A DNA stretch of 64,000 nt, from contig JAFRKJ010000046.1 in assembly GCA_017431785.1 (NCBI GenBank), positions 1 to 64,000 of the forward strand, in the 5' to 3' direction. The notes below the pieces were generated by a model that was given only the letters and a program-made list of their open reading frames with translations, searched no databases and was not told the DNA's origin. The translations under genes were made by a program, and so were the position numbers. Position 1 is the stretch's first letter. Every line of letters starts with the position of its first letter. The stretch is from Bacillota bacterium. Lineage in GTDB: Bacteria; Bacillota; Clostridia; Peptostreptococcales; Anaerovoracaceae. Below, one piece after another: positions 1 to 64,000 of this stretch.

Positions 1-19
1 AAAATGAAAAATCGTCGAT

Positions 20-66
20 TTTTTAAAAAATAAAAAGGCCCGAAATCGTTGAAATTTCAAGCCTTT
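20..66 (-). terminator. Rho-independent terminator of tRNA-Arg
   Basis: Read on the minus strand, a 14-bp stem (with G-U pairs) and 7-nt loop TTCAACG start directly after the tRNA CCA end. They are followed by TTTTTATTTTTT. The hairpin arms are at 54-67 and 33-46 on the plus strand, so the first stem base touches the tRNA 3' end. Confidence 0.8.
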
Positions 67-141
67 TGGCACCCCCACTCGGAATCGAACCAAGAACTAA
101 TCTTTAGGAGAGATTTGTTATATCCATTTAACTATGAGGGC
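67..141 (-). tRNA. tRNA-Arg (anticodon CCU)
   Basis: The minus strand folds as a full cloverleaf. The acceptor stem GCCCTCA pairs with TGGGGGT (two G-U pairs), the D-arm is GTTA/TAAC, and the anticodon stem AATCT/AGATT encloses the loop CTCCTAA, giving anticodon CCU (reads AGG, arginine). The T-arm CTTGG/CCGAG encloses TTCGATT, the discriminator is G, and CCA is encoded. It stands alone with its own promoter and terminator. AGA/AGG arginine codons are common in this window. Confidence 0.93.
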
Positions 142-178
142 ATATTGACGATGGGCGGCTTCTCTCGCCGCCTCGCAT

Positions 179-207
179 ATCTTAACACACCACCCAATTA
201 GTGTCAA
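179..207 (-). promoter_or_regulatory. Promoter of tRNA-Arg
   Basis: On the minus strand TTGACA (202-207) and TAAGAT (179-184) are separated by 17 nt, close to the vegetative sigma consensus. Between it and the tRNA lies a GC-rich hairpin, GGCGGC/GCCGCC (154-172), probably part of the 5' leader of the precursor tRNA. Confidence 0.75.
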
Positions 208-379
208 AGGGCTTTGCAGGCTTCTGCCAGTTTAATCTGGATAATTTTAGTCAAGATTGCATTTTTGATGTTTTTTTGCTTTTTGCTATATACAACATAA
301 TGTGGTCTGTTATATAATCATCCTGCACACAAGCACCAAATAGTGTGGTGCGGCGAAACGCATAGAGGAGGTAAATACT

Positions 380-664
380 ATGTCAATCGTAATTACAGGC
401 AATGCTGACCCGAAGGAAGCACAGGCTTACGTAGAATATCTTGAAGAAAAATACAACAGAAAGCTGAACAAGCTGGACATCAACATCGATGGTGAATATG
501 CAGATCTGAGCTATGAGTTCTCACATGTTCCATTTGAGAGAATCAGAAGAATCACCGGATATCTGGTAGGAACCATGGATCACTGGAATGACGCTAAAAC
601 GGCAGAAGAGAGAGATAGAGTCAAGCACTCACTGGGTGATGACAAGATGGAGTCTCTCTCCTAA
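380..664 (+). CDS. Small NrdD-like protein with a glycyl-radical-type motif
   Basis: This 94-residue protein starts at an ATG with a good AGGAGG site 7 nt upstream. Its C-terminal half (about 51-85) reads PFERIRRITGYLVG, then a DHWNDAK segment and DRVKH. It resembles the extreme C-terminus of class III (anaerobic) ribonucleotide reductase NrdD, where an R-x-x-G-Y segment holds the glycyl radical; here Gly60-Tyr61. The catalytic barrel and the zinc cysteines of NrdD are absent, and there is no cysteine in the protein. The N-terminal half is acidic and unrecognised. It could be a free-standing radical domain, in the manner of GrcA/YfiD for pyruvate formate-lyase, or a regulator sharing the fold; function is not established. 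A TATAAT lies at 313-318 without a convincing -35. It is a single-gene unit closed by a strong terminator. Confidence 0.6.
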   Translation: MSIVITGNADPKEAQAYVEYLEEKYNRKLNKLDINIDGEYADLSYEFSHVPFERIRRITGYLVGTMDHWNDAKTAEERDRVKHSLGDDKMESLS

Positions 665-680
665 GATATGCCCCTAATGA

Positions 681-724
681 AACAGCCCCTGCCTCACACA
701 AGTGAGATGGGGGCTGTTTTTGTT
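681..724 (+). terminator. Rho-independent terminator
   Basis: The stem AACAGCCCC...GGGGGCTGTT has an inner CTCAC/GTGAG helix around an ACAA loop and is followed by TTTTTGTT. It ends the small NrdD-like gene and, being symmetric, may also slow minus-strand readthrough from alr. Confidence 0.85.
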
Positions 725-757
725 GCTTTTGTATTTACGGCAATTGCCGCCTATCGA

Positions 758-1897
758 TTAATATACGTATACTTTCGGCAGCCTCTGTCCGAATGCGCAG
801 GCGATCTCGTAGTTGATCGTGCCTGTTGCGTTCGCAATGTCATCTGCACTGATTTCATAGATGCCGTCCTTGCCCATAATCGTGACTTCATCACCAACAC
901 GCACGTACGGTACATGTGTGACGTCGATCATGCACTGGTCCATACAGATATTGCCGGTGATAGGTGCCTTCACGCCGTTGACGATGACTTCTGCCTTTGA
1001 GGAGTATGGACGTGGATATCCGTCTGCATATCCGAGCGGAATCGTTGCGATGATGCTGTCTTTCTCAGCAGTCCACTTGCGGCCGTAGCTGATGGACGTT
1101 CCTGCCGGCACTTTCTTCAGGTGAACGATGTTCGCCTTAACGCTCATAACCGGTCTGATTTCGAATTTGCTTCTGTCTACTTCGTCGGAAGGATACAGTC
1201 CGTAAAGGATGATTCCCGGACGTACCTGATTGAAGTGCGCTGTCGGAATCTCCATAATCGCTGCGCTGTTGGACAAGGCTTTCATCGGAAGCTTGATGTC
1301 CGCTTTCAGGAGCGCCTTGTAGAATCCGTTGTATCTGTTCTCCTGCATGTGAGCGTAGTTCTTGTCTTCAGCATCTGCTGTGGCGAAGTGTGAGAAGAGT
1401 CCGATGAGCTTCAGATGCGGAAGAGTTGTGATCATCTTAACATCTTCGACGGATGCCGGATCTTCCGGGTTGTAACCGATTCTTCCCATGCCGGTATCAA
1501 CTGCGATGTAGCATTCAATGGTCTTGCCCGCCTTGCGTGCTGCATTGTTGATTGCTTCTGCATTTGTGTAGCTGCAGACAACCGGTGTCAGATCATATTC
1601 TGCGAGTATATCTGCATAAGGTTCCGGCGTCAGTCCCAAAATCAGAATCTGCTCTGTTTCGTAACCAGCCTTACGGAGTTTGATTGCCTCTGAGAGTGTT
1701 GCTACTCCAAAGGATTTGACCCCGTTCGCTCTCAGAACAGAAGCGCACTTTACTGATCCATGACCGTAACCATCTGCTTTGATGATGCCGGTAATTTTAA
1801 CATCCATGCCGACCTTGGCTTTGATCTGCTTGATATTGAAATCCAGATTCGTAAGATTGATTTCAGCCCAGGCGGCTCTCATTGCATCCTTATACAT
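758..1897 (-). CDS. alr: Alanine racemase
   Basis: PLP enzyme that interconverts L- and D-alanine for peptidoglycan; 379 residues, the usual length. The N-terminal TIM barrel carries the PLP lysine in IIKADGYGHG (Lys40), and the C-terminal beta domain carries the second catalytic base, the tyrosine of SISYGRKW (about residue 270), plus the NICMDQCMIDVT signature. The first ATG has AAGGA 12 nt upstream. A second ATG at codon 6 has AAGGA only 4-5 nt upstream, so the mature start may be five residues shorter. It is separated from the upstream his operon by a terminator, so it should have its own promoter, which I could not place confidently. Confidence 0.95.
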   Translation of the reverse strand: MYKDAMRAAWAEINLTNLDFNIKQIKAKVGMDVKITGIIKADGYGHGSVKCASVLRANGVKSFGVATLSEAIKLRKAGYETEQILILGLTPEPYADILAEYDLTPVVCSYTNAEAINNAARKAGKTIECYIAVDTGMGRIGYNPEDPASVEDVKMITTLPHLKLIGLFSHFATADAEDKNYAHMQENRYNGFYKALLKADIKLPMKALSNSAAIMEIPTAHFNQVRPGIILYGLYPSDEVDRSKFEIRPVMSVKANIVHLKKVPAGTSISYGRKWTAEKDSIIATIPLGYADGYPRPYSSKAEVIVNGVKAPITGNICMDQCMIDVTHVPYVRVGDEVTIMGKDGIYEISADDIANATGTINYEIACAFGQRLPKVYVY

Positions 1898-1931
1898 TTC
1901 AACAATTGTCCTTTCGGTTTATAAAAAATAA

Positions 1932-1987
1932 CAATAAAAAACAGTGCTATAATCCCAAAGACAATAACCCCATATGGATTATAGCAC
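1932..1987 (-). terminator. Terminator of the his operon
   Basis: A perfect 12-bp inverted repeat, GTGCTATAATCC/GGATTATAGCAC (1944-1955 and 1976-1987), with a 20-nt loop. On the minus strand it is followed by TGTTTTTTATTG, 29 nt after the hisJ stop codon. Confidence 0.8.
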
Positions 1988-2015
1988 TTTCCTGCAAACT
2001 GTAAAAGGGTTTCAG

Positions 2016-2849
2016 CTATTTCATGTAATCACGGTAGTCTGCAAATCTGCTGCAGAGGGTCTCGGTATTGTGGCTGTCGCTCGACAGGATGAATCTGCCT
2101 CCATGGGCCGCAATGTAATCACGAATCGGTTTCGCCGGATAGGCGTCGGCCCGATACTTCCTTGACATGCCGCCCGTATTGATCTCAAACGGAACGCCAG
2201 TCGGCAGGAGTTTGTCCACTGCTTTCTGCCAGGCTGCCACATAACGCGGATGTCCTTCATCAAAGAGCGCACCCTCCCCACCGTCTTCACCGCCGGTGTT
2301 GTATTTGGTGATTAGGTCAAGATGTCCGATGATATCGGCGCCGGTCATTTCCACAACGCAGGCGACCGTTTCGTAGTAACGCTCGATCATAGCGTAGACG
2401 TCACCACCGAAATACTTGTCTGCGATGTCGAGCCAGATGTCTTTGCTCTCATCGATGACCTCGATTCCTCCGCCCTCATTCCTGCAGTCAATATAATGCA
2501 CGGAACCAATCACATAATCCCAGCTGCGGGTCGGCTTTCCTGCCAGACAGTCCTGCTCCACGCCGCAGAGGATCTTGATCTCTCCGGCATAGTCTTCCGC
2601 CAGTTTCCTGACTTCCTGCTCATAGGCCGCTTCATCATCAAGAAGCATGCAGTAACTTTCGTCATATGGCGTATATCCATGTCCCGAAAACCCATAGACC
2701 TGCAATCCCTGCTTCAGGGCAGCGGCCAGCATCTCCGCCGGCGTGTTGTTTCCGTCACAGTAATTCGTATGGGTGTGGAAATCCGCCAGGCTGTTTTTGT
2801 TCAGTTCTCCGTATTGTTCAAGCAGCATTGCATCTTCTCTCTTTCTCAT
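2016..2849 (-). CDS. hisJ: Histidinol-phosphatase, PHP family
   Basis: Dephosphorylates L-histidinol phosphate, the eighth step of histidine synthesis. It is of the PHP (polymerase and histidinol phosphatase) type, not the HAD type fused to HisB. Metal-binding motifs are seen in order: DFHTHTNYCDG near residue 24, GFSGHG, GVEQDC, GSVHYI, IGHLDLI and LSSDSHN near the end. It is the last gene of the his operon. Its ATG overlaps the hisIE stop codon (ATGA), suggesting translational coupling. An internal ATG at codon 8 is an alternative start; neither has a strong ribosome site. Confidence 0.92.
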   Translation of the reverse strand: MRKREDAMLLEQYGELNKNSLADFHTHTNYCDGNNTPAEMLAAALKQGLQVYGFSGHGYTPYDESYCMLLDDEAAYEQEVRKLAEDYAGEIKILCGVEQDCLAGKPTRSWDYVIGSVHYIDCRNEGGGIEVIDESKDIWLDIADKYFGGDVYAMIERYYETVACVVEMTGADIIGHLDLITKYNTGGEDGGEGALFDEGHPRYVAAWQKAVDKLLPTGVPFEINTGGMSRKYRADAYPAKPIRDYIAAHGGRFILSSDSHNTETLCSRFADYRDYMK

Positions 2850-3523
2850 CAGGTCATCTTCTCTTGTTTCACTTTGTGGTCTATCACATGGCGTGACGCC
2901 AGCTCTTCGGTGATGTCTTCAAGAGAGATTCCTGCTTCCACCATGAGCACCATGACGTGATACGCCAGATCCGCAATTTCATAGATGGTCTCTTTTTTAT
3001 CTTCTGCCTTGGCTGCGATAATGACCTCTGTGGACTCTTCCCCAACTTTTTTCAGGATCTTATCCAGTCCCTTTTCAAAGAGATAGGTCGTGTAGGATCC
3101 TTCTTTACCTTCTGTCTTGCGGCCGCGGATCAATTCCATCAATCCTTCATAAGAAAATGCATTGTCGATAGGCGATGCTTCTTCTGCAGCAGGGGCTTCC
3201 GCTTCCAACACTGGATAGTCAAAGCAGGACCAGGTTCCCAGGTGGCACGCCGGTCCGTCTGGCTTCACTTTCACCACAAGGGCGTCTCTGTCGCAGTCGG
3301 CTGTAATGGAAACGATGTGCTGGTAGTTGCCGCTGGTCTCGCCTTTGAGCCAGAGCTCCTGACGGGATCTGCTCCAAAAGCAGGTCAGCTTTTTTTCCAG
3401 AGAAATCCTGAGGCTCTCTTCATTCATATATGCCAGAGTCAGCACCTGATTCGTGTCAACGTCGACGACGATTGCCGGCACCAGTCCCCTATCGTCAAAT
3501 TTTATGTCTTCAATCTTTACCAT
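2849..3523 (-). CDS. hisI: Bifunctional phosphoribosyl-AMP cyclohydrolase / phosphoribosyl-ATP pyrophosphatase
   Basis: Catalyses steps 2 and 3 of histidine synthesis. The HisI cyclohydrolase domain (about 1-115) shows [16 protein letters not shown], the DCDRD metal site and the zinc cysteines in [11 protein letters not shown]. The HisE pyrophosphohydrolase domain (about 125-215) shows the helical [14 protein letters not shown] segment and [13 protein letters not shown]. The fused HisIE arrangement and 224-residue length are standard. It lies 36 nt after hisF and overlaps hisJ by 1 nt. Confidence 0.95.
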
Positions 3524-3559
3524 ATCTCTCTCCTTGGCCTTTGGCTCTTCTGCCTCGTG

Positions 3560-4318
3560 TCAGATTCTCGCCGGTATTCCTTCCTTTGCCATTGCGTCTT
3601 TCAGATCTGCGATCTCAACCTCCCGGAAGTGGAAGATACTCGCCGCAAGTCCTGCATCGATATCCGGAATCTCCGTAAACAGATCGATGAAGTCCTGGAT
3701 GCATCCGGCTCCTCCTGATGCGATGACCGGCACGTTAACTGCTTCGCAGACTTTCTTGAGCAGCGGTATATCGAATCCATTCTTCACGCCGTCTGTGTCG
3801 ATGGAGTTCACGACGACTTCACCGGCTCCCATATCGACGCAGCGCTTGATCCAGTCGATAGCTTCCATGCCCGTGTTCTCTCTCGCGCCCTTCGCGAATA
3901 CTCTGTACACGCCGTCGATCAGAGCAATGTCTGCGGAAATCACAACACACTGATCGCCATAGAGCCGCGCCGCTTCACTGATGATGGACGGATTCCGGAT
4001 GGCGCCTGAGTTGACGCTGACTTTGTCCGCGCCGCATTTGAGCACTCTGTCGAAATCTTCGATGGTGCTGATGCCTCCGCCCACTGTCAGCGGGATGAAT
4101 ACGTTGGACGCAGTCTCAGTCAGAATCTCTGTAAACAGTTTGCGTCCATCGCTCGACGCAGTAATATCGTAAAACACAAGCTCATCCGCTCCCGCCTCCG
4201 TGTAGAACTTCGCCAGTTCCACCGGGGAGGAAACATCGTTCAAGTCTTTGAACTTTGTGCCTTTCACCACCCTTCCGTCTTTCACGTCCAGGCATGGGAT
4301 TATTCTTTTGGTTATCAT
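3560..4318 (-). CDS. hisF: Imidazole glycerol phosphate synthase, cyclase subunit
   Basis: Beta/alpha-barrel cyclase that, with HisH, turns PRFAR and glutamine-derived ammonia into imidazole glycerol phosphate and AICAR. The catalytic aspartates are present: Asp11 in [15 protein letters not shown] and the one in VVISADIA. The latter segment differs from the common AIDAKR form but keeps the aspartate. Phosphate-binding loops TVGGGI, NSIDTDG and ASGGAG are intact. It is 252 residues, full length, 22 nt downstream of hisA. Confidence 0.96.
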
Positions 4319-4339
4319 ATCTGTACCTCTGTCTGGCTG

Positions 4340-5053
4340 CTATTTCGCCGCCTCTATTGCTTCCTTCAGGTTGATTGCGCCTGTGTAATATGCTTTGCCG
4401 ATGATGGCTCCGTAGATGCCGCGGGCTGCCAACCGCTTCACATCGTCTATCGTCGATACACCGCCTGACGCAACCAGCTGCATGCCGAACTGCCCTGACA
4501 GTGTTTCGTAGAGCTCGTGATTCGTCCCCTTCATGGCGCCGTCCTTGGAGATGTCGGTTACGATGATGGTCTTCACTCCCAGCTCCTGCATCTGCCTGCA
4601 GAATGCTTCCGCGGTGATCTGTGTCTTCTCAGTCCAGCCTTTGATGGCTACGCAGCCGTCCTTCAGGTCAATCCCGACAGCGATTTTCTCACCGTATGCA
4701 GCGACCGCTTCTTCCAGGAAAGCCCTGTCCGTTACAGCAGCTGTTCCCAGAATCACTCTGTCAATGCCGGCGTCCATGTACTTGCGGATCACATCCATGC
4801 TGCGAATGCCGCCGCCGATTTCGCAAAAGCATCCACTGGCTTCTTTGATCCGGCACACGGTCTCAAAGTTCGGCGTCGTTCCTTCCTTCGCCCCTTCCAG
4901 GTCGACGATGTGTATGAACTCGGCGCCTGCTGCTGCAAAGTCCCGTCCGATCTGCGGCGGATCTTCGCTGTATATTGTCATATCCTCATACTTGCCGCGC
5001 AAAAGCCGTACGGCCTTGCCATCAAACAAGTCAATTGCAGGAAAAATCTTCAT
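4340..5053 (-). CDS. hisA: ProFAR isomerase
   Basis: 1-(5-phosphoribosyl)-5-[(5-phosphoribosylamino)methylideneamino]imidazole-4-carboxamide isomerase, step 4 of the pathway. It is a beta/alpha barrel homologous to HisF, with the acid/base aspartates in [14 protein letters not shown] (Asp8) and [14 protein letters not shown], and phosphate loops EIGGGIR and ASGGVS. At 237 residues it is the normal length. It sits between hisH and hisF, as expected for the co-translated barrel enzymes. Confidence 0.95.
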
Positions 5054-5084
5054 GCTCTAATACTCCTGTCCATTCATTCGGTCC

Positions 5085-5708
5085 CTACAATTCGCAGAAC
5101 GCGCGCAGTATATTCAGTCCGACTTTGCCGCTCTTCTCCGGATGGAACTGACATCCATAGATTTTGCTATCCGCAACAGCGGCGGTCAGTTCCGCGCCGT
5201 ATTCCGTCGACGCAATGGTACTGTCTGCACAATCCGCAGCGTAAAAAGAATGGACAAAGTAGACGTGATCGCCTTCTTTCGTGTATTTGAAGAGTGGCTC
5301 CTGCCCTTCAGCGGCTCTGCCTTTGAACTGGAGCGCATTCCATCCGATATGCGGAATCTTGTACTCTTCTGATACAACGTCCCGGATCGGTACAACGCTT
5401 CCCTTGATGAGTCCCAGACCTTCGTGCTCGCCATACTCAAAGCTTTTTTCAAAGAGCAGCTGCATACCGAGACAGATGCCCATGAGCGGCTTTCCTGCCT
5501 TTGCCTGTTCCATCACCAGGTCAGCCATCCCACTCTCACGGAGTTTCCGCGCCGCGTCTTCATAGGCGCCGACGCCCGGCAGGATGATCCTGTCCGCAGC
5601 CTCGATCGTCTCAGGATCTGAAGTGACTTCCACTTCCTGCCCGATGTATTTCAATGAGCTCTGCAGGGAAAAAAGATTCCCCACGCCGTAATCAATAATC
5701 GCTATCAC
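5085..5708 (-). CDS. hisH: Imidazole glycerol phosphate synthase, glutamine amidotransferase subunit
   Basis: Class I glutaminase that supplies ammonia to HisF. The nucleophile is Cys79 in GICLGMQLLFE, the catalytic His-Glu is in CQFHPEKSG, and the LPGVGAYEDA loop forms the oxyanion region. It starts with GTG, overlapping the hisB stop (TAGTG), which is why the start is firm. 207 residues, usual length. Confidence 0.95.
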   Translation of the reverse strand: MIAIIDYGVGNLFSLQSSLKYIGQEVEVTSDPETIEAADRIILPGVGAYEDAARKLRESGMADLVMEQAKAGKPLMGICLGMQLLFEKSFEYGEHEGLGLIKGSVVPIRDVVSEEYKIPHIGWNALQFKGRAAEGQEPLFKYTKEGDHVYFVHSFYAADCADSTIASTEYGAELTAAVADSKIYGCQFHPEKSGKVGLNILRAFCEL

Positions 5709-6295
5709 TAGAGAACTCCTTTCGTCGATGGGATTTCATCTGCAAAGGCAGCATCGACGCTGACTGCTGCACGCATGGTTTTTGCTGCTGATTTGAAGGC
5801 GCCTTCGATAATGTGGTGGGAATTCGTTCCTGCCATCTGATGAATGTGGAGCGTACATTTCGCGTTCCTCGTGAAGGCCATCCAGAATTCCTCTACTAAT
5901 TCCGTGTCAAAGGTGCCGACTGCCGGTGTCGGAATCTTCAGCCCGTAGGCGAGGTAACTGCGGCCGGAAAAATCCACCGCTGTCAGTACCAGGGCTTCAT
6001 CCATCGGCAAAACTTCTCTGCCATATCGTCTGATGCCCTTCTTATCTCCAAGTGCTTCTGCAAAAGCCTGCCCGAGGACAATCCCGATATCTTCGACTGT
6101 GTGATGATCATCCACATAAGTGTCGCCTGTGCACTGAACGGTCAGATCGAATCTGCCGTGCTTCGCAAACAAGGTCAGCATGTGATCGAGAAATCCCACG
6201 CCGGTATCGATCTGCGATTCTCCTCTGCCGTCAAGATCCAGCTTCAGGGCGATGTCCGTTTCGGCTGTTTTTCTGTTGATTTCCGCTGCTCTCAT
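5708..6295 (-). CDS. hisB: Imidazoleglycerol-phosphate dehydratase
   Basis: Step 6 of histidine synthesis. Monofunctional, 195 residues, without the HAD phosphatase domain of enterobacterial HisB, in keeping with a separate PHP phosphatase in the operon. The two manganese-binding signatures are present: GFLDHMLTLFAKHG with DDHHTVEDIGI, and the second-half equivalent HIHQMAGTNSHHIIEGAFK. Its ATG overlaps the hisC stop by 4 nt (ATGA). Confidence 0.96.
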   Translation of the reverse strand: MRAAEINRKTAETDIALKLDLDGRGESQIDTGVGFLDHMLTLFAKHGRFDLTVQCTGDTYVDDHHTVEDIGIVLGQAFAEALGDKKGIRRYGREVLPMDEALVLTAVDFSGRSYLAYGLKIPTPAVGTFDTELVEEFWMAFTRNAKCTLHIHQMAGTNSHHIIEGAFKSAAKTMRAAVSVDAAFADEIPSTKGVL

Positions 6296-7374
6296 TTCAG
6301 TTCCTCTATAACCTCTCCGAGAACCTTCAGGAAGATATCCATCTGTTCTCTGCTACCAATTGTGACTCTGTTGTACTGTGCCATCCGTGGCTTGTTGAAG
6401 TGGCGGATCAGCACGCCGCGGCGTTTCATTTCCTCGTAAATACTGCCTCCATCCACTTCAGGATGCTTCATAAATATGAAGTTCGCTGAAGAATCCGTCA
6501 GCTCGAAACCCATGGCCTTGAGCTGTTCTTCTGTATATCGCCTATTAACGATGATTTGCTCGCAGTTCTTTTTTGTATATGCTTCGTTCTCCAGAACACC
6601 GACTCCTGCCGCCATGGTCATGGAGTTGATATTGTATGGATTCGTGGAGTTCCGGATGGTGTTCAAGTCGCTGATGATTTCCTTGGATGAAACACCGAAT
6701 CCCAGTCTCGCCCCTGCCAGGGAGCGGGATTTTGAGAACGTCTGCACAATCAGCAGGTTATCGTATTTCCCAAGCAAAGGCAGGCTGCTCTCTGCTCCGA
6801 AATCCACATACGCTTCATCGACGACCACCAGATCATCCGGGTTGCCGGCGATGATTTCTTCCACTTCATCACGGCTTAGCGCAACGCCTGTGTGCGCATT
6901 CGGATTGGCGATGAAGAGTGTTCCTTTAGCGCAGGTGTAATCCGCCGGAACAATTTTCAGACTCTCATCGAGCGGGATCTCCCTGTAAGGGACACCGTTC
7001 ATATCTGCGAAAACCGGATAGAACCCATAGGTGATATCCGGAAATACCGCTGGTTTTTCATTGCTGCAAAAGGCCATGAATGCGAAGTTGAGCACTTCAT
7101 CAGATCCATTTGTTATGATTACATTTTCTCTGGTGAGATCCAGTCCGCTCACATCGCTCAGATGCTTTGCCAGTTTCTCCGACAGCACCCTGCAGTCAGG
7201 GTCGGAGTAAAGCTGGAGCCGCTGTGCGGCCTCAGCTGCTTTTGCAACGGTATCCGGTGCCGGCGGGAATGGAGATTCATTTGTATTCAGTTTGATATAC
7301 TTCTGATCCTGAGGCTGTTCTCCCGGAACATAGGGTTCAAGATCTTTATACTTGCTGCTTAAAAATCTGCTCAT
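6292..7374 (-). CDS. hisC: Histidinol-phosphate aminotransferase
   Basis: PLP aminotransferase, class I/II fold, converting imidazole acetol phosphate to histidinol phosphate with glutamate as donor. Motifs: KLNTNESPFPP at the N-terminus, NGSDEVL cofactor phosphate loop, NPNAHTG (a variant of NPNNPTG), DEAYVDF, and the Schiff-base lysine in TFSKSRSLAGARLGF. 360 residues. Thirteen nucleotides separate it from hisG. Confidence 0.94.
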   Translation of the reverse strand: MSRFLSSKYKDLEPYVPGEQPQDQKYIKLNTNESPFPPAPDTVAKAAEAAQRLQLYSDPDCRVLSEKLAKHLSDVSGLDLTRENVIITNGSDEVLNFAFMAFCSNEKPAVFPDITYGFYPVFADMNGVPYREIPLDESLKIVPADYTCAKGTLFIANPNAHTGVALSRDEVEEIIAGNPDDLVVVDEAYVDFGAESSLPLLGKYDNLLIVQTFSKSRSLAGARLGFGVSSKEIISDLNTIRNSTNPYNINSMTMAAGVGVLENEAYTKKNCEQIIVNRRYTEEQLKAMGFELTDSSANFIFMKHPEVDGGSIYEEMKRRGVLIRHFNKPRMAQYNRVTIGSREQMDIFLKVLGEVIEELK

Positions 7375-7387
7375 GTATTATTCTCTG

Positions 7388-8017
7388 TCATTCGATGACA
7401 TCTTCCAGCTTTTGCATTATGTTTTCAATTTGATTTGTCTTGAATTTGAAGCTCGCTTTATTCGCAATGAGCCGCGCGCTGATCTGCGCGATTTCCTCAA
7501 TGACCTGCAGGTTGTTTTCACGGAGTGTTGTTCCTGTCTCAACCAGGTCGACGATCACATCGGATAGACCGAGAATCGGCGCCAGTTCGATGGATCCGTT
7601 CAGGTGGATGATATCGATATCCGTTCCTGAGGAAGCATAGAATTCTCTTGCCACATTGACGAATTTCGTAGCGACTCTCAGCTCATTATCTCTGTCGTAG
7701 GCAAATCCCTTTGGTCCGGCAACTGCCATGCGGCACTTTCCAACGCCCAGGTCCAGCAGTTCATAGACGTTCGTCTTATCTTCCATGAGGATGTCCCTGC
7801 CGACGACCCCGATATCTGCTGCGCCTCTTTCGACGTAGATTGCTACATCGGAAGGCTTGACCCAGAAGTAGCGGACGCCTGCTTCCGGATTCTCAAAGAC
7901 GAGCTTCCGGTTCTTCTCTTTGATGGACGGACATTCGAAACCGGCCTTTTCAAACATTTCATAGACGGTGTCTCCCAGTCTGCCCTTCGGAAGTGCTACA
8001 TTGATCATGTTATCCAT
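7388..8017 (-). CDS. hisG: ATP phosphoribosyltransferase, short form
   Basis: First committed step of histidine synthesis. Short-form HisG (209 residues), lacking the C-terminal regulatory domain and therefore needing HisZ. Motifs: MINVALPKGRLG at the start, GRDILMEDKTNVYELLDLG, and the PRPP loop region DVIVDLVETGTTLREN. I chose ATG at 8017 because AGGAGG lies 9 nt upstream; an in-frame ATG further up (8041) has none. The first codons overlap the hisZ stop by 8 nt. Confidence 0.93.
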   Translation of the reverse strand: MDNMINVALPKGRLGDTVYEMFEKAGFECPSIKEKNRKLVFENPEAGVRYFWVKPSDVAIYVERGAADIGVVGRDILMEDKTNVYELLDLGVGKCRMAVAGPKGFAYDRDNELRVATKFVNVAREFYASSGTDIDIIHLNGSIELAPILGLSDVIVDLVETGTTLRENNLQVIEEIAQISARLIANKASFKFKTNQIENIMQKLEDVIE

Positions 8018-8996
8018 CGATCTCCACCTCCTCGTCATCAAACTTTGAGAGCTTGCCGAGATTGTCCATGTAGACGCCGAAGCCGATGGCTCTTGACGTC
8101 CGCTTCATGCTCTTCATGAGTTTATCGTATTGCCCGCCGGAAAGGATTCCGTCCGGTACGCCCGCGGAGAATCCCTTGAATATGATTCCGTTGTAGTACT
8201 TCAAGTCGCTCACTACTGAGAAATCGATGTTCAGGATGTCTTCCAGTCCCGCTTCTTTAAAGGCCTCTACGATCTTCTTCAAGGCTCCGATGCTCTCTGC
8301 ATAGGCTTCCTTCTCTTCAAAGGAGAAGATGCTGTTGCTGAGGAAGGCGTCCTCCAACTTCGGGATAACCTCCTCCGGCTTGCCGTATGTGTTCACCAGA
8401 AGCTTCAGCAGTTCCGCCTTCGCCGGTCCCAGATCTGCGCTGCGGCAGATTCTCTCCAGACTGTGGGCGTTCTTTCCGCTGATGCACGCGGTGATCTGCT
8501 CTTCTGTTTCCTTCGGAAATCCGCAGCTCGCGAAGAGCTGTGTGAGAATGTCCAGGTTGGAGACATCCAGCTTCGCTTCCTCACTTAAAACCTTCAGACT
8601 CTCAGCGGCCAGCAGCAGGACTTCGCTGATGCACTTGTCATCCACCTTGCCCAGGCACTCCAGTCCCACCTGCATGATCTCCTTAAAGTAATGCGTCTTC
8701 GGGGAAACCCTGTAGATGTTCTCGTTGTAATAGAGTTTGATGATGCGGTTGCCGATGTGCCTGTTGTTCTTCACGATGGAGAGAGTCACATCCGGCTTGA
8801 GGGCCATGAGCATTCCGTCTGTATCTGTGAATGTGATGATTTGACTGGAATCCAGAAAGTCCCTGTTTGCTGCATAGAGCTCGAATTCTTCGAACTTACT
8901 CATCCTGTACATAGAAAAACCATGACTTGCGTACAGCTGTCTGAGAGCAAACATGGCTTTTTCTTTGTTACTGAATATATCTTCGTTGATTTTCAT
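8010..8996 (-). CDS. hisZ: ATP phosphoribosyltransferase regulatory subunit
   Basis: HisZ is a catalytically dead paralogue of histidyl-tRNA synthetase that assembles with short HisG and confers histidine feedback. The class II synthetase core is recognisable: TDTDGMLMALKPDVTLSIVK (motif 1-2 region), YYNENIYRVSP, and EIMQVGLECLG. At 328 residues it is shorter than many HisZ proteins and far shorter than HisS, so it is not the synthetase. It overlaps hisG by 8 nt. Confidence 0.9.
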   Translation of the reverse strand: MKINEDIFSNKEKAMFALRQLYASHGFSMYRMSKFEEFELYAANRDFLDSSQIITFTDTDGMLMALKPDVTLSIVKNNRHIGNRIIKLYYNENIYRVSPKTHYFKEIMQVGLECLGKVDDKCISEVLLLAAESLKVLSEEAKLDVSNLDILTQLFASCGFPKETEEQITACISGKNAHSLERICRSADLGPAKAELLKLLVNTYGKPEEVIPKLEDAFLSNSIFSFEEKEAYAESIGALKKIVEAFKEAGLEDILNIDFSVVSDLKYYNGIIFKGFSAGVPDGILSGGQYDKLMKSMKRTSRAIGFGVYMDNLGKLSKFDDEEVEIDG

Positions 8997-9043
8997 TGCT
9001 TGGTTCCTGTTTTGTGGGGCGGGGATGCCGCCCCACTTACTGT

Positions 9044-10312
9044 TTATTCAAATCTGCTGAGTATCGATCTGGCGTGTCCTTCCAGACCTTCCTGTCTTGC
9101 CAGCAGCGCTACCTTATCTTTCGCATATTCGAGCGCTTCCGGTTCATAATATGTCAGTGACATTGTCTTGACGAAATCATCTACTGTCAGAGGACTTGCG
9201 AATCTTGCGGTGCCGGATGTCGGCAGCGTATGGTTTGGTCCTGCGAAGTAATCGCCAAGTGCTTCAGGGCAGTTCTTTCCTACAAATACCGATCCCGCAT
9301 TGCGGATTTTGTCAGCATATGCCTCTGCGCCATCAAGGAACAGCTCCAGATGCTCAGGCGCAAGTTCATTCGCCAGGTCGATTGCTTCATCGATGGAATC
9401 AACAATGATGATTTTGCCGTTTACATCGATAGACTCCCTTGCAATCTCTTCTCTTGGAAGAGTTGCCAGCTGAACCTCCAGCTGCTCCGCCGTTCTCTCG
9501 GCTACGAATTGATCCGTCGTAATCAGAACAGCCGTAGCCATCTTGTCATGCTCTGCCTGTGACAGCATGTCCGCAGCAACGATGCGTGCATCTGCGCCCT
9601 TGTCTGCAATGACAAGGACTTCACTCGGTCCCGCGATGAGATCGATTCCCACCTGACCAAATACCTGCTTCTTCGCTTCTGCTACGTATGCGTTGCCCGG
9701 GCCAACGATCTTGTCCACCTTAGGAACACTCTTCGTTCCATAGGCAAGGGCTGCGATCGCCTGCGCGCCGCCGATTCTGAACACTCTGTCGACACCGGCG
9801 ATTTTGGCTGCTGCCAGAATAACAGGCGCAATAGTGCCGTTGGCTGTCGGAGGTGATACCATGATGATTTCCTCAACTCCTGCGATCTTGGCAGGAACGG
9901 CATTCATGAGAACCGTTGACGGATACGCCGCCGTGCCGCCTGGAATGTAGATTCCTACTTTCTTAAGAGGCACTACCTTCTGACGAAGTGTCACGCCGTC
10001 TTCTTTGAGTGTATATCCTTCTCTAAGCTGTGCTTTATGATAAAAGGCGATCCTGTCAGCTGCTTCCTGAAGGGTTTCCATAACCTCTTCCGGCACCTCA
10101 GCAACGGCAGCATCAATTTCCTCCTTTGTGAGCTCAAGGGCCCCGCCGATCGGACCATCAAAAGTCTGGCTGTAGTTGATGAGAGTAGGATCCCCTCCCA
10201 TCTTAACGCCAAAAATGATATCCGCTACGACCTGGCTCACATCTCTGCCTGATCTGTCTCTGATAAGAACATCGTCCAGTGCATAGTCGCCTTTTTTTAA
10301 TACCTTAATCAT
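9044..10312 (-). CDS. hisD: Histidinol dehydrogenase
   Basis: Zinc/NAD enzyme oxidising histidinol to histidine in two steps (final reactions). The family signature VGPGNAYVAEAKKQV followed by IAGPSEVLVIAD is clear. Metal and catalytic residues lie in QAEHD, LAPEHLE and NHTLPTSGTARF. 422 residues, full length. It is the first gene of the his operon here, 52 nt upstream of hisZ; in many Clostridia hisZ or hisG comes first. Confidence 0.96.
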   Translation of the reverse strand: MIKVLKKGDYALDDVLIRDRSGRDVSQVVADIIFGVKMGGDPTLINYSQTFDGPIGGALELTKEEIDAAVAEVPEEVMETLQEAADRIAFYHKAQLREGYTLKEDGVTLRQKVVPLKKVGIYIPGGTAAYPSTVLMNAVPAKIAGVEEIIMVSPPTANGTIAPVILAAAKIAGVDRVFRIGGAQAIAALAYGTKSVPKVDKIVGPGNAYVAEAKKQVFGQVGIDLIAGPSEVLVIADKGADARIVAADMLSQAEHDKMATAVLITTDQFVAERTAEQLEVQLATLPREEIARESIDVNGKIIIVDSIDEAIDLANELAPEHLELFLDGAEAYADKIRNAGSVFVGKNCPEALGDYFAGPNHTLPTSGTARFASPLTVDDFVKTMSLTYYEPEALEYAKDKVALLARQEGLEGHARSILSRFE

Positions 10313-10370
10313 CCTCTTCTCCTTCGGTGCTTTATTGCTTTATCTGAATAAATAGTGAAATCATAAAGCT

Positions 10371-10399
10371 ACTATAACAAGTCAGCCCAGTTGTGTCAA
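10371..10399 (-). promoter_or_regulatory. Promoter of the his operon
   Basis: Minus strand TTGACA (10394-10399), 17-nt spacer, TATAGT (10371-10376). The transcript would start near 10364, leaving a leader of only about 50 nt before hisD, too short for a T-box. Regulation is therefore more likely by a protein or by HisZ feedback than by tRNA-dependent attenuation. Confidence 0.8.
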
Positions 10400-10429
10400 G
10401 GGGAAGACACGTTTAAATACCGTTTGAAT

Positions 10430-10466
10430 ACAATTAAAACGCCCGGCGCAATTCCTGCGCCGGGCG
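10430..10466 (-). terminator. Terminator of the hut operon and GntR gene
   Basis: A perfect 11-bp GC-rich stem CGCCCGGCGCA/TGCGCCGGGCG with 5-nt loop (10440-10466), followed on the minus strand by TTTTAATTG. It separates the hut genes from the downstream his operon promoter. Confidence 0.85.
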
Positions 10467-10485
10467 TTTGTTCGCTCTGCGGTTT

Positions 10486-11142
10486 TTACAGCCACCTGTC
10501 TGCCGCTCTCTGGGCCGATTTCTCAAGATGATAACCGATTGCTTTCTTTCCTCTCTCCACATCTCCAGCTTCGATTGCTGTGCAGATGGATTTATGCTCT
10601 TCAAGTATATCCTTCAGGCTTTCACGCTTTGTCATCATTCCCTGCCTTGCAAGCAGAATGTATTCCTGATAGGACTTAAGCGCCTGCACGATAAACCTGC
10701 TTCCTGTCATCTTATAGAAGATGTTGGAAATCTCTTCCGTCGCCTGAATGAATTTATCGACCATTCCATTGGCATTATAATGATCCATCAGCTCGAGCTG
10801 CTCATTGAATCTGGCAATGTCCTCTTCCGTTTTGTTCTTGATTGCCCACTCGACTGCCAGCTGTTCGACAGCATTTCTTACGGCATAGATATCGTTGAGG
10901 TCATTCTGATCAAAGCCCTTGGCAAAACATCCTTTGTTCGGCACGTATTCAATCAGATTCTCTTTTGTCAACTGCTTGAACGCTTCTCTTACCGGCGTCC
11001 TGCTGACTTTGAGTTCTTCCGCTATTTTGTTTTCAACGAGTTTCTCTCCAATAGAATACTCTCCGTTGATGATCCTGCTTCTCAGGATATGAACAATTTC
11101 TTCCGCCAGAGATGATTCACCCTTTAATACCTGATCAGTCAT
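10486..11142 (-). CDS. GntR-family regulator, FCD subfamily
   Basis: A DNA-binding winged helix (about 10-75) carries the GntR signature LVENKIAEELKVSRTPVREA, followed by an all-helical FCD ligand domain (about 85-215) with the acidic/histidine positions expected for metal or carboxylate effectors. The start at 11142 is chosen because AGGAGG lies 8 nt upstream; an in-frame ATG 33 nt earlier has no ribosome site. It lies 80 nt downstream of the glutamate formimidoyltransferase gene, before the shared terminator, so it probably controls the histidine-degradation operon with histidine, urocanate or a downstream product as effector. That role is inferred from position only. 218 residues. Confidence 0.88.
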   Translation of the reverse strand: MTDQVLKGESSLAEEIVHILRSRIINGEYSIGEKLVENKIAEELKVSRTPVREAFKQLTKENLIEYVPNKGCFAKGFDQNDLNDIYAVRNAVEQLAVEWAIKNKTEEDIARFNEQLELMDHYNANGMVDKFIQATEEISNIFYKMTGSRFIVQALKSYQEYILLARQGMMTKRESLKDILEEHKSICTAIEAGDVERGKKAIGYHLEKSAQRAADRWL

Positions 11143-11222
11143 GCACCATACCTCCTGCCAGTTAATTAAGGCCACTTTGCATTGTCTGTCTTAAAAGCTG
11201 TCGTTGCGGCAGCAATGCCGGA

Positions 11223-12119
11223 TTACAGCAGATGGTTTTCAATCACCTGTACGTCAGGATCAAAGTCTTCAATCTGCAGATAATATTCAGCTGCATCGAA
11301 AAATGCCTTCATAGGAGCAAGTCCGATGACTTCTGTTCCGATTACATTGACTCCATATCTGGCTGCTTCTCTTCTTACGAGTTCAAGGACTCTGTGGAGC
11401 GGTGTGATGTTGAAGTTTGTCATGTTGATGGAAACCTGTGCGACATTTCTCTCTTCGAGAAGCAGGCCCATAGCCTTTACGCACTTGAATCCGCCCTTGA
11501 CTTCTCTGATGATGTTCGCGATGTTCTTTGCGATTTCAACGTTGTCTGTTGCAAGATTGATATTGAATGCGATGAGCGGAGGTCTTGCGCCTACTGCTAC
11601 CACGCCGCCTGTCGGATGGATTCTGGCTCCGCCGAAGTCAGGGCACCACTTTTCTTCCTTGACTTTTTCGGCCATTCCTTCGAACTGACCTTTTCTGATC
11701 TTCGCCAGGTTCTTTCTGTGCTTTGCAGTTGCGGAATCCTCATAGAGGAATACCGGCAGATCTGCTTCTGCAGCGATTCTTTCTCCGACTTTCTTGGACA
11801 GTTCGATGCAGTCTTCCGTTGTTGCTTCTTTGATTGGAACGAACGGTATTACGTCAACGCATCCCATTCTCGGGTGTCCACCTTCATGCTTTGTGAGGTC
11901 GATGAGTTCAACGGCTTTCTTTGCCAGTTTTACGCTTGCCTCTTCACATGCTTCCGGGCTTCCCATATAAGTGATAACCGATCTGTTGTGTGTTTCGTCT
12001 GATGAATAGTCAAGAAGTGTGCATCCAGGCGTGTTTCTGATCTGATCTACACATGCTTCGATAACTTCCTTGTTTCTTCCTTCGCTGATGTTAGGAATGC
12101 TCTCAATAATTTTAGCCAT
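11223..12119 (-). CDS. ftcD: Glutamate formimidoyltransferase
   Basis: Transfers the formimino group from N-formimino-L-glutamate to tetrahydrofolate, releasing glutamate. The 298-residue protein corresponds to the transferase half of mammalian FTCD. Family features: SIPNISEGRN at the N-terminus, DETHNRSVITYMG, HEGGHPRMGCVDVIPFVP, and PTGGVVAVGARPPLIAFN. It overlaps the cyclodeaminase gene by one base (TAATG), so the two consecutive activities, fused in animals, are translationally coupled here. Confidence 0.93.
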   Translation of the reverse strand: MAKIIESIPNISEGRNKEVIEACVDQIRNTPGCTLLDYSSDETHNRSVITYMGSPEACEEASVKLAKKAVELIDLTKHEGGHPRMGCVDVIPFVPIKEATTEDCIELSKKVGERIAAEADLPVFLYEDSATAKHRKNLAKIRKGQFEGMAEKVKEEKWCPDFGGARIHPTGGVVAVGARPPLIAFNINLATDNVEIAKNIANIIREVKGGFKCVKAMGLLLEERNVAQVSINMTNFNITPLHRVLELVRREAARYGVNVIGTEVIGLAPMKAFFDAAEYYLQIEDFDPDVQVIENHLL

Positions 12120-12745
12120 TAAAGTTCCTCCTCTATTGCTTTATATAATCTGTCTGCGATTTCCTCTGCCTCTGCAAGGATCTTTCTGCCTTCCGCCTCT
12201 GCTTCTGCTGCAAAAGCTTCATCCTTGACTCCCGGCAGGTTGATCTTCACGTTCATCCATGCGCCGCGGATACCTGTCAGCAGGTTGATAACGCCGACGC
12301 CAAGATCGCTTGCGCAGTTCTTGTTGAAATGTCCGTAGAGTCTGTCAGCCAGCTTCATGGTTTCCATACCCATCTGCATTACGCTGAGCGGAACCTTTGT
12401 TGCTTCTAATGTTCCATCTGCAATCGCCTTTTTTCTTGCGGCTTTTTCTTCGTCAGTTTCCTTTGGCATCTTGAAAGCTGCTGCAACCAGATTGTATGCA
12501 TCTGTGTCCTTGTCTATTGCTGCTTTAAGGTCGCCATAGAGTTTTACTGCTTCTTCCTTGATCTGTCTGCACAGTTCATGGTCGTCCGCATATTTCTTTT
12601 TGGCCGTCGTAAGGTCGCAGACCATGGAGATGAGAGCCGCTCCCTGTGCACAGGCAAGCGCACTTACGCTTCCGCCGCCCGGAGCAGGTTCATCAGAAAT
12701 AAGGATGTCCAGATACTCGTCCAGTTTCAGGTCGATTAACTTCAT
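12119..12745 (-). CDS. fchA: Formimidoyltetrahydrofolate cyclodeaminase
   Basis: Converts 5-formimino-THF to 5,10-methenyl-THF and ammonia, capturing the histidine C2 carbon for one-carbon metabolism. The all-helical fold of the cyclodeaminase/cyclohydrolase family is marked by the glycine-rich PAPGGGSVSALACAQGAA near residue 20 and the DTDAYN segment. 208 residues. A clear AGGAG lies upstream of the ATG. It lies between hutI and ftcD in the operon. Confidence 0.92.
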   Translation of the reverse strand: MKLIDLKLDEYLDILISDEPAPGGGSVSALACAQGAALISMVCDLTTAKKKYADDHELCRQIKEEAVKLYGDLKAAIDKDTDAYNLVAAAFKMPKETDEEKAARKKAIADGTLEATKVPLSVMQMGMETMKLADRLYGHFNKNCASDLGVGVINLLTGIRGAWMNVKINLPGVKDEAFAAEAEAEGRKILAEAEEIADRLYKAIEEEL

Positions 12746-12792
12746 TTCTTATGTTCTCCTTTTATTATCTACTATGCAATAACTTCTATCTT

Positions 12793-14025
12793 CTATTTGA
12801 CAAGGGTTCCTTTTTTGATGACCCTGTCTGTCATGTTTGATCCGAATCTGTAGCACACCATTTCGAAATCCGGTGCGTTCCAGATTATCAAGTCTGCCTG
12901 CTTTCCAGGTTCAAGGGTTCCGACCTTTTCTCCAAGGCCGATTGCGCAGGCCGGATTGATCGTTACTGCAGTAAGCACTTCCTCTGGCGTTAGCTTGTAC
13001 TTAAGGCATCCCAGGTTGATGACGAACTGCAGGTTCAGTGACGGGCATGATCCCGGATTGAAATCGCTGGCCATTGCCACAGGAATACCCTTTTCGATCA
13101 TGGTTCTTGCCGGAGCATACGTCTTGTCGAGGTAGAAAGATGTCGCCGGCAGGCACATTGCTGTGACACCGCCTGCTGCCATAGCGTCCATACCCGATTC
13201 TGTGATGGCAATCAGGTGCTCGGCTGATGCCGCGCCCAGTTCGCCTGCCAGTTCTGTCCCACCGATTGCTTCGATTTCGTCTGCGTGGATCTTCAGCCCA
13301 AAGCCCATGTCTCTGGCGCACTTCAGATATGTTCTGCTCTGCTGCGCATTGAACACGGAGTCTTCGCAGAATACATCACAGTAATCAGCCAGATTTCTCT
13401 TTCGGATTTCCGGCAGGATCTCCTTGCATGTCATTTCGATGTATTCATCGCCTCTTCCCTCGTATTCAGGCGGAACCGCATGCGGTCCGAGGAATGTCGG
13501 GACAACATCCATCGGGTGTTTATCCCCGAGATCTTTGATGACTTCCAGCATCTTGATCTCTGTTTCTTTATCGAGGCCATAGCCGCTCTTTGCTTCGCAT
13601 GAAGTTACGCCCATGCTCATCATTTCGTCGAGGAAACCTGCTGTCTTATCATAGAGTTCCTCTTTTGATGCTTGTCTGGTTTTGCCTACCGTATCCAGAA
13701 TGCCGCCGCCTGCTCTGAGGATGTCGAGATATCCCGCGCCTGCCAGTTTCATTGCGATTTCGTGCTGCCTGTATCCGCCAAAAACCAGATGTGTATGTCC
13801 GTCTACAAGTCCAGGTGTGACGAGCTTTCCTTCCGCATCGATTTCCTCATCAAAGGTGCCTCCCGGAACTCTTCCTCCGGAAAGAATCTCCGTGATGATT
13901 CCATCCTCTACAGCGATTGCTGCATTGATGTATTTCTCGTTCGCTCCCTGCTTGCTGCCTTTGTGGCTATAGCTGCCTACAGGTGTCTGCAGGCAGCCTA
14001 TGTTTTTAATCAGTACTCTTCCCAT
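12793..14025 (-). CDS. hutI: Imidazolonepropionase
   Basis: Amidohydrolase-superfamily metal enzyme hydrolysing 4-imidazolone-5-propionate to formiminoglutamate. Motifs: GLVDGHTHLVFGG (first metal histidines), KSGYGLD, KIHADEIE, SAEHL, and ASDFNPGSCPS containing the metal aspartate. 410 residues, normal length. The ribosome site is weak (AAGG about 13 nt upstream). Confidence 0.95.
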   Translation of the reverse strand: MGRVLIKNIGCLQTPVGSYSHKGSKQGANEKYINAAIAVEDGIITEILSGGRVPGGTFDEEIDAEGKLVTPGLVDGHTHLVFGGYRQHEIAMKLAGAGYLDILRAGGGILDTVGKTRQASKEELYDKTAGFLDEMMSMGVTSCEAKSGYGLDKETEIKMLEVIKDLGDKHPMDVVPTFLGPHAVPPEYEGRGDEYIEMTCKEILPEIRKRNLADYCDVFCEDSVFNAQQSRTYLKCARDMGFGLKIHADEIEAIGGTELAGELGAASAEHLIAITESGMDAMAAGGVTAMCLPATSFYLDKTYAPARTMIEKGIPVAMASDFNPGSCPSLNLQFVINLGCLKYKLTPEEVLTAVTINPACAIGLGEKVGTLEPGKQADLIIWNAPDFEMVCYRFGSNMTDRVIKKGTLVK

Positions 14026-14057
14026 TCTGCTTTATATACCTTCTTTTGTTATTTTTC

Positions 14058-16082
14058 TTATTTCACATACTTATCGACTGTCTCATCGATGATGCTGTCC
14101 TCAACCAGATAAGGAATGGTGATGTGACCCTTACCAGCGTAGTTCTTGTTGTATTCAACAGATGTTTCGATAGCGTGCTCGTTTCTCGCCCAGTTTCTTC
14201 TGGCGACGCCGCCCATTACGTCCCACATCATTGCGGAGTGGAGGATCTTGTCAACTCTTTCACTTCCGTCGAGCAGCAGTCCGAATCCGCCGTTGATGGC
14301 TTTGCCGATTCCTACGCCGCCGCCATTGTGCAGAGCACAAAGGCTCATGCCTCTGGCTGCATTTCCTGCATAGCACTGTACTGCCATATCAGCCATTACG
14401 TTGGAGCCATCCTTGATGTTCGATGTCTCTCTGAATGGTGAGTCTGTTCCGGAAACGTCGTGGTGGTCTCTTCCCATCATGACAGGACCGATCTTGCCTT
14501 CTCTTACGAGCTTGTTGAATGCCAGACCGATGTCTCTTCTTCCTTCGGCATCCTGATAGAGGATTCTTGCCTGGGTTCCTACGACCAGCTTGTTCTTCTC
14601 AGCATCTCTGATCCAGATCCAGTTGTCTCTGTCCTGACCGCGTCTGTTCGGATCGATAACTTCCATGGCAGCCTGGTCTGTCGCTCTCAGATCTTCCGGC
14701 TTGCCGGAGAGGCATACCCATCTGAATGGTCCATAACCATAGTCGAAGAGGATCGGTCCCATGATGTCTTCCACGTAGGAAGGCCAGATGAATCCGTCTT
14801 TATCGTCTACGCCGTTCTTTGACAGTTCCTTAACGCCTGCATCATACATTGCCTTCATGAAGGAGTTGCCGTAGTCGAAGAAGTAAGTTCCCTTCTCTGT
14901 CAGAGCCTTGATGGCTGCATAATGTCTGTGGAGGGTCTTGTCAACTTCCTTGCAGAACTTATCTCTGTCTTCGTGGAGCATCTGCGTTCTCTCTTCAAAT
15001 GTGTATCCAACCGGGCAGTATCCACCGTCATATACGTTGTGGCATGAAGTCTGGTCTGAAAGCAGATCGATGTGGAAGTCTCTGTCCACTGCTGCTTCGA
15101 GCAGATCTACGATATTTCCATGATATGCAATGGAAATGCTTTCTTTTGCATCGACCTTTTCCTGTGCAAGCTTAAATACTTCGTCCAGATCCTGGCATAC
15201 TACATCGACCCAGCCCTGATCATGTCTTGTGTCGATTCTTGACTGGTCTACTTCTGCGAAGATGCCGACTGCATTTGCGATATTCGCTGCCTTAGGCTGC
15301 GCACCGCTCATTCCGCCCAGACCAGATGATACAAAGGTCTTTCCGGCCAGATCGCCGTCTTCCGGAACACCCAGTTCCTTACGTCCGGCGTTGAGGATCG
15401 TGTTGAAGGTACCGTGAACGATGCCCTGCGGTCCGATGTACATCCATCCGCCTGCCGTCATCTGTCCGTAGTTGGCTACGCCCATTTCTTCTGCGACTTC
15501 CCAGTCTTCCAGGTTGTCGTACATACCGATCATCATGGAGTTCGTGATGATGACTCTCGGTGCTTCCGGCTTTGACGGGAACAGTCCCAGAGGATGTCCT
15601 GATTCAACGACCAGTGTCTGCTCTTCTGTCATCTCTTCCAGATATCTCTTGATGAGATTGTACTGAAGCCAGTTCTGGCATACGGAACCTGTTTCTCCGT
15701 ATGTAACGAGTTCATATGGATACAGGGCTACTTCGAAGTCAAGATTGTTATCGATCATGACCTGGAATGCTTTACCTGCAAGGCAGTTGCCTTTGTATTC
15801 GTCGATTGGCTTTCCGTAGATTCTGCCTGCCGGTCTGTATCTGTAGGCGTATACTCTTCCGTATGTCTTCAGTTCTTCCATAAATTCCGGAGCGAGTTTT
15901 TCATGAAGTTCTTCCGGAACATAACGAAGTGCGTTTCTGAGTGCAATCTTTGTCTGTGCTTTCGAAAGTCTGAATCCTCTGTCCGGAGCTCTTCTGATTC
16001 CCTCCTGGAACTCAGGCATTTCCGGATATCCCAGATCCAGCTTGATGGTCATTGCATTTGCGATCGCTTTGTTTTCTAACAT
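14058..16082 (-). CDS. hutU: Urocanate hydratase, long form
   Basis: NAD-dependent urocanase that adds water to urocanate to give imidazolonepropionate. The core family segments are present, including MTAGGWMYIGPQG, SSGLGGMSGAQPKAA, DQTSCHNVYDGGYCP and HNGGGVGIG. The protein is 674 residues, about 120 longer than the common proteobacterial/Bacillus enzyme (about 555) and close in length to the animal enzyme. The extra length lies at the N-terminus and within the C-terminal half. It has a strong AGGAGG. It sits between hutH and hutI. Confidence 0.95.
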   Translation of the reverse strand: MLENKAIANAMTIKLDLGYPEMPEFQEGIRRAPDRGFRLSKAQTKIALRNALRYVPEELHEKLAPEFMEELKTYGRVYAYRYRPAGRIYGKPIDEYKGNCLAGKAFQVMIDNNLDFEVALYPYELVTYGETGSVCQNWLQYNLIKRYLEEMTEEQTLVVESGHPLGLFPSKPEAPRVIITNSMMIGMYDNLEDWEVAEEMGVANYGQMTAGGWMYIGPQGIVHGTFNTILNAGRKELGVPEDGDLAGKTFVSSGLGGMSGAQPKAANIANAVGIFAEVDQSRIDTRHDQGWVDVVCQDLDEVFKLAQEKVDAKESISIAYHGNIVDLLEAAVDRDFHIDLLSDQTSCHNVYDGGYCPVGYTFEERTQMLHEDRDKFCKEVDKTLHRHYAAIKALTEKGTYFFDYGNSFMKAMYDAGVKELSKNGVDDKDGFIWPSYVEDIMGPILFDYGYGPFRWVCLSGKPEDLRATDQAAMEVIDPNRRGQDRDNWIWIRDAEKNKLVVGTQARILYQDAEGRRDIGLAFNKLVREGKIGPVMMGRDHHDVSGTDSPFRETSNIKDGSNVMADMAVQCYAGNAARGMSLCALHNGGGVGIGKAINGGFGLLLDGSERVDKILHSAMMWDVMGGVARRNWARNEHAIETSVEYNKNYAGKGHITIPYLVEDSIIDETVDKYVK

Positions 16083-16107
16083 TGGGTTTCCTCCTTCTCT
16101 TCGGAAT

Positions 16108-17649
16108 CTATTTCAGATTGATTACTTTGTCTACTGCCTCATTCAACGAGAAATCCTTGACCATCTCGTCAAATTTCTTCAGTTCGTCGATCATGATGAT
16201 GTCTTCTTCGATTGGATCAGCCTTTGTTCTGATGAAATCATAGGCCACCTTCGTTGCAGGCGCCAGATTGTCGATTCCCTTTTCGCCCTGCTCCTGTCTG
16301 AGCCAGATTGCCTGTGCTGCTGCAGAGAGCTCAATGCCCAGAACTTTCTGCGCATTGTCGAGAACCATCGCTGCCGTTCTGGCAGAAGTTGTGCCCATGG
16401 ATACGTGGTCTTCCTGATTTGCAGAAGTCGGAATTGAGTCGACACATGCAGGATGGTCGTATACCTTGTTCTCTGAAACCATGGATGCTGCCGCGTACTG
16501 CGCGATCATGTAACCGGAGTTCAGGCCGCCTTTCTTAACGAGGAATGCTGGCAGTCCTTCTGAAAGCTGTGAGTTTACAAGTCTTTCGATTCTTCTCTCT
16601 GAAACGTTTGCCAGTTCTGAAATCGCGATTTTCAGGAAGTCAAAGGCAAGCGCCATCGGCTGTCCATGGAAGTTTCCTCCGGAAATGACTTCGTCCTCTT
16701 CTGCAAAGACCAGAGGATTGTCGGTTACTGCGTTGATTTCGATGGTAACCTTATCGTAAACATACTTGATAGCATCTCTGGATGCTCCGTGGATCTGAGG
16801 CAGACATCTCTGTGAATACGGATCCTGCACCTTCGTTTCATGCAGCCATCTGGCGTTGTATGATCCATCGAGAAGCCTTCTCATGTTTTCCGCTTCGATC
16901 ATCTGGCCTTCATGGCCTCTGATGGCATGTACTTTAGGGTCATAAGCCTTACGGATGGCATGCATTGCTTCGCCTGTCAGTGCTCCTGCGATATCTGCTG
17001 TCTTGAGAAGCTGCATTGCGTCGTAGAGAACGTTTACTCCAACAGCTGTCATCATCTGCGTACCGTTGTTCAGCGCAAGTCCTTCTTTGGCTGCCAGTTC
17101 CACAGGAGTAAGACCTTCTGCTTCAAAGGCTTCTTTGGCTTCAACGACCCTGCCTTTGTACTCGACCATTCCCATTCCTATCAGTCCCAGAGCGATACAG
17201 GAAAGCGGTGCCAGATCGCCTGATGAACCTACTGATCCTTTTTCAGGAACGATAGGGATAATATCAGCATTCAGCATGTCTATCATTGTCTGAATAGTCG
17301 AAAGACGGATGCCTGAGAATCCTCTTGTCAAATTGTTGCATCTCAGAAGCATTGCTGCTCTGACATAGTGTTTCGGATACGGATTGCCCATTGCGCAGGT
17401 ATGACTCATGATGAGATTTTTTTGCAGCTGAGCTGTGTCTTCAAATGAGATTTTGACGTTTGCAAATCTTCCGAAACCTGTCGTCAATCCGTAGATAACT
17501 GCATCGTTTTCGAGTTTTTCTCTGACGTAGTCTCTGGATCTGTTCACCGTGATCTTAGCATCTTCGGTGATTTCGACTTTTTCATAATGTCTGCAGACAT
17601 TGATCACGTCTTCAATAGTAAGACTCTTTCCATCGATTCTGACTGTCAT
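16108..17649 (-). CDS. hutH: Histidine ammonia-lyase
   Basis: Deaminates L-histidine to urocanate using the self-formed MIO electrophile. The MIO segment reads GSVGSSGDLAPL, i.e. Ser142-Ser143-Gly144 instead of the textbook Ala-Ser-Gly. The catalytic Tyr53 (YGLTTGFG) and the histidine-selective His83 (MSHTCAMG) are both present, which supports histidine rather than aromatic amino acids as substrate. 513 residues. First gene of the hut operon, with AGGAG before the ATG. Confidence 0.94.
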   Translation of the reverse strand: MTVRIDGKSLTIEDVINVCRHYEKVEITEDAKITVNRSRDYVREKLENDAVIYGLTTGFGRFANVKISFEDTAQLQKNLIMSHTCAMGNPYPKHYVRAAMLLRCNNLTRGFSGIRLSTIQTMIDMLNADIIPIVPEKGSVGSSGDLAPLSCIALGLIGMGMVEYKGRVVEAKEAFEAEGLTPVELAAKEGLALNNGTQMMTAVGVNVLYDAMQLLKTADIAGALTGEAMHAIRKAYDPKVHAIRGHEGQMIEAENMRRLLDGSYNARWLHETKVQDPYSQRCLPQIHGASRDAIKYVYDKVTIEINAVTDNPLVFAEEDEVISGGNFHGQPMALAFDFLKIAISELANVSERRIERLVNSQLSEGLPAFLVKKGGLNSGYMIAQYAAASMVSENKVYDHPACVDSIPTSANQEDHVSMGTTSARTAAMVLDNAQKVLGIELSAAAQAIWLRQEQGEKGIDNLAPATKVAYDFIRTKADPIEEDIIMIDELKKFDEMVKDFSLNEAVDKVINLK

Positions 17650-17710
17650 AGCTTCTCTCCTTTGTATGTTATTTTAAATTAGCTACATATATATTTGATG
17701 TTGTAGGATG

Positions 17711-17758
17711 ATTATACCTAAGAATTGTACAAAAAACTATACTTTTGCCAAAAATTGG
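17711..17758 (-). promoter_or_regulatory. Promoter and candidate operator of the hut operon
   Basis: On the minus strand TTGGCA (17746-17751) and TACAAT (17724-17729) are 16 nt apart; a TATAAT is also present at 17711-17716. Two palindromes overlap these elements: TTGTACAA around 17725-17732 over the -10, and CCAA-AAA-TTGG at 17748-17758 over the -35. Either could bind the GntR regulator; this is inference from position. Confidence 0.5.
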
Positions 17759-17805
17759 TACTCCGCTAGAGAGCTAACGCTTTGTCGTGTTAAAGCACCT
17801 TTCGC

Positions 17806-17834
17806 ATGAAAAAGGAGGTCATTATGACCTCCTT
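17806..17834 (-). terminator. Terminator after the CofE-like gene
   Basis: The stem AAGGAGGTCA/TGACCTCCTT (17812-17834) has a 3-nt loop and is followed by TTT on the minus strand, 13 nt beyond the stop codon. It separates the CofE-like/par cluster from the hut promoter. Confidence 0.75.
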
Positions 17835-17846
17835 CTCATGATATGT

Positions 17847-19046
17847 TTAGTCTGTTGTATAGTTGTCGAAATATCCCTGAATGAAGACGATCGGTGTTCC
17901 CTTGTCACCGGAGCCTGAAGTCAGGTCACAAAGTGAACCGATCAGATCAGTCAGCTGACGAGGTGTCGTTCCCTCTGACTCCATCTTGCCGACGAGACTT
18001 CCGTCCTTCTCTGTGATTCTTCCTTTGATCGCGTCTTTCAGCGCATCACCGGAAAGATCTGCAAAATCATTGTCGGCCAGATACTTGAGCTTGAGTTCGT
18101 TTGGTGTTCCTTCAAGACCTTTTGTATAAGCGACGCCTACTCTAGGATCTGCCAGTTCCCAGATTTTCCCGACAGGATCCTTGAATGCGCCGTCACCGTA
18201 GATCATGACTTCTACATTCTTGCCGGTCTTTGCCTTGAAGTCTGCCTGCACTGCTTCGACCAGCTCCTGACTCTCTGCTGCTCTAGGGAAGAGCTTGACA
18301 GTATCTTCTGTCGCCTTGTTGGATCCGAGCAGGCCGAAGTTTTCATTGTAGCCGCTGCCATTTACAGGTGCTGTCAGAATATCATCCAGTCCGCAGACTC
18401 TCTCTGCGCCGGCAGCCTTCAGAAGTCTCTTGCTTCTTTCTCTTGTATGAATATCGCAGGTAAGAACATTCTTTGTGTAGTTCAGGATTTCCTCAGCGTG
18501 ATTTGCAAATACAACTTCGACTTCTGCGCCGCATTCTTTGATCAGGTCGCTGTAGTACTGAACATAGTCAACGCCTGTGAACTGGTGCTTGTTTTCTCCG
18601 AAGAGTTCTCTGTACTTAGCCAGATCCAGTACATCACTGTAAGGATTGATGCCTGCTTCGTCAACCTGGTCCATTGTGATCAGCGCGTTGCCGACTTCAT
18701 CACTTGGATAGCTGAGCATGAGAACGATTTTCTCCGCGCCCTTGGCGATTCCTCTTAAGCAGATCGCGAATCTGTTTCTTGAGAGGATCGGGAAAATAAC
18801 ACCGATGGTTCCTCCTCCAAGCTTCGCCTTGACGTCCGCCGCAATCGCATCAACACTGGCATAATTGCCCTGCGCCCTTGCTACGACTGACTCCGTAACA
18901 CATACGATGTCTCTGTCTCTGAGTGCAAAGCCGTCTGTTTCCCCTGCTTTGAGCACACTTTCAACAACAATTTCTCCGATGTTGTCACCCTCGCGGATGA
19001 TAGGGCACCGGATTCCCCTTGAAACTGTTCCAACGTTTCTTTCCAT
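17847..19046 (-). CDS. CofE-like (F420-0:glutamate ligase family) protein
   Basis: The 399-residue protein resembles the Firmicutes branch of the coenzyme F420-0:L-glutamate ligase family, which adds glutamate to a lactate- or phosphate-linked acceptor in F420 makers. Seen: RCPIIREGDNI, DRDIVCVTESVVARAQGNY, GVIFPILSRNRFA, GYNENFGLLGSNKA and VMIYGDGAFKDP. It is about 150 residues longer than archaeal CofE. No other F420 gene is in the window and Clostridia generally do not make F420, so the substrate is unknown. I start at 19046, where AAGAAGG lies 6 nt upstream; an earlier in-frame ATG (19076) lacks a ribosome site. It follows parB by 63 nt, with a parS site in between. Confidence 0.72.
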   Translation of the reverse strand: MERNVGTVSRGIRCPIIREGDNIGEIVVESVLKAGETDGFALRDRDIVCVTESVVARAQGNYASVDAIAADVKAKLGGGTIGVIFPILSRNRFAICLRGIAKGAEKIVLMLSYPSDEVGNALITMDQVDEAGINPYSDVLDLAKYRELFGENKHQFTGVDYVQYYSDLIKECGAEVEVVFANHAEEILNYTKNVLTCDIHTRERSKRLLKAAGAERVCGLDDILTAPVNGSGYNENFGLLGSNKATEDTVKLFPRAAESQELVEAVQADFKAKTGKNVEVMIYGDGAFKDPVGKIWELADPRVGVAYTKGLEGTPNELKLKYLADNDFADLSGDALKDAIKGRITEKDGSLVGKMESEGTTPRQLTDLIGSLCDLTSGSGDKGTPIVFIQGYFDNYTTD

Positions 19047-19093
19047 AGTTAACCTTCTTTCTATATTAACTTCCATTATTTACCATTTAAGAT

Positions 19094-19109
19094 TGTTTCA
19101 CGTGAAACA
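19094..19109. promoter_or_regulatory. parS site
   Basis: Perfect 16-bp palindrome TGTTTCACGTGAAACA, identical to the canonical chromosomal parS bound by ParB/Spo0J. It abuts the parB stop codon. Confidence 0.95.
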
Positions 19110-20033
19110 TTATCCAAGTGTCTTGAGTAGTTCTATCAGTCTCTCCAATTCATCTGTGCTGTAGAACTCGATTTCGATTTTACCTTTTTTCCCTTTTCGG
19201 TTCAATCTTACTCTTGTTCCAAGGGCGTTCTTCAAGTCTTCCTCTACTCTCTTTTCATCTGCTGTCTTCGGCGTTCTGGCAGCCGGCTTCTTCGGCGGCT
19301 CTTTTGCTGTTTTCACCAGGTTCTCTATCTGCCTCACAGAAAGGTCTTCTTTCGCTGCCCTCATCGCAAGATCCACCTGGACCTGCCGGCTCTTGATTCC
19401 TGCAAGTGCGCGTGCATGACCTGTTGTGATCTTTCCTTCTGCGGTCAGTTCCTGCACTTTGCCTGGGAGCTTCAGCAGCCTCAGACTATTACTGATATAT
19501 GGTCTGCTCTTGCCAACGCTGTAGGAAACCTGCTCCTGCGTCAATCCGTAGGTATCGATCATCTGCTTGATACCTTCCGCTTCTTCAATCGGATTGAGGT
19601 CTTCCCTCTGCATATTCTCGATGATGGCAAGAAGCATGTTTTCTTCATCGGTCAGTTCTTTGACAATACATGGGACTTCTTTGAGCCCCGCGATCCTGGC
19701 AGCTCTCCAGCGTCTTTCACCTGCAACGATCTCATATCCCTTGCCCAGTCTGCGGAGAACCAGCGGTTGGATCACGCCGTGTCTCTCTATTGATGCTGCA
19801 AGCTCTTCAAGTTTTTCCTCATCAAAATTCTTTCTCGGCTGGGTCGTATTTGGTTTAATGTCATCAATACTAACATAAAGAACCCCGCTTTCTTCTGAAG
19901 GGGATTCCTCTGTTTTTACCGCTGTCTGTTTTTTCCTTGATGCAGGTTTCTTTGCTGCTGGTGCTACTTCCGCATCTCCAAACAATGCATCCAAACCCTT
20001 CCCCAGCCCTTTGGCCTTGGTCTTTGCTGCCAT
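19110..20033 (-). CDS. parB: Chromosome partitioning protein ParB (Spo0J)
   Basis: CTP-dependent sliding clamp that loads at parS and recruits SMC near the origin. After a lysine-rich N-terminal segment beginning KGLGKGLDALFG, the ParB N-domain (about 55-140) has the CTP-binding GERRWRA box and ENMQREDLNPIEEA. A helix-turn-helix region follows (QVSYSVGKSRPYISNSLRLL) and a C-terminal dimerisation segment (KGKIEIEFYSTDELERLIELL). 307 residues. It is joined to parA with no gap. No second parB-like gene (noc) is present next to rsmG. Confidence 0.96.
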   Translation of the reverse strand: MAAKTKAKGLGKGLDALFGDAEVAPAAKKPASRKKQTAVKTEESPSEESGVLYVSIDDIKPNTTQPRKNFDEEKLEELAASIERHGVIQPLVLRRLGKGYEIVAGERRWRAARIAGLKEVPCIVKELTDEENMLLAIIENMQREDLNPIEEAEGIKQMIDTYGLTQEQVSYSVGKSRPYISNSLRLLKLPGKVQELTAEGKITTGHARALAGIKSRQVQVDLAMRAAKEDLSVRQIENLVKTAKEPPKKPAARTPKTADEKRVEEDLKNALGTRVRLNRKGKKGKIEIEFYSTDELERLIELLKTLG

Positions 20034-20807
20034 TTATCTCTCCCTTTCGTTTTCGAGAAATTCTTCGGCAAATTCCATGTAAGCCTGCGCTCCTGTTGAT
20101 CTCGGGTCATATTGGATGACCGGCATTCCATGGCTTGGAGCTTCTGCTAGCCTTACGTTTCTTGGTATTACCGTTGTGTAAACCTTCTCTTTGAAGTACT
20201 TCTTGACTTCCTCAACGACCTGAGCAGACAGGTTTGTTCTGCCATCAAACATGCTCAGGATAACGCCTTCTATCTCAAGTCCCGGATTCATATGCGTTCT
20301 CACGATATCTATGGTGCTCATGAGCTGGCTTACGCCTTCCAGAGCATAGAATTCGCACTGGATCGGAATCAGGACGGAATCTACCGCTGTCAGAGAGTTG
20401 ATTGTCAGTATTCCCAATGATGGCGGACAATCTATAAATATATAGTCATAATCCGGCTTCAGCACATCTATGGCCATCTTAAGCCGCTTCTCTCTTCCCG
20501 CCATATTGATAAGCTCAACCTCAGCGCCTGCCAGCTGTACGCTTGCCGGCATGATGTCAAGATTAGGGACGCCTGTTGGAATGACTGCTTCGGCAGGATG
20601 ATGATCATCCTCAATGAGAATCTCATGGGTCGTCAGTTCCAGGCCCTTCTTAGAAACTCCAACGCCGCTTGTAGTGTTTCCCTGTGGGTCGATGTCCAGA
20701 ATCAGAACCTTCTTGCCTTTCAGCGCCAGACATGCAGCCAGGTTGATATTAGTAGTCGTCTTGCCAACGCCACCCTTCTGATTGAATATAGCTATCGCCT
20801 TACCCAC
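20034..20807 (-). CDS. parA: Chromosome partitioning ATPase ParA (Soj)
   Basis: Walker-type ATPase acting with ParB and influencing DnaA. The deviant Walker A motif NQKGGVGKTTT at residues 9-19, switch DIDPQGN, and Walker B IFIDCPPSLG are intact. 257 residues. Starts with GTG behind AAAGGAGG. Confidence 0.96.
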   Translation of the reverse strand: MGKAIAIFNQKGGVGKTTTNINLAACLALKGKKVLILDIDPQGNTTSGVGVSKKGLELTTHEILIEDDHHPAEAVIPTGVPNLDIMPASVQLAGAEVELINMAGREKRLKMAIDVLKPDYDYIFIDCPPSLGILTINSLTAVDSVLIPIQCEFYALEGVSQLMSTIDIVRTHMNPGLEIEGVILSMFDGRTNLSAQVVEEVKKYFKEKVYTTVIPRNVRLAEAPSHGMPVIQYDPRSTGAQAYMEFAEEFLENERER

Positions 20808-20915
20808 TTTTACCTCCTTTTTATATCTTCAAATCATTTTGATTATATACCATACTTTGTTTTCTTTCTATAGCAAAAGCAGCAAAAAATGAAAAAGCCC
20901 GAAAAAAAATCACAA

Positions 20916-20931
20916 TGTTTCACGTGAAACA
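20916..20931. promoter_or_regulatory. parS site
   Basis: Second perfect TGTTTCACGTGAAACA palindrome, in the 180-nt gap between rsmG and parA. Apart from the parA leader and an AT-rich stretch, nothing else is recognised in that gap. Confidence 0.95.
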
Positions 20932-20987
20932 TTACTGAAATTTCAGGTTTCCATTTATTTCCATTTCGACGTTGGCTCGTTATATTC

Positions 20988-21683
20988 TTACAAAGGTTTT
21001 TTCGCCGGTGTTCCTGCTTTTCGTGGATAGGCCGGCGGAGTATCCGATGCTTTCCTGACGCAGACAAGACTGTGATCCAGATGTGCGAGAGATCTGATGT
21101 CCGGCTCGCTTCCGCCGAGGATCTTTATCGCTCTTCTTGCGTCATCGATTTCTGCCTGACAATCCGGTCCTTTATACGCAATGAAATATCCACCTGTTTT
21201 TACAAAAGGCAGACAGTATTCGCTGAGCACGCGCATATTTGCGACGGCTCTGGAAACACAAAGATCAAACTGCTCTCTGTAGTCACCCTGTCTGGCCAGT
21301 TCCTCTGCGCGGCCATGAATGACCTGCACATTTTCGACTCCGATCTCATCGCAAAGCTGCCTAACGATCTTCAGTCTCTTCTCCAGAGAGTCCATCAGTG
21401 TAAACTGTTTATCCGGATAACAAACCGCAAGTGGAACACCTGGAAATCCACCCCCGGTTCCAACATCGCAAATAGACGATGAATCAGTGAACGCAAGGGT
21501 TTTTGCACACAAAAGAGAATCTATGAAATGCTTCTGGATGAATTCATCCCGATCTGTAATCGCGGTGAGATTGACCTTTTCATTCCATTCCAGAACACCT
21601 TCCATGTACCGGATCAGCTGTTCTTCTTTCTCTTCCGGATGAGCAATATGCAGTTGTTCAATCAAGGTTCTTAAATCGTTCAT
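20988..21683 (-). CDS. rsmG: 16S rRNA (guanine527-N7)-methyltransferase
   Basis: SAM-dependent methyltransferase acting on 16S rRNA G527. The GidB family is clear: LEWNEKVNLTAITDRDEF, SAM motif CDVGTGGGFPGVPLA, VSRAVANMRVLSEYCLPFV, and the C-terminal YPRKAGTPAKKPL. 231 residues, standard length. It follows mnmG by 21 nt, the usual bacterial order. Confidence 0.96.
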   Translation of the reverse strand: MNDLRTLIEQLHIAHPEEKEEQLIRYMEGVLEWNEKVNLTAITDRDEFIQKHFIDSLLCAKTLAFTDSSSICDVGTGGGFPGVPLAVCYPDKQFTLMDSLEKRLKIVRQLCDEIGVENVQVIHGRAEELARQGDYREQFDLCVSRAVANMRVLSEYCLPFVKTGGYFIAYKGPDCQAEIDDARRAIKILGGSEPDIRSLAHLDHSLVCVRKASDTPPAYPRKAGTPAKKPL

Positions 21684-21704
21684 TCGTTCTTCCGATCACA
21701 ATCA

Positions 21705-23579
21705 TTATGATCTGCGTTCTTTCTCCAGATAGATCAGCAGCACATTGATATCAGCAGGGGAGACCCCGGATATTCTGGATGCCTGGCCCAGAGAAAGAGG
21801 CTTCAAATTATTCAGCTTCTGCTGCGCCTCGATCCTAAGACCTTTGATGCTTGCATAGTCGATATCGCTGCTGAGCTTTCTGTTTTCGAGTCTCTTGAAT
21901 TTCTCGATCTGCGCCAATTGCTTTTGTATATATCCGCCGTATTTGATTTCTACTTCCATGGTCGTCTTCTGGTGGCGGGATAACTCTGGTCTCTCTTTGT
22001 CCAAAGATGCTGTGTTGTCATAGGTTACTTCAGGTCTGCGCATGAGCTCGTGAAGTGACTGTGAAGATTTCAGCGGCGCAGTTCCAAGTTCTTCAAGAAG
22101 TGGGTTCGCAGCTTCTGGACTTATGATCTTGCGTTTCAGCCGCTGTGTTTCTTTTTCCACAGCCGACTTCTTCTCAAGAAATCTATCGTAACGATCTTGC
22201 TTCACCAGTCCGACTTGATAGCCAAGTTCCGTCAATCTCAGATCTGCATTGTCCTGCCGGAGCATCAGCCTGTATTCGGCGCGGCTCGTCATGATCCTAT
22301 ATGGTTCGTTGGTGCCTTTGGTCACCAGATCATCAAGGAGCACACCTATATACGCCTGACTTCTGTCGAGGACAAAAGGCTCCTTGCCATCGAGCTTCAG
22401 AACTGCATTGATGCCTGCCATCAGTCCCTGTGCCGCTGCTTCTTCATATCCGGAACTGCCGTTGAACTGTCCGCTGCAGAAGAGATTCTTTATGGTTCGG
22501 TTTTCGAGATTCATCTTCAGATCCAGCGGATCGATACAATCGTATTCGATTGCATATGCAGGTCTTACGATTTTTAAGTGTTCAAGACCTTCAATGGTTT
22601 CATAAAACGCCTGCTGCACATCTTCAGGAAGGGAAGAGGACATGCCTTGAATATACATCTCGTCAGTATCCAGTCCTTCCGGTTCAATGAAGAGCTGATG
22701 GCGTGCTCTGTCAGGAAACCGGTTGATCTTATCCTCGATAGAAGGGCAGTAGCGTGGTCCAACGCCTTCGATTTTTCCGCCAAGCATAGCAGATCTGTGG
22801 ATGTTCTCTCTGATTACTTCGTGTGTTTTTTCATTGGTATAGGTGAGCCAGCATTTAATCTGGTCCTTCTCGAGTTCATCGTTCATGAAAGAGAAGGGCA
22901 CAATTTCACTGTCTCCGTCCTGCGGAATCATCTTATCGTAATCAAGACTGTCTGCAAGAGCTCTTGCAGGCGTGCCCGTTTTGAACCGTCTCATCGGCAG
23001 CCCATACTCTCTGAGTTTCTCAGCAAGTTCCACGGAAGGAGCCAGCCCGTTCGGGCCGCTGTCAAAGACACTGTCTCCGATGAAAATCTTACCGGCGAGA
23101 AATGTTCCTGTTGCCAGTATAACTGCCTTGCCTTTGTAGACTGCACCGGTACGCAGAACAACACCGCAGGCTCTGCCATCTTCGATGACCAGATCGATGA
23201 CCTCTCCTTGCTTCATATCCAGCAGTGGTTCTTTCTCGATGGTCTTCTTCATCTCGAGGTGATAGCGGTTTTTGTCTGCCTGTGCTCTCAGTGAGTGAAC
23301 GGCGGGACCTTTGGCTGTATTCAGCATTCTGCTCTGGATAAAGGTCTTATCGATGTTGAGGCCCATTTCTCCTCCGAGGGCATCGATCTCTCTGACAAGA
23401 TGGCCTTTTCCTGTTCCTCCAATTGACGGATTGCACGGCATCATTGCTACGGCTTCCAGATTGATGGAAAGCATCAGTGTCCTTTTGCCCATTCTGGCTG
23501 CAGCAAGACTGGCCTCGCATCCTGCGTGACCTGCACCAACCACAATTATGTCGTATTCTCCCATCAGGAATTTTTCCAT
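21705..23579 (-). CDS. mnmG: tRNA uridine-5-carboxymethylaminomethyl modification enzyme MnmG
   Basis: FAD enzyme that, with MnmE, builds the cmnm5U34 modification in tRNAs reading purine-ending split-box codons. The dinucleotide-binding motif is [19 protein letters not shown]. Family segments [32 protein letters not shown] and [19 protein letters not shown] are present, with the C-terminal MnmE-binding helices ([18 protein letters not shown]). 624 residues. AGGAG precedes the ATG. Confidence 0.97.
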
Positions 23580-23608
23580 GCTTCACTCCTGCTTATCCAA
23601 CTATATTT

Positions 23609-24973
23609 CTATTTGCCCAGGCAGAATCTTGAGAACACTTCATCGATGACTTCATCTGAAACAGTTTCACCGATGATTTCTCCAAGTCTGTCAAAGGCTT
23701 CTCTGATATCTATTTCTATAATATCCAACGCTTCCTGTGTCTTTGTGATTGCTGCAGCATCACAGACAGCCTGTTCTGCTTTTCTCAAAAGCTCCTCATG
23801 ACGAACATCATTGACCATGATACTGTCCTTTTGCGCCAGCTCTCCTCCATACACAAGTGCTTCAATTCTATCTTCTATTTCATCAATGCCTTTTTCTTCG
23901 ATCAGGCATGTTTCAATTATATCGCTATTAGGCGATTTGTGGGCGATATCCCTTGGGGCGACTGCATTTCCGAGATCTGTCTTATTCAAAAGAACAAGGG
24001 ATTTTCTGTTTTCCAGACGCGTCAGAATATCCTCATCTTCCTCAGTCAGAGGATGACTTGCGTCTATGATCAACACAATCAGATCTGCGTTATTGAATGC
24101 TTCCTTCGTCCGTTCGATTCCGATTTTCTCGACCACATCTTCCGTCTCCCGGATACCTGCCGTATCGATCAGGTAAACAGGAATGTTTCTGATGCTGACA
24201 GCTTCTTCGATGGTATCTCTGGTGGTTCCGGGGATCTCCGTGACGATCGCTCTGGACTGTCTGAGCAGGCAGTTCATCAGAGAAGATTTTCCTACGTTCG
24301 GTTTTCCGACAATCGCGACTCTGATGCCTTCTTTGATCATGCGCCCGGTGTCTGCTGTTGCAAGCAGTTTTCTGATTTCATCTCCGACTGTTTCCAGTCC
24401 CGCAAGCAGTTTATCATATGTAAGCTGCTCGATATCTTCATCCGGATAGTCAATGTTGACTGTCGTGTCCACGAGAATATCAAGCACGGCAGCTCTGATT
24501 TCTCTTACTTTTCTGGATAAGCTTCCTTCCATCTGAGAGAGAGCAGCTTCATAAGAGGCATCCGCTTTTGCCTTGATCACATCTATGACAGCCTCTGCCT
24601 GTGAAAGATCCAGTCTTCCATTCAGAAATGCCCTTTTGGTGAATTCTCCCGGCTCTGCCATGCGTGCTCCCTCGCGGAGCACAAGAGCAAGCGTCATTCT
24701 GAGAGACACCATGCTTCCGTGGCAGTTGATTTCCACCACATCTTCTCCTGTATAAGTAGAAGGTTCTTTCATGTAAACAGCAAGAACTTCATCTATGATA
24801 CTGTCATCTTCCGGATCGATGATTTTCCCATAAGTCATCCGACGGCTTTTGATGCTGCCTTTGCAATAAAATATCCTGCGGAGAATACTGAGGGATTCCG
24901 GTCCGCTGATTCTTATGATTCCTATTCCGCCTTCACCGTAGGCTGTTGATATTGCTGCGATCGTTTCACACAT
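23609..24973 (-). CDS. mnmE: tRNA modification GTPase MnmE
   Basis: Partner of MnmG. The N-terminal tetrahydrofolate-binding domain starts TIAAISTAYGEGGIGIIRIS. The inserted G domain shows P-loop GKPNVGKSSL, switch TTRDTIEE, DTAGIRETED and NKTD, and the protein ends in the FCLGK tail, whose cysteine is essential in the family. 454 residues. It lacks a clear Shine-Dalgarno and its ATG lies 14 nt downstream of a strong hairpin. Confidence 0.97.
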   Translation of the reverse strand: MCETIAAISTAYGEGGIGIIRISGPESLSILRRIFYCKGSIKSRRMTYGKIIDPEDDSIIDEVLAVYMKEPSTYTGEDVVEINCHGSMVSLRMTLALVLREGARMAEPGEFTKRAFLNGRLDLSQAEAVIDVIKAKADASYEAALSQMEGSLSRKVREIRAAVLDILVDTTVNIDYPDEDIEQLTYDKLLAGLETVGDEIRKLLATADTGRMIKEGIRVAIVGKPNVGKSSLMNCLLRQSRAIVTEIPGTTRDTIEEAVSIRNIPVYLIDTAGIRETEDVVEKIGIERTKEAFNNADLIVLIIDASHPLTEEDEDILTRLENRKSLVLLNKTDLGNAVAPRDIAHKSPNSDIIETCLIEEKGIDEIEDRIEALVYGGELAQKDSIMVNDVRHEELLRKAEQAVCDAAAITKTQEALDIIEIDIREAFDRLGEIIGETVSDEVIDEVFSRFCLGK

Positions 24974-24987
24974 AATACTAAATACAA

Positions 24988-25008
24988 AGGCCCGCAGAAA
25001 GCGGGCCT
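24988..25008 (-). terminator. Hairpin between khpB and mnmE, weak terminator or processing site
   Basis: AGGCCCGC/GCGGGCCT with a 5-nt loop; the following minus-strand bases are TTGTATTTAG, so the U-tract is poor. It may partly terminate, be a processing site, or shape mnmE translation. Confidence 0.5.
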
Positions 25009-25015
25009 CATCAAG

Positions 25016-25822
25016 CTATTTCTTCAGTTCGATAACAACTCTTCTGTAAGGCTCTTCGCCCTCGCTTCTTGTTGTTATGTTAGGATTCTTCTGCAAGGTT
25101 GCATGGATAACCTTTCTTTCGTAAGGATTCATCGGCTCCAGACGGATATGCTTCCTTGTCTTGACAACCTTTGCGGCAAGTCTGTTCGCAAGCTGCTCCA
25201 GAGTTCTTTCTCTCTTGGCTCTGTAGTTTTCTGCATCGACGACTACCTTGGTGTACTTTTCCTTTTCTCTGTTTACAACAAGACTTGTAAGATACTGTAT
25301 TGCATCAAGAGTCTGTCCTCTTTTGCCGATTACAGTTCTTGAGTCTTTACCGCTCATTTCTACATAAACGAGATCTTCACCAACTCTTGCGCTGAAATCA
25401 AGATCCAGACCCATCTTTCCTGTAATGTCCTTCAGGAAGGTGAGTGCTTCGTGTTCTTCAACGACTTTCAGATCGTTTATATCCACATCGTCCAGGACGA
25501 TGTTCTTTTTCTTTTCTTCAGGTTTTTTCTCCTGAGACTTCTTGTCGCTTGTCCTCTTTTCCTTTGGTTTTGAAGATTTCTTCGGCTGCTCCTTTTTCTC
25601 CGGGGCTTTCTTTTCCGGCTCTTTCTTCTCCGGTTTCTCTGGCTTTTGCGGAGCTTTCTTTTCTACTCTTACTTTGGCCAGTTTCGCGCCAATGCCGAGA
25701 AAACCTTTTGTCGGTTCTTCAAGAACCGTTACTTCTACTTCGTCTCTGGAAACCTTCAGATCAATCAGGGCAAGCTCTACCGCTTCGTTGATATCTTTGC
25801 CCCATTTTTCTGTGTAATCCAT
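25016..25822 (-). CDS. khpB: RNA-binding protein KhpB (Jag)
   Basis: Conserved RNA-binding protein next to yidC, linked in Firmicutes to cell elongation and division. The Jag-N domain (about 1-52) ends in PTKGFLGIGAKLAKVRVEKK. A 50-residue lysine/proline/glutamate-rich linker follows. Then come a KH domain (about 115-195) with the GKRGQTLDAIQYL loop and an R3H domain at the C-terminus (LEPMNPYERKVIHATLQ). 268 residues. Strong GGAGG. Confidence 0.95.
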   Translation of the reverse strand: MDYTEKWGKDINEAVELALIDLKVSRDEVEVTVLEEPTKGFLGIGAKLAKVRVEKKAPQKPEKPEKKEPEKKAPEKKEQPKKSSKPKEKRTSDKKSQEKKPEEKKKNIVLDDVDINDLKVVEEHEALTFLKDITGKMGLDLDFSARVGEDLVYVEMSGKDSRTVIGKRGQTLDAIQYLTSLVVNREKEKYTKVVVDAENYRAKRERTLEQLANRLAAKVVKTRKHIRLEPMNPYERKVIHATLQKNPNITTRSEGEEPYRRVVIELKK

Positions 25823-25846
25823 TATATCTCCTCCGTATATCGAGAC

Positions 25847-26587
25847 TTACATATTTCTGTTTTTCTTTTCCAGTTTCTCTCTGATCTGTCTTTCCTTCTG
25901 CTCTCTCTTGATTTTCTTTCTGAGCGTCTGCAGGTGGATATTGAATCCAATCTGAATGATCTGGCTGACTGCCCAGTAAAGTGCAAGTCCGGCAGGGAAT
26001 GATCTGGCCATCCACAGAATCATGATAGGGAAGATGTACTGCATCATCTTCATCATGGCAGCTGACTGATTTGCTGCATCTGATCCTGTATCCTGGAGCA
26101 TTCTGTTCATTGTAAATGCGATGAACGTAGCAACGCCTGCAATGATCGGCAGGATCCATGGGTCCGGCTGGCTCAGGTCTTTGATCCACAGGAATGGTTC
26201 ATGGAATGCGAAAATCATGGAATCCTTTGTGATATATCTCATCGGATTTCTAAGAAGAGCAAACAGCCCCATGATGATCGGCATCTGAATGAGCATAGGA
26301 AGACATCCGCCCATCGGGTTGAACTTCTCTTCCTTATAGAGCTCCTGCATCTTTATATTCAGTGTTTCCTGGTCGTTTCCGTATTTGTTCTGAAGGGCCT
26401 TGATCTTAGGCTGCATTTCAGACATCATTGCTGTTGACTTCGTCTGCTTGATGTAGAGCGGATAGAGGCACAGCTTTACGAACACTGTAAATATAATAAT
26501 GGAGATACCGTAATTTCCTATGAATCCATACAGAAGGTCAAGCAAAAGCCCCATCGGCTTTGCTATTACGCCTAGTATAGTATACAT
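25847..26587 (-). CDS. yidC: Membrane protein insertase YidC
   Basis: Oxa1/Alb3/YidC insertase for membrane proteins. Several hydrophobic helices are seen, starting with GISIIIFTVFVKLCLYPLYI, which carries the usual hydrophilic-groove arginine/lysine position as FVK. Then a cytoplasmic helical hairpin (MSEMQPKIKALQNKYG), the NPMGGCLPMLIQMPI segment and later membrane helices follow. It ends with a basic tail (KIKREQKERQIREK) suited to ribosome contact. No lipobox is seen. 246 residues. Lies between yidD and khpB. Confidence 0.95.
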   Translation of the reverse strand: MYTILGVIAKPMGLLLDLLYGFIGNYGISIIIFTVFVKLCLYPLYIKQTKSTAMMSEMQPKIKALQNKYGNDQETLNIKMQELYKEEKFNPMGGCLPMLIQMPIIMGLFALLRNPMRYITKDSMIFAFHEPFLWIKDLSQPDPWILPIIAGVATFIAFTMNRMLQDTGSDAANQSAAMMKMMQYIFPIMILWMARSFPAGLALYWAVSQIIQIGFNIHLQTLRKKIKREQKERQIREKLEKKNRNM

Positions 26588-26601
26588 TAATTAATTTCCT
26601 C

Positions 26602-26811
26602 CTATTTTAAAGGATCGTATCCTCCTTCGTGGAACGGATGACATTTCATCAGTCTCCTGATTCCAAGATAACTTCCCTTAAAAAACCCGTACTTTTCCAG
26701 AGCCTGAATACAGTAGGTCGAACATGTAGGATAAAACCTGCATCTAGGTGGGAAAAGAGGGGATATGAACTTCTGATAGAATCGTATCAAAGCGATAAAG
26801 ACATGTTTCAT
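26602..26811 (-). CDS. yidD: Membrane protein insertion efficiency factor YidD
   Basis: Small amphipathic protein with the invariant [19 protein letters not shown] segment and [10 protein letters not shown] at the end. I use the ATG at 26811 (69 residues), because the protein then begins like its family (a short helix before YQKFISP) and lies 4 nt after rnpA; an earlier in-frame ATG would overlap rnpA. Confidence 0.92.
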
Positions 26812-26815
26812 GATA

Positions 26816-27154
26816 TTATCTTCCCGTAACTTTTCCTCTTTTTGCTGCATTCAGAAGTGATTTTTCTACGTCTTTCTGCTTTTTGCCGTTGATCGTATTT
26901 CTGGCAATGAATATGCAATCATATCCTTCCAGAAATTTATCTGCGTTCAGTCTGTAACTTTCTTTCATCAGACGTTTGGCTCTGTTTCTCTGAATGCTGT
27001 TTCCGACCTTTTTGCTTGCTAAAAAGGCTGTCCTGCTATATGGGAGATCATTCTTCCTGTAAAAAAGAACTACATACCTCTCCGGAACTGACTTTCCGGC
27101 TTTATAGATTGCCTGGAAATCGTCCTTTTTTCTCAGTATTTCCTTTTTTCGCAT
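26816..27154 (-). CDS. rnpA: Ribonuclease P protein component
   Basis: Protein subunit of RNase P for tRNA 5' maturation. The RNR signature [17 protein letters not shown] lies near residue 52-68, preceded by the FLASKKVGN strand. 112 residues, basic. It follows rpmH by 49 nt, with a partial terminator in the gap that may set the ratio of L34 to RnpA. Confidence 0.95.
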
Positions 27155-27175
27155 TGTCTTTCAGTCATATCAATA

Positions 27176-27203
27176 ACAAAAAGACCACTCTAGTTTGCGG
27201 TCT
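27176..27203 (-). terminator. Attenuating terminator between rpmH and rnpA
   Basis: The 7-bp stem AGACCGC/GTGGTCT with one G-U pair and 8-nt loop is followed by TTTTTG on the minus strand. It begins right after the rpmH stop. Because the essential genes below lack another obvious promoter, readthrough is expected. Confidence 0.6.
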
Positions 27204-27338
27204 CTATGCTGATAAAACTTTTCTTCCTCTTTTTCTTCTTCTCTTCAGTACATTTCTACCATTCTTTGTCTTCATTCTTTTTCTGAAGCCGTGCTCCTTT
27301 TTGCGCTGCCTCTTCTTTGGCTGATATGTCATTTTCAT
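27204..27338 (-). CDS. rpmH: 50S ribosomal protein L34
   Basis: A 44-residue highly basic protein: [20 protein letters not shown] at the start, then [20 protein letters not shown] and VLSA. This is an unmistakable L34. AGGAGG lies 8 nt upstream of the ATG. It is the first gene of the long leftward operon. Confidence 0.97.
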
Positions 27339-27388
27339 GGGCTTTTCCTCCTTCTTTTTTATTTACCTGCACAAATCTGAATTTCAAC

Positions 27389-27631
27389 TTATGCACATAT
27401 GCTCAAGTATTATACAACCCCAAAAAAACCATGTCAATTTATTTAAGCTCCTATGATTTGAAAATAGAGTCATTTCCCTTTTATAAATTCCATTATTATA
27501 CATTTTTTTAGATGGAACACAATATCTTGTTGTTTCTGTTGAAACTATGCACAACTTTATCCACAATAGGTGGATAAGTCCACCAATCATTGAAAATAAG
27601 ACTTTAAAATTTAACTGTTGCCTGTGGATAA
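27389..27631. other. oriC: oriC, upstream DnaA-box cluster
   Basis: The 365-nt gap between rpmH and dnaA is AT-rich and holds several DnaA boxes: TTATGCACA (27389-27397, plus), TTATCCACA (27557-27565, plus), GGTGGATAA (27569-27577, minus, one mismatch) and TGTGGATAA (27623-27631, a perfect box on the minus strand). A weaker CTATGCACA lies at 27545-27553. The strand switch of all genes occurs here. This corresponds to the dnaA-upstream half of the bipartite Bacillus-type origin. Confidence 0.85.
27409..27437 (-). promoter_or_regulatory. Consensus promoter of rpmH operon
   Basis: Minus strand TTGACA (27432-27437), exactly 17 nt, TATAAT (27409-27414): a perfect vegetative consensus. The TTATGCACA DnaA box lies 11 nt downstream, within the likely leader. 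Confidence 0.88.
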
Positions 27632-27646
27632 CTATTTTTGTATTAT
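27618..27646 (+). promoter_or_regulatory. Promoter of dnaA, overlapped by a DnaA box
   Basis: TTGCCT (27618-27623), 17 nt, TATTAT (27641-27646). The perfect DnaA box at 27623-27631 sits across the -35 edge and spacer, so DnaA binding should repress its own gene. Confidence 0.6.
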
Positions 27647-27703
27647 ATTATTCGTTCTGTGATATGATATATATGCAAGATTTTGAAAGGCTATTTTCAC
27701 GTA

Positions 27704-29089
27704 ATGGAGAAGATCAACAATCTTAAATGGAAAGATGTGCTTGCTCTTGCAAGCAAGGAATTGACTGATGTAAGCTACAGAACTTGGTTTCTTCCTCTTG
27801 TACCCCTTGAAATGGATAAAGAGAAAGGAACCATGTCTTTTGCTGTAACAGAAAGCTTCAAGGCCAATATGTTTTCAAGAAACCCAAGATATATTGATAT
27901 TCTTGAAAAGGCTATCAAAGAAGTCTTCAATAAACCTTATCATATTCTGATTACACATAAGTCTGAAGATGAAATCAAGGAAATTCTGGAGGGTAAAAAT
28001 AAGAAAACTGCCGCTCCATCTATTGATTCTTCCAATCCTTACAAAGAAGAATACTATCTTAACCCGAAATTCAATTTTGATAATTTTATCGTAGGACCAA
28101 ATAATGAATATGCCCACGCAGTTTCTCTCGCTGTAGCGGATAATCCTTCCACAGCATACAATCCTCTTTTTATCTACGGAGGATCAGGACTTGGTAAAAC
28201 ACATCTGATGCATGCAATAGGGCAGCATATCATGAGAACAAATCCTTCTCTTAAAGTTCTCTATGTCTCATCGGAGATGTTTACTTCAGAGCTTGTTCAG
28301 GCTTTGCAGGATCCGGTCAACAAAAACAGTAAATTAAATGCATTTAAGGCAAAATACAGAAATGTCGATGTTCTTTTAATTGATGATATTCAATTCATTG
28401 AGGGTAAAGAATCAACACAGATGGAATTTTTCCATACATTTAATACTCTTTACGGCCTGAACAGACAAATCGTAATCTCAAGTGACAGACACCCTAATAA
28501 ACTGAGAGATCTGGATGAAAGACTGACTTCAAGATTTAAATCAAATATCATGGCTGATATCCAGCCTCCTGATTTTGAAACAAGAGTAGCAATTCTCAGA
28601 AAAAAAGCAGAGGAAGAAGGTCTTGTGATCGATGAAAATACTCTTGAAGTCATCGATCTGATTGCAGAAAAAATCAAATTCAACATCAGAGAGCTGGACA
28701 GCGCGCTGCTTCGTGTCATTTCCTTCTCAAAATTCAAGAACCAGCCGCTTACAGCTAAATTTGCAAAAGAACACCTTACAGATATCTTCTCAGTAAGAGA
28801 TATTGATATTTCCTGTGAATCCATCAAAAAAGCTGTATGTAAGAAATACAATATCAAAATCGCAGATATTGAATCTAAAAAGAGAAACAGGGAATTTTCA
28901 CATCCTAGACAGATTGCAATGTATCTATGCCGGGAACTGACTAATCTTTCTCTTCCTAAAATAGGTGAATCCTTCGGAGGAAGAGACCATACAACAGTTC
29001 TCCATGCATGCGATAAAATTGGAAAACAAGTAAAACTGGATCCGACGCTTTTTGAAGATATCAGAAATCTGAAAGAAGATCTTCAATAA
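27704..29089 (+). CDS. dnaA: Chromosomal replication initiator DnaA
   Basis: AAA+ initiator protein that binds the boxes on both sides of this gene. Domain I (about 1-85) includes SYRTWFLPLVP; a short linker follows. The ATPase has Walker A GGSGLGKTHLMHAIG, Walker B VLLIDDIQFIEGKE and sensor/arginine box DERLTSRFKS. C-terminal domain IV carries the box-binding signature FGGRDHTTVLHA. I start at the ATG at 27704 (461 residues), 13 nt after GAAAGG; an in-frame TTG at 27683 has no ribosome site. The gene is clearly AT-richer than those outside the dnaA-recF block. Confidence 0.96.
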   Translation: MEKINNLKWKDVLALASKELTDVSYRTWFLPLVPLEMDKEKGTMSFAVTESFKANMFSRNPRYIDILEKAIKEVFNKPYHILITHKSEDEIKEILEGKNKKTAAPSIDSSNPYKEEYYLNPKFNFDNFIVGPNNEYAHAVSLAVADNPSTAYNPLFIYGGSGLGKTHLMHAIGQHIMRTNPSLKVLYVSSEMFTSELVQALQDPVNKNSKLNAFKAKYRNVDVLLIDDIQFIEGKESTQMEFFHTFNTLYGLNRQIVISSDRHPNKLRDLDERLTSRFKSNIMADIQPPDFETRVAILRKKAEEEGLVIDENTLEVIDLIAEKIKFNIRELDSALLRVISFSKFKNQPLTAKFAKEHLTDIFSVRDIDISCESIKKAVCKKYNIKIADIESKKRNREFSHPRQIAMYLCRELTNLSLPKIGESFGGRDHTTVLHACDKIGKQVKLDPTLFEDIRNLKEDLQ

Positions 29090-29128
29090 ATAGATTTATA
29101 AACAGGAACTGTTATTTAAAAATACAAG

Positions 29129-29243
29129 TTTTCCACAGGGTTTAAATAATAAATAGTGGCTTATTTTCAACACTTACGACGCATATCAACAAATTCACAG
29201 CCTCTACTACTACTATTACTAAATATATAATATAATAATAAGG
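29129..29243. other. oriC: oriC unwinding region with DnaA-trio element
   Basis: Between dnaA and dnaN lie degenerate DnaA boxes TTTTCCACA (29129-29137), TTTTCAACA (29164-29172) and AAATTCACA (29191-29199), then GCCT, then six 3-nt repeats CTA-CTA-CTA-CTA-TTA-CTA (29204-29221). A run of A/T follows (29221-29241). The repeat matches the DnaA-trio element described in Bacillus subtilis, onto which DnaA spreads on single-stranded DNA; the AT run is the likely opening site. Confidence 0.8.
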
Positions 29244-29264
29244 GATTATTTTTCGGAGGAAGTC

Positions 29265-30380
29265 ATGAAATTTACATGTAATCAGCAGATTCTTGCAAAG
29301 GCATTAAATACTGTATCAAAGGCAGTATCAAACAGAACAACCATTCCAATTCTCAAAGGAATTATGATAAAAGCAACTGAAGAAGGAAGTCTTATTTTGA
29401 CTGCATCTGATCTTGAAATCAGCATCAAAAAAGAAATCAATGCTGATGTACAGGAACCAGGTGCAATCGTAGTAATGGCAAAACTCTTCGGAGATATTAT
29501 AAGAAAGCTTCCAAATGAAGATATTCTTATCAGCTGTGATGAATCCGGAACAGTTCTGATCAAAACAAGTTTTTCTGAATTCAATGTTGTAAGTTTCCCA
29601 ACAGATGAATTTCCTGAAATCGGCAATAAAGAAGAAGGAAGTGAAAGCATTACTCTTGACAGAGACATCTTCAGAGAAATGATCAGAAAAACTGCTTTTG
29701 CTGCAAGTGTAGATGAATCAAAAGGCGTCCTCACCGGAATACTGACAGAAATAGATGAAGAATTTATTAAAATGGTATCTCTCGATGGATTCAGACTTGC
29801 TCTTGTAAAAGAAAACATGAAGAGTGCTTCTACAAATAAATTCATCATTGCAGCAAAAGTAATGAATGAAATCAGTAAAATCATCTCTGAAGATGAAGAA
29901 GATTCAGATATCAATATCTTGCTTGGTGAAAAGAGAGAAGTCATCAATGTAGGAAGTAATGAGATCATCATCAGAAGAATGGAAGGAGAATTCATTAAGT
30001 ACAATGATATTCTTCCGACAGAAAATACAACAAATGTAATCGTCAGCAAAGAAATGCTTCTTGAAAGTATTGAAAGAGCTTCACTTCTTTCAAGAGAAGG
30101 AAAGAATAATCTGATCAAGATGATCATCAAGAATGATCTTATGACCATCACTTCAAGATCAGAAGAAGGAAACGTGAAGGAAGAAATCATAGTAGAAAAG
30201 ACAGGAAATGATCTTGAAATTGGATTCAATTCTAAATTCGTACTTGATGTACTGAAGGTCATAGATGATGATCAGGTATCCTTAAACTTCAAGACAGGTG
30301 TTTCTCCATGTGTTGTAAAACCAGTTGATGGAGATCACTATGAATATCTGATTCTTCCTGTAAGAATTCCTTCTATGTAA
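29265..30380 (+). CDS. dnaN: DNA polymerase III beta subunit (sliding clamp)
   Basis: 371 residues, three repeated clamp domains. It begins MKFTCNQQILAKALNTVSKA and ends with the typical VRIPSM tail region (YEYLILPVRIP). GGAGG lies just upstream. It is strikingly rich in AAA, GAA, ATC and AGA codons. Confidence 0.96.
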   Translation: MKFTCNQQILAKALNTVSKAVSNRTTIPILKGIMIKATEEGSLILTASDLEISIKKEINADVQEPGAIVVMAKLFGDIIRKLPNEDILISCDESGTVLIKTSFSEFNVVSFPTDEFPEIGNKEEGSESITLDRDIFREMIRKTAFAASVDESKGVLTGILTEIDEEFIKMVSLDGFRLALVKENMKSASTNKFIIAAKVMNEISKIISEDEEDSDINILLGEKREVINVGSNEIIIRRMEGEFIKYNDILPTENTTNVIVSKEMLLESIERASLLSREGKNNLIKMIIKNDLMTITSRSEEGNVKEEIIVEKTGNDLEIGFNSKFVLDVLKVIDDDQVSLNFKTGVSPCVVKPVDGDHYEYLILPVRIPSM

Positions 30381-30387
30381 ATAATAT

Positions 30388-31479
30388 ATGTATATCAAAG
30401 ACATAGAACTTCATAATTACAGAAATTACAAAGAACAAAAAGTATCCTTCAGCAAAGGCGTGAATATTTTCATTGGGAAAAACGCCCAGGGAAAAACAAA
30501 TCTGCTGGAGGGTATTTATTTAAATGCCTTTGGAAAGTCATTTAAAAGTGTCAAAGACAAAGAACTCATCAAGTTCGGAGAAGAATACTGCAGAATCAAA
30601 TCTACGGCAGAAGATGAAGATGGTGAAAAAACAACAGAAATCGTCATAAAAAACGATGGAAAAAAAGGCATCAAAAGAGATGGAATCAAAGTAAGAAGAA
30701 CTTCTGAACTTCTTGATAGAATTTATATCATTATTTTTTCACCGGAAGATCTGAAAATTGTAAAAGATGAACCGGAAAAGAGAAGAAAATTCATCAATCG
30801 GGAATTATGTCAGATCAGGGCTGGGTATCTTTCTGATTTAAATGATTACAATAAAATACTGAAACAAAGAAATATTTATCTGAAAGAAAAACAGATTGAT
30901 TCCGATCTTTTGGATATCTGGGACAGACAGCTTGCCGCCAGCGGCACAAGGATCATCAGAAAGAGAAAACAGTTCATAGAAAGAATCGATGAGATAAGCA
31001 GAAAAATTCACTACGGCATTACCGGAGATAAAGAAAGACTTGCACTGAAATACGAATCTAATATACCGGCCTCTGCAAATACAGAAGAAGTTTTTTATGA
31101 AATTCTTGCAGCAAACAGAGAAGATGATATCAGAAACGGAACCACAAGCAGGGGACCGCATAGAGATGATTTCAGTATCAATGCAGATGCAATCGATCTC
31201 AGAAGATTCGGTTCTCAGGGTCAGCAGAGAACAGCAGCTCTTTCACTGAAACTGTCTGAAATAAAAATCATTGAAGAAGAAAAAGGAGAAAAACCAATTC
31301 TGCTTTTGGATGACGTTCTCTCAGAACTGGATAATGAGCGGCAGATACTGCTGATACAGTCTTTGGGAGAAAATCAGATGTTCATCACAACCACAGATAT
31401 AATAGAAAGTGTTGCGGAAAATCTGCCAAAAGGAAAATATTTCAAAATAATGGATGGGCAGGTCGCTTCAGAAATATAA
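30388..31479 (+). CDS. recF: DNA replication and repair protein RecF
   Basis: SMC-like ATPase that helps load RecA at gaps. Walker A GKNAQGKTNLLEGIY (about residue 30), FGSQGQQRTAALSLKLSE signature motif and Walker B PILLLDDVLSELD are complete. 363 residues. It follows dnaN by 7 nt. The S4-domain gene yaaA often found between dnaN and recF is absent. Confidence 0.96.
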   Translation: MYIKDIELHNYRNYKEQKVSFSKGVNIFIGKNAQGKTNLLEGIYLNAFGKSFKSVKDKELIKFGEEYCRIKSTAEDEDGEKTTEIVIKNDGKKGIKRDGIKVRRTSELLDRIYIIIFSPEDLKIVKDEPEKRRKFINRELCQIRAGYLSDLNDYNKILKQRNIYLKEKQIDSDLLDIWDRQLAASGTRIIRKRKQFIERIDEISRKIHYGITGDKERLALKYESNIPASANTEEVFYEILAANREDDIRNGTTSRGPHRDDFSINADAIDLRRFGSQGQQRTAALSLKLSEIKIIEEEKGEKPILLLDDVLSELDNERQILLIQSLGENQMFITTTDIIESVAENLPKGKYFKIMDGQVASEI

Positions 31480-31496
31480 ATATAAAGCAAAAAATG

Positions 31497-31538
31497 CACG
31501 GTCTGGGAAGATTTTAATACCTAGGCCGTGTTTTTTAT
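31497..31538 (+). terminator. Terminator after recF
   Basis: An 11-bp stem CACGGTCTGGG/CCTAGGCCGTG with two wobble pairs and a 12-nt loop, then TTTTTTATT. Confidence 0.8.
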
Positions 31539-31556
31539 TAAAATAAGCACAAAATG

Positions 31557-31585
31557 TTGTAAAAAGGGCGATTTTGTGCTACAAT
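31557..31585 (+). promoter_or_regulatory. Promoter of gyrB-gyrA
   Basis: TTGTAA (31557-31562), 17 nt, TACAAT (31580-31585). It lies between the recF terminator and gyrB, giving gyrase its own transcription unit. Confidence 0.75.
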
Positions 31586-31626
31586 ATAGTGTGTTTTGTG
31601 GCAATTTATAGTAAGGAGATAATTGA

Positions 31627-33531
31627 ATGGCAAAAAACGATAAAATACAGCAATACGATGCCGAACAAATACAGGTATTAGAAGGATTAGAGGCTGTAAG
31701 AAAAAGACCCGGCATGTACATCGGAAGTACTGGTTCACCGGGATTGCATCATCTCGTTTATGAGATCGTAGACAACAGTGTTGATGAAGCATTGGCCGGA
31801 TTCTGCACAGAAATTAAAGTTACAATCAATAAAGATAACTCCATCACAGTCGAGGACGACGGAAGAGGTATGCCGGTAGATATGCATCCTAAGATGAAAC
31901 TTCCTGCTGTAGAAGTTATACACACCGTACTTCACGCCGGCGGTAAATTCGGAGGCGGCGGATACAAAGTGTCCGGTGGACTCCATGGTGTTGGTGCCTC
32001 TGTTGTAAATGCACTTTCAACCCGTATGGAAGTTGAAGTAAGAAGAAACGGCAAAGTCTACACACAGGCTTACGAAAGGGGTAAGACGGTAACACCTCTT
32101 GAGGAACAAGGAAATACAAGAAAGACAGGATCAAAGACCACTTTCTGGCCGGACCCTGCTATTTTTGATGATGTCGTTTACGATTACGATACACTGTCCA
32201 GAAGATTCCGTGAGATGGCCTTCCTGAACAAAGGCGTTAAAATCAGCATCAAAGATGAACGCTATAAGAATGAAGATGTCTTCTATTATGAAGGCGGAAT
32301 CAAACAGTATGTAGAGTATCTTAACAGAACAAAGAATCTGGTTCATAAAGATATCATCTACTTCGAAGTCAGTGAAGAAAACAGAGAAGCAGAAGTAGCG
32401 ATCCAATACACAGATAGTTATAAGGAAAACGTTGCTTCCTATGCCAATAACATCAAGACGACGGAAGGCGGTTTCCACTTACAGGGTTTCAGAGCAGCTC
32501 TGACCAGAACTATTAATGCATACGCAAGAAAGAGCAATATTCTCAAAGAAAAAGATGAGCCGTTCGAAAGCGACGATGTCAGAGAAGGTATTACGGCCAT
32601 TGTTTCCGTCAAACTGACGGAGCCGCAGTTCGAGGGTCAGACTAAGGCAAAACTCGGAAACTCAGATATGAGAGGATTTGTAGAAAAAGCAACAGCAGAT
32701 TATCTGTCTGCTTTCCTTGAAGAAAATCCGAAACAGGCAAAACTCATCATGGAAAAATGCCTGGATGCAGCCAGAGCAAGAATGGCAGCACAAAAGGCAA
32801 AGAAATCCGTCAGAAAATCATTCCTGGAGGGCAATTCCATGCCGGGCAAACTGGCAGATTGTTCCGAGAAGAATCCTGAAATCTCAGAGATTTTCCTGGT
32901 CGAGGGTGATTCGGCGGGAGGAAGTGCCAAGGACGGCAGAGACAGAAAACGCCAGGCAATATTGCCTTTGCGCGGTAAGATTCTGAATGTTGAGAAGGCG
33001 AGAATCGATAAAGTTCTCAGTTCAGAGGAAATAAAGAATATGATCACAGCATTCGGCTGCGGAATCGGTCAGGAGTTTGACATTACGAAACTCAGATACC
33101 ACAAGATCATCATCATGACCGATGCGGACGTAGACGGTGCTCATATCAGAACACTGCTGCTCACTTTCTTCTATAGATATATGACGCCGCTCATTGAGAA
33201 CGGTTATGTCTATGCAGCACAGCCGCCGCTCTTCAGAGTCAAAAAGGGAAAGGAAATCTACTACACTTATTCAGACAGAGAACAGGAAGAACTTCTGGAG
33301 AAACTCAAAGGCAGCAAATATGATATCCAGCGCTACAAGGGTCTCGGTGAGATGGATCCGGAACAGCTCTGGGATACAACAATGGATTACAGCAAGCGTA
33401 CACTCATACAGATTACGGTAGATGACGCCAACGCGGCAGATGAAATGTTCACGACACTCATGGGGGACAAGGTTCCGCCGCGCAAGAAGTTTATCGAAGA
33501 CCATGCTGTATATGCAACGATTGACGTGTAA
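31627..33531 (+). CDS. gyrB: DNA gyrase subunit B
   Basis: ATPase subunit of gyrase. GHKL domain: [22 protein letters not shown] and [21 protein letters not shown] domain: [16 protein letters not shown] and [10 protein letters not shown]-terminal segment [17 protein letters not shown]. 634 residues, the Gram-positive length. Immediately followed by gyrA. Confidence 0.97.
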
Positions 33532-33550
33532 GGAAAGGAGGACATCTTAA

Positions 33551-36142
33551 GTGACTAAGACAAGCTTACTGGAAGATCAGAGAATGATACAGCATGAGAT
33601 CCACGACGAGATGAAGAACTCCTACATCGACTACGCCATGAGCGTCATCGTTGGAAGAGCGCTTCCGGATGTCAGAGACGGACTCAAACCTGTACACAGA
33701 AGAATTCTCTTTGGAATGAACGGTCTGGGCATCACCCCGGACAAACCCCATAGAAAATCCGCTCGTATCGTGGGCGATGTCATGGGTAAATACCACCCGC
33801 ATGGAGACAGTTCCATCTATGAAGCGATGGTAAAACTGGCGCAGCCTTTTGCGACTAGATATCCGCTCATCGACGGACACGGAAACTTCGGCTCCATCGA
33901 CGGGGACGGTGCAGCAGCTATGCGTTATACGGAAGCCCGTATGACGCCGTTTGCGCTGCAGATGATCCGTGATATTGACAAGAACACAGTCGACATGATT
34001 CCAAACTTCGATGAAGAAGAACTGGAACCGGTCGTTCTGCCATCGCGCGTGCCGAACCTTCTGATCAACGGAAGCAACGGTATCGCCGTCGGTATGGCAA
34101 CTTCCATTCCGCCGCACAATCTGACAGAGACCATCGACGCCTGTGTGAAAATGATCGAATGCGGCATCGATGATGAAGAATGTACCGTGGATGACCTTCT
34201 TAAGATCGTCAAAGGACCGGACTTCCCGACGGGTGCCCAGATCATGGGCAAGAAGGGTTTTCAGGAAGCATACAGAACAGGGCAAGGCAAATGCGTTGTC
34301 AGATCCGTATGTGAAATAGAAGAGACAAGCCGCGGAAAATCCCAGATCATCGTCACCGAGATTCCATATCAGGTCAACAAGGCCAGAATGCTGGAAAGAA
34401 TCGGTGAAATGGTAAGAGATAAAAAGCTGGATGGTATATCGGCAATACGCGATGAGTCAAACAGACAGGGCATCCGCATCGTTATCGAGCTCAAAGCATC
34501 CGCCCATCCGCAGGTCATGCTGAACAAACTGTACAAACACACATCACTGCAGGAGAACTACAGCATGATCATGCTGGCCATTGTAGACGGCAGACCGAGG
34601 ATCCTCAATCTCAAACAGATTCTGGAGGAATACCTGAAGCACCAGAAGGATGTGGTGACTAGAAGAACACAGTTCGATTTGGATAAAGCAGAGGCAAGAG
34701 CGCACATCGTAGAAGGTCTGCGGATCGCCCTCGACAATATTGATGAAGTCATCAAGACCATCAGAGAGAGCTACAACGACGCCAAAGAAAAACTCATGAA
34801 GCGGTTCGGACTTTCTGAGAAACAGGCGCAGGCCATCCTCGACATGAGACTGGCCCGTCTGCAGGGACTGGAACGCGAGAAGCTGGAAGAAGAATACAAA
34901 GAGCTCTGTGAAAGAATTGCATACTACAAGAGCCTTCTGGCAGATGAAAAGCTCCTCATGGGTGTCATCAGAGATGAACTTCTCGAAATCAAGAAGAAGT
35001 GGGGAGATAAGAGAAGGACAAAGATCCTCGCCGCTGTTGACGAGATGGATGAAGAAGACTTCATCGAAGAGAAGCAGGTAGCTATCACGCTGACCCACAG
35101 GGGATACCTGAAGAGGGTCGCTGCAGATACATACAAGACGCAGAGAAGGGGAGGCAAAGGCATCACCGGACTTGTGACCAGAGATGATGATTTCGTCAGA
35201 GACCTGATTATGACATCATCCCACGATCACCTCATGTTCTTCACCAACATGGGTAAGGTTCACAAGATCAGAGCGTATGATATTCCGGAAGCAAACAGAA
35301 CGGCCAAGGGTACCAACGCAGCAAACTTCCTGAACCTGATGCAGAGAGAACGCATCTCGGCGATCATCCCATTCAGAGATTTCCGCGACGATAAGTTCCT
35401 CATCTGCGTGACGAAGCATGGAACCATCAAGAAAACAGCGATTTCTGCCTTTGACACCAACCGCAAGAGCGGACTCATCGCAATTTCCCTCAAGGACGGA
35501 GACGAGCTCGTTGAAATCAAGCAGACTTCCGGAACAGATAACGTGATCATCATCACTAAGAACGGCAAGTGCATCTGCTTCAGCGAGAAGGACGTCAGAC
35601 CGATGGGCAGAAATGCAGGCGGCGTCAGAGCAATCAACCTTGATGCAGATGACGAAGTCGTTGCAATGCAGCTCGTACAGCCGGAAGAAGAACTGCTCGT
35701 CGTAACAAGCAAAGGCTACGGCAAGAGAACGCCAGTAGAGGAGTATAAGATTCAGGCAAGAGGCGGCAAGGGACTTCTGACCTATGACAAGAATAAGTTC
35801 AAGAAGACCGGTCACCTTATCGGCGCCGTCGTTGTTGACGACAATGACGAAGTGATGCTCATCAACTCTAAGGGGACGATCATCAGAATCGCAGCCAAGG
35901 ACATCTCGCGTCTGGGACGTGCTACACAAGGCGTCAAGATCATGAGAGTCGGCAGCGATATTGAAATCATCTCTATGTCCAAGGTGATCAACGAAGAGGA
36001 GAGAGCCCACCTGGCCGAGCAGGCACAAAAGCAGAGAGAAAAGAAGAAGGCCGAGAAGAGAGCCGCTCAGGCAAAGGCGGAAAAAGAAAAAGAAAAAAAC
36101 AGAAAAGATGACGGAACAGAACAAACCGAATTCGAAATATAA
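33551..36142 (+). CDS. gyrA: DNA gyrase subunit A
   Basis: Breakage-reunion subunit. It starts with GTG 9 nt after AGGAGG. The active-site tyrosine is in MRYTEARM and the quinolone region reads HPHGDSSIYEAM, with the wild-type-like serine at the Escherichia coli Ser83 position and an acidic residue at the Asp87 position. The GyrA box QRRGGKG confirms gyrase rather than topoisomerase IV. The C-terminal beta-pinwheel repeats are followed by an Ala/Lys/Glu-rich tail of about 40 residues. 863 residues. Confidence 0.97.
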   Translation: MTKTSLLEDQRMIQHEIHDEMKNSYIDYAMSVIVGRALPDVRDGLKPVHRRILFGMNGLGITPDKPHRKSARIVGDVMGKYHPHGDSSIYEAMVKLAQPFATRYPLIDGHGNFGSIDGDGAAAMRYTEARMTPFALQMIRDIDKNTVDMIPNFDEEELEPVVLPSRVPNLLINGSNGIAVGMATSIPPHNLTETIDACVKMIECGIDDEECTVDDLLKIVKGPDFPTGAQIMGKKGFQEAYRTGQGKCVVRSVCEIEETSRGKSQIIVTEIPYQVNKARMLERIGEMVRDKKLDGISAIRDESNRQGIRIVIELKASAHPQVMLNKLYKHTSLQENYSMIMLAIVDGRPRILNLKQILEEYLKHQKDVVTRRTQFDLDKAEARAHIVEGLRIALDNIDEVIKTIRESYNDAKEKLMKRFGLSEKQAQAILDMRLARLQGLEREKLEEEYKELCERIAYYKSLLADEKLLMGVIRDELLEIKKKWGDKRRTKILAAVDEMDEEDFIEEKQVAITLTHRGYLKRVAADTYKTQRRGGKGITGLVTRDDDFVRDLIMTSSHDHLMFFTNMGKVHKIRAYDIPEANRTAKGTNAANFLNLMQRERISAIIPFRDFRDDKFLICVTKHGTIKKTAISAFDTNRKSGLIAISLKDGDELVEIKQTSGTDNVIIITKNGKCICFSEKDVRPMGRNAGGVRAINLDADDEVVAMQLVQPEEELLVVTSKGYGKRTPVEEYKIQARGGKGLLTYDKNKFKKTGHLIGAVVVDDNDEVMLINSKGTIIRIAAKDISRLGRATQGVKIMRVGSDIEIISMSKVINEEERAHLAEQAQKQREKKKAEKRAAQAKAEKEKEKNRKDDGTEQTEFEI

Positions 36143-36156
36143 GGAGAAGGCATCAG

Positions 36157-37140
36157 ATGAAGAGAGTATTTTCCGGCGTTCAGCCGACAGGAAACATTCA
36201 TATCGGTAATTATCTCGGCGCACTGAAGCAGTTTGTAGAACTGCAGGAAGACCACGATTGCATCTATTGCATCGTTGATGAACACGCGATCACAGTACCG
36301 CAGGATCCAAAAGAACTTAGAGAGCATATTCTGGATGTGGCGGCACTGTATATGGCCATCGGAGTAGATCCTAAGAAGTCGATCATCTTCGTTCAGTCAC
36401 AGGTCAGCGAGCATGCCGAACTTGGTTGGGTGCTCTGCTGCAACAGCTACACAGGAGAACTCTCCAGGATGACGCAGTTCAAGGCCAAGAGCGGCGGTAA
36501 CGAATCCGTAGGAACCGGGCTTCTCACTTACCCGGTGCTCATGGCGGCAGACATCCTGCTTTACGATACTGATGTGGTCCCTGTCGGCAATGACCAGAAG
36601 CAGCACATCGAGCTTACCAGAGATATTGCCATCAGAGTGAACAATAAATACGGCAAGACCTTCGTTGTTCCTGAGGGAAGATTCATGAGGGAAGGCGCAC
36701 GCATCATGGCTCTGGACGATCCGGAGGCGAAGATGAGCAAGAGTGCGGAGAACATCCACTCGAGAATCTCCCTCCTTGATGAAGACAGCAAAATCAAGAA
36801 ATCCATCATGAGGGCAACAACAGACTCAGACGGTGAATTCAGATACGATCCGGTGAATAAACCGGGAGTCAGCAATCTGCTGAATATCTACAGCGCCTTC
36901 AGTGGAACATCCGTTGAAGAGATTTTGGCTGGACAGAACTGGAGAGGGTACGGCGATCTGAAAAAAGAGTTGGTTGCAGTTACTCAGGAAGCCCTTGCGC
37001 CAATCAGAAAGAACTTTGAAGAAATCCGCCATTCCGATGAGCTGATCAGGGTGCTTAACGATGGAGCGGAACGGGCATCTGCCATTGCAGAGCCTGTCAT
37101 GAAGAGGGTAAGAGATAAGTTCGGGCTCGGTCTTGGATGA
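36157..37140 (+). CDS. trpS: Tryptophanyl-tRNA synthetase
   Basis: Class I synthetase charging tRNA-Trp. Motifs: GVQPTGNIHIGNYLGALKQF (HIGH region as HIGN) and KMSKS in DPEAKMSKSAEN. 327 residues, typical. AGGAG upstream. It follows gyrA by 14 nt and is likely read through from it. Confidence 0.96.
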   Translation: MKRVFSGVQPTGNIHIGNYLGALKQFVELQEDHDCIYCIVDEHAITVPQDPKELREHILDVAALYMAIGVDPKKSIIFVQSQVSEHAELGWVLCCNSYTGELSRMTQFKAKSGGNESVGTGLLTYPVLMAADILLYDTDVVPVGNDQKQHIELTRDIAIRVNNKYGKTFVVPEGRFMREGARIMALDDPEAKMSKSAENIHSRISLLDEDSKIKKSIMRATTDSDGEFRYDPVNKPGVSNLLNIYSAFSGTSVEEILAGQNWRGYGDLKKELVAVTQEALAPIRKNFEEIRHSDELIRVLNDGAERASAIAEPVMKRVRDKFGLGLG

Positions 37141-37155
37141 TTGGGCTGATAATGT

Positions 37156-38358
37156 ATGATAAACAAAAGTGACATTCTCGTTCCCCAGCCCAGACTGGGA
37201 ACTACACTTTACATCACAACGTTAATTATCATGATGACTGTCCAGTGGATGACACTGGACATGTATCTTCCTGCGCTTCCGGTGCTCAAAGAAGAATTTG
37301 GGGCATCGGAGGCTCTTCTTAATATTAGCCTGAACAGCGATCTGTTCGCGTGCGCCATCGGAACACTGATCGGGGGAACGATCAGCGACAAATACGGGCG
37401 CAATCCCATTATGATCATAGGGCTGCTGCTGGCGGGACTGCCGCTTCTGGTTGCTGCCTTCGCCCAGGGAGTCTGGCTTCTGACCATTATGAGAGGCGTA
37501 TCCGGCCTTGGCGGTGGATTTGCGCTGACCGTTGCGTCGGCCATCGTAAGAGACAGTTTCAAAGGCAGGACGTTCCAGATGGTCACGACCCTCACTCAGG
37601 CGGCAGCGGTCATAGGCCCTTTGTTTGCACCTGCTATCGGCGCATTCACGATAGAGTTTCTTTCCTGGAGATGGATCTTCCTCTTTGAGGGAGGAGCGAT
37701 TCTGATTACGCTTATCCCGTTCATGATCAGCGAAGAGACCTGGCCGGAAGAGAAGAGGAAAGTTTCAAACGTGATGCAGGCAACCTTTCAGGCCTTCGGT
37801 ATTATCCGGAATCGGAAGCTCCTCGCTTTCATTGGAGCAGCAATGCTGATCACTGTGCCGTTGTGGGGATATATAGGAGTATGCTCTTATGTATACTATG
37901 ATTTCTTTGGTGTGAGCAATCTGGAATATGCCGTTCTGTACGCCATCGGGTCATTGGTTTCTTTCACAGCGCCATTCCTGTATATGTTTCTCTCTAAGAT
38001 TACAGACGCAAAAAAAACCGCAGTCACGGCCATGGTTATGATCGCTGCTGCGGCTGTATTGTTCGGAACAGTCGGGTCAAAGGCTCCGATTCTGTTTCTG
38101 ATAGCGATGATTCCGGTCTTCCTGGCGGAGGGAATCATCAGAACCCTCGGCACAGTAGAAGTGCTGAACAGGTATCATGATGAGGCAGGTTCCGCCAGTG
38201 CCGTATTCGGATTTGCCATGTTGATCATCAGCGTGCCGGCAACAGCCATCGCGACGGCCGGATGGGGATCCTTCATCACAGGACTCACCGTCATCACAGG
38301 AGGATGCGCACTTGCAGCAGCGCTCCTGTGGATCTATGGACGTAAATTTATGGACTGA
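37156..38358 (+). CDS. MFS drug-efflux transporter, Bcr/CflA type
   Basis: About twelve hydrophobic helices across 400 residues. The Bcr/CflA subgroup is suggested by the first-helix pattern LDMYLPALPVLKEEFGASE, the DKYGRNPIMIIG loop (motif A) and the motif C-like GLGGGFALTVASAIVRDSF with VIGPLFAPAIG. Such proteins export antibiotics or small metabolites by proton antiport; substrate unknown. It starts 15 nt after trpS with a weak ribosome site. It ends convergent with plsC; no terminator is obvious in the 14-nt gap. Confidence 0.85.
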   Translation: MINKSDILVPQPRLGTTLYITTLIIMMTVQWMTLDMYLPALPVLKEEFGASEALLNISLNSDLFACAIGTLIGGTISDKYGRNPIMIIGLLLAGLPLLVAAFAQGVWLLTIMRGVSGLGGGFALTVASAIVRDSFKGRTFQMVTTLTQAAAVIGPLFAPAIGAFTIEFLSWRWIFLFEGGAILITLIPFMISEETWPEEKRKVSNVMQATFQAFGIIRNRKLLAFIGAAMLITVPLWGYIGVCSYVYYDFFGVSNLEYAVLYAIGSLVSFTAPFLYMFLSKITDAKKTAVTAMVMIAAAAVLFGTVGSKAPILFLIAMIPVFLAEGIIRTLGTVEVLNRYHDEAGSASAVFGFAMLIISVPATAIATAGWGSFITGLTVITGGCALAAALLWIYGRKFMD

Positions 38359-38372
38359 TTCTGACTGTAGAG

Positions 38373-39125
38373 TTAGACTGGTTCTGATTGCAGCGCCTGC
38401 AGTTCTTCAACGCCGTTTCGGATCATATTCTCGAGCCGATCACAGAGTTCTTTTTCTTCTTTGCGGGAGATTCCTGCTGTCGGAATCGCAGGGTAGATCT
38501 TCACATCCACACGGGCAGGACTTACAACGCCCGTCTCCTCAAACATATGATAGGTCCCGTTTAAGGCAACCGGGATAATTGGCACACCGGGTTTTGTGGC
38601 GAGTTTGATTGCGCCTTTCATGAACGGACCGACGGTAGGGCCTTTGCTCCTTGTTCCTTCCGGGCAGATGGCGAGGGAAAACCCTTCATTGATATATTCA
38701 ATTCCTTTGTTGATTGCCTTGAGTGAATCACGTGGGTCGTCGCCTCCGATGAAAACACTGCGGATACGCGGCATCCACTGACCCAGGACAGGAGCCTTCG
38801 CCAGATACTGCTTGGCGATGAAACCGAACTGGAACCTCCGGAACACGGCAAACATGACCGGGATGTCCGCATAACTCTGATGGTTGAGTATGATTACAAC
38901 AGGACCGCTCTCCGGAATGTTTTCTTCTCCCTGGACGTGAAGATCGCAGCCGAACTGTTCCATGATCTTTGGACCGAAGGTAGAGGTTGCTTCGAGAATC
39001 AGACGACGTTCTTCTTCTTTGTCCCCTGATGCCTTTGCATTGTCTATCAACGATTTGTATTTATTGTAGTGAATGACATCCCCCAGCACTTTCGTTGCTG
39101 CAGGGATATTTCTGATAATTTTCAT
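38373..39125 (-). CDS. plsC: 1-acyl-sn-glycerol-3-phosphate acyltransferase
   Basis: Membrane-associated acyltransferase making phosphatidic acid. The HX4D catalytic motif appears as NHQSYADIP, the substrate-binding motif as CPEGTRSKGP, and PGVPIIPVALNGTY is the third block. 250 residues. It stands at the end of a minus-strand group behind the DUF2148 gene (25-nt gap). Confidence 0.9.
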   Translation of the reverse strand: MKIIRNIPAATKVLGDVIHYNKYKSLIDNAKASGDKEEERRLILEATSTFGPKIMEQFGCDLHVQGEENIPESGPVVIILNHQSYADIPVMFAVFRRFQFGFIAKQYLAKAPVLGQWMPRIRSVFIGGDDPRDSLKAINKGIEYINEGFSLAICPEGTRSKGPTVGPFMKGAIKLATKPGVPIIPVALNGTYHMFEETGVVSPARVDVKIYPAIPTAGISRKEEKELCDRLENMIRNGVEELQALQSEPV

Positions 39126-39150
39126 ATGGTTTCTCCTGATTGCGTTTTCC

Positions 39151-39699
39151 TTAGAATTTCACGTCCCCCGGACCGCGGTCGAAGAATACGCTCTTGGAAG
39201 CAACCGAAAGAGGGATGCCGTAGCAGACCTTGACCTCATCACCGAAGATGCCCATACGGGCAGCGCCTTTGCCGGCTGAGAAGAGGACGCGGTTATCCAT
39301 TCTGTTGTCTGCTGCCAGAGATACGGCAGAGCCGACAGCGATACCAAGATCGGTCACATTAAATGCGCAGACAGCACCTGCCTTGCGGGCGGCGCCGCAG
39401 TTTTTGAAACCGCAGAGTCCGCAGTGCGTCAGTTTGAGAGGTGCATTCTCGGCCCAAAGGAGTACAACACATACGCTGTTGTCAACATTGCCCGCATCAC
39501 GTGCATAGAAATCTTCGCCGGTCTCGTCAGCGATATCGCGCATGTGCGAAGCCAGAATATCCTTATCTTCTCCTGTAAGGAGAACGCCTTTCACATCATC
39601 GACGCCATTACCCTTTGGAGCGGTTATTGCAGCGGCGATCATCGCCTGACCTGTTCTTATGGCGGCTTCTGTTGAAGCTGCGATTCTGTCTTGTATCAT
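39151..39699 (-). CDS. DUF2148 ferredoxin-like domain protein
   Basis: 182-residue protein with a cysteine cluster HCGLCGFKNC plus further cysteines (AGAVCAFN), matching the DUF2148 family of predicted iron-sulfur proteins found in anaerobes. The N-terminal part is a mixed helix/strand domain with no recognised motif. No signal peptide. Function unknown; likely redox. It begins four nucleotides inside the preceding shikimate-kinase-like gene (ATGA overlap), so the two are co-translated. Confidence 0.8.
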   Translation of the reverse strand: MIQDRIAASTEAAIRTGQAMIAAAITAPKGNGVDDVKGVLLTGEDKDILASHMRDIADETGEDFYARDAGNVDNSVCVVLLWAENAPLKLTHCGLCGFKNCGAARKAGAVCAFNVTDLGIAVGSAVSLAADNRMDNRVLFSAGKGAARMGIFGDEVKVCYGIPLSVASKSVFFDRGPGDVKF

Positions 39700-40160
39700 T
39701 TTAATACTCCTTCAAATAACAAACGTTGTCTTCTGATCAGATCACCGAAGGCCTTACGCTTTTCTTCTTCCGTGCCGAAACTCATAAATGCATGATAGGA
39801 ATCCTGACGAGAGGATGCGTTTTCCCACAGTTCTTCCTCGCTCAGTTCTGCTCCCGCGATAACCAGCTGATTTTCGCAGATGATGCTGCGGGAATCATCG
39901 TCGTAGAGAACACCGTCGCCGCAGGCGACAACACAGGGCTGATTCTTTTCGGCCAGCTCCCGGAGAATTTCGAATTCGGCGTTCCGGTATCCGTGTTCAC
40001 CGTTCATCATAACAAGACAGCGGATCGTCCGGCCGTCGCGCTGTTCGATTTCTTTATCAAGCTCCACGAGAGGAAGCCCATGTTCACGGGAAAGCGTATG
40101 CGCCTTCTCTAAGACAGGTGCTCCGAAGCATCCTGTCACTACGATCAGATTTGCGTTCAT
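39696..40160 (-). CDS. Degenerate shikimate-kinase-like protein
   Basis: The 154-residue protein aligns by eye with shikimate kinases: an initial strand, then LVELDKEIEQRDG (shikimate-site aspartate region), MNGEHGYRNAE (for GExxFRxxE) and VVACGDGVL (for ATGGG). However the P-loop, normally GxxGxGKS/T, reads TGCFGAPVLEKA: no GK[ST], so ATP binding in the usual manner is unlikely. The C-terminus keeps a lid-like and helical tail (RKAFGDLIRRQRLLFEG). It may be a non-catalytic sensor or scaffold, or a different phosphate-binding protein. No other aromatic-pathway gene is near. Coupled to the DUF2148 gene. Confidence 0.6.
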   Translation of the reverse strand: MNANLIVVTGCFGAPVLEKAHTLSREHGLPLVELDKEIEQRDGRTIRCLVMMNGEHGYRNAEFEILRELAEKNQPCVVACGDGVLYDDDSRSIICENQLVIAGAELSEEELWENASSRQDSYHAFMSFGTEEEKRKAFGDLIRRQRLLFEGVLK

Positions 40161-40161
40161 C

Positions 40162-40198
40162 TTGTTTCCTTGTTAATATATACTATACTGATTATACA
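40162..40198 (+). promoter_or_regulatory. Promoter of the nucleotidyltransferase gene
   Basis: TTGTTA (40170-40175), 17 nt, TATACA (40193-40198); an overlapping alternative pairs TTGTTT (40162-40167) with TATACT (40184-40189). The 80-nt gap is shared with the divergent minus-strand gene, which must also be promoted from here. Confidence 0.55.
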
Positions 40199-40240
40199 TC
40201 ATTTAAGCAGAAAAAATAACCAGAAGGGAATAGACATATC

Positions 40241-41161
40241 ATGAAAAAACCAACATTGGTCATTATGGCTGCAGGCATGGGATCCAGATACGGCGGCCTC
40301 AAGCAGGTGGATACAATTACAGAAGCAGGTGAAATCATATTGGACTTTTCTCTGTATGATGCCATGATGGCAGGTTTCGACAAAGCCATTTTTGTCATCA
40401 GAAAGGAACACAGGGACATCTTCACAAAGCTGGTCGATGAGAGAGCCGGCCGGTTCATGGAGGTCGAGTACGCATATCAGGATCTCTATGATATTCCAGA
40501 AGGATATGAAGTGCCGGAAGGCAGAGAGAAGCCGTGGGGCACGTCCCATGCGATTCTTGCATGCAGAGATCTCATCGACGGACCGTTCGCCGTCGTCAAT
40601 GCAGATGATTATTATGGCCCCAACGGCTTTGTGAGTGTCTATGAATATCTTACCGAACATGAAGATACTGATCAGTACCAGTACTGCATGGCGGGATATA
40701 TTCTTTCGAACACCATCACCGAAAACGGTCATGTAGCCAGAGGCGTCTGCCAAATGGATGAAGAGGGCTGCCTGAAAGAGATCACAGAGCGGACCAAGAT
40801 CCAGCGGCAGCCGGAAGGCATTTGCTACACAGAAGATGACGGCGCAAGTTGGCATGTCCTGGAAGATGACACGCTTGTTTCCATGAACTTCTGGGGATTT
40901 ACGGAGAGTATGATCGCAGAACTCAAGGCGGGCATCGACGAATTCTTCGAGGAGGAAGTACCGAAGAATCCTTTGAAGAGCGAATATCTTCTGCCGCGCA
41001 CGGTGGATAAACTGATCAAGAGCGGCAAGGCCCGCGTAAAAGTGCTGCCATGCCGGGACAAGTGGTGCGGCGTGACATATAAGGAAGACTGGCAGACCGT
41101 GCATGACGAACTCCAGTCAAAGAAAGATAAGGGCGAATATCCGGAGAAACTCTGGAAATAG
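40241..41161 (+). CDS. Nucleotidyltransferase (NDP-sugar pyrophosphorylase-like)
   Basis: Rossmann-like nucleotidyltransferase with the N-terminal VIMAAGMGSRYGGLKQ signature that binds the NTP phosphates, and a VVNADDYYG metal-binding motif. 306 residues, slightly longer than RmlA-type catalytic cores. The substrate is not deducible: a standalone gene, no other sugar-nucleotide genes nearby. Probably cytosolic. Confidence 0.85.
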   Translation: MKKPTLVIMAAGMGSRYGGLKQVDTITEAGEIILDFSLYDAMMAGFDKAIFVIRKEHRDIFTKLVDERAGRFMEVEYAYQDLYDIPEGYEVPEGREKPWGTSHAILACRDLIDGPFAVVNADDYYGPNGFVSVYEYLTEHEDTDQYQYCMAGYILSNTITENGHVARGVCQMDEEGCLKEITERTKIQRQPEGICYTEDDGASWHVLEDDTLVSMNFWGFTESMIAELKAGIDEFFEEEVPKNPLKSEYLLPRTVDKLIKSGKARVKVLPCRDKWCGVTYKEDWQTVHDELQSKKDKGEYPEKLWK

Positions 41162-41188
41162 CAGTCTGGCAAAAGACAGCAAATCATT

Positions 41189-41779
41189 ATGGGCGGACTT
41201 TTTAAGATCATAACATCATTGCTTATAGCGCTCGGCATTTCAGGAGGGGCGGCATCCATGTCTGAAGTAACGCCGCAGGAAGCAACGGACGCTTTCCTGC
41301 AGGACTTATCCGGAGGCGACCAGCAGACGACCATGGAGTATATGGACAACAGATACGTCAATTTCCTGGAGAACGTGAAGGGTACCGACGAAGAAATGGA
41401 CAGACTTGAGGAGGCTCTCTTCAAGAACTTTTCCTATGAGATCAAAGAGACTGCCGAGAAGAATGATGTCGCCGTCGCGAAGGTCATCATAAAGAACTGT
41501 GACTTCAGCGGCATTGTGGACAGCTATGAAAAAGAATCTTACACATATGTGACAGAAAATCTCTACAGTGATGATGTGATCAACAAAGAGAAACTGAACA
41601 AAAAATGTCTTGATATATACCTCGACCAGATAGAAAAAACAGCAGAAGGAGAACCTTCCTTTGAGTCGGAGGTGTTCATTCCAATGCATGAGAACGGATA
41701 TGGCGGCTGGAGGATTATCCTCAATGACGATATCATGAAAACGATTCTGGGAGAACTGGAGATTCCGACCAATGAATGA
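41189..41779 (+). CDS. Exported hypothetical protein
   Basis: 196 residues. The first 23 (GLFKIITSLLIALGISGG) form a signal-peptide-like hydrophobic stretch with one lysine and no lipobox cysteine. The rest, acidic and mixed alpha/beta with a GGDQQTTMEYMD region, loosely resembles NTF2-like extracytoplasmic domains; I do not recognise a family. The ribosome site of this ATG is poor, while an internal ATG at 41258 has AGGAGG 10 nt upstream, so a shorter form is possible. It overlaps the next gene by 8 nt. Confidence 0.65.
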   Translation: MGGLFKIITSLLIALGISGGAASMSEVTPQEATDAFLQDLSGGDQQTTMEYMDNRYVNFLENVKGTDEEMDRLEEALFKNFSYEIKETAEKNDVAVAKVIIKNCDFSGIVDSYEKESYTYVTENLYSDDVINKEKLNKKCLDIYLDQIEKTAEGEPSFESEVFIPMHENGYGGWRIILNDDIMKTILGELEIPTNE

Positions 41780-42497
41780 GCAGAACCGTTACTCAGAGCT
41801 ACAAGTGAATGGCCCAAGATGGAGCCGGACGACGCTTCTTTTGATTGCAGTTGGAACCATACTGTCGATCATGCTTTTGCTCATCGCCTTATGGCTTGGC
41901 GTCGGACGTGTGCATTCCGAGTCGAAGGAAGCAGCGGCTGCCATTGCCAATGAGAAGAATGCATCCGCCCAGGAGATCGATCTTGCCAATAGCCTGCGGG
42001 AGAAAACCGTGGACTATGTGTTGGAGAAGGAGGAGATTCCTGCGTATTCCTATGCTCAGGTCCAGGCCATGGACATGAGTGTCCCAAGCGGTGTTTCCGT
42101 CGAAGATCTCAAGCTGGTGACAAAGCACAAACTCGTCGGAACAGAGGAAACACTTTATCAGCTCGAGCAGGAATACGATCTGAACTGCCTGTTCCTGCTT
42201 GCTATCGCGTCGCATGAGAGCGCTTATGGAACGGCTCAGTTCCGCCCGAACAATGTGTGCGGGTACGGCGGCAAAGGGTTCTCCTCTGTCAATGAGTGTC
42301 TTGAGACGGTAGGACGGGCACTGGCGAACAGCTATCTCAGCCCGAGCGGCGCCTATTACAAAGGCAATACGATCGCTGCGGTAAACAGGACTTATGCAGC
42401 AGATGGTGCCTGGAATGTCAAAGTCGCAAACAAAGTCACCTATTTCTATCAGGTCATCAGCGAGAATCACAACGCCCAGCTTGAAAAGCTGAAATAA
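41772..42497 (+). CDS. Membrane-anchored glucosaminidase-domain protein
   Basis: 241 residues: short cytosolic start, one membrane helix (about 20-42, LLLIAVGTILSIMLLLIALW), a linker, then a C-terminal glucosaminidase-type domain (about 130-235). The domain has the catalytic glutamate in AIASHESAYGTAQF, followed by NNVCGYGG and AVNRTYAADGAW. It would cleave peptidoglycan glycan strands outside the membrane. Co-transcribed with the preceding exported protein. Confidence 0.82.
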   Translation: MNEQNRYSELQVNGPRWSRTTLLLIAVGTILSIMLLLIALWLGVGRVHSESKEAAAAIANEKNASAQEIDLANSLREKTVDYVLEKEEIPAYSYAQVQAMDMSVPSGVSVEDLKLVTKHKLVGTEETLYQLEQEYDLNCLFLLAIASHESAYGTAQFRPNNVCGYGGKGFSSVNECLETVGRALANSYLSPSGAYYKGNTIAAVNRTYAADGAWNVKVANKVTYFYQVISENHNAQLEKLK

Positions 42498-42524
42498 TAA
42501 GCGCCAATATACAGAAATAAACTC

Positions 42525-42552
42525 TTGATTTCATCAGAGTTTGATGTATAAT
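42525..42552 (+). promoter_or_regulatory. Promoter of rpsF-ssb-rpsR
   Basis: TTGATT (42525-42530), 16 nt, TATAAT (42547-42552). Transcription would begin near 42559. Confidence 0.75.
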
Positions 42553-42558
42553 ATACGA

Positions 42559-42606
42559 GCGCGTAATTTCACGCGCGGTTCCTTGCAATGCCCGGGAGGC
42601 ATTGCC
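42559..42606 (+). promoter_or_regulatory. Structured leader of rpsF operon, possible S6:S18 autoregulatory element
   Basis: Two hairpins follow the predicted transcription start: GCGCGT/ACGCGC (42559-42576) and GCAATGCC/GGCATTGC with loop CGGGA (42585-42605). rpsF leaders in many bacteria bind the S6:S18 complex through a CCG-containing bulged hairpin. The CCCG here is suggestive, but I cannot confirm the consensus. Confidence 0.4.
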
Positions 42607-42631
42607 ACTAAGTCCACAAGGAGGTGAAAAA

Positions 42632-42919
42632 ATGACTAATTATGAGGTATTATTCATCATCGATCCTGCACTGGAAGACGAGAAGAAAGAAGCCACAATT
42701 GAAGCAGTTAAGGAAATCATTGCTGCAGAAGGCGAAGTCGGAAATGTAGACGTATGGGGAATGAGAAAGCTCGCATATCCTATCCAGAAGAAATCTGAAG
42801 GATATTATGTTGTCATTGAATTCAAGGCTGAGCCGACACTGCCGAAGGAACTCGACAGAAGACTCAAGATTTCAGACAATGTAATGAGACACCTTATTGA
42901 TAATAAGGATCAGAAATAA
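42632..42919 (+). CDS. rpsF: 30S ribosomal protein S6
   Basis: 95 residues starting MTNYEVLFIIDPAL, with WGMRKLAYPIQKKSEGYYVV in the middle. Start chosen at 42632 because AAGGAGG lies 7-8 nt upstream; an in-frame upstream ATG would place the ribosome site inside the gene. First gene of the S6-SSB-S18 operon. Confidence 0.97.
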   Translation: MTNYEVLFIIDPALEDEKKEATIEAVKEIIAAEGEVGNVDVWGMRKLAYPIQKKSEGYYVVIEFKAEPTLPKELDRRLKISDNVMRHLIDNKDQK

Positions 42920-42932
42920 GAGGGGGAGAATT

Positions 42933-43406
42933 ATGAACAGTGTATGTTTGATTGGGAATCTGACAAGAGATCCTGAACTCAGATACTCCACAGGAGCCAG
43001 CCAGACAGCAATCTGCAGATTTACCATTGCCGTCAATGACGGGTATGGAGAAAAGCAGAGAACCAACTTCATTCCGATCGTAGTATTCAACAAACAGGCT
43101 GAAAACTGCGACAGATATCTGGCGAAAGGCCGCAGAGTTGCTGTTATGGGCAGAATCCAGACAGGCAGCTACGAGAAGGACGGCAGAACTGTTTACACGA
43201 CAGAAGTCATTGCAAACAATGTCGAATTCTTAAGCAGCGGTCAGCAGGGCCAGGGCCAGATGCAGGGGCAGGGCTTCGGCCAGAGTGCAGGGTTCGGTCA
43301 GCAGGGCGGCTTCAGCCAGCCGGCACCGGCTCCAACCGAACAGCCGGGAGAGATTGATGTACCGGGCGGATTCACATCCCTCCAGGATGATGATATCCCG
43401 TTCTAA
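42933..43406 (+). CDS. ssb: Single-stranded DNA-binding protein
   Basis: 157 residues. OB-fold N-terminus ([19 protein letters not shown]...), a glutamine/glycine-rich linker and the conserved acidic tip DDDIPF that recruits partner proteins. The start at 42933 follows AGAGGGGGAG; an upstream ATG at 42897 overlaps rpsF and lacks family similarity. Confidence 0.97.
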
Positions 43407-43435
43407 AAAGAAATCCTGAAAGAAAGGAGAAAATC

Positions 43436-43675
43436 ATGGCATTTGATAACAAAAGACGCGGCGGCATGAGAAGAAAGAAAGTATGCCAGTTCTGCGCTGA
43501 TAAGAACAAGACGATAGATTACAAAGACGTTGATACTCTGAAGAAGTATGTTACCGAGAGAGGTAAGATCCTTCCTAGAAGAATCACAGGTACTTGTTCC
43601 ATCCATCAGAGAGAAGTCACCAAGGCCATCAAGAAAGCAAGAGTTGTTGCCTTGATGCCTTACATCGCTGACTAA
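43436..43675 (+). CDS. rpsR: 30S ribosomal protein S18
   Basis: 79 residues, with the S18 core [20 protein letters not shown] and a [20 protein letters not shown] stretch. The N-terminal KVCQFCADK pair of cysteines suggests the zinc-binding (C+) form. AAAGGAG upstream; followed by a terminator. Confidence 0.97.
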
Positions 43676-43697
43676 GCTCGAACATCATAGTAAACGG

Positions 43698-43727
43698 GAG
43701 GTGCTGAAGCAATCGGCACCTCTTTTT
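43698..43727 (+). terminator. Terminator of rpsF-ssb-rpsR
   Basis: Stem GAGGTGC/GCACCTC with an 11-nt loop, then TTTTT, 23 nt after the rpsR stop. Confidence 0.85.
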
Positions 43728-43808
43728 ATATCCCGAATATAAATGAATTTATATGAAAGCAACCGCTTCCGGACTGATATAATCAAGATATCAGGAAAAG
43801 GAGATACC

Positions 43809-44978
43809 ATGAGAAGCAGAGCATTCATAGCGATCGCCATTGCTGCAATGATGGCAGTGGGACAAGGGTGTGCCGTTTTTGCGGATGAGACGACATCGGG
43901 TACAACAGCGTCTGCAGCCGAGCCGACGCAGAGCGTGACAGAGGCAACAACACAGAGCGTTCCGCAGACTGAAGCGGAAGAGACACAGTCATCGGTGGAC
44001 ACTTCGGAACCGGAAACCGAAAGCACCGCAGCGAGCACAACGACGAAGCCAAGTGTGACGGCGAAGACAACGACGAAAGCAGCGGCAACGCAGACAACAA
44101 TTAGGCGCGCCGCAAGGATCACCAGCCTGAAGAAGCCGTTGATTACTTCCCTTTGGAACAGCGCGCTCACCAGAGTAACGATTAAGTGGACCGCAGACAT
44201 CAATGCGGACGGATATGAGATATACTACAAACAGGCCAAAAAGAAAAAGAAAATCGTGAAGGTGAAGGCAAAGGGCTTGTATGAACTGAAGAACCTGAAG
44301 AAAGGGAAGAAATATACCGTCAAGATCCGAAGCTACCGCAAGCAGGATGGCAAGACGATCCGCTCCAAGTGGAGCAAGGCAAAAAAAATCAGGACATCGA
44401 GGACAGATTGGAATCGGATTCTGAAGAAATACAAAAGCAGTGACAAAGTGAAAGAACTGATCTTCGTAAAGTACAAGGGCAACTCCAAAGCCAGATTGTA
44501 TCTGTATAAGAAAAACGATAAGAATCAGTGGAAACTGGTGCTCAGCTGCAAAGCTTATACAGGGAAGAGGGGCATCAACAAGAAGAAAGAAGGAGACCGG
44601 AAGACACCGACCGGAGATTTTGCCATCACCCATGCTTTTGGGATCAAGAGCGATCCCGGCAGCAAGATGAATTATCTCAAGGTGAACAAAAACCACTATT
44701 GGTGTGCAGATAAGTATTACAACAAGCTGGTCGACATCAGCAAGAAGAAACACAAGTGCAGAGGAGAGCACCTTATCACATATACGAAGCAGTACGCCTA
44801 CGCGATGAATATCGGCTACAATACCGCCGGCAAAAAGGGAAAAGGCTCAGCGCTGTTCCTGCACTGCTTCGGGAATCACTCTTATACGCTTGGCTGTGTA
44901 GCAGTATCAAAGAGCAATATGATCAAGATCCTTAAGACCTGTGATCCGGGAACAAGAATATGCATTTATAAAGAGTAG
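43809..44978 (+). CDS. Exported L,D-transpeptidase with fibronectin-III-like domain
   Basis: 389 residues from the ATG at 43809, which has AAAGGAG upstream (an in-frame ATG at 43743 does not and would spoil the signal). Signal peptide RSRAFIAIAIAAMMAVGQG ending in VFA-DE. A Thr/Glu/Ser-rich linker (about 27-98). A fibronectin-III-like module (about 110-195: INADGYEIYYKQAKKKKKI...KKYTVKIRSYRK). A C-terminal YkuD catalytic domain (about 215-388) with GDRKTPTGDFAI, the catalytic histidine in LFLHCFG and cysteine in SYTLGCVAVS. It would crosslink peptidoglycan (3-3) or attach proteins outside the membrane. Between terminators, so monocistronic. Confidence 0.88.
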   Translation: MRSRAFIAIAIAAMMAVGQGCAVFADETTSGTTASAAEPTQSVTEATTQSVPQTEAEETQSSVDTSEPETESTAASTTTKPSVTAKTTTKAAATQTTIRRAARITSLKKPLITSLWNSALTRVTIKWTADINADGYEIYYKQAKKKKKIVKVKAKGLYELKNLKKGKKYTVKIRSYRKQDGKTIRSKWSKAKKIRTSRTDWNRILKKYKSSDKVKELIFVKYKGNSKARLYLYKKNDKNQWKLVLSCKAYTGKRGINKKKEGDRKTPTGDFAITHAFGIKSDPGSKMNYLKVNKNHYWCADKYYNKLVDISKKKHKCRGEHLITYTKQYAYAMNIGYNTAGKKGKGSALFLHCFGNHSYTLGCVAVSKSNMIKILKTCDPGTRICIYKE

Positions 44979-45013
44979 CGCTGCACATATCCACATGAAA
45001 AAGAACAGGAAAC

Positions 45014-45038
45014 GAGGAGCGGGATACCGCTCCTTTTT
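45014..45038 (+). terminator. Terminator after the L,D-transpeptidase
   Basis: Perfect stem AGGAGCGG/CCGCTCCT with loop GATA, followed by TTTT. Confidence 0.88.
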
Positions 45039-45054
45039 CACGGTTCAGATGCTT

Positions 45055-45083
45055 TTGCATTGCAGCGCGGCTTTTGCTATAAT
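45055..45083 (+). promoter_or_regulatory. Promoter of gdpP-rplI-dnaB operon
   Basis: TTGCAT (45055-45060), 17 nt, TATAAT (45078-45083), 50 nt upstream of the gdpP-like ATG. Confidence 0.8.
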
Positions 45084-45132
45084 ATACGTTACGATAATAT
45101 GCCTTATTGTGCGCATTTTTTAGGAGAAGTAA

Positions 45133-46923
45133 ATGTACGTAGGACGAATCGAGAGACTGTTGGCCTACTATTCACCTCTGCCCATGTGTATTGTGAATGC
45201 CCAGGGCAAGGTGACGAGAGCCAGCAGGAAAATAGCAGAAGTATTCAAATATGATGGAATCATCGACTATGATGTATTCGCACTTACAGGCATTAAGATG
45301 CCTGAATTTGTGAAAGCAGCGGAAGATGATGCGCCGCTGTACATTCAGAGAAACGAAAAGACATTCCGCATCGGCTGCGGATTCCTGGGCGGCAGCACAG
45401 AGGAAGACGGAGAAGAAGACCACTCGAATTCTTCTGTGATTCTCCACTTTACAGACGTGACGGAATACGAAAATCTTCAGAAACGCTACAACGACGAAAA
45501 AGTCTATATGATGCTCGTCAATGTCGACAACTTCGACGAGCTTACTTCCAGCACAGATGAAATAGAGAGCACGATTACAGCGAACATCGATAAGCTCCTG
45601 AGAAATTGGGCGGCTGAGATGGAAGCCATGATCGTCAGATACAAAGACAGTCTGTACGAACTGGTCATTACAAATAAAAATTATGAAGCGCTTGTGGAAG
45701 ACAAGTTCGCCATTCTGGATAAAGCCAGAAACATAGAGACAAACGCGGACTTTCCGGTAACACTGAGCATTGGACTTGGTATTGGAGGAAAGAGCCTCGT
45801 CGAACTGGATGACTTCGCGCAGGAAGCGCTGGACATGGCGCTGGGTCGCGGAGGTGACCAGGCTGTTGTAAAGAACGGCAGCAGTTTCGAGTATTACGGC
45901 GGAAGCACCCAAAGCGTCGAGAAGAGCAACAAAGGAAAATCCAGGATCATCGGACACGCCCTGGCGACATTGATGGAACAGTCCTCAAGGATTTTCATCA
46001 TGGGTCACAAAAATCCGGACATGGACAGCTTCGCGGCAGCAATCGGTATTTCCAGACTTGCGAAGACCGTCGGCAAAGATGCGTATATTCTCCTTGGGGA
46101 ATACAACGAGACCATGATTGACATGGTTGCAGATGCGAAGAAAACCGGAGACTATGAGTTCGTAACGGGCGAACGCGCACTCAGCCTGGTGGAAGAAAAC
46201 TCGCTGGTCGTTGTTGTGGATACACACAGACGGATGCTGGTCGAGTCGGTTGAACTGGTAGATCAGGTGGAGCGGCTTGCGATCATTGATCACCATAGAA
46301 AGGCAGAAGATGTATTGACGAATCCGACCCTTTCTTATCTGGAATCCTATGCATCTTCAGCTTCCGAGCTGGTAACGGAGATTCTCCAGTACAGATTGGA
46401 CAAGAAAGCACTTTCAAGATATGAAGCGGACGTGCTCATGGCAGGCATCATGCTTGACACGAACAGATTCGCAGTCAAAGCCGGCGTCAGAACATTTGAA
46501 GCGGCATCATGGCTGAGAAGAGCCGGCGCAGACCTTTCAAGAGTCAGAAGGTACTTCCAGGAATCGCCGGACAGCTTTATCAACAAGGCAAACGGTATCG
46601 TGAACGCAAGGATCCTGGAGGACGGAATCGCAATGTCCATTTGCGAAGGACATTCCATCAATACGCAGGTCGTCAACTCCCAGGTCGCAGATGAACTGCT
46701 CACCATAAAGGGCACAACAGCAAGTTTTGTGGCAGGCAGGAATGAAGAAGGACAGACTGTGGTCAGTGCCAGATCTCTTGGCAACGTGAATGTGCAGACC
46801 ATCATGGAACACTTCGGCGGCGGCGGACACATGAACACTGCAGGAACAAAGACAGATCTTTCGCCGGAAGAGATTCTGGCGGAAATAGAAGAATACATCA
46901 AAACCACAGAATCAACACAATAG
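45133..46923 (+). CDS. gdpP: GdpP-like cyclic-di-AMP phosphodiesterase without membrane anchor
   Basis: Hydrolyses c-di-AMP by family. The 596-residue protein has a PAS-like N-domain (about 1-105; VNAQGKVTRASRKIAEVF), a degenerate GGDEF domain (about 115-255; RGGDQAVVKNG), a DHH domain with NPDMDSF, DTHRR, DHHRKAE and DTNRF, and a DHHA1 domain with GGGGHMNTAGT. Typical GdpP starts with two membrane helices; here none exist, and TAA lies in frame directly before the ATG (taaATG), so they were not missed upstream. AGGAG gives a firm start. The order gdpP-rplI-dnaB is standard for Firmicutes. Confidence 0.9.
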   Translation: MYVGRIERLLAYYSPLPMCIVNAQGKVTRASRKIAEVFKYDGIIDYDVFALTGIKMPEFVKAAEDDAPLYIQRNEKTFRIGCGFLGGSTEEDGEEDHSNSSVILHFTDVTEYENLQKRYNDEKVYMMLVNVDNFDELTSSTDEIESTITANIDKLLRNWAAEMEAMIVRYKDSLYELVITNKNYEALVEDKFAILDKARNIETNADFPVTLSIGLGIGGKSLVELDDFAQEALDMALGRGGDQAVVKNGSSFEYYGGSTQSVEKSNKGKSRIIGHALATLMEQSSRIFIMGHKNPDMDSFAAAIGISRLAKTVGKDAYILLGEYNETMIDMVADAKKTGDYEFVTGERALSLVEENSLVVVVDTHRRMLVESVELVDQVERLAIIDHHRKAEDVLTNPTLSYLESYASSASELVTEILQYRLDKKALSRYEADVLMAGIMLDTNRFAVKAGVRTFEAASWLRRAGADLSRVRRYFQESPDSFINKANGIVNARILEDGIAMSICEGHSINTQVVNSQVADELLTIKGTTASFVAGRNEEGQTVVSARSLGNVNVQTIMEHFGGGGHMNTAGTKTDLSPEEILAEIEEYIKTTESTQ

Positions 46924-46962
46924 AAGACTATAATAATATGATGACCAGGCAGGAGGTTACAA

Positions 46963-47406
46963 ATGGTTGTTATCCTTTTAAAAGATGTTAAAGGCACTGG
47001 AAAAGCGGGCGACGTTGTAAAAGTCAGCGATGGCTATGCACGCAACATGCTCATCCCGAAGGGACTGGCCAAAGAAGCGACACAGGGCAATGTGAGAAAT
47101 CTTGAAAAACAGAAAGCGATTGCCGAAGAGAAAAGAGCAGAAGAAAGAGCAGCAGCACAGAAAAAGGCGGAAGAACTCGAGAAGATCACGCTGATCGTAA
47201 AGTCCAAGGGCGGCGAAAACGGCAAGCTCTTCGGATCGGTTACTTCCATGGATATCGCGAAAGCCCTGCAGGAACAGGAAGGCATCACGATCGACAAGAA
47301 AAAGATCGACATTCCGGGACCAATCAAACAAGCAGGAAAAAGCCAGGCTGTAATCAAGTTATATCAGGATGTTTCAGCAAAGATCACTGTTGAGGTGACA
47401 GTATAA
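46963..47406 (+). CDS. rplI: 50S ribosomal protein L9
   Basis: 147 residues. N-domain [20 protein letters not shown] and [13 protein letters not shown], then a long connecting helix and C-domain ([14 protein letters not shown]). AGGAGG upstream. Confidence 0.97.
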
Positions 47407-47427
47407 CTTATATAGAGGTAAGGAATT

Positions 47428-48768
47428 ATGGAAGAGAGAATACCTCCCCACAATCCTGACGCGGAGAGATCCGTATTAGGCGCGGCACTCTTATCTGAGG
47501 ACGCGCTCTTTGACGTTGTTGAAGTCGTAAAACCGGAGGATTTTTATGATCCGAACCACAAAGAGATTTTCAGCGTCATCTATGAACTGAACAAAAAGAA
47601 CGCACCTGTCGATGCGCTGACAGTGTCGGAGGAACTTGACAAACGAGGCAGCCTCGAGATGGTCGGCGGAAGAGCGTATGTGGCCGGATTGTCATCATCA
47701 ACGCCCACCACTGCAAATGCAGGAGAATACGCCAAGATCGTTGCGGAGAAAGCCTCCATCAGGCGGTTGATTGCAAAAGCAGATGATATCGTCGTCAAAG
47801 GTTATGACAAGAGCATGGATGCCGGGCAGCTGCTGGATTATGCAGAGAATGGGATTTTCGAGATCTCACAGGAACGGCAGAAGGGTGCTTTTGTACCCCT
47901 TAAGGATGTGCTCATCAGCAACATTGACGCCATCGACAAAGCTTCAAAGCTGAAAGACGGACTGACCGGAGTGACGACAGGATTCAGGGATCTTGATGCG
48001 AAGACATCAGGTCTGCAGAAGTCAGAGCTGATTATTCTGGCTGCAAGACCTGCCATGGGTAAGACAGCATTCGCGCTTTCCCTCGCCCTGAATGCAGCCG
48101 TGAAAGGCGGTGCATCCGTCATGGTCTTCAGCATGGAGATGTCAAAGGAAGCTCTGGGGCAGCGACTGCTGGCAATGGAGTCAAAAGTAGAGATGCAGAA
48201 GCTCAAGACAGGAAGGCTGGAGCGGCGCGATTGGGATGATGTGAACATCGCGTTAGAGGTGCTTTCCGGAGCGAACATCTTTATCGATGATACCGCCGGC
48301 ATCAGCATCATGGAAATGAAGAGCAAGTGCAGAAGGCTCAAGGCGGAGAAGAAGCTGGACCTTGTCGTCATCGACTATCTCCAGCTCATGAATCCGGAAG
48401 GAAGATCCCTGGAATCCCGTACGCAGGAGATCTCCGTCATCTCACGTAACCTGAAGCTCCTGGCGAGAGAGTTGGATTGTCCTGTTCTGGTGCTTTCACA
48501 GCTTTCCAGAAATCCTGAGCAGAGAACAGACCACAGACCGATGCTTTCAGACTTGAGAGATTCCGGATCCATTGAACAGGATGCAGATATTGTTCTCTTC
48601 TTATACAGAGACGAATATTACAACGAAGATACAGATGCCCCTGGCGAATGTGAGGTCATCATCGCCAAGCAGAGAAGTGGTCCGACAGGCACCGTTAAGG
48701 TGGCATGGCTCGATAAGATCACCAAGTTTGTAGACAGCGCAGGAAGTGGAAACTTCAGCGGATTCTAG
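47428..48768 (+). CDS. dnaB: Replicative DNA helicase
   Basis: Hexameric fork helicase (DnaC in Bacillus naming). N-terminal collar domain beginning IPPHNPDAERSVLGAALL, linker helix and RecA-like motor with Walker A AARPAMGKTAFALSLALN, Walker B LDLVVIDYLQLM and the arginine finger region. 446 residues. It ends 2 nt before the DnaD-domain gene. Confidence 0.97.
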   Translation: MEERIPPHNPDAERSVLGAALLSEDALFDVVEVVKPEDFYDPNHKEIFSVIYELNKKNAPVDALTVSEELDKRGSLEMVGGRAYVAGLSSSTPTTANAGEYAKIVAEKASIRRLIAKADDIVVKGYDKSMDAGQLLDYAENGIFEISQERQKGAFVPLKDVLISNIDAIDKASKLKDGLTGVTTGFRDLDAKTSGLQKSELIILAARPAMGKTAFALSLALNAAVKGGASVMVFSMEMSKEALGQRLLAMESKVEMQKLKTGRLERRDWDDVNIALEVLSGANIFIDDTAGISIMEMKSKCRRLKAEKKLDLVVIDYLQLMNPEGRSLESRTQEISVISRNLKLLARELDCPVLVLSQLSRNPEQRTDHRPMLSDLRDSGSIEQDADIVLFLYRDEYYNEDTDAPGECEVIIAKQRSGPTGTVKVAWLDKITKFVDSAGSGNFSGF

Positions 48769-48770
48769 AG

Positions 48771-50030
48771 ATGAGTTTTTACAAAGAAAAGACAATAGAT
48801 TATTTTCTCCTTGATACCAAGGTAGAGAATATGTTCATAAATGAATATATGGTGTCCGCTCCGGGAGAGTACGTCAAAGTGTATCTCTTCGCACTCATGT
48901 ACGCAGAGTTGGAAGTGGACTTCAGTAATGAAGACATCGCCAAACAGCTGTCCATGGATATCGAAGATGTTCTCAAAGCTTGGACCTACTGGGAGAAGAT
49001 GGGCATCATCAGGAAAGCAAGAAAATCCCCGGACAACCCGCTGGATTATGATGTTGTATTTGTCCTGCTCAAAGACATGCTTTACGGAAGCCATGAAGAG
49101 GCGCATGTTGTCTCTTCTGATCACGGGATCAACGCACAGATGGCAAACCAGGAGTACAGATCCATGTTCGACCGGATTGAGAAGTCATTTGGGCGCGTCA
49201 TCAGCGGAACGGAAATGGGCGAAGTGCTTTCCTGGATCAACGATTTCGAGATCGAACCGGAATTCGTTGCCTTTGCAGTAGAGTACTGCGCCAGAAAGAA
49301 GAAAAAGACAGTCAAATACGTCGAGGCTGTGATCAGAAACTGGATCAGCGACGGACACAGAACCGTAGAGGACATCCAGCAGCACATCGGTCATATGGAG
49401 GAGCGTTCTGCAGATTACAGAAGGATTTTCAGAGCACTCGGATGGAGCAGGAACTGGACGGAAGAAGAAAAACGCATCATGGATGAGTGGTTCGACAAAA
49501 TGGGATTCAGCGTTGACGCCATTCTGGATGCATGCAGCAAAACGACCGGAATTTCGAACCCGAACATCAACTACATCAACAAGGTACTTACAAGCTGGTA
49601 CGAGGAAGGCGGAAGAAAGACTGCCGCTGGTGAGGTGAGTGGTGCTGATATCAATCGGTACTATGAGCTTCTCAGAGCAAAGGAAGAACGGGAAGCGGCT
49701 CAGCGCCGTGAGAAAGTATACAGCAGACTGCCTCAGATCAGGGAAATGGATGAAGAAGAAAGCAGGCTCGGAGCCAGCCTTTCCAGGATACTGGTGTCCG
49801 ACCGTGTAGATAAAAAAGAAGCAATCGAGCAAATCAGAGAACAGATAGACGAATTGAGCGCACAGAGGGCGTTCCTGATGACGGACAACGGATTTGAACT
49901 GGATTATATGGACGTCAAATACCAATGCCCGGACTGCAAAGATACAGGAAAGCTTGAAACAGGAGAAAGGTGCCCATGCCACAGGGAAATAACCCAGCAG
50001 AAAATAGAAGCACTGCAGAAAACAGAATAG
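48771..50030 (+). CDS. DnaD-domain protein fused to a helicase-loader N-terminal zinc region
   Basis: 419 residues. A winged-helix-like N-terminus (about 1-85; SNEDIAKQLSMDIEDVLKAWTYWEKMG) and DnaD domain(s) (about 115-280; SGTEMGEVLSWINDFEIEPE, YVEAVIRNWISDG). The last about 110 residues look like the start of a clostridial DnaC/DnaI helicase loader: a helical RLPQIREMDEEESRLG...DELSAQRAFLM stretch and a four-cysteine zinc motif (Cys386, Cys389, Cys401, Cys403 in YQCPDCKDTGKLETGERCPC). The AAA+ ATPase domain that should follow is missing, and no such gene follows at this locus, where a separate dnaC/dnaI is usual. Family knowledge: DnaD helps initiation and the loader N-domain binds the helicase. 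Inference: this fusion may tether helicase to primosome without ATPase. Its last 55 nt overlap the next gene. Confidence 0.8.
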   Translation: MSFYKEKTIDYFLLDTKVENMFINEYMVSAPGEYVKVYLFALMYAELEVDFSNEDIAKQLSMDIEDVLKAWTYWEKMGIIRKARKSPDNPLDYDVVFVLLKDMLYGSHEEAHVVSSDHGINAQMANQEYRSMFDRIEKSFGRVISGTEMGEVLSWINDFEIEPEFVAFAVEYCARKKKKTVKYVEAVIRNWISDGHRTVEDIQQHIGHMEERSADYRRIFRALGWSRNWTEEEKRIMDEWFDKMGFSVDAILDACSKTTGISNPNINYINKVLTSWYEEGGRKTAAGEVSGADINRYYELLRAKEEREAAQRREKVYSRLPQIREMDEEESRLGASLSRILVSDRVDKKEAIEQIREQIDELSAQRAFLMTDNGFELDYMDVKYQCPDCKDTGKLETGERCPCHREITQQKIEALQKTE

Positions 50031-52441
50031 ATAAAGAGAACGCCGGCCAGAAGGATACCGTCAAAAAAGCATACAATGACGTGCAGACTTTGAAAGAGCA
50101 GATTGAAAAGCTCAGGGCTCAGGCAGATAAATTGAGAAGCACCTCTGCAGCGCTTGCCAATCAGGCAGAAGCGGTAAGGGTTTCTTCTGATGTCAGGGAA
50201 ACTGTTGACCTTGAAGCAGCAAAAGCCGCGGAAGAGGTCGTGCGGAAACAAGCTGAAAAAGATATTTCCGAGACAGTAGAGGGCATGCGTCGCAAACGCG
50301 AAGAACGTCAGTTGAAAATCCAGGAGGCAATCGAGAAGGAGAAACAGGCAAAAAAGCGGCTGGAACAGAAACGTGAGGAAGCTCTCGTAAAGCAGAAGCA
50401 GCTTCTTGAAGCGGAGAAGAGAGCGGCCAGAATGAGCAGCAATCTGCGCAAAGCCGAGATCCAATCAGAGCTCAATAAAACGCTTCATAAACAGGAAGAA
50501 AAAAGGGCGCAGCTCCGCAAGAAAAAAGAGCTCGAGCGACAGCAAAAGCTCAAGGAAACCATGGAGCGGGAGAAAGCAGAACTCCAGAGGAAAGAAGAAC
50601 TCCGGCTTGAAAGAGAGCAGGAAAAGCTGATCCGTGCGCAGTTGGCTGCCAAGAGAAAGAACGAAGCCATCAGGCTCAGAAACGAAGAGCAAAAGGCCAG
50701 AAAAGAAATCTCAAGGCTGCAGGCTGAACAGCGTGAGAACCTCAGAAAGCAGAGGGAAGAACGCGCCGAAATCAGAAGACAGAGAAGACTGGCGAAGAAA
50801 TCCGCTGAACTGGGCGGAGGAATCGTTAACGTTCATGGAACAACGATTCAGACAGAAGTAAGACCAGTCGCGGCCTTTTCTTTGAAAGAACTGTTGGGAT
50901 TCTCGAAGCGTAAGGAAATCAGCACGGCGCAGACAGAAGAGGAAAAGCAGCATCTCCTTGAGGAAAACAAGAGAATCAGAAACGAAGCTTTAGCAACAGC
51001 TGCCCACCTCAGGGAAATCAGAAAGAAGAAAAGAAAAAACAGCAGAATCTACAGGAAGGTTAAAGATGTTTTCGCGTTCTGCGACAAGAAGAAGAAACCG
51101 CTTCTTATCGCATTCTCTCTGATGCTGGTCGTTGCTGTTGGAACAGCGGGATTGATCAATTACTTTACAGCATATGAATATTCCTATGGCGACAAGAAAC
51201 TGGGATACGTCAAGAACAAAGACGATGTTCTGCAGATCACAGAGATGGTGCGGCATGCTTTGACAGAGGAGAAAGAGATGTCCGTCGCCCTGGATCCGCG
51301 AAACGATATCAACTTCAAGCGTGTATTTACAGGAAACAAGGATATCGTTATCGACTCGCAGGATGGTGTCCTGCAGAGGCTTTCCTATTTAGGAGATGTG
51401 AATGTCAAGGCTTACGGGCTGTATATCGACGGCAGGAAAGCAGGCGCGGTCAAGGATAAGGATACGGCAGCGAAAGTGCTGCAGAAGATTCAGGACAAAT
51501 ATGCCAACCATGAAGAGGGAACAGAACTTAATGAAGCTGTAATCGTAGAGAATGTGGAGTTCAGACAGAGCAACACACCGATGAGTGATATTTTAACTGC
51601 TGATGCCATGGTGGAGAAGCTCTGTACTGACACAGAAAAGGAGACAGTGCATACCGTAGAACGAGGCGAGACACTGGACAGCATTGCGGAGGCCCGTAAT
51701 GTTTCCAAAGAAGACATCATTGCGGACAACAACATTCTAACCGATGAACAGCTCAAAGTAGGCAGCACACTGATTCTGAGGGAAACGGCTCCTCTGTTGA
51801 CGGTCAGAATCACTGAGACGAGATCTTACGAAGAGAAGACGGCGTATAAAACCATCAAGAAAAAGGACGAAGATCTGTATGAAGGCGACATTGAAGTTTC
51901 CCAAAAGGGAAAGAAGGGCCGCAGTCTCGTCGTAGAGAAGACCGTTTCCATCAATGGAGAAGTCGTAGATTCTAAGAACCTGAAAAATGAAGTGGAAAAA
52001 GAACCTGTCGATAAGATCATCCTGGTCGGCGTGAAGGAACGGCCGCCGACAACAGGCACAGGAACTTTCATATGGCCGGCCTACGATGGAACGTATACCG
52101 TGACCTCAGAATTCAAATGGAGATGGGGCCGCCAGCATGAGGGAATCGACATGGGATGCAGGACCGGCAATGATGTTCTGGCATCTGATGGCGGAACTGT
52201 GATCCATGCAGGTCCGATGGGCGGTTACGGAAATCTGGTCATTATAGATCACGAGAATGGAATCGAGACCTACTATGCCCATAACAGCGAACTTCTGGTC
52301 AGCCGTGGCGACAAGGTGTTCCAGGGACAGCACATTGCAGAAGCGGGAAACACAGGACACAGCTTCGGCAGTCATATACACTTCGGTGTAAAGGACAATG
52401 GAACCTTCCAGAATCCGAGGAATTATCTTCCGGAGAAATAA
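49976..52441 (+). CDS. M23 metallopeptidase with long cytosolic coiled coil, LysM and G5 domains
   Basis: About 821 residues. Residues 1-370 are a charged, Glu/Lys/Arg/Gln-rich predicted coiled coil. One membrane helix follows (about 376-398, LLIAFSLMLVVAVGTAGLI), then an extracellular part: an about 150-residue unknown region, LysM (about 558-602; TVERGETLDSIAEARNVS), G5 (about 606-687) and a C-terminal M23 LytM domain (about 710-818) with HEGIDMG and HIHFG zinc ligands. It would cut or sense peptidoglycan outside while presenting a long rod inside. Starts at ATG 49976 after AGGAGAAAGG (a GTG lies 6 nt before), overlapping the DnaD-fusion gene by 55 nt. Confidence 0.85.
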   Translation: MPQGNNPAENRSTAENRIDKENAGQKDTVKKAYNDVQTLKEQIEKLRAQADKLRSTSAALANQAEAVRVSSDVRETVDLEAAKAAEEVVRKQAEKDISETVEGMRRKREERQLKIQEAIEKEKQAKKRLEQKREEALVKQKQLLEAEKRAARMSSNLRKAEIQSELNKTLHKQEEKRAQLRKKKELERQQKLKETMEREKAELQRKEELRLEREQEKLIRAQLAAKRKNEAIRLRNEEQKARKEISRLQAEQRENLRKQREERAEIRRQRRLAKKSAELGGGIVNVHGTTIQTEVRPVAAFSLKELLGFSKRKEISTAQTEEEKQHLLEENKRIRNEALATAAHLREIRKKKRKNSRIYRKVKDVFAFCDKKKKPLLIAFSLMLVVAVGTAGLINYFTAYEYSYGDKKLGYVKNKDDVLQITEMVRHALTEEKEMSVALDPRNDINFKRVFTGNKDIVIDSQDGVLQRLSYLGDVNVKAYGLYIDGRKAGAVKDKDTAAKVLQKIQDKYANHEEGTELNEAVIVENVEFRQSNTPMSDILTADAMVEKLCTDTEKETVHTVERGETLDSIAEARNVSKEDIIADNNILTDEQLKVGSTLILRETAPLLTVRITETRSYEEKTAYKTIKKKDEDLYEGDIEVSQKGKKGRSLVVEKTVSINGEVVDSKNLKNEVEKEPVDKIILVGVKERPPTTGTGTFIWPAYDGTYTVTSEFKWRWGRQHEGIDMGCRTGNDVLASDGGTVIHAGPMGGYGNLVIIDHENGIETYYAHNSELLVSRGDKVFQGQHIAEAGNTGHSFGSHIHFGVKDNGTFQNPRNYLPEK

Positions 52442-52482
52442 GCTTACAGATGCCGATAGATAAAGAGTAAGGGAAAGAGATA

Positions 52483-52923
52483 ATGGCAAGAAAAAGCAGA
52501 AGCAGACAGTTCAAACGAAGCAGCCGCGTCATCGACATGGATGAAGCGAGAAAAGAACGTCAGGAGAAAAGGGCACAGAACCAGGCGGACGAGCTGCGTG
52601 AAAAAACAGCGAGCGATGAGAGACGGCTCAAGCGCAAACGCGCGCTCAGAAGAAAACAGAGCAGACACAGACTGATTATCATCGGTGTTTCATTTGCCCT
52701 CATCGTGATGCTGGCGTTTTCTGTTGTCAACATCATCAAACTGAAAGGGGAAGAACGCGAGGCTCTGCAGAAGCAGGAACAGCTCAAAGCAAAACAGGAG
52801 CAGATGCAGGAAGAAATCAAGGATGTCGGGAACGAAGAAAACGTGGAAGATCTTGCCCGGGAAAAGCTCAAGCTGATAAAGCCCGGAGAAACCATATATA
52901 TTCCTGATTCGGAGGAACAGTAA
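52483..52923 (+). CDS. Septum formation initiator (DivIC/FtsB-like)
   Basis: 146 residues: a highly basic cytosolic N-terminus of about 60, one membrane helix (LIIIGVSFALIVMLAFSVVNI, about 66-86), an extracellular coiled coil and the family tail VEDLAREKLKLIKPGETIYI. It helps build the FtsQ/FtsL-type division complex. GGGAAAGAG upstream. Its TAA overlaps the rsmA ATG. Confidence 0.88.
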   Translation: MARKSRSRQFKRSSRVIDMDEARKERQEKRAQNQADELREKTASDERRLKRKRALRRKQSRHRLIIIGVSFALIVMLAFSVVNIIKLKGEEREALQKQEQLKAKQEQMQEEIKDVGNEENVEDLAREKLKLIKPGETIYIPDSEEQ

Positions 52924-53789
52924 TGGACCTGTCATCACCGGGAACAGTAAAGTCGATCCGGGAGAAATACGGACTGCAGCTTTCGAAAAGCCTCGGACAG
53001 AATTTCATAACAGACCGCAATATCCTGGAGAAGATCATTGAGGGGGCATGCGTTGAGGACGGTGACATGGTCATTGAGATCGGTCCGGGCATCGGCGTAC
53101 TCACAGCAGAACTTGCGGAGAGAGCAGCCTTTGTGACAGCAGTTGAGATAGACGGAAGGCTGATTCCGATACTGAAAGAGACCCTCTCTGAGTATGACAA
53201 CATCAGGATCATCAATCAGGATATCCTCAAGACGGATCTCGGCCAGATCATTGAGGAGAGCAGACAGGCCGGGCGGTTTACAGGAAAGGTACATATAATA
53301 GGAAACCTTCCGTACTACATTACGACGCCTATCATTATGAAACTGCTGGAAGAACAGGTACCGGCAGACAGCATTACGGTCATGATGCAGAAGGAGGTTG
53401 CCGACCGCATCAAATCCGCACCGGGGAGCAGAACCTACGGGGCAATATCTGTGGCAGTGCAGTATTTCTGCCGCGTCACAAAGGTTACCGATGTGCCGAA
53501 GGAGGCATTTGTTCCGAGACCGAAGGTGGAATCCACAGTCCTCAATCTTGAACCGCTTGATGCAAAGGCAATAGAACTGAAAGATGAGAAAGTATTTATG
53601 CGATGCATAAAAGCTGGTTTTGCGCAGAGGAGGAAAACACTGCTCAATTCTCTCGCCTCCGCGGGAGGAATGGATAAAGATAAAGTAAAAAGGATTCTCG
53701 CAGCTGCTGGTATTGACCCGGGCAGAAGAGCGGAAACATTGACAGTAGAGGAGTTCGGAAGAATCGCGAACGAGACAGCAGATGAATAA
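52923..53789 (+). CDS. rsmA: 16S rRNA (adenine1518/1519-N6)-dimethyltransferase
   Basis: KsgA. SAM site VIEIGPGIGVLTAELAERAA, catalytic NLPYY in IGNLPYYITTPI, and C-terminal FAQRRKTLLNSL. 288 residues. The ATG overlaps the stop of the DivIC-like gene (TAATG). Confidence 0.96.
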   Translation: MDLSSPGTVKSIREKYGLQLSKSLGQNFITDRNILEKIIEGACVEDGDMVIEIGPGIGVLTAELAERAAFVTAVEIDGRLIPILKETLSEYDNIRIINQDILKTDLGQIIEESRQAGRFTGKVHIIGNLPYYITTPIIMKLLEEQVPADSITVMMQKEVADRIKSAPGSRTYGAISVAVQYFCRVTKVTDVPKEAFVPRPKVESTVLNLEPLDAKAIELKDEKVFMRCIKAGFAQRRKTLLNSLASAGGMDKDKVKRILAAAGIDPGRRAETLTVEEFGRIANETADE

Positions 53790-55767
53790 AATTAAAAACG
53801 CTTACAAAAAAATCAAGAAGAATCATGTACTGGCGCTCTTTATTCTGGCGGTAGTCATCGATTATATTATAGAAGCGCTGGGGAGATTGTCTCCGGTTGC
53901 AGCGCTGCAGTTCTTTGGAGAACATCCGCTCATAACCTTTTGCAATGTCATGCTGATTATGGCGGTGATTTCTTTATCACTTCTGTTCAAGCGGCGTGTG
54001 TTCGCGGCCTGCATGCTTTCACTTTTGTGGCTTTCCATAGGAATCATCAACGGTATTATTCTCACCAACAGAATGACACCGTTCAACGTTAAGGATTTGT
54101 CTACATTGAGTGAAGCGCAGTCCATACTCACCAACTACTTTTCTGTCAAGAGCCTGATCATTATCGGCGCAGGCGCAGCGCTGTTTGTGCTGCTGGTTAT
54201 CGTTCTGTTCCGAAAGACTCCGAGGAGCAAAGGAAAGATCGACTACAGGAAGTCGGTTGCATCGATTCTGATCATTATTCTTGTTGCATTTGGATCCATC
54301 ACCGGCGGAATGAAGCTAGGGGTACTGGATACATTCTTCCCGAGTTTACCGTATGCCTACAGGGATAACGGCGTTCCGTATTCCTTCATGATCACCTGGG
54401 TCAAGACAGGAATCGACAAGCCAAAAGGCTATTCCGAGGAGATGATCAAAGGTGTCTTTACAGGTGGAGAACTCGGAACAGATGGTATCTACACGCCGGG
54501 CAAAGATGACACAGAAAAGCCGAAACAGAAACCAAACATCGTTTTCGTTCAATTAGAATCATTTATCGATCCGACGATTGCGAAAAACATAGAGTATTCA
54601 AAGGATCCGATTCCATACTACAGAAAACTGCTCAAGAAGTATTCCTCCGGATACCTGACGGTTCCTGCTGTTGGAGCCGGCACCGCCAATGTCGAGTTTG
54701 AGGCAATCACCGGAATCAGCGCGAGATTCTTCGGCCCGGGCGAGTATCCTTACAAGAGCATCCTGACAGAGACAACTTGTGAGAGCACACCATATGATCT
54801 AAGACAGGTCGGATATACATCCCACGCAATCCACAACCACAGAGGCGCGTTCTACAATAGAAACACCGTATTTGCCAACCTGGGATTTGATACATTTACC
54901 TGTCTTGAATACATGAACAACGTAGTCAAGACACCGAAGAACTGGGCGAAGGATACGATTCTGACAGAGAACATCATCGATGCGCTGAACAGTTCGGAGG
55001 GGCCAGATTACATCTACACAATCTCTGTGCAGGGCCACGGCAAATATCCAAGCGAAAAAGTGATAGAAGATCCGGTGATCGAAGTGACCAAGGCCCCGGA
55101 TGAGGAAATGAAGTGGAGCTACGAATACTATGCGAATCAGGTTTACGAAATGGACCTCTTCGTCAAGGAGCTTACTGATGCACTGGAAGATTATGATGAG
55201 GATGTTGTTCTCGTCATGTACGGCGACCACCTGCCTGCGCTTGACATGACGGAGGAGAACCTTACGACAGGAGATCTCTATAAGACCCAGTACGTGATCT
55301 GGAGCAACTTCGGGCTTGAGAAGAAGGACGAAGACATCTGTGCATATGAGATCACTTCCCACCTGCTCAAACGGTTTGGAATCTCCGCTGGACTGCTGAA
55401 CAAATATCATCAGAACTATGAGGGTTCAAAGAATTACCTGGACGGTCTGGAAGCCCTTTCACACGATATCCTCTATGGTAAAAACTATATATACGGCGGC
55501 AAGAAACCATTCGAACCGACCGAACTCAAAATGGGTATCCGGGATATCAAAATCGAAAACATCGTCAAAATCGGCGATAAGTATTACATAAAGGGACAGA
55601 ACTTTACAGAATACAGCAAGATTTCTCTTGACGGCGAAGTGCTGAAGACCGTATATCTGGGGCCGACCATCCTCGCCCTCAACGAAGAGGTTGATCCTGC
55701 CAGGGCGGCTGAGATGAAGGTAAGTCAGGTAGAAAAGAATAAGGAAATCTTAAGCACTACCGAATAG
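53782..55767 (+). CDS. LTA synthase family sulfatase-fold protein
   Basis: 661 residues. An N-terminal block of about five membrane helices (about 15-185), then an extracellular sulfatase-type domain with NIVFVQLESFIDP, the catalytic threonine in GAGTANVEFEAITG, and MYGDHLPAL metal residues. It polymerises glycerol phosphate from phosphatidylglycerol in the family (lipoteichoic acid) or transfers it to other acceptors. The final about 70 residues (KMGIRDIKIENIVKIG...) form an extra beta-rich tail beyond the catalytic domain. Overlaps rsmA by 8 nt. Confidence 0.87.
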   Translation: MNKIKNAYKKIKKNHVLALFILAVVIDYIIEALGRLSPVAALQFFGEHPLITFCNVMLIMAVISLSLLFKRRVFAACMLSLLWLSIGIINGIILTNRMTPFNVKDLSTLSEAQSILTNYFSVKSLIIIGAGAALFVLLVIVLFRKTPRSKGKIDYRKSVASILIIILVAFGSITGGMKLGVLDTFFPSLPYAYRDNGVPYSFMITWVKTGIDKPKGYSEEMIKGVFTGGELGTDGIYTPGKDDTEKPKQKPNIVFVQLESFIDPTIAKNIEYSKDPIPYYRKLLKKYSSGYLTVPAVGAGTANVEFEAITGISARFFGPGEYPYKSILTETTCESTPYDLRQVGYTSHAIHNHRGAFYNRNTVFANLGFDTFTCLEYMNNVVKTPKNWAKDTILTENIIDALNSSEGPDYIYTISVQGHGKYPSEKVIEDPVIEVTKAPDEEMKWSYEYYANQVYEMDLFVKELTDALEDYDEDVVLVMYGDHLPALDMTEENLTTGDLYKTQYVIWSNFGLEKKDEDICAYEITSHLLKRFGISAGLLNKYHQNYEGSKNYLDGLEALSHDILYGKNYIYGGKKPFEPTELKMGIRDIKIENIVKIGDKYYIKGQNFTEYSKISLDGEVLKTVYLGPTILALNEEVDPARAAEMKVSQVEKNKEILSTTE

Positions 55768-55792
55768 CGCTTAACCTGGAGAGGTTCGGAGG

Positions 55793-56353
55793 ATGAACAG
55801 GATCGTAAGAGTACCGCAAATTGAAACAGACAGGCTGATTCTCAGAATGTGGTCAAAGAGAGATGCCGAAGCGTTATTTGACTATGCCAGGGATCCCGAC
55901 GTGGGCCCGAATGCAGGCTGGAAGCCTCACTCCAATGTGGGCGAATCCCGCATGATTATCGACCAGCTGTTCCGGCGCAATATGACCTGGGCGATCGTCG
56001 AGAAGGAGACCAAAACGGTCATCGGCAGCATTGGGTTCGAGCCGGATAAGTACAGACCGGAAATCAACAGCAGGGAAATGGGATACTCCCTTGCGAAGAG
56101 CCGCTGGGGAAGAGGCTATATGACAGAGGCGGCAAAGTGCCTCATACAGTATGCATTCAGAGAGCTCAAACTGGACGTTCTGATGATCCGGACAAGTGAG
56201 ACGAACATCAGAAGTCAGCGTGTTATTGAGAAATGCGGCTTCCAATATGAAGGGACGCTCAGAAGAGCATACAGGACATACGACAGGGGCATGCGCGAGG
56301 TGAGGTGCTACTCGATGCTGCGTGAGGAATACGAGAACCTTTATCTTGAATGA
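55793..56353 (+). CDS. GNAT acetyltransferase, RimJ/RimL-like
   Basis: 186 residues with the acetyl-CoA fold: IETDRLILRMW, GSIGFEPDKY, MGYSLAKSRWGRGYMTEAAK (phosphopantetheine loop) and the N-x-x-S-x-x-V-x-E-K-x-G-F signature NIRSQRVIEKCGF. Substrate unknown; ribosomal N-terminal or small-molecule acetylation is possible. GGAGAGG upstream. Confidence 0.88.
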   Translation: MNRIVRVPQIETDRLILRMWSKRDAEALFDYARDPDVGPNAGWKPHSNVGESRMIIDQLFRRNMTWAIVEKETKTVIGSIGFEPDKYRPEINSREMGYSLAKSRWGRGYMTEAAKCLIQYAFRELKLDVLMIRTSETNIRSQRVIEKCGFQYEGTLRRAYRTYDRGMREVRCYSMLREEYENLYLE

Positions 56354-56384
56354 CCTTTGAAAGTGTGATAACATTACAAGGCGT

Positions 56385-56840
56385 ATGAAAAAATTCATGG
56401 AAGAGGCCTTCCGGGAGGCCAGAAAAGCAGCCGCAGAAGGGGAGGTTCCCATCGGGGCTGTCATCGTTCGTGAAGGCGAGATCATCGCCAGAGCACATAA
56501 TAAGACAGAACAGGACAAAGACCCGACCGCTCATGCTGAGATGCTTGCCATAAGAGAAGCGGCGAATCATCTTGGAGGTTGGAGACTCACCGGATGCAGT
56601 ATGTTTGTGACGACAGAACCGTGCAGCATGTGTGCCGGTGCGATTGTCTGGTCAAGGATAGAGAAGCTGTACATCGGAACGATGGATCCGAAGGCAGGTG
56701 CCTGCGGATCCCTGATGAACATCCCTCAGGACAGCAGACTCAACCATTATGTAGAAATTGAAACAGGCCTGATGCGTGAAGAATGCGCCGGCCTGATGAA
56801 AGATTTTTTCAGGAAACTGAGATCGGAGGAAAGACGATAA
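56385..56840 (+). CDS. tadA: tRNA adenosine(34) deaminase
   Basis: Zinc deaminase making inosine at the wobble position of tRNA-Arg(ACG). Metal and catalytic residues: HAEMLAI and PCSMCAGA. 151 residues. Its TAA overlaps the next ATG (TAATG). Confidence 0.95.
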   Translation: MKKFMEEAFREARKAAAEGEVPIGAVIVREGEIIARAHNKTEQDKDPTAHAEMLAIREAANHLGGWRLTGCSMFVTTEPCSMCAGAIVWSRIEKLYIGTMDPKAGACGSLMNIPQDSRLNHYVEIETGLMREECAGLMKDFFRKLRSEERR

Positions 56841-57799
56841 TGAAAAGAATAAGCGCAATCATATGCGTGATTATGATGGCAGTGGCACTGATGGCGCCGG
56901 CTGCTTTTGCAGCTGAGGATACAGATGGTTCAGCTGCGGCAGCGAAGACTGATCTGGAGATGATAAACTCTTCACCTGAAGACGGAGCGACCGGTGTTGC
57001 AGTCGACAACCTGAGTGTCAAGATGCGCTTCAACAAGGATGTTAAGCCAGCAAGCGATAAAATCAAAAAAGCCAACGCTAAGCAATGCAAGCTTGTTGAC
57101 TCCGAAGGAAAGAAGATTCCAATCAAAGTATACTACAGCGAGAAGGAAGACGGTCTGATCCTCATTGCAGCTGATGTTTATTCAGGCGGTACAAAGAACA
57201 CTATCAAAGGCGACGAAGAGTACACGCTTACAGTTGGAAGAAATTTTCAGGCGACGGATGGATCCACAACCGGACAGAAGGTCACAGTAACAATGAAGAC
57301 CATCAACCAGGGAAGATCTACAGCGATCTACATGGTCCTCATGGTTCTGATGATGGTCGGAATGGTATTCTTCACACTGAGAAGCACGAAGAAGGCAGAG
57401 AAGAAAAAGCAGGAAGAGCGTGAGTTCAAGGAAGGCGTAAATCCTTATAAGGAAGCCAAGAAATCAGGCAAATCCGTTGCAGAAGTCGTCGCAAAGGAAA
57501 ACAAGAAGAAAGCTAAGAAGGAAGAAGCCATCCGCAAGCAGAAGGAAGCGGAAGCAGCAATCGAGGCAGAGATCATCGAGAAGATCAGAAGAGAATCCAA
57601 TAAGAGAGTCTCATTACCTCGTCCAATCAGCGCCAAGGGAAGCAATCTGAAGCTGAAGGTCGTAACAGATGCCGGTCAAAAGGTCGAAGCGGCAGAGCAG
57701 AGAGAAATCAAGAGCAACAAGGGAACAACGAACCCTAAGAACCAGAGCGGCAAGAGCAGAAATAAGAAGAACAAAGGCAAAGGCAAGAAGAAGAAATAA
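56840..57799 (+). CDS. Signal-peptide Ig-like domain membrane protein with basic cytosolic tail
   Basis: 319 residues from the ATG at 56840 (GGAGG 12 nt before). Signal peptide ISAIICVIMMAVALMAPAAF-A, a Big_5/SbsA-type Ig-like domain (about 35-150; SSPEDGATGVAVDNLSVKM, FNKDVKPASDKI), one membrane helix (about 160-180; YMVLMVLMMVGMVFFTL), and a lysine-rich cytosolic tail of about 140 residues with a helical EAEAAIEAEI part. A single Ig outside and a very basic tail inside is unusual; function unknown. In the same unit as tadA. Confidence 0.75.
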   Translation: MKRISAIICVIMMAVALMAPAAFAAEDTDGSAAAAKTDLEMINSSPEDGATGVAVDNLSVKMRFNKDVKPASDKIKKANAKQCKLVDSEGKKIPIKVYYSEKEDGLILIAADVYSGGTKNTIKGDEEYTLTVGRNFQATDGSTTGQKVTVTMKTINQGRSTAIYMVLMVLMMVGMVFFTLRSTKKAEKKKQEEREFKEGVNPYKEAKKSGKSVAEVVAKENKKKAKKEEAIRKQKEAEAAIEAEIIEKIRRESNKRVSLPRPISAKGSNLKLKVVTDAGQKVEAAEQREIKSNKGTTNPKNQSGKSRNKKNKGKGKKKK

Positions 57800-57825
57800 A
57801 TAACGCCGCATTCACAGAGAACAGA

Positions 57826-57870
57826 AACCCGGAGAACCAGTCCGACGCTCGGACAGCTCCGGGTTTTTTA
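57826..57870 (+). terminator. Terminator of tadA/Ig-protein unit
   Basis: Outer stem AACCCGGAG/CTCCGGGTT with an inner GTCCGA/TCGGAC hairpin, then TTTTTT. Confidence 0.85.
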
Positions 57871-57879
57871 TGTTATAAT
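57850..57879 (+). promoter_or_regulatory. Weak promoter of ispE
   Basis: TATAAT at 57874-57879 with CGGACA 18 nt upstream (57850-57855), the latter inside the terminator stem. Tentative. Confidence 0.4.
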
Positions 57880-57904
57880 TTTAGGGGAAGCGGAGGGAAA
57901 AACC

Positions 57905-58834
57905 ATGAACCTGAAACTCAAATCATATGCGAAGATCAATCTGACGCTGGACATCAAGGGCGTTACCGAAGACGGCATGCATCTGGTAGAAATGGTCATG
58001 CAGCAGATTCTTCTGTGCGATGACATCAATATGAAATGGACCACAGATGCGGAGGCATTTGATATCAACCTGAAAACAAACAGAAAGTATCTGCCGACGG
58101 ATGAGAGAAATCTGGCGTACAAAGCGGCGCTCGTCATGAAGGAGATCGCGGGGGATCGGGATCTGCATGGGAGACTGGACATCAACATCAAGAAACGGAT
58201 TCCTGTTGCGGCAGGTCTTGCAGGAGGAAGCGGGAACGGTGCAGCCGTTCTCCACGGTCTGAATGTTCTCTGGGGAATGGATCTGAGCCTTGCGGAACTT
58301 TGCGGGGCAGGAGCGAAGCTCGGATCTGACGTTCCGTTCTGCGTTATGGGACAAGCTGCGGAAAACGAGACGCTCAAAGAGAGATTTGCGGGAGATCCGC
58401 TTGTCTGCCACTGCGCATTGGCGACAGGCACCGGAACAGATCTTGAACCACTCAAGGGTCTGGAAAGCCATCTTGTCCTGTCGAAGCCGCCGGTCAGCGT
58501 TTCCACAGCAAAAGCATATCAGGGCATCGACAGCATAGAGATTCCTGCCCGGCCAAACACGGCTGAAATGATAGAAGGTTTAAATACAAAAGACGATTAC
58601 CTGATTGAAAAAAACATGGTCAACGTACTTGAAAATTACACATTAAAGGAGTATCCTACAGTTGTGTATACAAAGAACAAGATGCAGGAGCTGTGCTCCG
58701 GACATGCCGTTTTGATGAGTGGAAGCGGGCCATCCGTTTACGGTCTTGCTGACAGCATCAAACAGTCCAGGTCGATCTGTGAAGAGATGAAAAAGATCAA
58801 CAGAGAGAGCTTCTGGACAAGAACGACATACTGA
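57905..58834 (+). CDS. ispE: 4-diphosphocytidyl-2-C-methyl-D-erythritol kinase
   Basis: GHMP kinase of the non-mevalonate isoprenoid pathway. N-terminal SYAKINLTLDIKGVTEDGMH, ATP loop PVAAGLAGGSGNGAAVL (common form GLGGGSSDAA, so variant), LMSGSGPSVYGL near the C-terminus. 309 residues. Followed by a GntR gene, an arrangement common in Clostridia. Confidence 0.9.
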   Translation: MNLKLKSYAKINLTLDIKGVTEDGMHLVEMVMQQILLCDDINMKWTTDAEAFDINLKTNRKYLPTDERNLAYKAALVMKEIAGDRDLHGRLDINIKKRIPVAAGLAGGSGNGAAVLHGLNVLWGMDLSLAELCGAGAKLGSDVPFCVMGQAAENETLKERFAGDPLVCHCALATGTGTDLEPLKGLESHLVLSKPPVSVSTAKAYQGIDSIEIPARPNTAEMIEGLNTKDDYLIEKNMVNVLENYTLKEYPTVVYTKNKMQELCSGHAVLMSGSGPSVYGLADSIKQSRSICEEMKKINRESFWTRTTY

Positions 58835-58870
58835 AAGTCGTAATAGATATAAGAAATCAGGGGAAAAAGA

Positions 58871-59542
58871 ATGTTAAACTTCGATATTCAGAATCACAAG
58901 CCGCTTAGAGAGATGGTTTATGAGGAACTGAAGATGCAGATCCTCAAAGGTTCCATCATTCCGGGAACAAGAATGATGGAAGTGGAACTTGCAGAAGAGA
59001 TGGGTGTCAGCAGAACGCCAATCAGAGAAGCCATCAGAAAGCTCGAGAAAGAAGGGCTGGTCACAATAGAGCCTAGAAGAGGCGCCTATGCGTCGATGAT
59101 TTCCACAGAAGATATGGTGGAGATTCTTGAAGTTCGGCAGGATCTGGAAGGGCTCGCAGCATATTTCGCAGCCAACAGAATGTCAGACGAGCAGATGGCA
59201 GAACTCAAGGAAGTGTCCAATAACTATAATGAAGCCGTGAAACGCGGAAAGATGGAAGATATGATTAAATATGATACGAGATTCCATCATATTATAGTAG
59301 AGTCCTGCCGCAACAAGATCCTTGTTCAGATGATTGAGCAGCTGCAGGAGCTGGTCCTCAGATTCAGATACATATACTATGATAATTTCAGACGTGCGGA
59401 GAATATGCCGGAGGAACACGAGGCTATCGTGGCAGCTATTTCAGAAGGCGACGCCGACAAGGCCCGTGCTGCGGCAGATATACACATCGACAGGCTCAAG
59501 GAGCTTGTTATGAAAGAAGGCGTACAGCAGAGACACGTGTAA
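58871..59542 (+). CDS. GntR-family regulator, FCD subfamily
   Basis: 223 residues. Winged helix (about 10-75) with VELAEEMGVSRTPIREAIRKLEKEG, then FCD domain (about 80-215) with RQDLEGLAAYFAANRM, DTRFHHIIVESC and EEHEAIVAAISEGD, including the histidines that bind metal in FCD proteins. Located after ispE and closed by a terminator. Target unknown. Paralogous to the regulator at 10486-11142. Confidence 0.9.
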   Translation: MLNFDIQNHKPLREMVYEELKMQILKGSIIPGTRMMEVELAEEMGVSRTPIREAIRKLEKEGLVTIEPRRGAYASMISTEDMVEILEVRQDLEGLAAYFAANRMSDEQMAELKEVSNNYNEAVKRGKMEDMIKYDTRFHHIIVESCRNKILVQMIEQLQELVLRFRYIYYDNFRRAENMPEEHEAIVAAISEGDADKARAAADIHIDRLKELVMKEGVQQRHV

Positions 59543-59568
59543 GGATCCGCAAAAGAAGATGCATTCAG

Positions 59569-59594
59569 AAGGTGTCAGAAATGACACCTTTTAT
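59569..59594 (+). terminator. Terminator after GntR
   Basis: Perfect 9-bp stem AAGGTGTCA/TGACACCTT with GAAA tetraloop and short TTAT tail; an in-frame upstream ATG of the next gene lies within it and is not used. Confidence 0.7.
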
Positions 59595-59624
59595 CATATT
59601 CAGCTATTTGAGCAAGGAGAAGAC

Positions 59625-61178
59625 ATGAGAGAGAAGTATTTGAAACTACAGAACGGCAGTGACATAAGAGGCGTTTCCCTGACAGGAGTACCAGGAGAGA
59701 ACCTGAGCCTCAGGGAAGTGGAGGCGAAGGAAATCGCCATCGGTTTCATTGCATGGCTTTCAGAGAAGAAAGGCATCAAACCTGAGGACATGACACTGGC
59801 GATCGGAAGAGATCCAAGGACATCCGGACCGAGGCTTCTTGACGGACTGATGGACGGGTTCGGAGAGTATGGGTGCAGAGTCTATGACTTTGGGTATGCT
59901 TCGACGCCGGCAATGTTTATGGCAACGGTCTTCGAGGATTTCGCCTGTGACGGAACAGTGATGATTACCGCAAGCCATCTGCCATACAACAGAAACGGAT
60001 TCAAGTTCTTCACGAGGGAAGGCGGACTCAATAAAAAGGATATCACGACAATACTGGAATACGCTGCCGATAAAGATGCACAGATCGCCAAACTCGGCAA
60101 GCCGCCAAAAGCAGGACAGCAGACCCATAGACTTGGCAAGCTGGTGTTTGAAGCGGAGAAGAACGACATCATGACACCTTACTGCAATTTTCTGAAAAAC
60201 CTCATCATCAATGGCGTCGGCGCCGGCGAAAAACCATTGGAAGGAATGAAAATTGTCGTAGACGCAGGAAACGGAGGCGGTGGCTTCTATGCGACAAGAG
60301 TGCTGAAACCACTTGGAGCGGACATCAGCGCCAGCCAGTTCCTGGAACCGGACGGCATGTTCGAAAATCATGCACCGAATCCTGAGGATAAGGAGGCCAT
60401 CAACGCCATCTCCCTTCAGACAGTAGGAAGCGGCGCAGATCTGGGTCTCATCTTCGATACAGACGTCGACCGTTCTGCCGCCGTTGACAGCTGCGGAAGA
60501 GAGATTGCCAGAAATGGCATCGTTGCAATGGCGGCGGCACTCGTGGCAGAAGAACACCCGGGGACAACGGTTGTGACAGACAGCATCACAAGCCGTCAGC
60601 TTTCGGAGTTTATCGAAAACAAGCTGGGGCTGAAACACTTCAGATACAGGCGAGGATACAGAAATGTCATCAACAAAGCCATCGAACTCAATGAGCAGGG
60701 GATCGATTCTCAGCTTGCGATCGAAACATCCGGACATGCTGCCCTGAAAGAGAACTACTTCCTGGACGACGGAGCATACCTTGCGACAAAGATCGTCATC
60801 AAGGCGGCGAAACTCTTCAGACAGGGCGAGAAGATCGACAGCGTTATCGCCGAACTGCAGGATCCGGCAGATGAGAAGGAAATCAGGATTCCGATTCTCT
60901 GTGAGGAGTTTGCAGAGTACGGGGACAAAGTCCTTTCAGACCTTGCAGAATACGCAAATGCAACAGAGGGGCTTTCTCTGGAAGAACCGAATTATGAAGG
61001 CGTCAGGATCAACTTCGATCCGGACGGATGCGGTGCGCAAGGATGGTGTCTGCTTCGCAAGTCCCTGCACGACCCGCTTCTGCCGATGAACATGGCATCA
61101 GATGAAAAGGGTGGCTGCAGAGAGATACAGAAAATCATGATGGACTTCCTGTCTGGCTATGACCAGCTGAAAGTGTGA
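59625..61178 (+). CDS. Phosphohexomutase (phosphoglucomutase/phosphomannomutase family)
   Basis: 517 residues. Alpha-D-phosphohexomutase fold: phosphoserine loop TASHLPYNRNGFKFF, metal loop DTDVDRSAAVD, sugar loop ETSGHAALKEN, and a C-terminal phosphate-binding segment (GVRINFDPDGCGAQGWCLLR). It interconverts hexose 1- and 6-phosphates; exact sugar not deducible. AAGGAG 8 nt before the chosen ATG; the in-frame ATG at 59559 overlaps the terminator. Confidence 0.9.
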   Translation: MREKYLKLQNGSDIRGVSLTGVPGENLSLREVEAKEIAIGFIAWLSEKKGIKPEDMTLAIGRDPRTSGPRLLDGLMDGFGEYGCRVYDFGYASTPAMFMATVFEDFACDGTVMITASHLPYNRNGFKFFTREGGLNKKDITTILEYAADKDAQIAKLGKPPKAGQQTHRLGKLVFEAEKNDIMTPYCNFLKNLIINGVGAGEKPLEGMKIVVDAGNGGGGFYATRVLKPLGADISASQFLEPDGMFENHAPNPEDKEAINAISLQTVGSGADLGLIFDTDVDRSAAVDSCGREIARNGIVAMAAALVAEEHPGTTVVTDSITSRQLSEFIENKLGLKHFRYRRGYRNVINKAIELNEQGIDSQLAIETSGHAALKENYFLDDGAYLATKIVIKAAKLFRQGEKIDSVIAELQDPADEKEIRIPILCEEFAEYGDKVLSDLAEYANATEGLSLEEPNYEGVRINFDPDGCGAQGWCLLRKSLHDPLLPMNMASDEKGGCREIQKIMMDFLSGYDQLKV

Positions 61179-61193
61179 TACGGGAGAAAAGAG

Positions 61194-62072
61194 ATGTCTG
61201 ATACAGCAGATATAATGGAGTCAACCCTTGAGGAAAAACTGAAGAAGCTAGAGGAGATCATTTTAGGGTACGGGCAGATGATTGTCGCGTTCTCAGGCGG
61301 CGTGGACAGCACCTTCCTTCTTGCCTTTGCGCTGAAGGCATATCGGGAGGCAGGCTGCCCTGACAATGTGGCGGCCATGACGGCTACGGGACCACAGTTC
61401 GCCGCCGATGAGACAGGATTTGCAGAACGCTTCTGCGACAGTCTGTCCATCAGCCACAAGAAGATGGACGTTTCCCATGTGCTCGATGTCATCAGGGACA
61501 ATCCGGAGGATAGATGCTATCACTGCAAGAAGGCGATCTTCGGAACGCTCAAAGAGCGGGCGGATATGGTTGGAAGCATTCTGGCAGACGGCACAAACCT
61601 GGACGACATGGATGACTACCGTCCGGGCCACAGGGCCATTCAGGAACTGGGCGTTGCAAGCCCGCTGAAAGAAGCAGGTCTGACGAAGGCGGAAATCAGG
61701 AAAGCGCTTGCGGCGGTCGGCATCGATGCGGCAGCGGACAAAGCGGATATGCCTGCCTTTGCATGTCTTGTGACGAGGATCCCGTACGGCGAAAGAATCA
61801 CCGGGCAGAAGCTGGAGATGATCTATGCGGCGGAGCGGTATTTTAAGGAGCGCGGATTCACTCAGGTCAGGGTCAGATGCCACGAAATATCTGAGGGACT
61901 GATGGCGAGAATTGAATTGGAAAAGGATGAAATGGAGATGCTCATCAGCGGAAAAAATGGCGTCGCTCCGGCAGACTATGAAGGGGTTTTGAGAGAGCTC
62001 GGATTCCAATATGCTGCGCTTGACTTAGGCGGTTATGAAAAAGGCAAAATGAACAAGAGCGTTGTTGCATAA
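61194..62072 (+). CDS. larE: ATP-dependent sacrificial sulfur transferase LarE
   Basis: PP-loop enzyme; 292 residues. P-loop VAFSGGVDSTFLLA, LarE-type RCYHCKKAIFGTLK, ADGTNLDDMDDYRPG and the sacrificial cysteine segment PAFACLVTRIPYGERIT. In lactate racemase maturation it donates sulfur to the nickel-pincer cofactor; larA, larB and larC are not in this window, so the partner is elsewhere or the role differs. GGGAGAAAAG upstream. Confidence 0.9.
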   Translation: MSDTADIMESTLEEKLKKLEEIILGYGQMIVAFSGGVDSTFLLAFALKAYREAGCPDNVAAMTATGPQFAADETGFAERFCDSLSISHKKMDVSHVLDVIRDNPEDRCYHCKKAIFGTLKERADMVGSILADGTNLDDMDDYRPGHRAIQELGVASPLKEAGLTKAEIRKALAAVGIDAAADKADMPAFACLVTRIPYGERITGQKLEMIYAAERYFKERGFTQVRVRCHEISEGLMARIELEKDEMEMLISGKNGVAPADYEGVLRELGFQYAALDLGGYEKGKMNKSVVA

Positions 62073-62093
62073 CGGTTTGCGCTATGCTATAAT
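62065..62093 (+). promoter_or_regulatory. Promoter of hup
   Basis: TTGCAT (62065-62070), 17 nt, TATAAT (62088-62093). The -35 ends on the first base of the larE stop. Confidence 0.82.
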
Positions 62094-62161
62094 AGCGTTG
62101 CAGCAGGGGCTGCGTTTACAATGTCAGTAAACCAATTACAATAATAGTGGAGGAAAAAAGA

Positions 62162-62434
62162 ATGAATAAAACTGAATTAATCGAAGCAGTAGCAAAAGAA
62201 GCTAATCTGTCAAAGAAAGATGCCGGCGCAGCAGTTGCGGCAGTATTCGGCGAAATGACAAAAGCTCTGAAGAAGGGCGACAAAGTTCAGATGATTGGAT
62301 TCGGAACTTTCGAGACTAGAAAGAGAGCAGCAAGAAAGGCTAGAAATCCTCAGACTGGCGAAGAGATTAATATCAAGGCCACTAAGGTTCCTGCATTCAA
62401 GGCTGGAAAAGCTCTGAAGGACGCTGTAAAATAA
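62162..62434 (+). CDS. hup: HU-family DNA-binding protein
   Basis: 90 residues, histone-like. [20 protein letters not shown] start, [20 protein letters not shown] beta-arm (about 47-66), [19 protein letters not shown] end. Start at 62162: GGAGG lies in front; the upstream GTG would include the ribosome site. Confidence 0.97.
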
Positions 62435-62449
62435 TTGGCTTACATAAGA

Positions 62450-62480
62450 TGCGGTACGCCTTACGGCGCACCGCATTTTT
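62450..62480 (+). terminator. Terminator of hup
   Basis: Stem TGCGGTACGCC/GGCGCACCGCA with one mismatch and TTAC loop, then TTTTT. Confidence 0.85.
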
Positions 62481-62500
62481 CGTATGGGAGGAGAAGTGCA

Positions 62501-62731
62501 ATGTTGAATTTTCAGTCACTATTAACATTTAACTCAGCAAAGAACAAATTCTTGTCTAATCACCCGGCGGTTCAGCCGTTTATCGACAATCTGAACAGCA
62601 GAGACCCGGAACCGGGTCAGGAAGTTGCTATAGCAGTCAGATATCCAGACGGCACTGAGTATAAGACAGGAGTGAAAGTAACAGAAGACGATCTGCAGCT
62701 GCTCAACTTGCTGAAGGAGCTGCTCAAATAA
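62501..62731 (+). CDS. Small hypothetical protein
   Basis: 76 residues from the ATG at 62501, which has GGGAGGAG 7 nt upstream; the earlier in-frame ATG would cross the hup terminator. Begins MLNFQSLLTFNSAKNKFLSN, ends with a leucine-rich helix (LQLLNLLKELLK). No family recognised; soluble. Its leader lies between the hup terminator and the ribosome site, so it has no obvious promoter. Confidence 0.7.
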   Translation: MLNFQSLLTFNSAKNKFLSNHPAVQPFIDNLNSRDPEPGQEVAIAVRYPDGTEYKTGVKVTEDDLQLLNLLKELLK

Positions 62732-62761
62732 AACCTATATCTGAAACAAGAGGAAAAAGAG

Positions 62762-63208
62762 ATGAGTTTTTTAGATGTATTTAAAGAAAAGGCAGGCCTT
62801 GCAAAAGAGAAGGCGGCTTCTATGGAAGTGACCGCAGTGGCGAAGGACAAGGCGGCAGAAGCCATGGATAAGGCAGCAGAGGTCAAGGACAGAGCGGCGG
62901 AGGTCGTAGATAAGGCGGCAGAAGTCAAAGACAAGCTTGCTCCGACGATCAAGGATTTTACTGCGGAGGCAGGCAATCTGGCGAAGGAACAGGCAGAGAG
63001 AGCCAAAGGCATCGGCAGAAGCGGTGGTATCATGGCGCTCATGAAGAAGCCTGACGAAGATGACATCATCGCCCTCAGCAAGAAAGCCCGTAAGAAGGCG
63101 AACAAGCTTGAGAAAAAAGCTGCCAAGCTCGAGAAAAAGCTGAAGAAGATCGAGAAGAAACAGATCAAACATCTTAAGAAGCTGGAAAAAGCAAACAAAG
63201 AGGAATAA
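62762..63208 (+). CDS. Helical, heptad-repeat hypothetical protein
   Basis: 148 residues, highly charged. Residues about 29-60 hold four tandem heptads of the form x-D-K-A-A-E-V; the C-terminal third (about 105-148) is a lysine-rich coiled coil (KKANKLEKKAAKLEKKLKKI). It resembles LEA/apolipoprotein-like amphipathic helices. No signal peptide or membrane helix. No function assigned. It lies 30 nt downstream of the small hypothetical gene. Confidence 0.7.
   Translation: MSFLDVFKEKAGLAKEKAASMEVTAVAKDKAAEAMDKAAEVKDRAAEVVDKAAEVKDKLAPTIKDFTAEAGNLAKEQAERAKGIGRSGGIMALMKKPDEDDIIALSKKARKKANKLEKKAAKLEKKLKKIEKKQIKHLKKLEKANKEE
62846..62929 (+). repeat. Four 21-bp imperfect tandem repeats
   Basis: In-frame units starting GAYAAGGCGGCAGAAG (62846, 62867, 62888, 62909), encoding heptads DKAAEAM, DKAAEVK, DRAAEVV and DKAAEVK. 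Confidence 0.85.
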
Positions 63209-63224
63209 GGAGCAAGGGTGACAG

Positions 63225-63992
63225 ATGGACGTAGAACACTTAAAGAGAAAACTCGAAAAGGAAATACGTGGAGCCGTTGAACAGTTTCAGGAGAGAGAGG
63301 ATATCACATGCCGGTTCGGCGAACCGGTCGTAGGTTACGTCAGTGTTGATGACGTGCGTTTTGATATGCTATTCGCCAGGGGATTCAATGGTCACCCGAG
63401 AGAAATTTACCGTCCCGGCAGAACCATTATTCTGTACTACCTTCCTTTTGAGGAAGATATCGTAAGGGCAAATGAGGAAAGCGAGACACCGACAGAGGAA
63501 TGGGTGCGGAGCTATTATGAATCTTTGTGGCTTGCCATGGCGGTCAATCAGACTATAAGGCAGGTCATCGTCGGTCAGGGAAGACTTATTTCCAATCTGA
63601 GCAATATGGTTTCCTGGGATGATGAACATTGCCGGGAAGACTGGTCTTATAAGTTCGCCGCTGCAATTGCCGGAATGGGGGAAATGGGCCCGGCAGGCTC
63701 ATTCCACGTGAATGGGAAATACGGCGGACGCGTAGGAGGCATGATCACCGATGGCATGTATGCAGACAAACCGCTGATAATGGAAGGTGAGCAGCTGCAG
63801 AGAGCTCTTGAAAAACTGATCGATCCGTGTCTGCATGAAGGCCCATGCAGTGAAGAGATGATCGCGGTTTGCCCAGGCGGCGCAATCACCGCGGAGGGCA
63901 TCGACAGAAATAAATGCAGTGCATACTGCAGAACATTGAACGAGACAACTCCGGTTCCGGAAGTATGCGGCAAATGCTTTAGATTTAAATAA
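63225..63992 (+). CDS. QueG-like iron-sulfur protein (COG1600-related)
   Basis: 255 residues, ending 8 nt before the window end; complete. The segment AAAIAGMGEMGPAGSFHVN, then YGGRVGGMITDGMYADKP parallels the epoxyqueuosine reductase core (AGLGWIGKNSLLI-type then YGSRV). The C-terminus carries CLHEGPC, AVCPGGAIT, NKCSAYC and VCGKCF cysteines suited to iron-sulfur clusters. It is shorter than QueG (about 350-380) and the full cobalamin-binding architecture cannot be confirmed. Called queuosine-related only by similarity. Confidence 0.65.
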   Translation: MDVEHLKRKLEKEIRGAVEQFQEREDITCRFGEPVVGYVSVDDVRFDMLFARGFNGHPREIYRPGRTIILYYLPFEEDIVRANEESETPTEEWVRSYYESLWLAMAVNQTIRQVIVGQGRLISNLSNMVSWDDEHCREDWSYKFAAAIAGMGEMGPAGSFHVNGKYGGRVGGMITDGMYADKPLIMEGEQLQRALEKLIDPCLHEGPCSEEMIAVCPGGAITAEGIDRNKCSAYCRTLNETTPVPEVCGKCFRFK

Positions 63993-64000
63993 CAGACAAT

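Follow-up and report, generated by a model that had tools for sequence, protein, structure and literature searches.

We describe a protein of the Clostridia in which a DnaD-type helicase co-loader and the N-terminal, helicase-binding part of a DnaC-type helicase loader are joined in a single chain that stops before any AAA+ domain. This DnaD-family protein probably works as a helicase loader, and the comparison of its relatives points to a repeated origin of the fusion and suggests that the fused lineages start DNA copying without the standard loader motor. Because the AAA+ domain is absent, we do not file the protein as a member of the DnaC/DnaI family. A search of the open-access literature by title or abstract start found no description of such a DnaD-loader fusion.

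The fused gene and its surroundings

The window, that is the whole stretch of 64,000 nucleotides analysed (contig JAFRKJ010000046.1 of assembly GCA_017431785.1, from a Bacillota bacterium of the Anaerovoracaceae), resembles an oriC region. Its dnaA gene is flanked on one side by parA/parB, rsmG, mnmG, mnmE and yidC and on the other by dnaN, recF, gyrB and gyrA (names read from protein starts); further along come a gdpP-like gene, rplI, the dnaB helicase gene, the fused gene and an M23 peptidase gene. The relevant features are the following.

27704..29089, + strand: DnaA initiator, an AAA+ protein related to DnaC (PF00308, PF08299)
47428..48768, + strand: replicative helicase dnaB, the expected client (PF03796 and PF00772; N and C domains both present)
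48771..50030, + strand: fused gene, DnaD-type co-loader plus loader helicase-binding/putative zinc domain (ATG ORF, 419 aa, without AAA+)
49167..49385, + strand: first DnaD domain (PF07261), aa 133-205, profile match
49449..49610, + strand: second DnaD domain (PF07261), about aa 227-280, profile match
49644..49988, + strand: loader N-terminal (helicase-binding) part, aa 292-406, NF005304 match
49926..49979, + strand: four-cysteine motif CxxC...CxC, Cys386/389/401/403, read from the ORF
to 52441: M23 peptidase, the next gene after the fused gene

The initial annotation of this DNA, made from its letters and open reading frames, had proposed a 419-residue DnaD-type frame ending like the start of a clostridial DnaC-type loader, and both halves of the proposal were borne out. 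PF07261 matches the whole protein with an E-value of 5.8e-31, its best stretch being 133-205 and two stretches lying above the cut-off. The YxxxIxxxW motif of DnaD/DnaB co-loaders, named in PMC5204125, is present twice (Y183/W191 and Y268/W276), with V at the middle place; Y183, W191 and Y268 are invariant in our alignment A1 and W276 is kept in at least 90% of it. The DnaC-type loader model NF005304/PRK06835 matches residues 292-406 (E 1.4e-26) through its positions 7-120 of 330 only, and the C-terminal part aligns with the start of a separate loader from the same order at 35% identity over 114 aa (E 1e-25). About the last 120 residues of the protein are thus a loader N-terminal part, and the stop before any ATPase domain, with the M23 peptidase gene next, is as had been described.

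The positions given for the four cysteines were right; judged from this motif alone, the fused protein would bind zinc. A search of solved structures with the C-terminal alignment as query gave no match up to E 1, and a Pfam scan of the C-terminal part gave weak, scattered matches and nothing more. The DciA domain (DUF721/PF05258) is absent from the profile matches of the fused protein, and no domain of the DopE or lambda P type is among the matches listed at E<=1 for this protein, the only one to which that statement applies.

Conservation and selection

With the whole protein as query, 189 of the 197 genomes of the window's family have a match. Named relatives are Anaerovorax sp. IOR16 and Bacilliculturomica massiliensis, both Anaerovoracaceae, and we take the family to be this one or a near neighbour. 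All 108 family genomes with a completeness of 90% or more and a contamination of 5% or less have the gene. Among the family matches listed, all extend through the loader part except that of genome G074 (1-314). Relatives at 95% to 37% identity share this layout, with the stop shortly beyond the CxC, so that the fusion is neither a chance event nor a local frameshift; the layout in these relatives also supports the suggestion that a loader was truncated by fusion. The four cysteines are Cys in 35/35 rows of alignment A1, which reaches down to relatives at 37% identity. An earlier alignment of 52 rows had all four in 51; the exception, L028, is a wrong-strand translation, which remained as one junk row of 52 in our home-made profiles.

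Residues 286-406 are under purifying selection where this is estimable: dN/dS of the loader part is at most 0.45 wherever computable among seven close pairs, the top value of 0.45 being that of the zinc region against L072 and resting on few changes, and for the helical part three of the seven pairs gave no estimate, the synonymous sites being saturated. The last 13 residues (407-419) have a dN/dS above 1 in two of the seven pairs and therefore look unconstrained.

Two divergent members of the family were seen in passing. In the single-contig genome G192 the fused gene (L318) is spread over three frames, probably through sequencing indels, possibly through real decay. In G083 the fused loader part (L176) is strongly diverged with an altered zinc region, and the genome also has a DnaC-like ATPase (L081).

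Fused and separate loci

Profiles of the DnaD part, of the loader N-terminus and of the loader AAA+ domain were run on all ORFs of at least 60 aa at 269 loci. The DnaD part and the loader N-terminus are both above the limit at loci of two kinds, 110 with both in one ORF and 67 with the two in separate ORFs; in these counts some genes are counted more than once, and many loci span only 1.5 kb each side. Among the ORFs scanned, the 110 fused loci have no AAA+ match, and the 67 separate loci all have one, on the loader. The arrangement that the initial annotation had given as usual in Firmicutes, a DnaD-type gene followed by a separate loader gene with zinc region and AAA+ domain, is the one seen at these 67 loci. 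Outside the two groups stand 66 loci with a domain match: 61 have just the AAA+ domain, two (L076 and L077) just the DnaD part, and three (L212, L213 and L219, read by hand) a loader part below the limit. The remaining 26 of the 269 have no match.

At the junctions that were read, a DnaD protein without its tail is joined to a nearly whole loader N-terminus ending soon after the CxC. A profile of the DnaD tail, built from 30 outgroup loci of the order, finds the tail in none of the 110 fused genes (best E 0.5) and, at E<=0.01, in 17 of the 37 separate genes outside the training set; because it finds just these 17, the tail must be regarded as diverse and its loss as clearest within the order. 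This profile superseded two regular expressions for the tail, a strict one (2/67 separate, 0/110 fused) and a relaxed one (41/67 and 0/110). The fused proteins of the order and of family f44 thus appear to be without the tail of the separate DnaD.

Fusions that keep the AAA+ domain were suggested by 15 frames of 617-724 aa in the class-wide search. Twelve were read, G525, G378 and G367 being the three outside the reading: ten are separate dnaD and loader genes, and the remaining two, from G437 and G575 of family f15, are fusions without AAA+.

Other variants of the DnaD gene exist in the class. In L205-L211 and L218, from families f13, f46, f53 and f64, a DnaD-like ORF with extra stretches of the DnaD part, some 500 aa or longer, adjoins a loader with AAA+. 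Nine genomes of the class have no DnaD match, and five of them are from family f47 (genus g211); the other DnaD matches of this family are weak (E 7e-7 to 3e-4), and it may be without the usual DnaD.

Loaders elsewhere in the genomes

A complete loader encoded at another locus was sought in 120 genomes of the window's family, namely the window's own, which is 81% complete, and 119 that are at least 90% complete. The full NF005304 loader is over the cut-off in none of the 120, and an AAA+ loader with its own zinc region, the finding that was to speak against truncation by fusion, did not turn up; among the NF005304 matches listed for the family, down to E 9e-18, none spans both loader parts. 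The same model is over the cut-off in 94 of 118 genomes sampled from the order, 20 of which belong to the window's family, hence in 94 of the 98 outside it; the four others are three genomes of family f9 that carry the same fusion (G213, G223 and G233) and G245 of f5. The cut-off is insufficient on its own, true separate loaders of family f15 scoring below it (E 1e-39 to 1e-58). The loader N-terminal part alone is present in at least 108 of the 120 family genomes by a hand count among the matches listed; of the other 12, G083 and its kin (genera g76, g77 and g43) read as fused, and the rest belong to genera g33 and g61 or are G079. As to the other known operator, a DciA profile had no match in the 198 genomes of the order, with a positive control in 7 of 14 known genomes, nor in the 22 genomes of f9, f44 and f15. 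These absences are judged by profile models, which a strongly diverged ATPase could escape, and most of the genomes are incomplete drafts.

ATPases of the broader DnaC/IstB type were sought with PF01695 at E<=1e-7, which has some match in 106 of the 120 family genomes and none in 14. A hand count gives 39 genomes with exactly one match, in a frame of DnaA length, and in two of these, G088 and G192, the frame was confirmed as DnaA by its domains; at least 53 of the 120 have no DnaC/IstB match besides one of DnaA length. Among the seven single-contig genomes of the family, G088, G095 and G192 have one PF01695 match and G071, G160, G164 and G195 have more; G088 and G095 carry the fusion. The other matches in the family are of several kinds, IstB-like of about 250 aa, DnaC-like of about 285-300 aa, and fragments, and IstB-like matches are present in some f9 and f44 genomes as well. 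The window's genome, in which a whole-genome check for a separate DnaC/DnaI had been advised, has two DnaC-like ATPases, one beside DUF6291 and an integrase, the other near an actin-like protein and an integrase.

Contig C74 of the window's genome, G000 (L313:11179-17019), holds, near an integrase/DnaC element, genes that by eye look like diverged duplicates of alr, PHP and hisB of the window. The genome bin, whose contamination is given as 5.24%, may combine two related strains.

Repeated origin of the fusion

The class-wide search covered 293 genomes. In family f44, 8 of 11 genomes match the N-terminal part only, the frames being 405-458 aa long, and no loader reaches the cut-off; at all eight loci the DnaD part lies in the same ORF as the loader part. 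A tree of 65 rows, built on DnaD plus loader N-terminus and leaving f15 outside, places the window's family (f1) and f9 in one clade (100/100) and groups the fused genes of f44 with the single row of f57 (100/100), a family with separate genes in all five loci read. A single origin of the f1, f9 and f44 fusions is rejected by the AU test (p-AU 0.00016). The tree has long branches (L216, L176) and six rows of odd composition, and the stem of f44 plus f57 is itself long; taken together, tree and test indicate that the fusion arose at least twice.

A third origin is indicated in f15, a family of genomes of 0.8-1.2 Mb, by comparison within one genus, g171, which contains both the fused and the separate state. 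G437 and G575, of about 0.9 Mb and 99 and 100% complete, encode a DnaD-loader fusion of about 605-609 aa (L219, L277) without AAA+ at the locus, with a short DnaD-like end after the loader part. In six further f15 genomes the loader match covers both parts, and in G357 and G496 (L212, L213) it adjoins dnaD. The fused DnaD part has 64% identity to that of the congener G357, against 24-30% to the proteins of f44 and of the window over the best-scoring stretch; between the fused loader part and the start of the G357 loader the identity is 36%. The best match to the loader model remaining in G437 and G575 is DnaA (E 2e-15 and 3e-14); the next ATPase matches, at about E 4e-7, are frames of 813-814 aa, and frames of the same size are matched in the unfused sisters.

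A proposed model for helicase loading without a loader ATPase

The model we propose, and which we consider likely, is that the fused protein acts as a one-chain co-loader and loader of the chromosomal DnaB, devoid of AAA+, and that the fusion replaces the docking of a tail on the loader AAA+ domain. In the ancestor, dnaD and the loader would have been neighbouring genes, and the DnaD tail would probably have docked on the AAA+ domain of the loader. The joining of the co-loader to the helicase-binding domain would have made this docking needless, and the tail and the AAA+ domain would then have been lost. In the resulting protein the DnaD part would be expected to form oligomers and to contact DnaA and the DNA of the origin, and the former N-terminal domain of the loader, with its long helices and its zinc motif, would hold the helicase and either open its ring or deliver it.

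The steps of this model are drawn by analogy with better-studied systems. For B. subtilis, PMC13326638 gives the recruitment order DnaA, DnaD, DnaB, DnaI and helicase, and reports that the co-loader DnaB uses its C-terminal tail to bind the AAA+ domain of DnaI, whose N-terminal domain bears zinc and binds the helicase. Should the clostridial pair be constructed in the same way, the AAA+ domain would also be a hook for the co-loader, and in the fusions of f1, f9 and f44 tail and AAA+ domain are both missing. The B. subtilis co-loader tail and the DnaD tail considered here are compared by role and may not be homologous; the recovery of 17 of 37 separate genes by the tail profile and the short DnaD-like end of the f15 fusions also count against the docking step. 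In S. aureus the C-terminal region of DnaD is required for binding ssDNA and PriA (PMC4909229), and by this comparison the loss of the tail may matter in other ways than docking.

Could the ATPase step be supplied by another AAA+ protein, most likely DnaA? The fused protein would then do no more than deliver the helicase to a filament of DnaA, and loading and release would be governed by the ATP state of that filament. We regard this as possible, though rather doubtful. DnaA is the best loader-model match left in G437 and G575, and in G088 and G192, each a single contig, nothing else matches PF01695 at E<=1e-7, but its presence is nothing special, since DnaA is expected in nearly all bacteria. 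Furthermore, the helicase-binding domain of E. coli DnaC loads without any loader ATPase (PMC8213410).

It is improbable that the fused tail is a relic without a role in loading, the helicase loading itself or with the primase. The C. difficile helicase is strongly stimulated by primase in the absence of the loader (PMC5204125), which would suit such a relic; the conservation of the four cysteines in 35/35 relatives down to 37% identity, the purifying selection on residues 286-406 where estimable, and the retention of the same loader part in three fusions would not. Marginally less probable again is the replacement of the chromosomal loader by DnaC/IstB-type ATPases of mobile elements. Such ATPases, of mobile-element or IS21 type, occur in a good part of the family and could in principle serve: two lie near integrases in the window's genome, and more occur in the family, including four of its seven single-contig genomes. 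As a general rule this reading is strained, however, by the at least 53 of 120 family genomes without a DnaC/IstB match other than one of DnaA length, and by the several kinds to which the family matches belong, the context having been read for the two of the window's genome. An artefact, whether truncation by assembly or frameshift or an AAA+ loader missed in incomplete genomes, could be feared from the 81% completeness of the window's assembly and the three frames of G192, and is already refuted for the family as a whole: layout and end recur unchanged in named contigs from many assemblies, the gene is in 108/108 genomes that pass the limits of 90% completeness and 5% contamination, and single-contig G088 and G095 carry the fusion.

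The one-chain loader devoid of AAA+ remains our preferred model, and it agrees with what is reported of loader ATPases elsewhere. The helicase-binding domain of E. coli DnaC alone gives about half of the DnaB loading of whole DnaC and stimulates unwinding to close to the whole-DnaC level (PMC8213410). Walker mutants of the C. difficile loader still bind the helicase, which is apparently loaded or activated; the role proposed there for ATP is to lock the helicase (PMC5204125). The purpose of the ATPase in AAA+ helicase loaders is not fully settled, the helicase-binding half of E. coli DnaC sufficing for partial loading in vitro (PMC8213410), and here whole lineages appear to have dropped it, repeatedly, together with the fusion of the co-loader. 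We lean, with some reserve, towards a broader proposal: these proteins would form a further class of replicative-helicase operator, loading without a loader ATPase and with at least three independent origins in Clostridia, and the AAA+ domain would be chiefly a docking and control module made dispensable by fusion. The repeated loss, and the before and after states within genus g171 of f15, make the role of the ATPase directly testable. A survey (PMC5109545) reports that nearly every bacterium it examined has dciA or dna[CI], 49 species having neither. The fusion may bear on these species, and their overlap with the fused lineages is a possibility.

Comparison with known systems and phage sequences

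The clostridial DnaC-type loader (NF005304/PRK06835), of which CD3654 of C. difficile is presumably an example, shares with the fused protein the N-terminal helices, the CxxC...CxC motif and the site beside or within a DnaD-like gene; it has an AAA+ domain and its own gene, whereas here the loader part is the C-terminus of a DnaD-like protein without AAA+. The clostridial DnaD-like co-loader of the CD3653 type, whose layout is DDBH1-DDBH2-DDBH2 (PMC5204125), has in common with it the N-terminal region and the two DnaD domains; the separate DnaD genes of the order end in a C-terminal tail, in the place of which the fused protein has the loader N-terminus. DnaB and DnaI of B. subtilis are likewise a co-loader/loader pair, which here would be one chain without AAA+. 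As for the chromosomal helicase operators DciA and DopE (PMC13326638), the fused protein would, like them, serve the helicase without a DnaC-type ATPase, but no sequence relation between them and the fused protein was found, and the DciA model is unmatched in the order. The helicase-binding domain of E. coli DnaC is AAA+-less too and loads DnaB (PMC8213410); it is a laboratory fragment, whereas in the present protein, joined to a DnaD protein, this would be the natural state. Helicase-binding domains of E. coli, B. subtilis and Clostridia are likened here by role and may not be homologous.

Among viral contigs, the C-terminal alignment found no match and the whole-protein alignment found three partial ones. 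One of these, at the end of a contig, covers the zinc part, the other two cover the DnaD part, and none extends over both. Phage records gave nine matches, of which MT837698.1, MT837496.1 and MT835471.1 cover most of the query in two pieces. These three records are unannotated 'Bacteriophage sp.' sequences from human faeces and may be chromosomal contigs.
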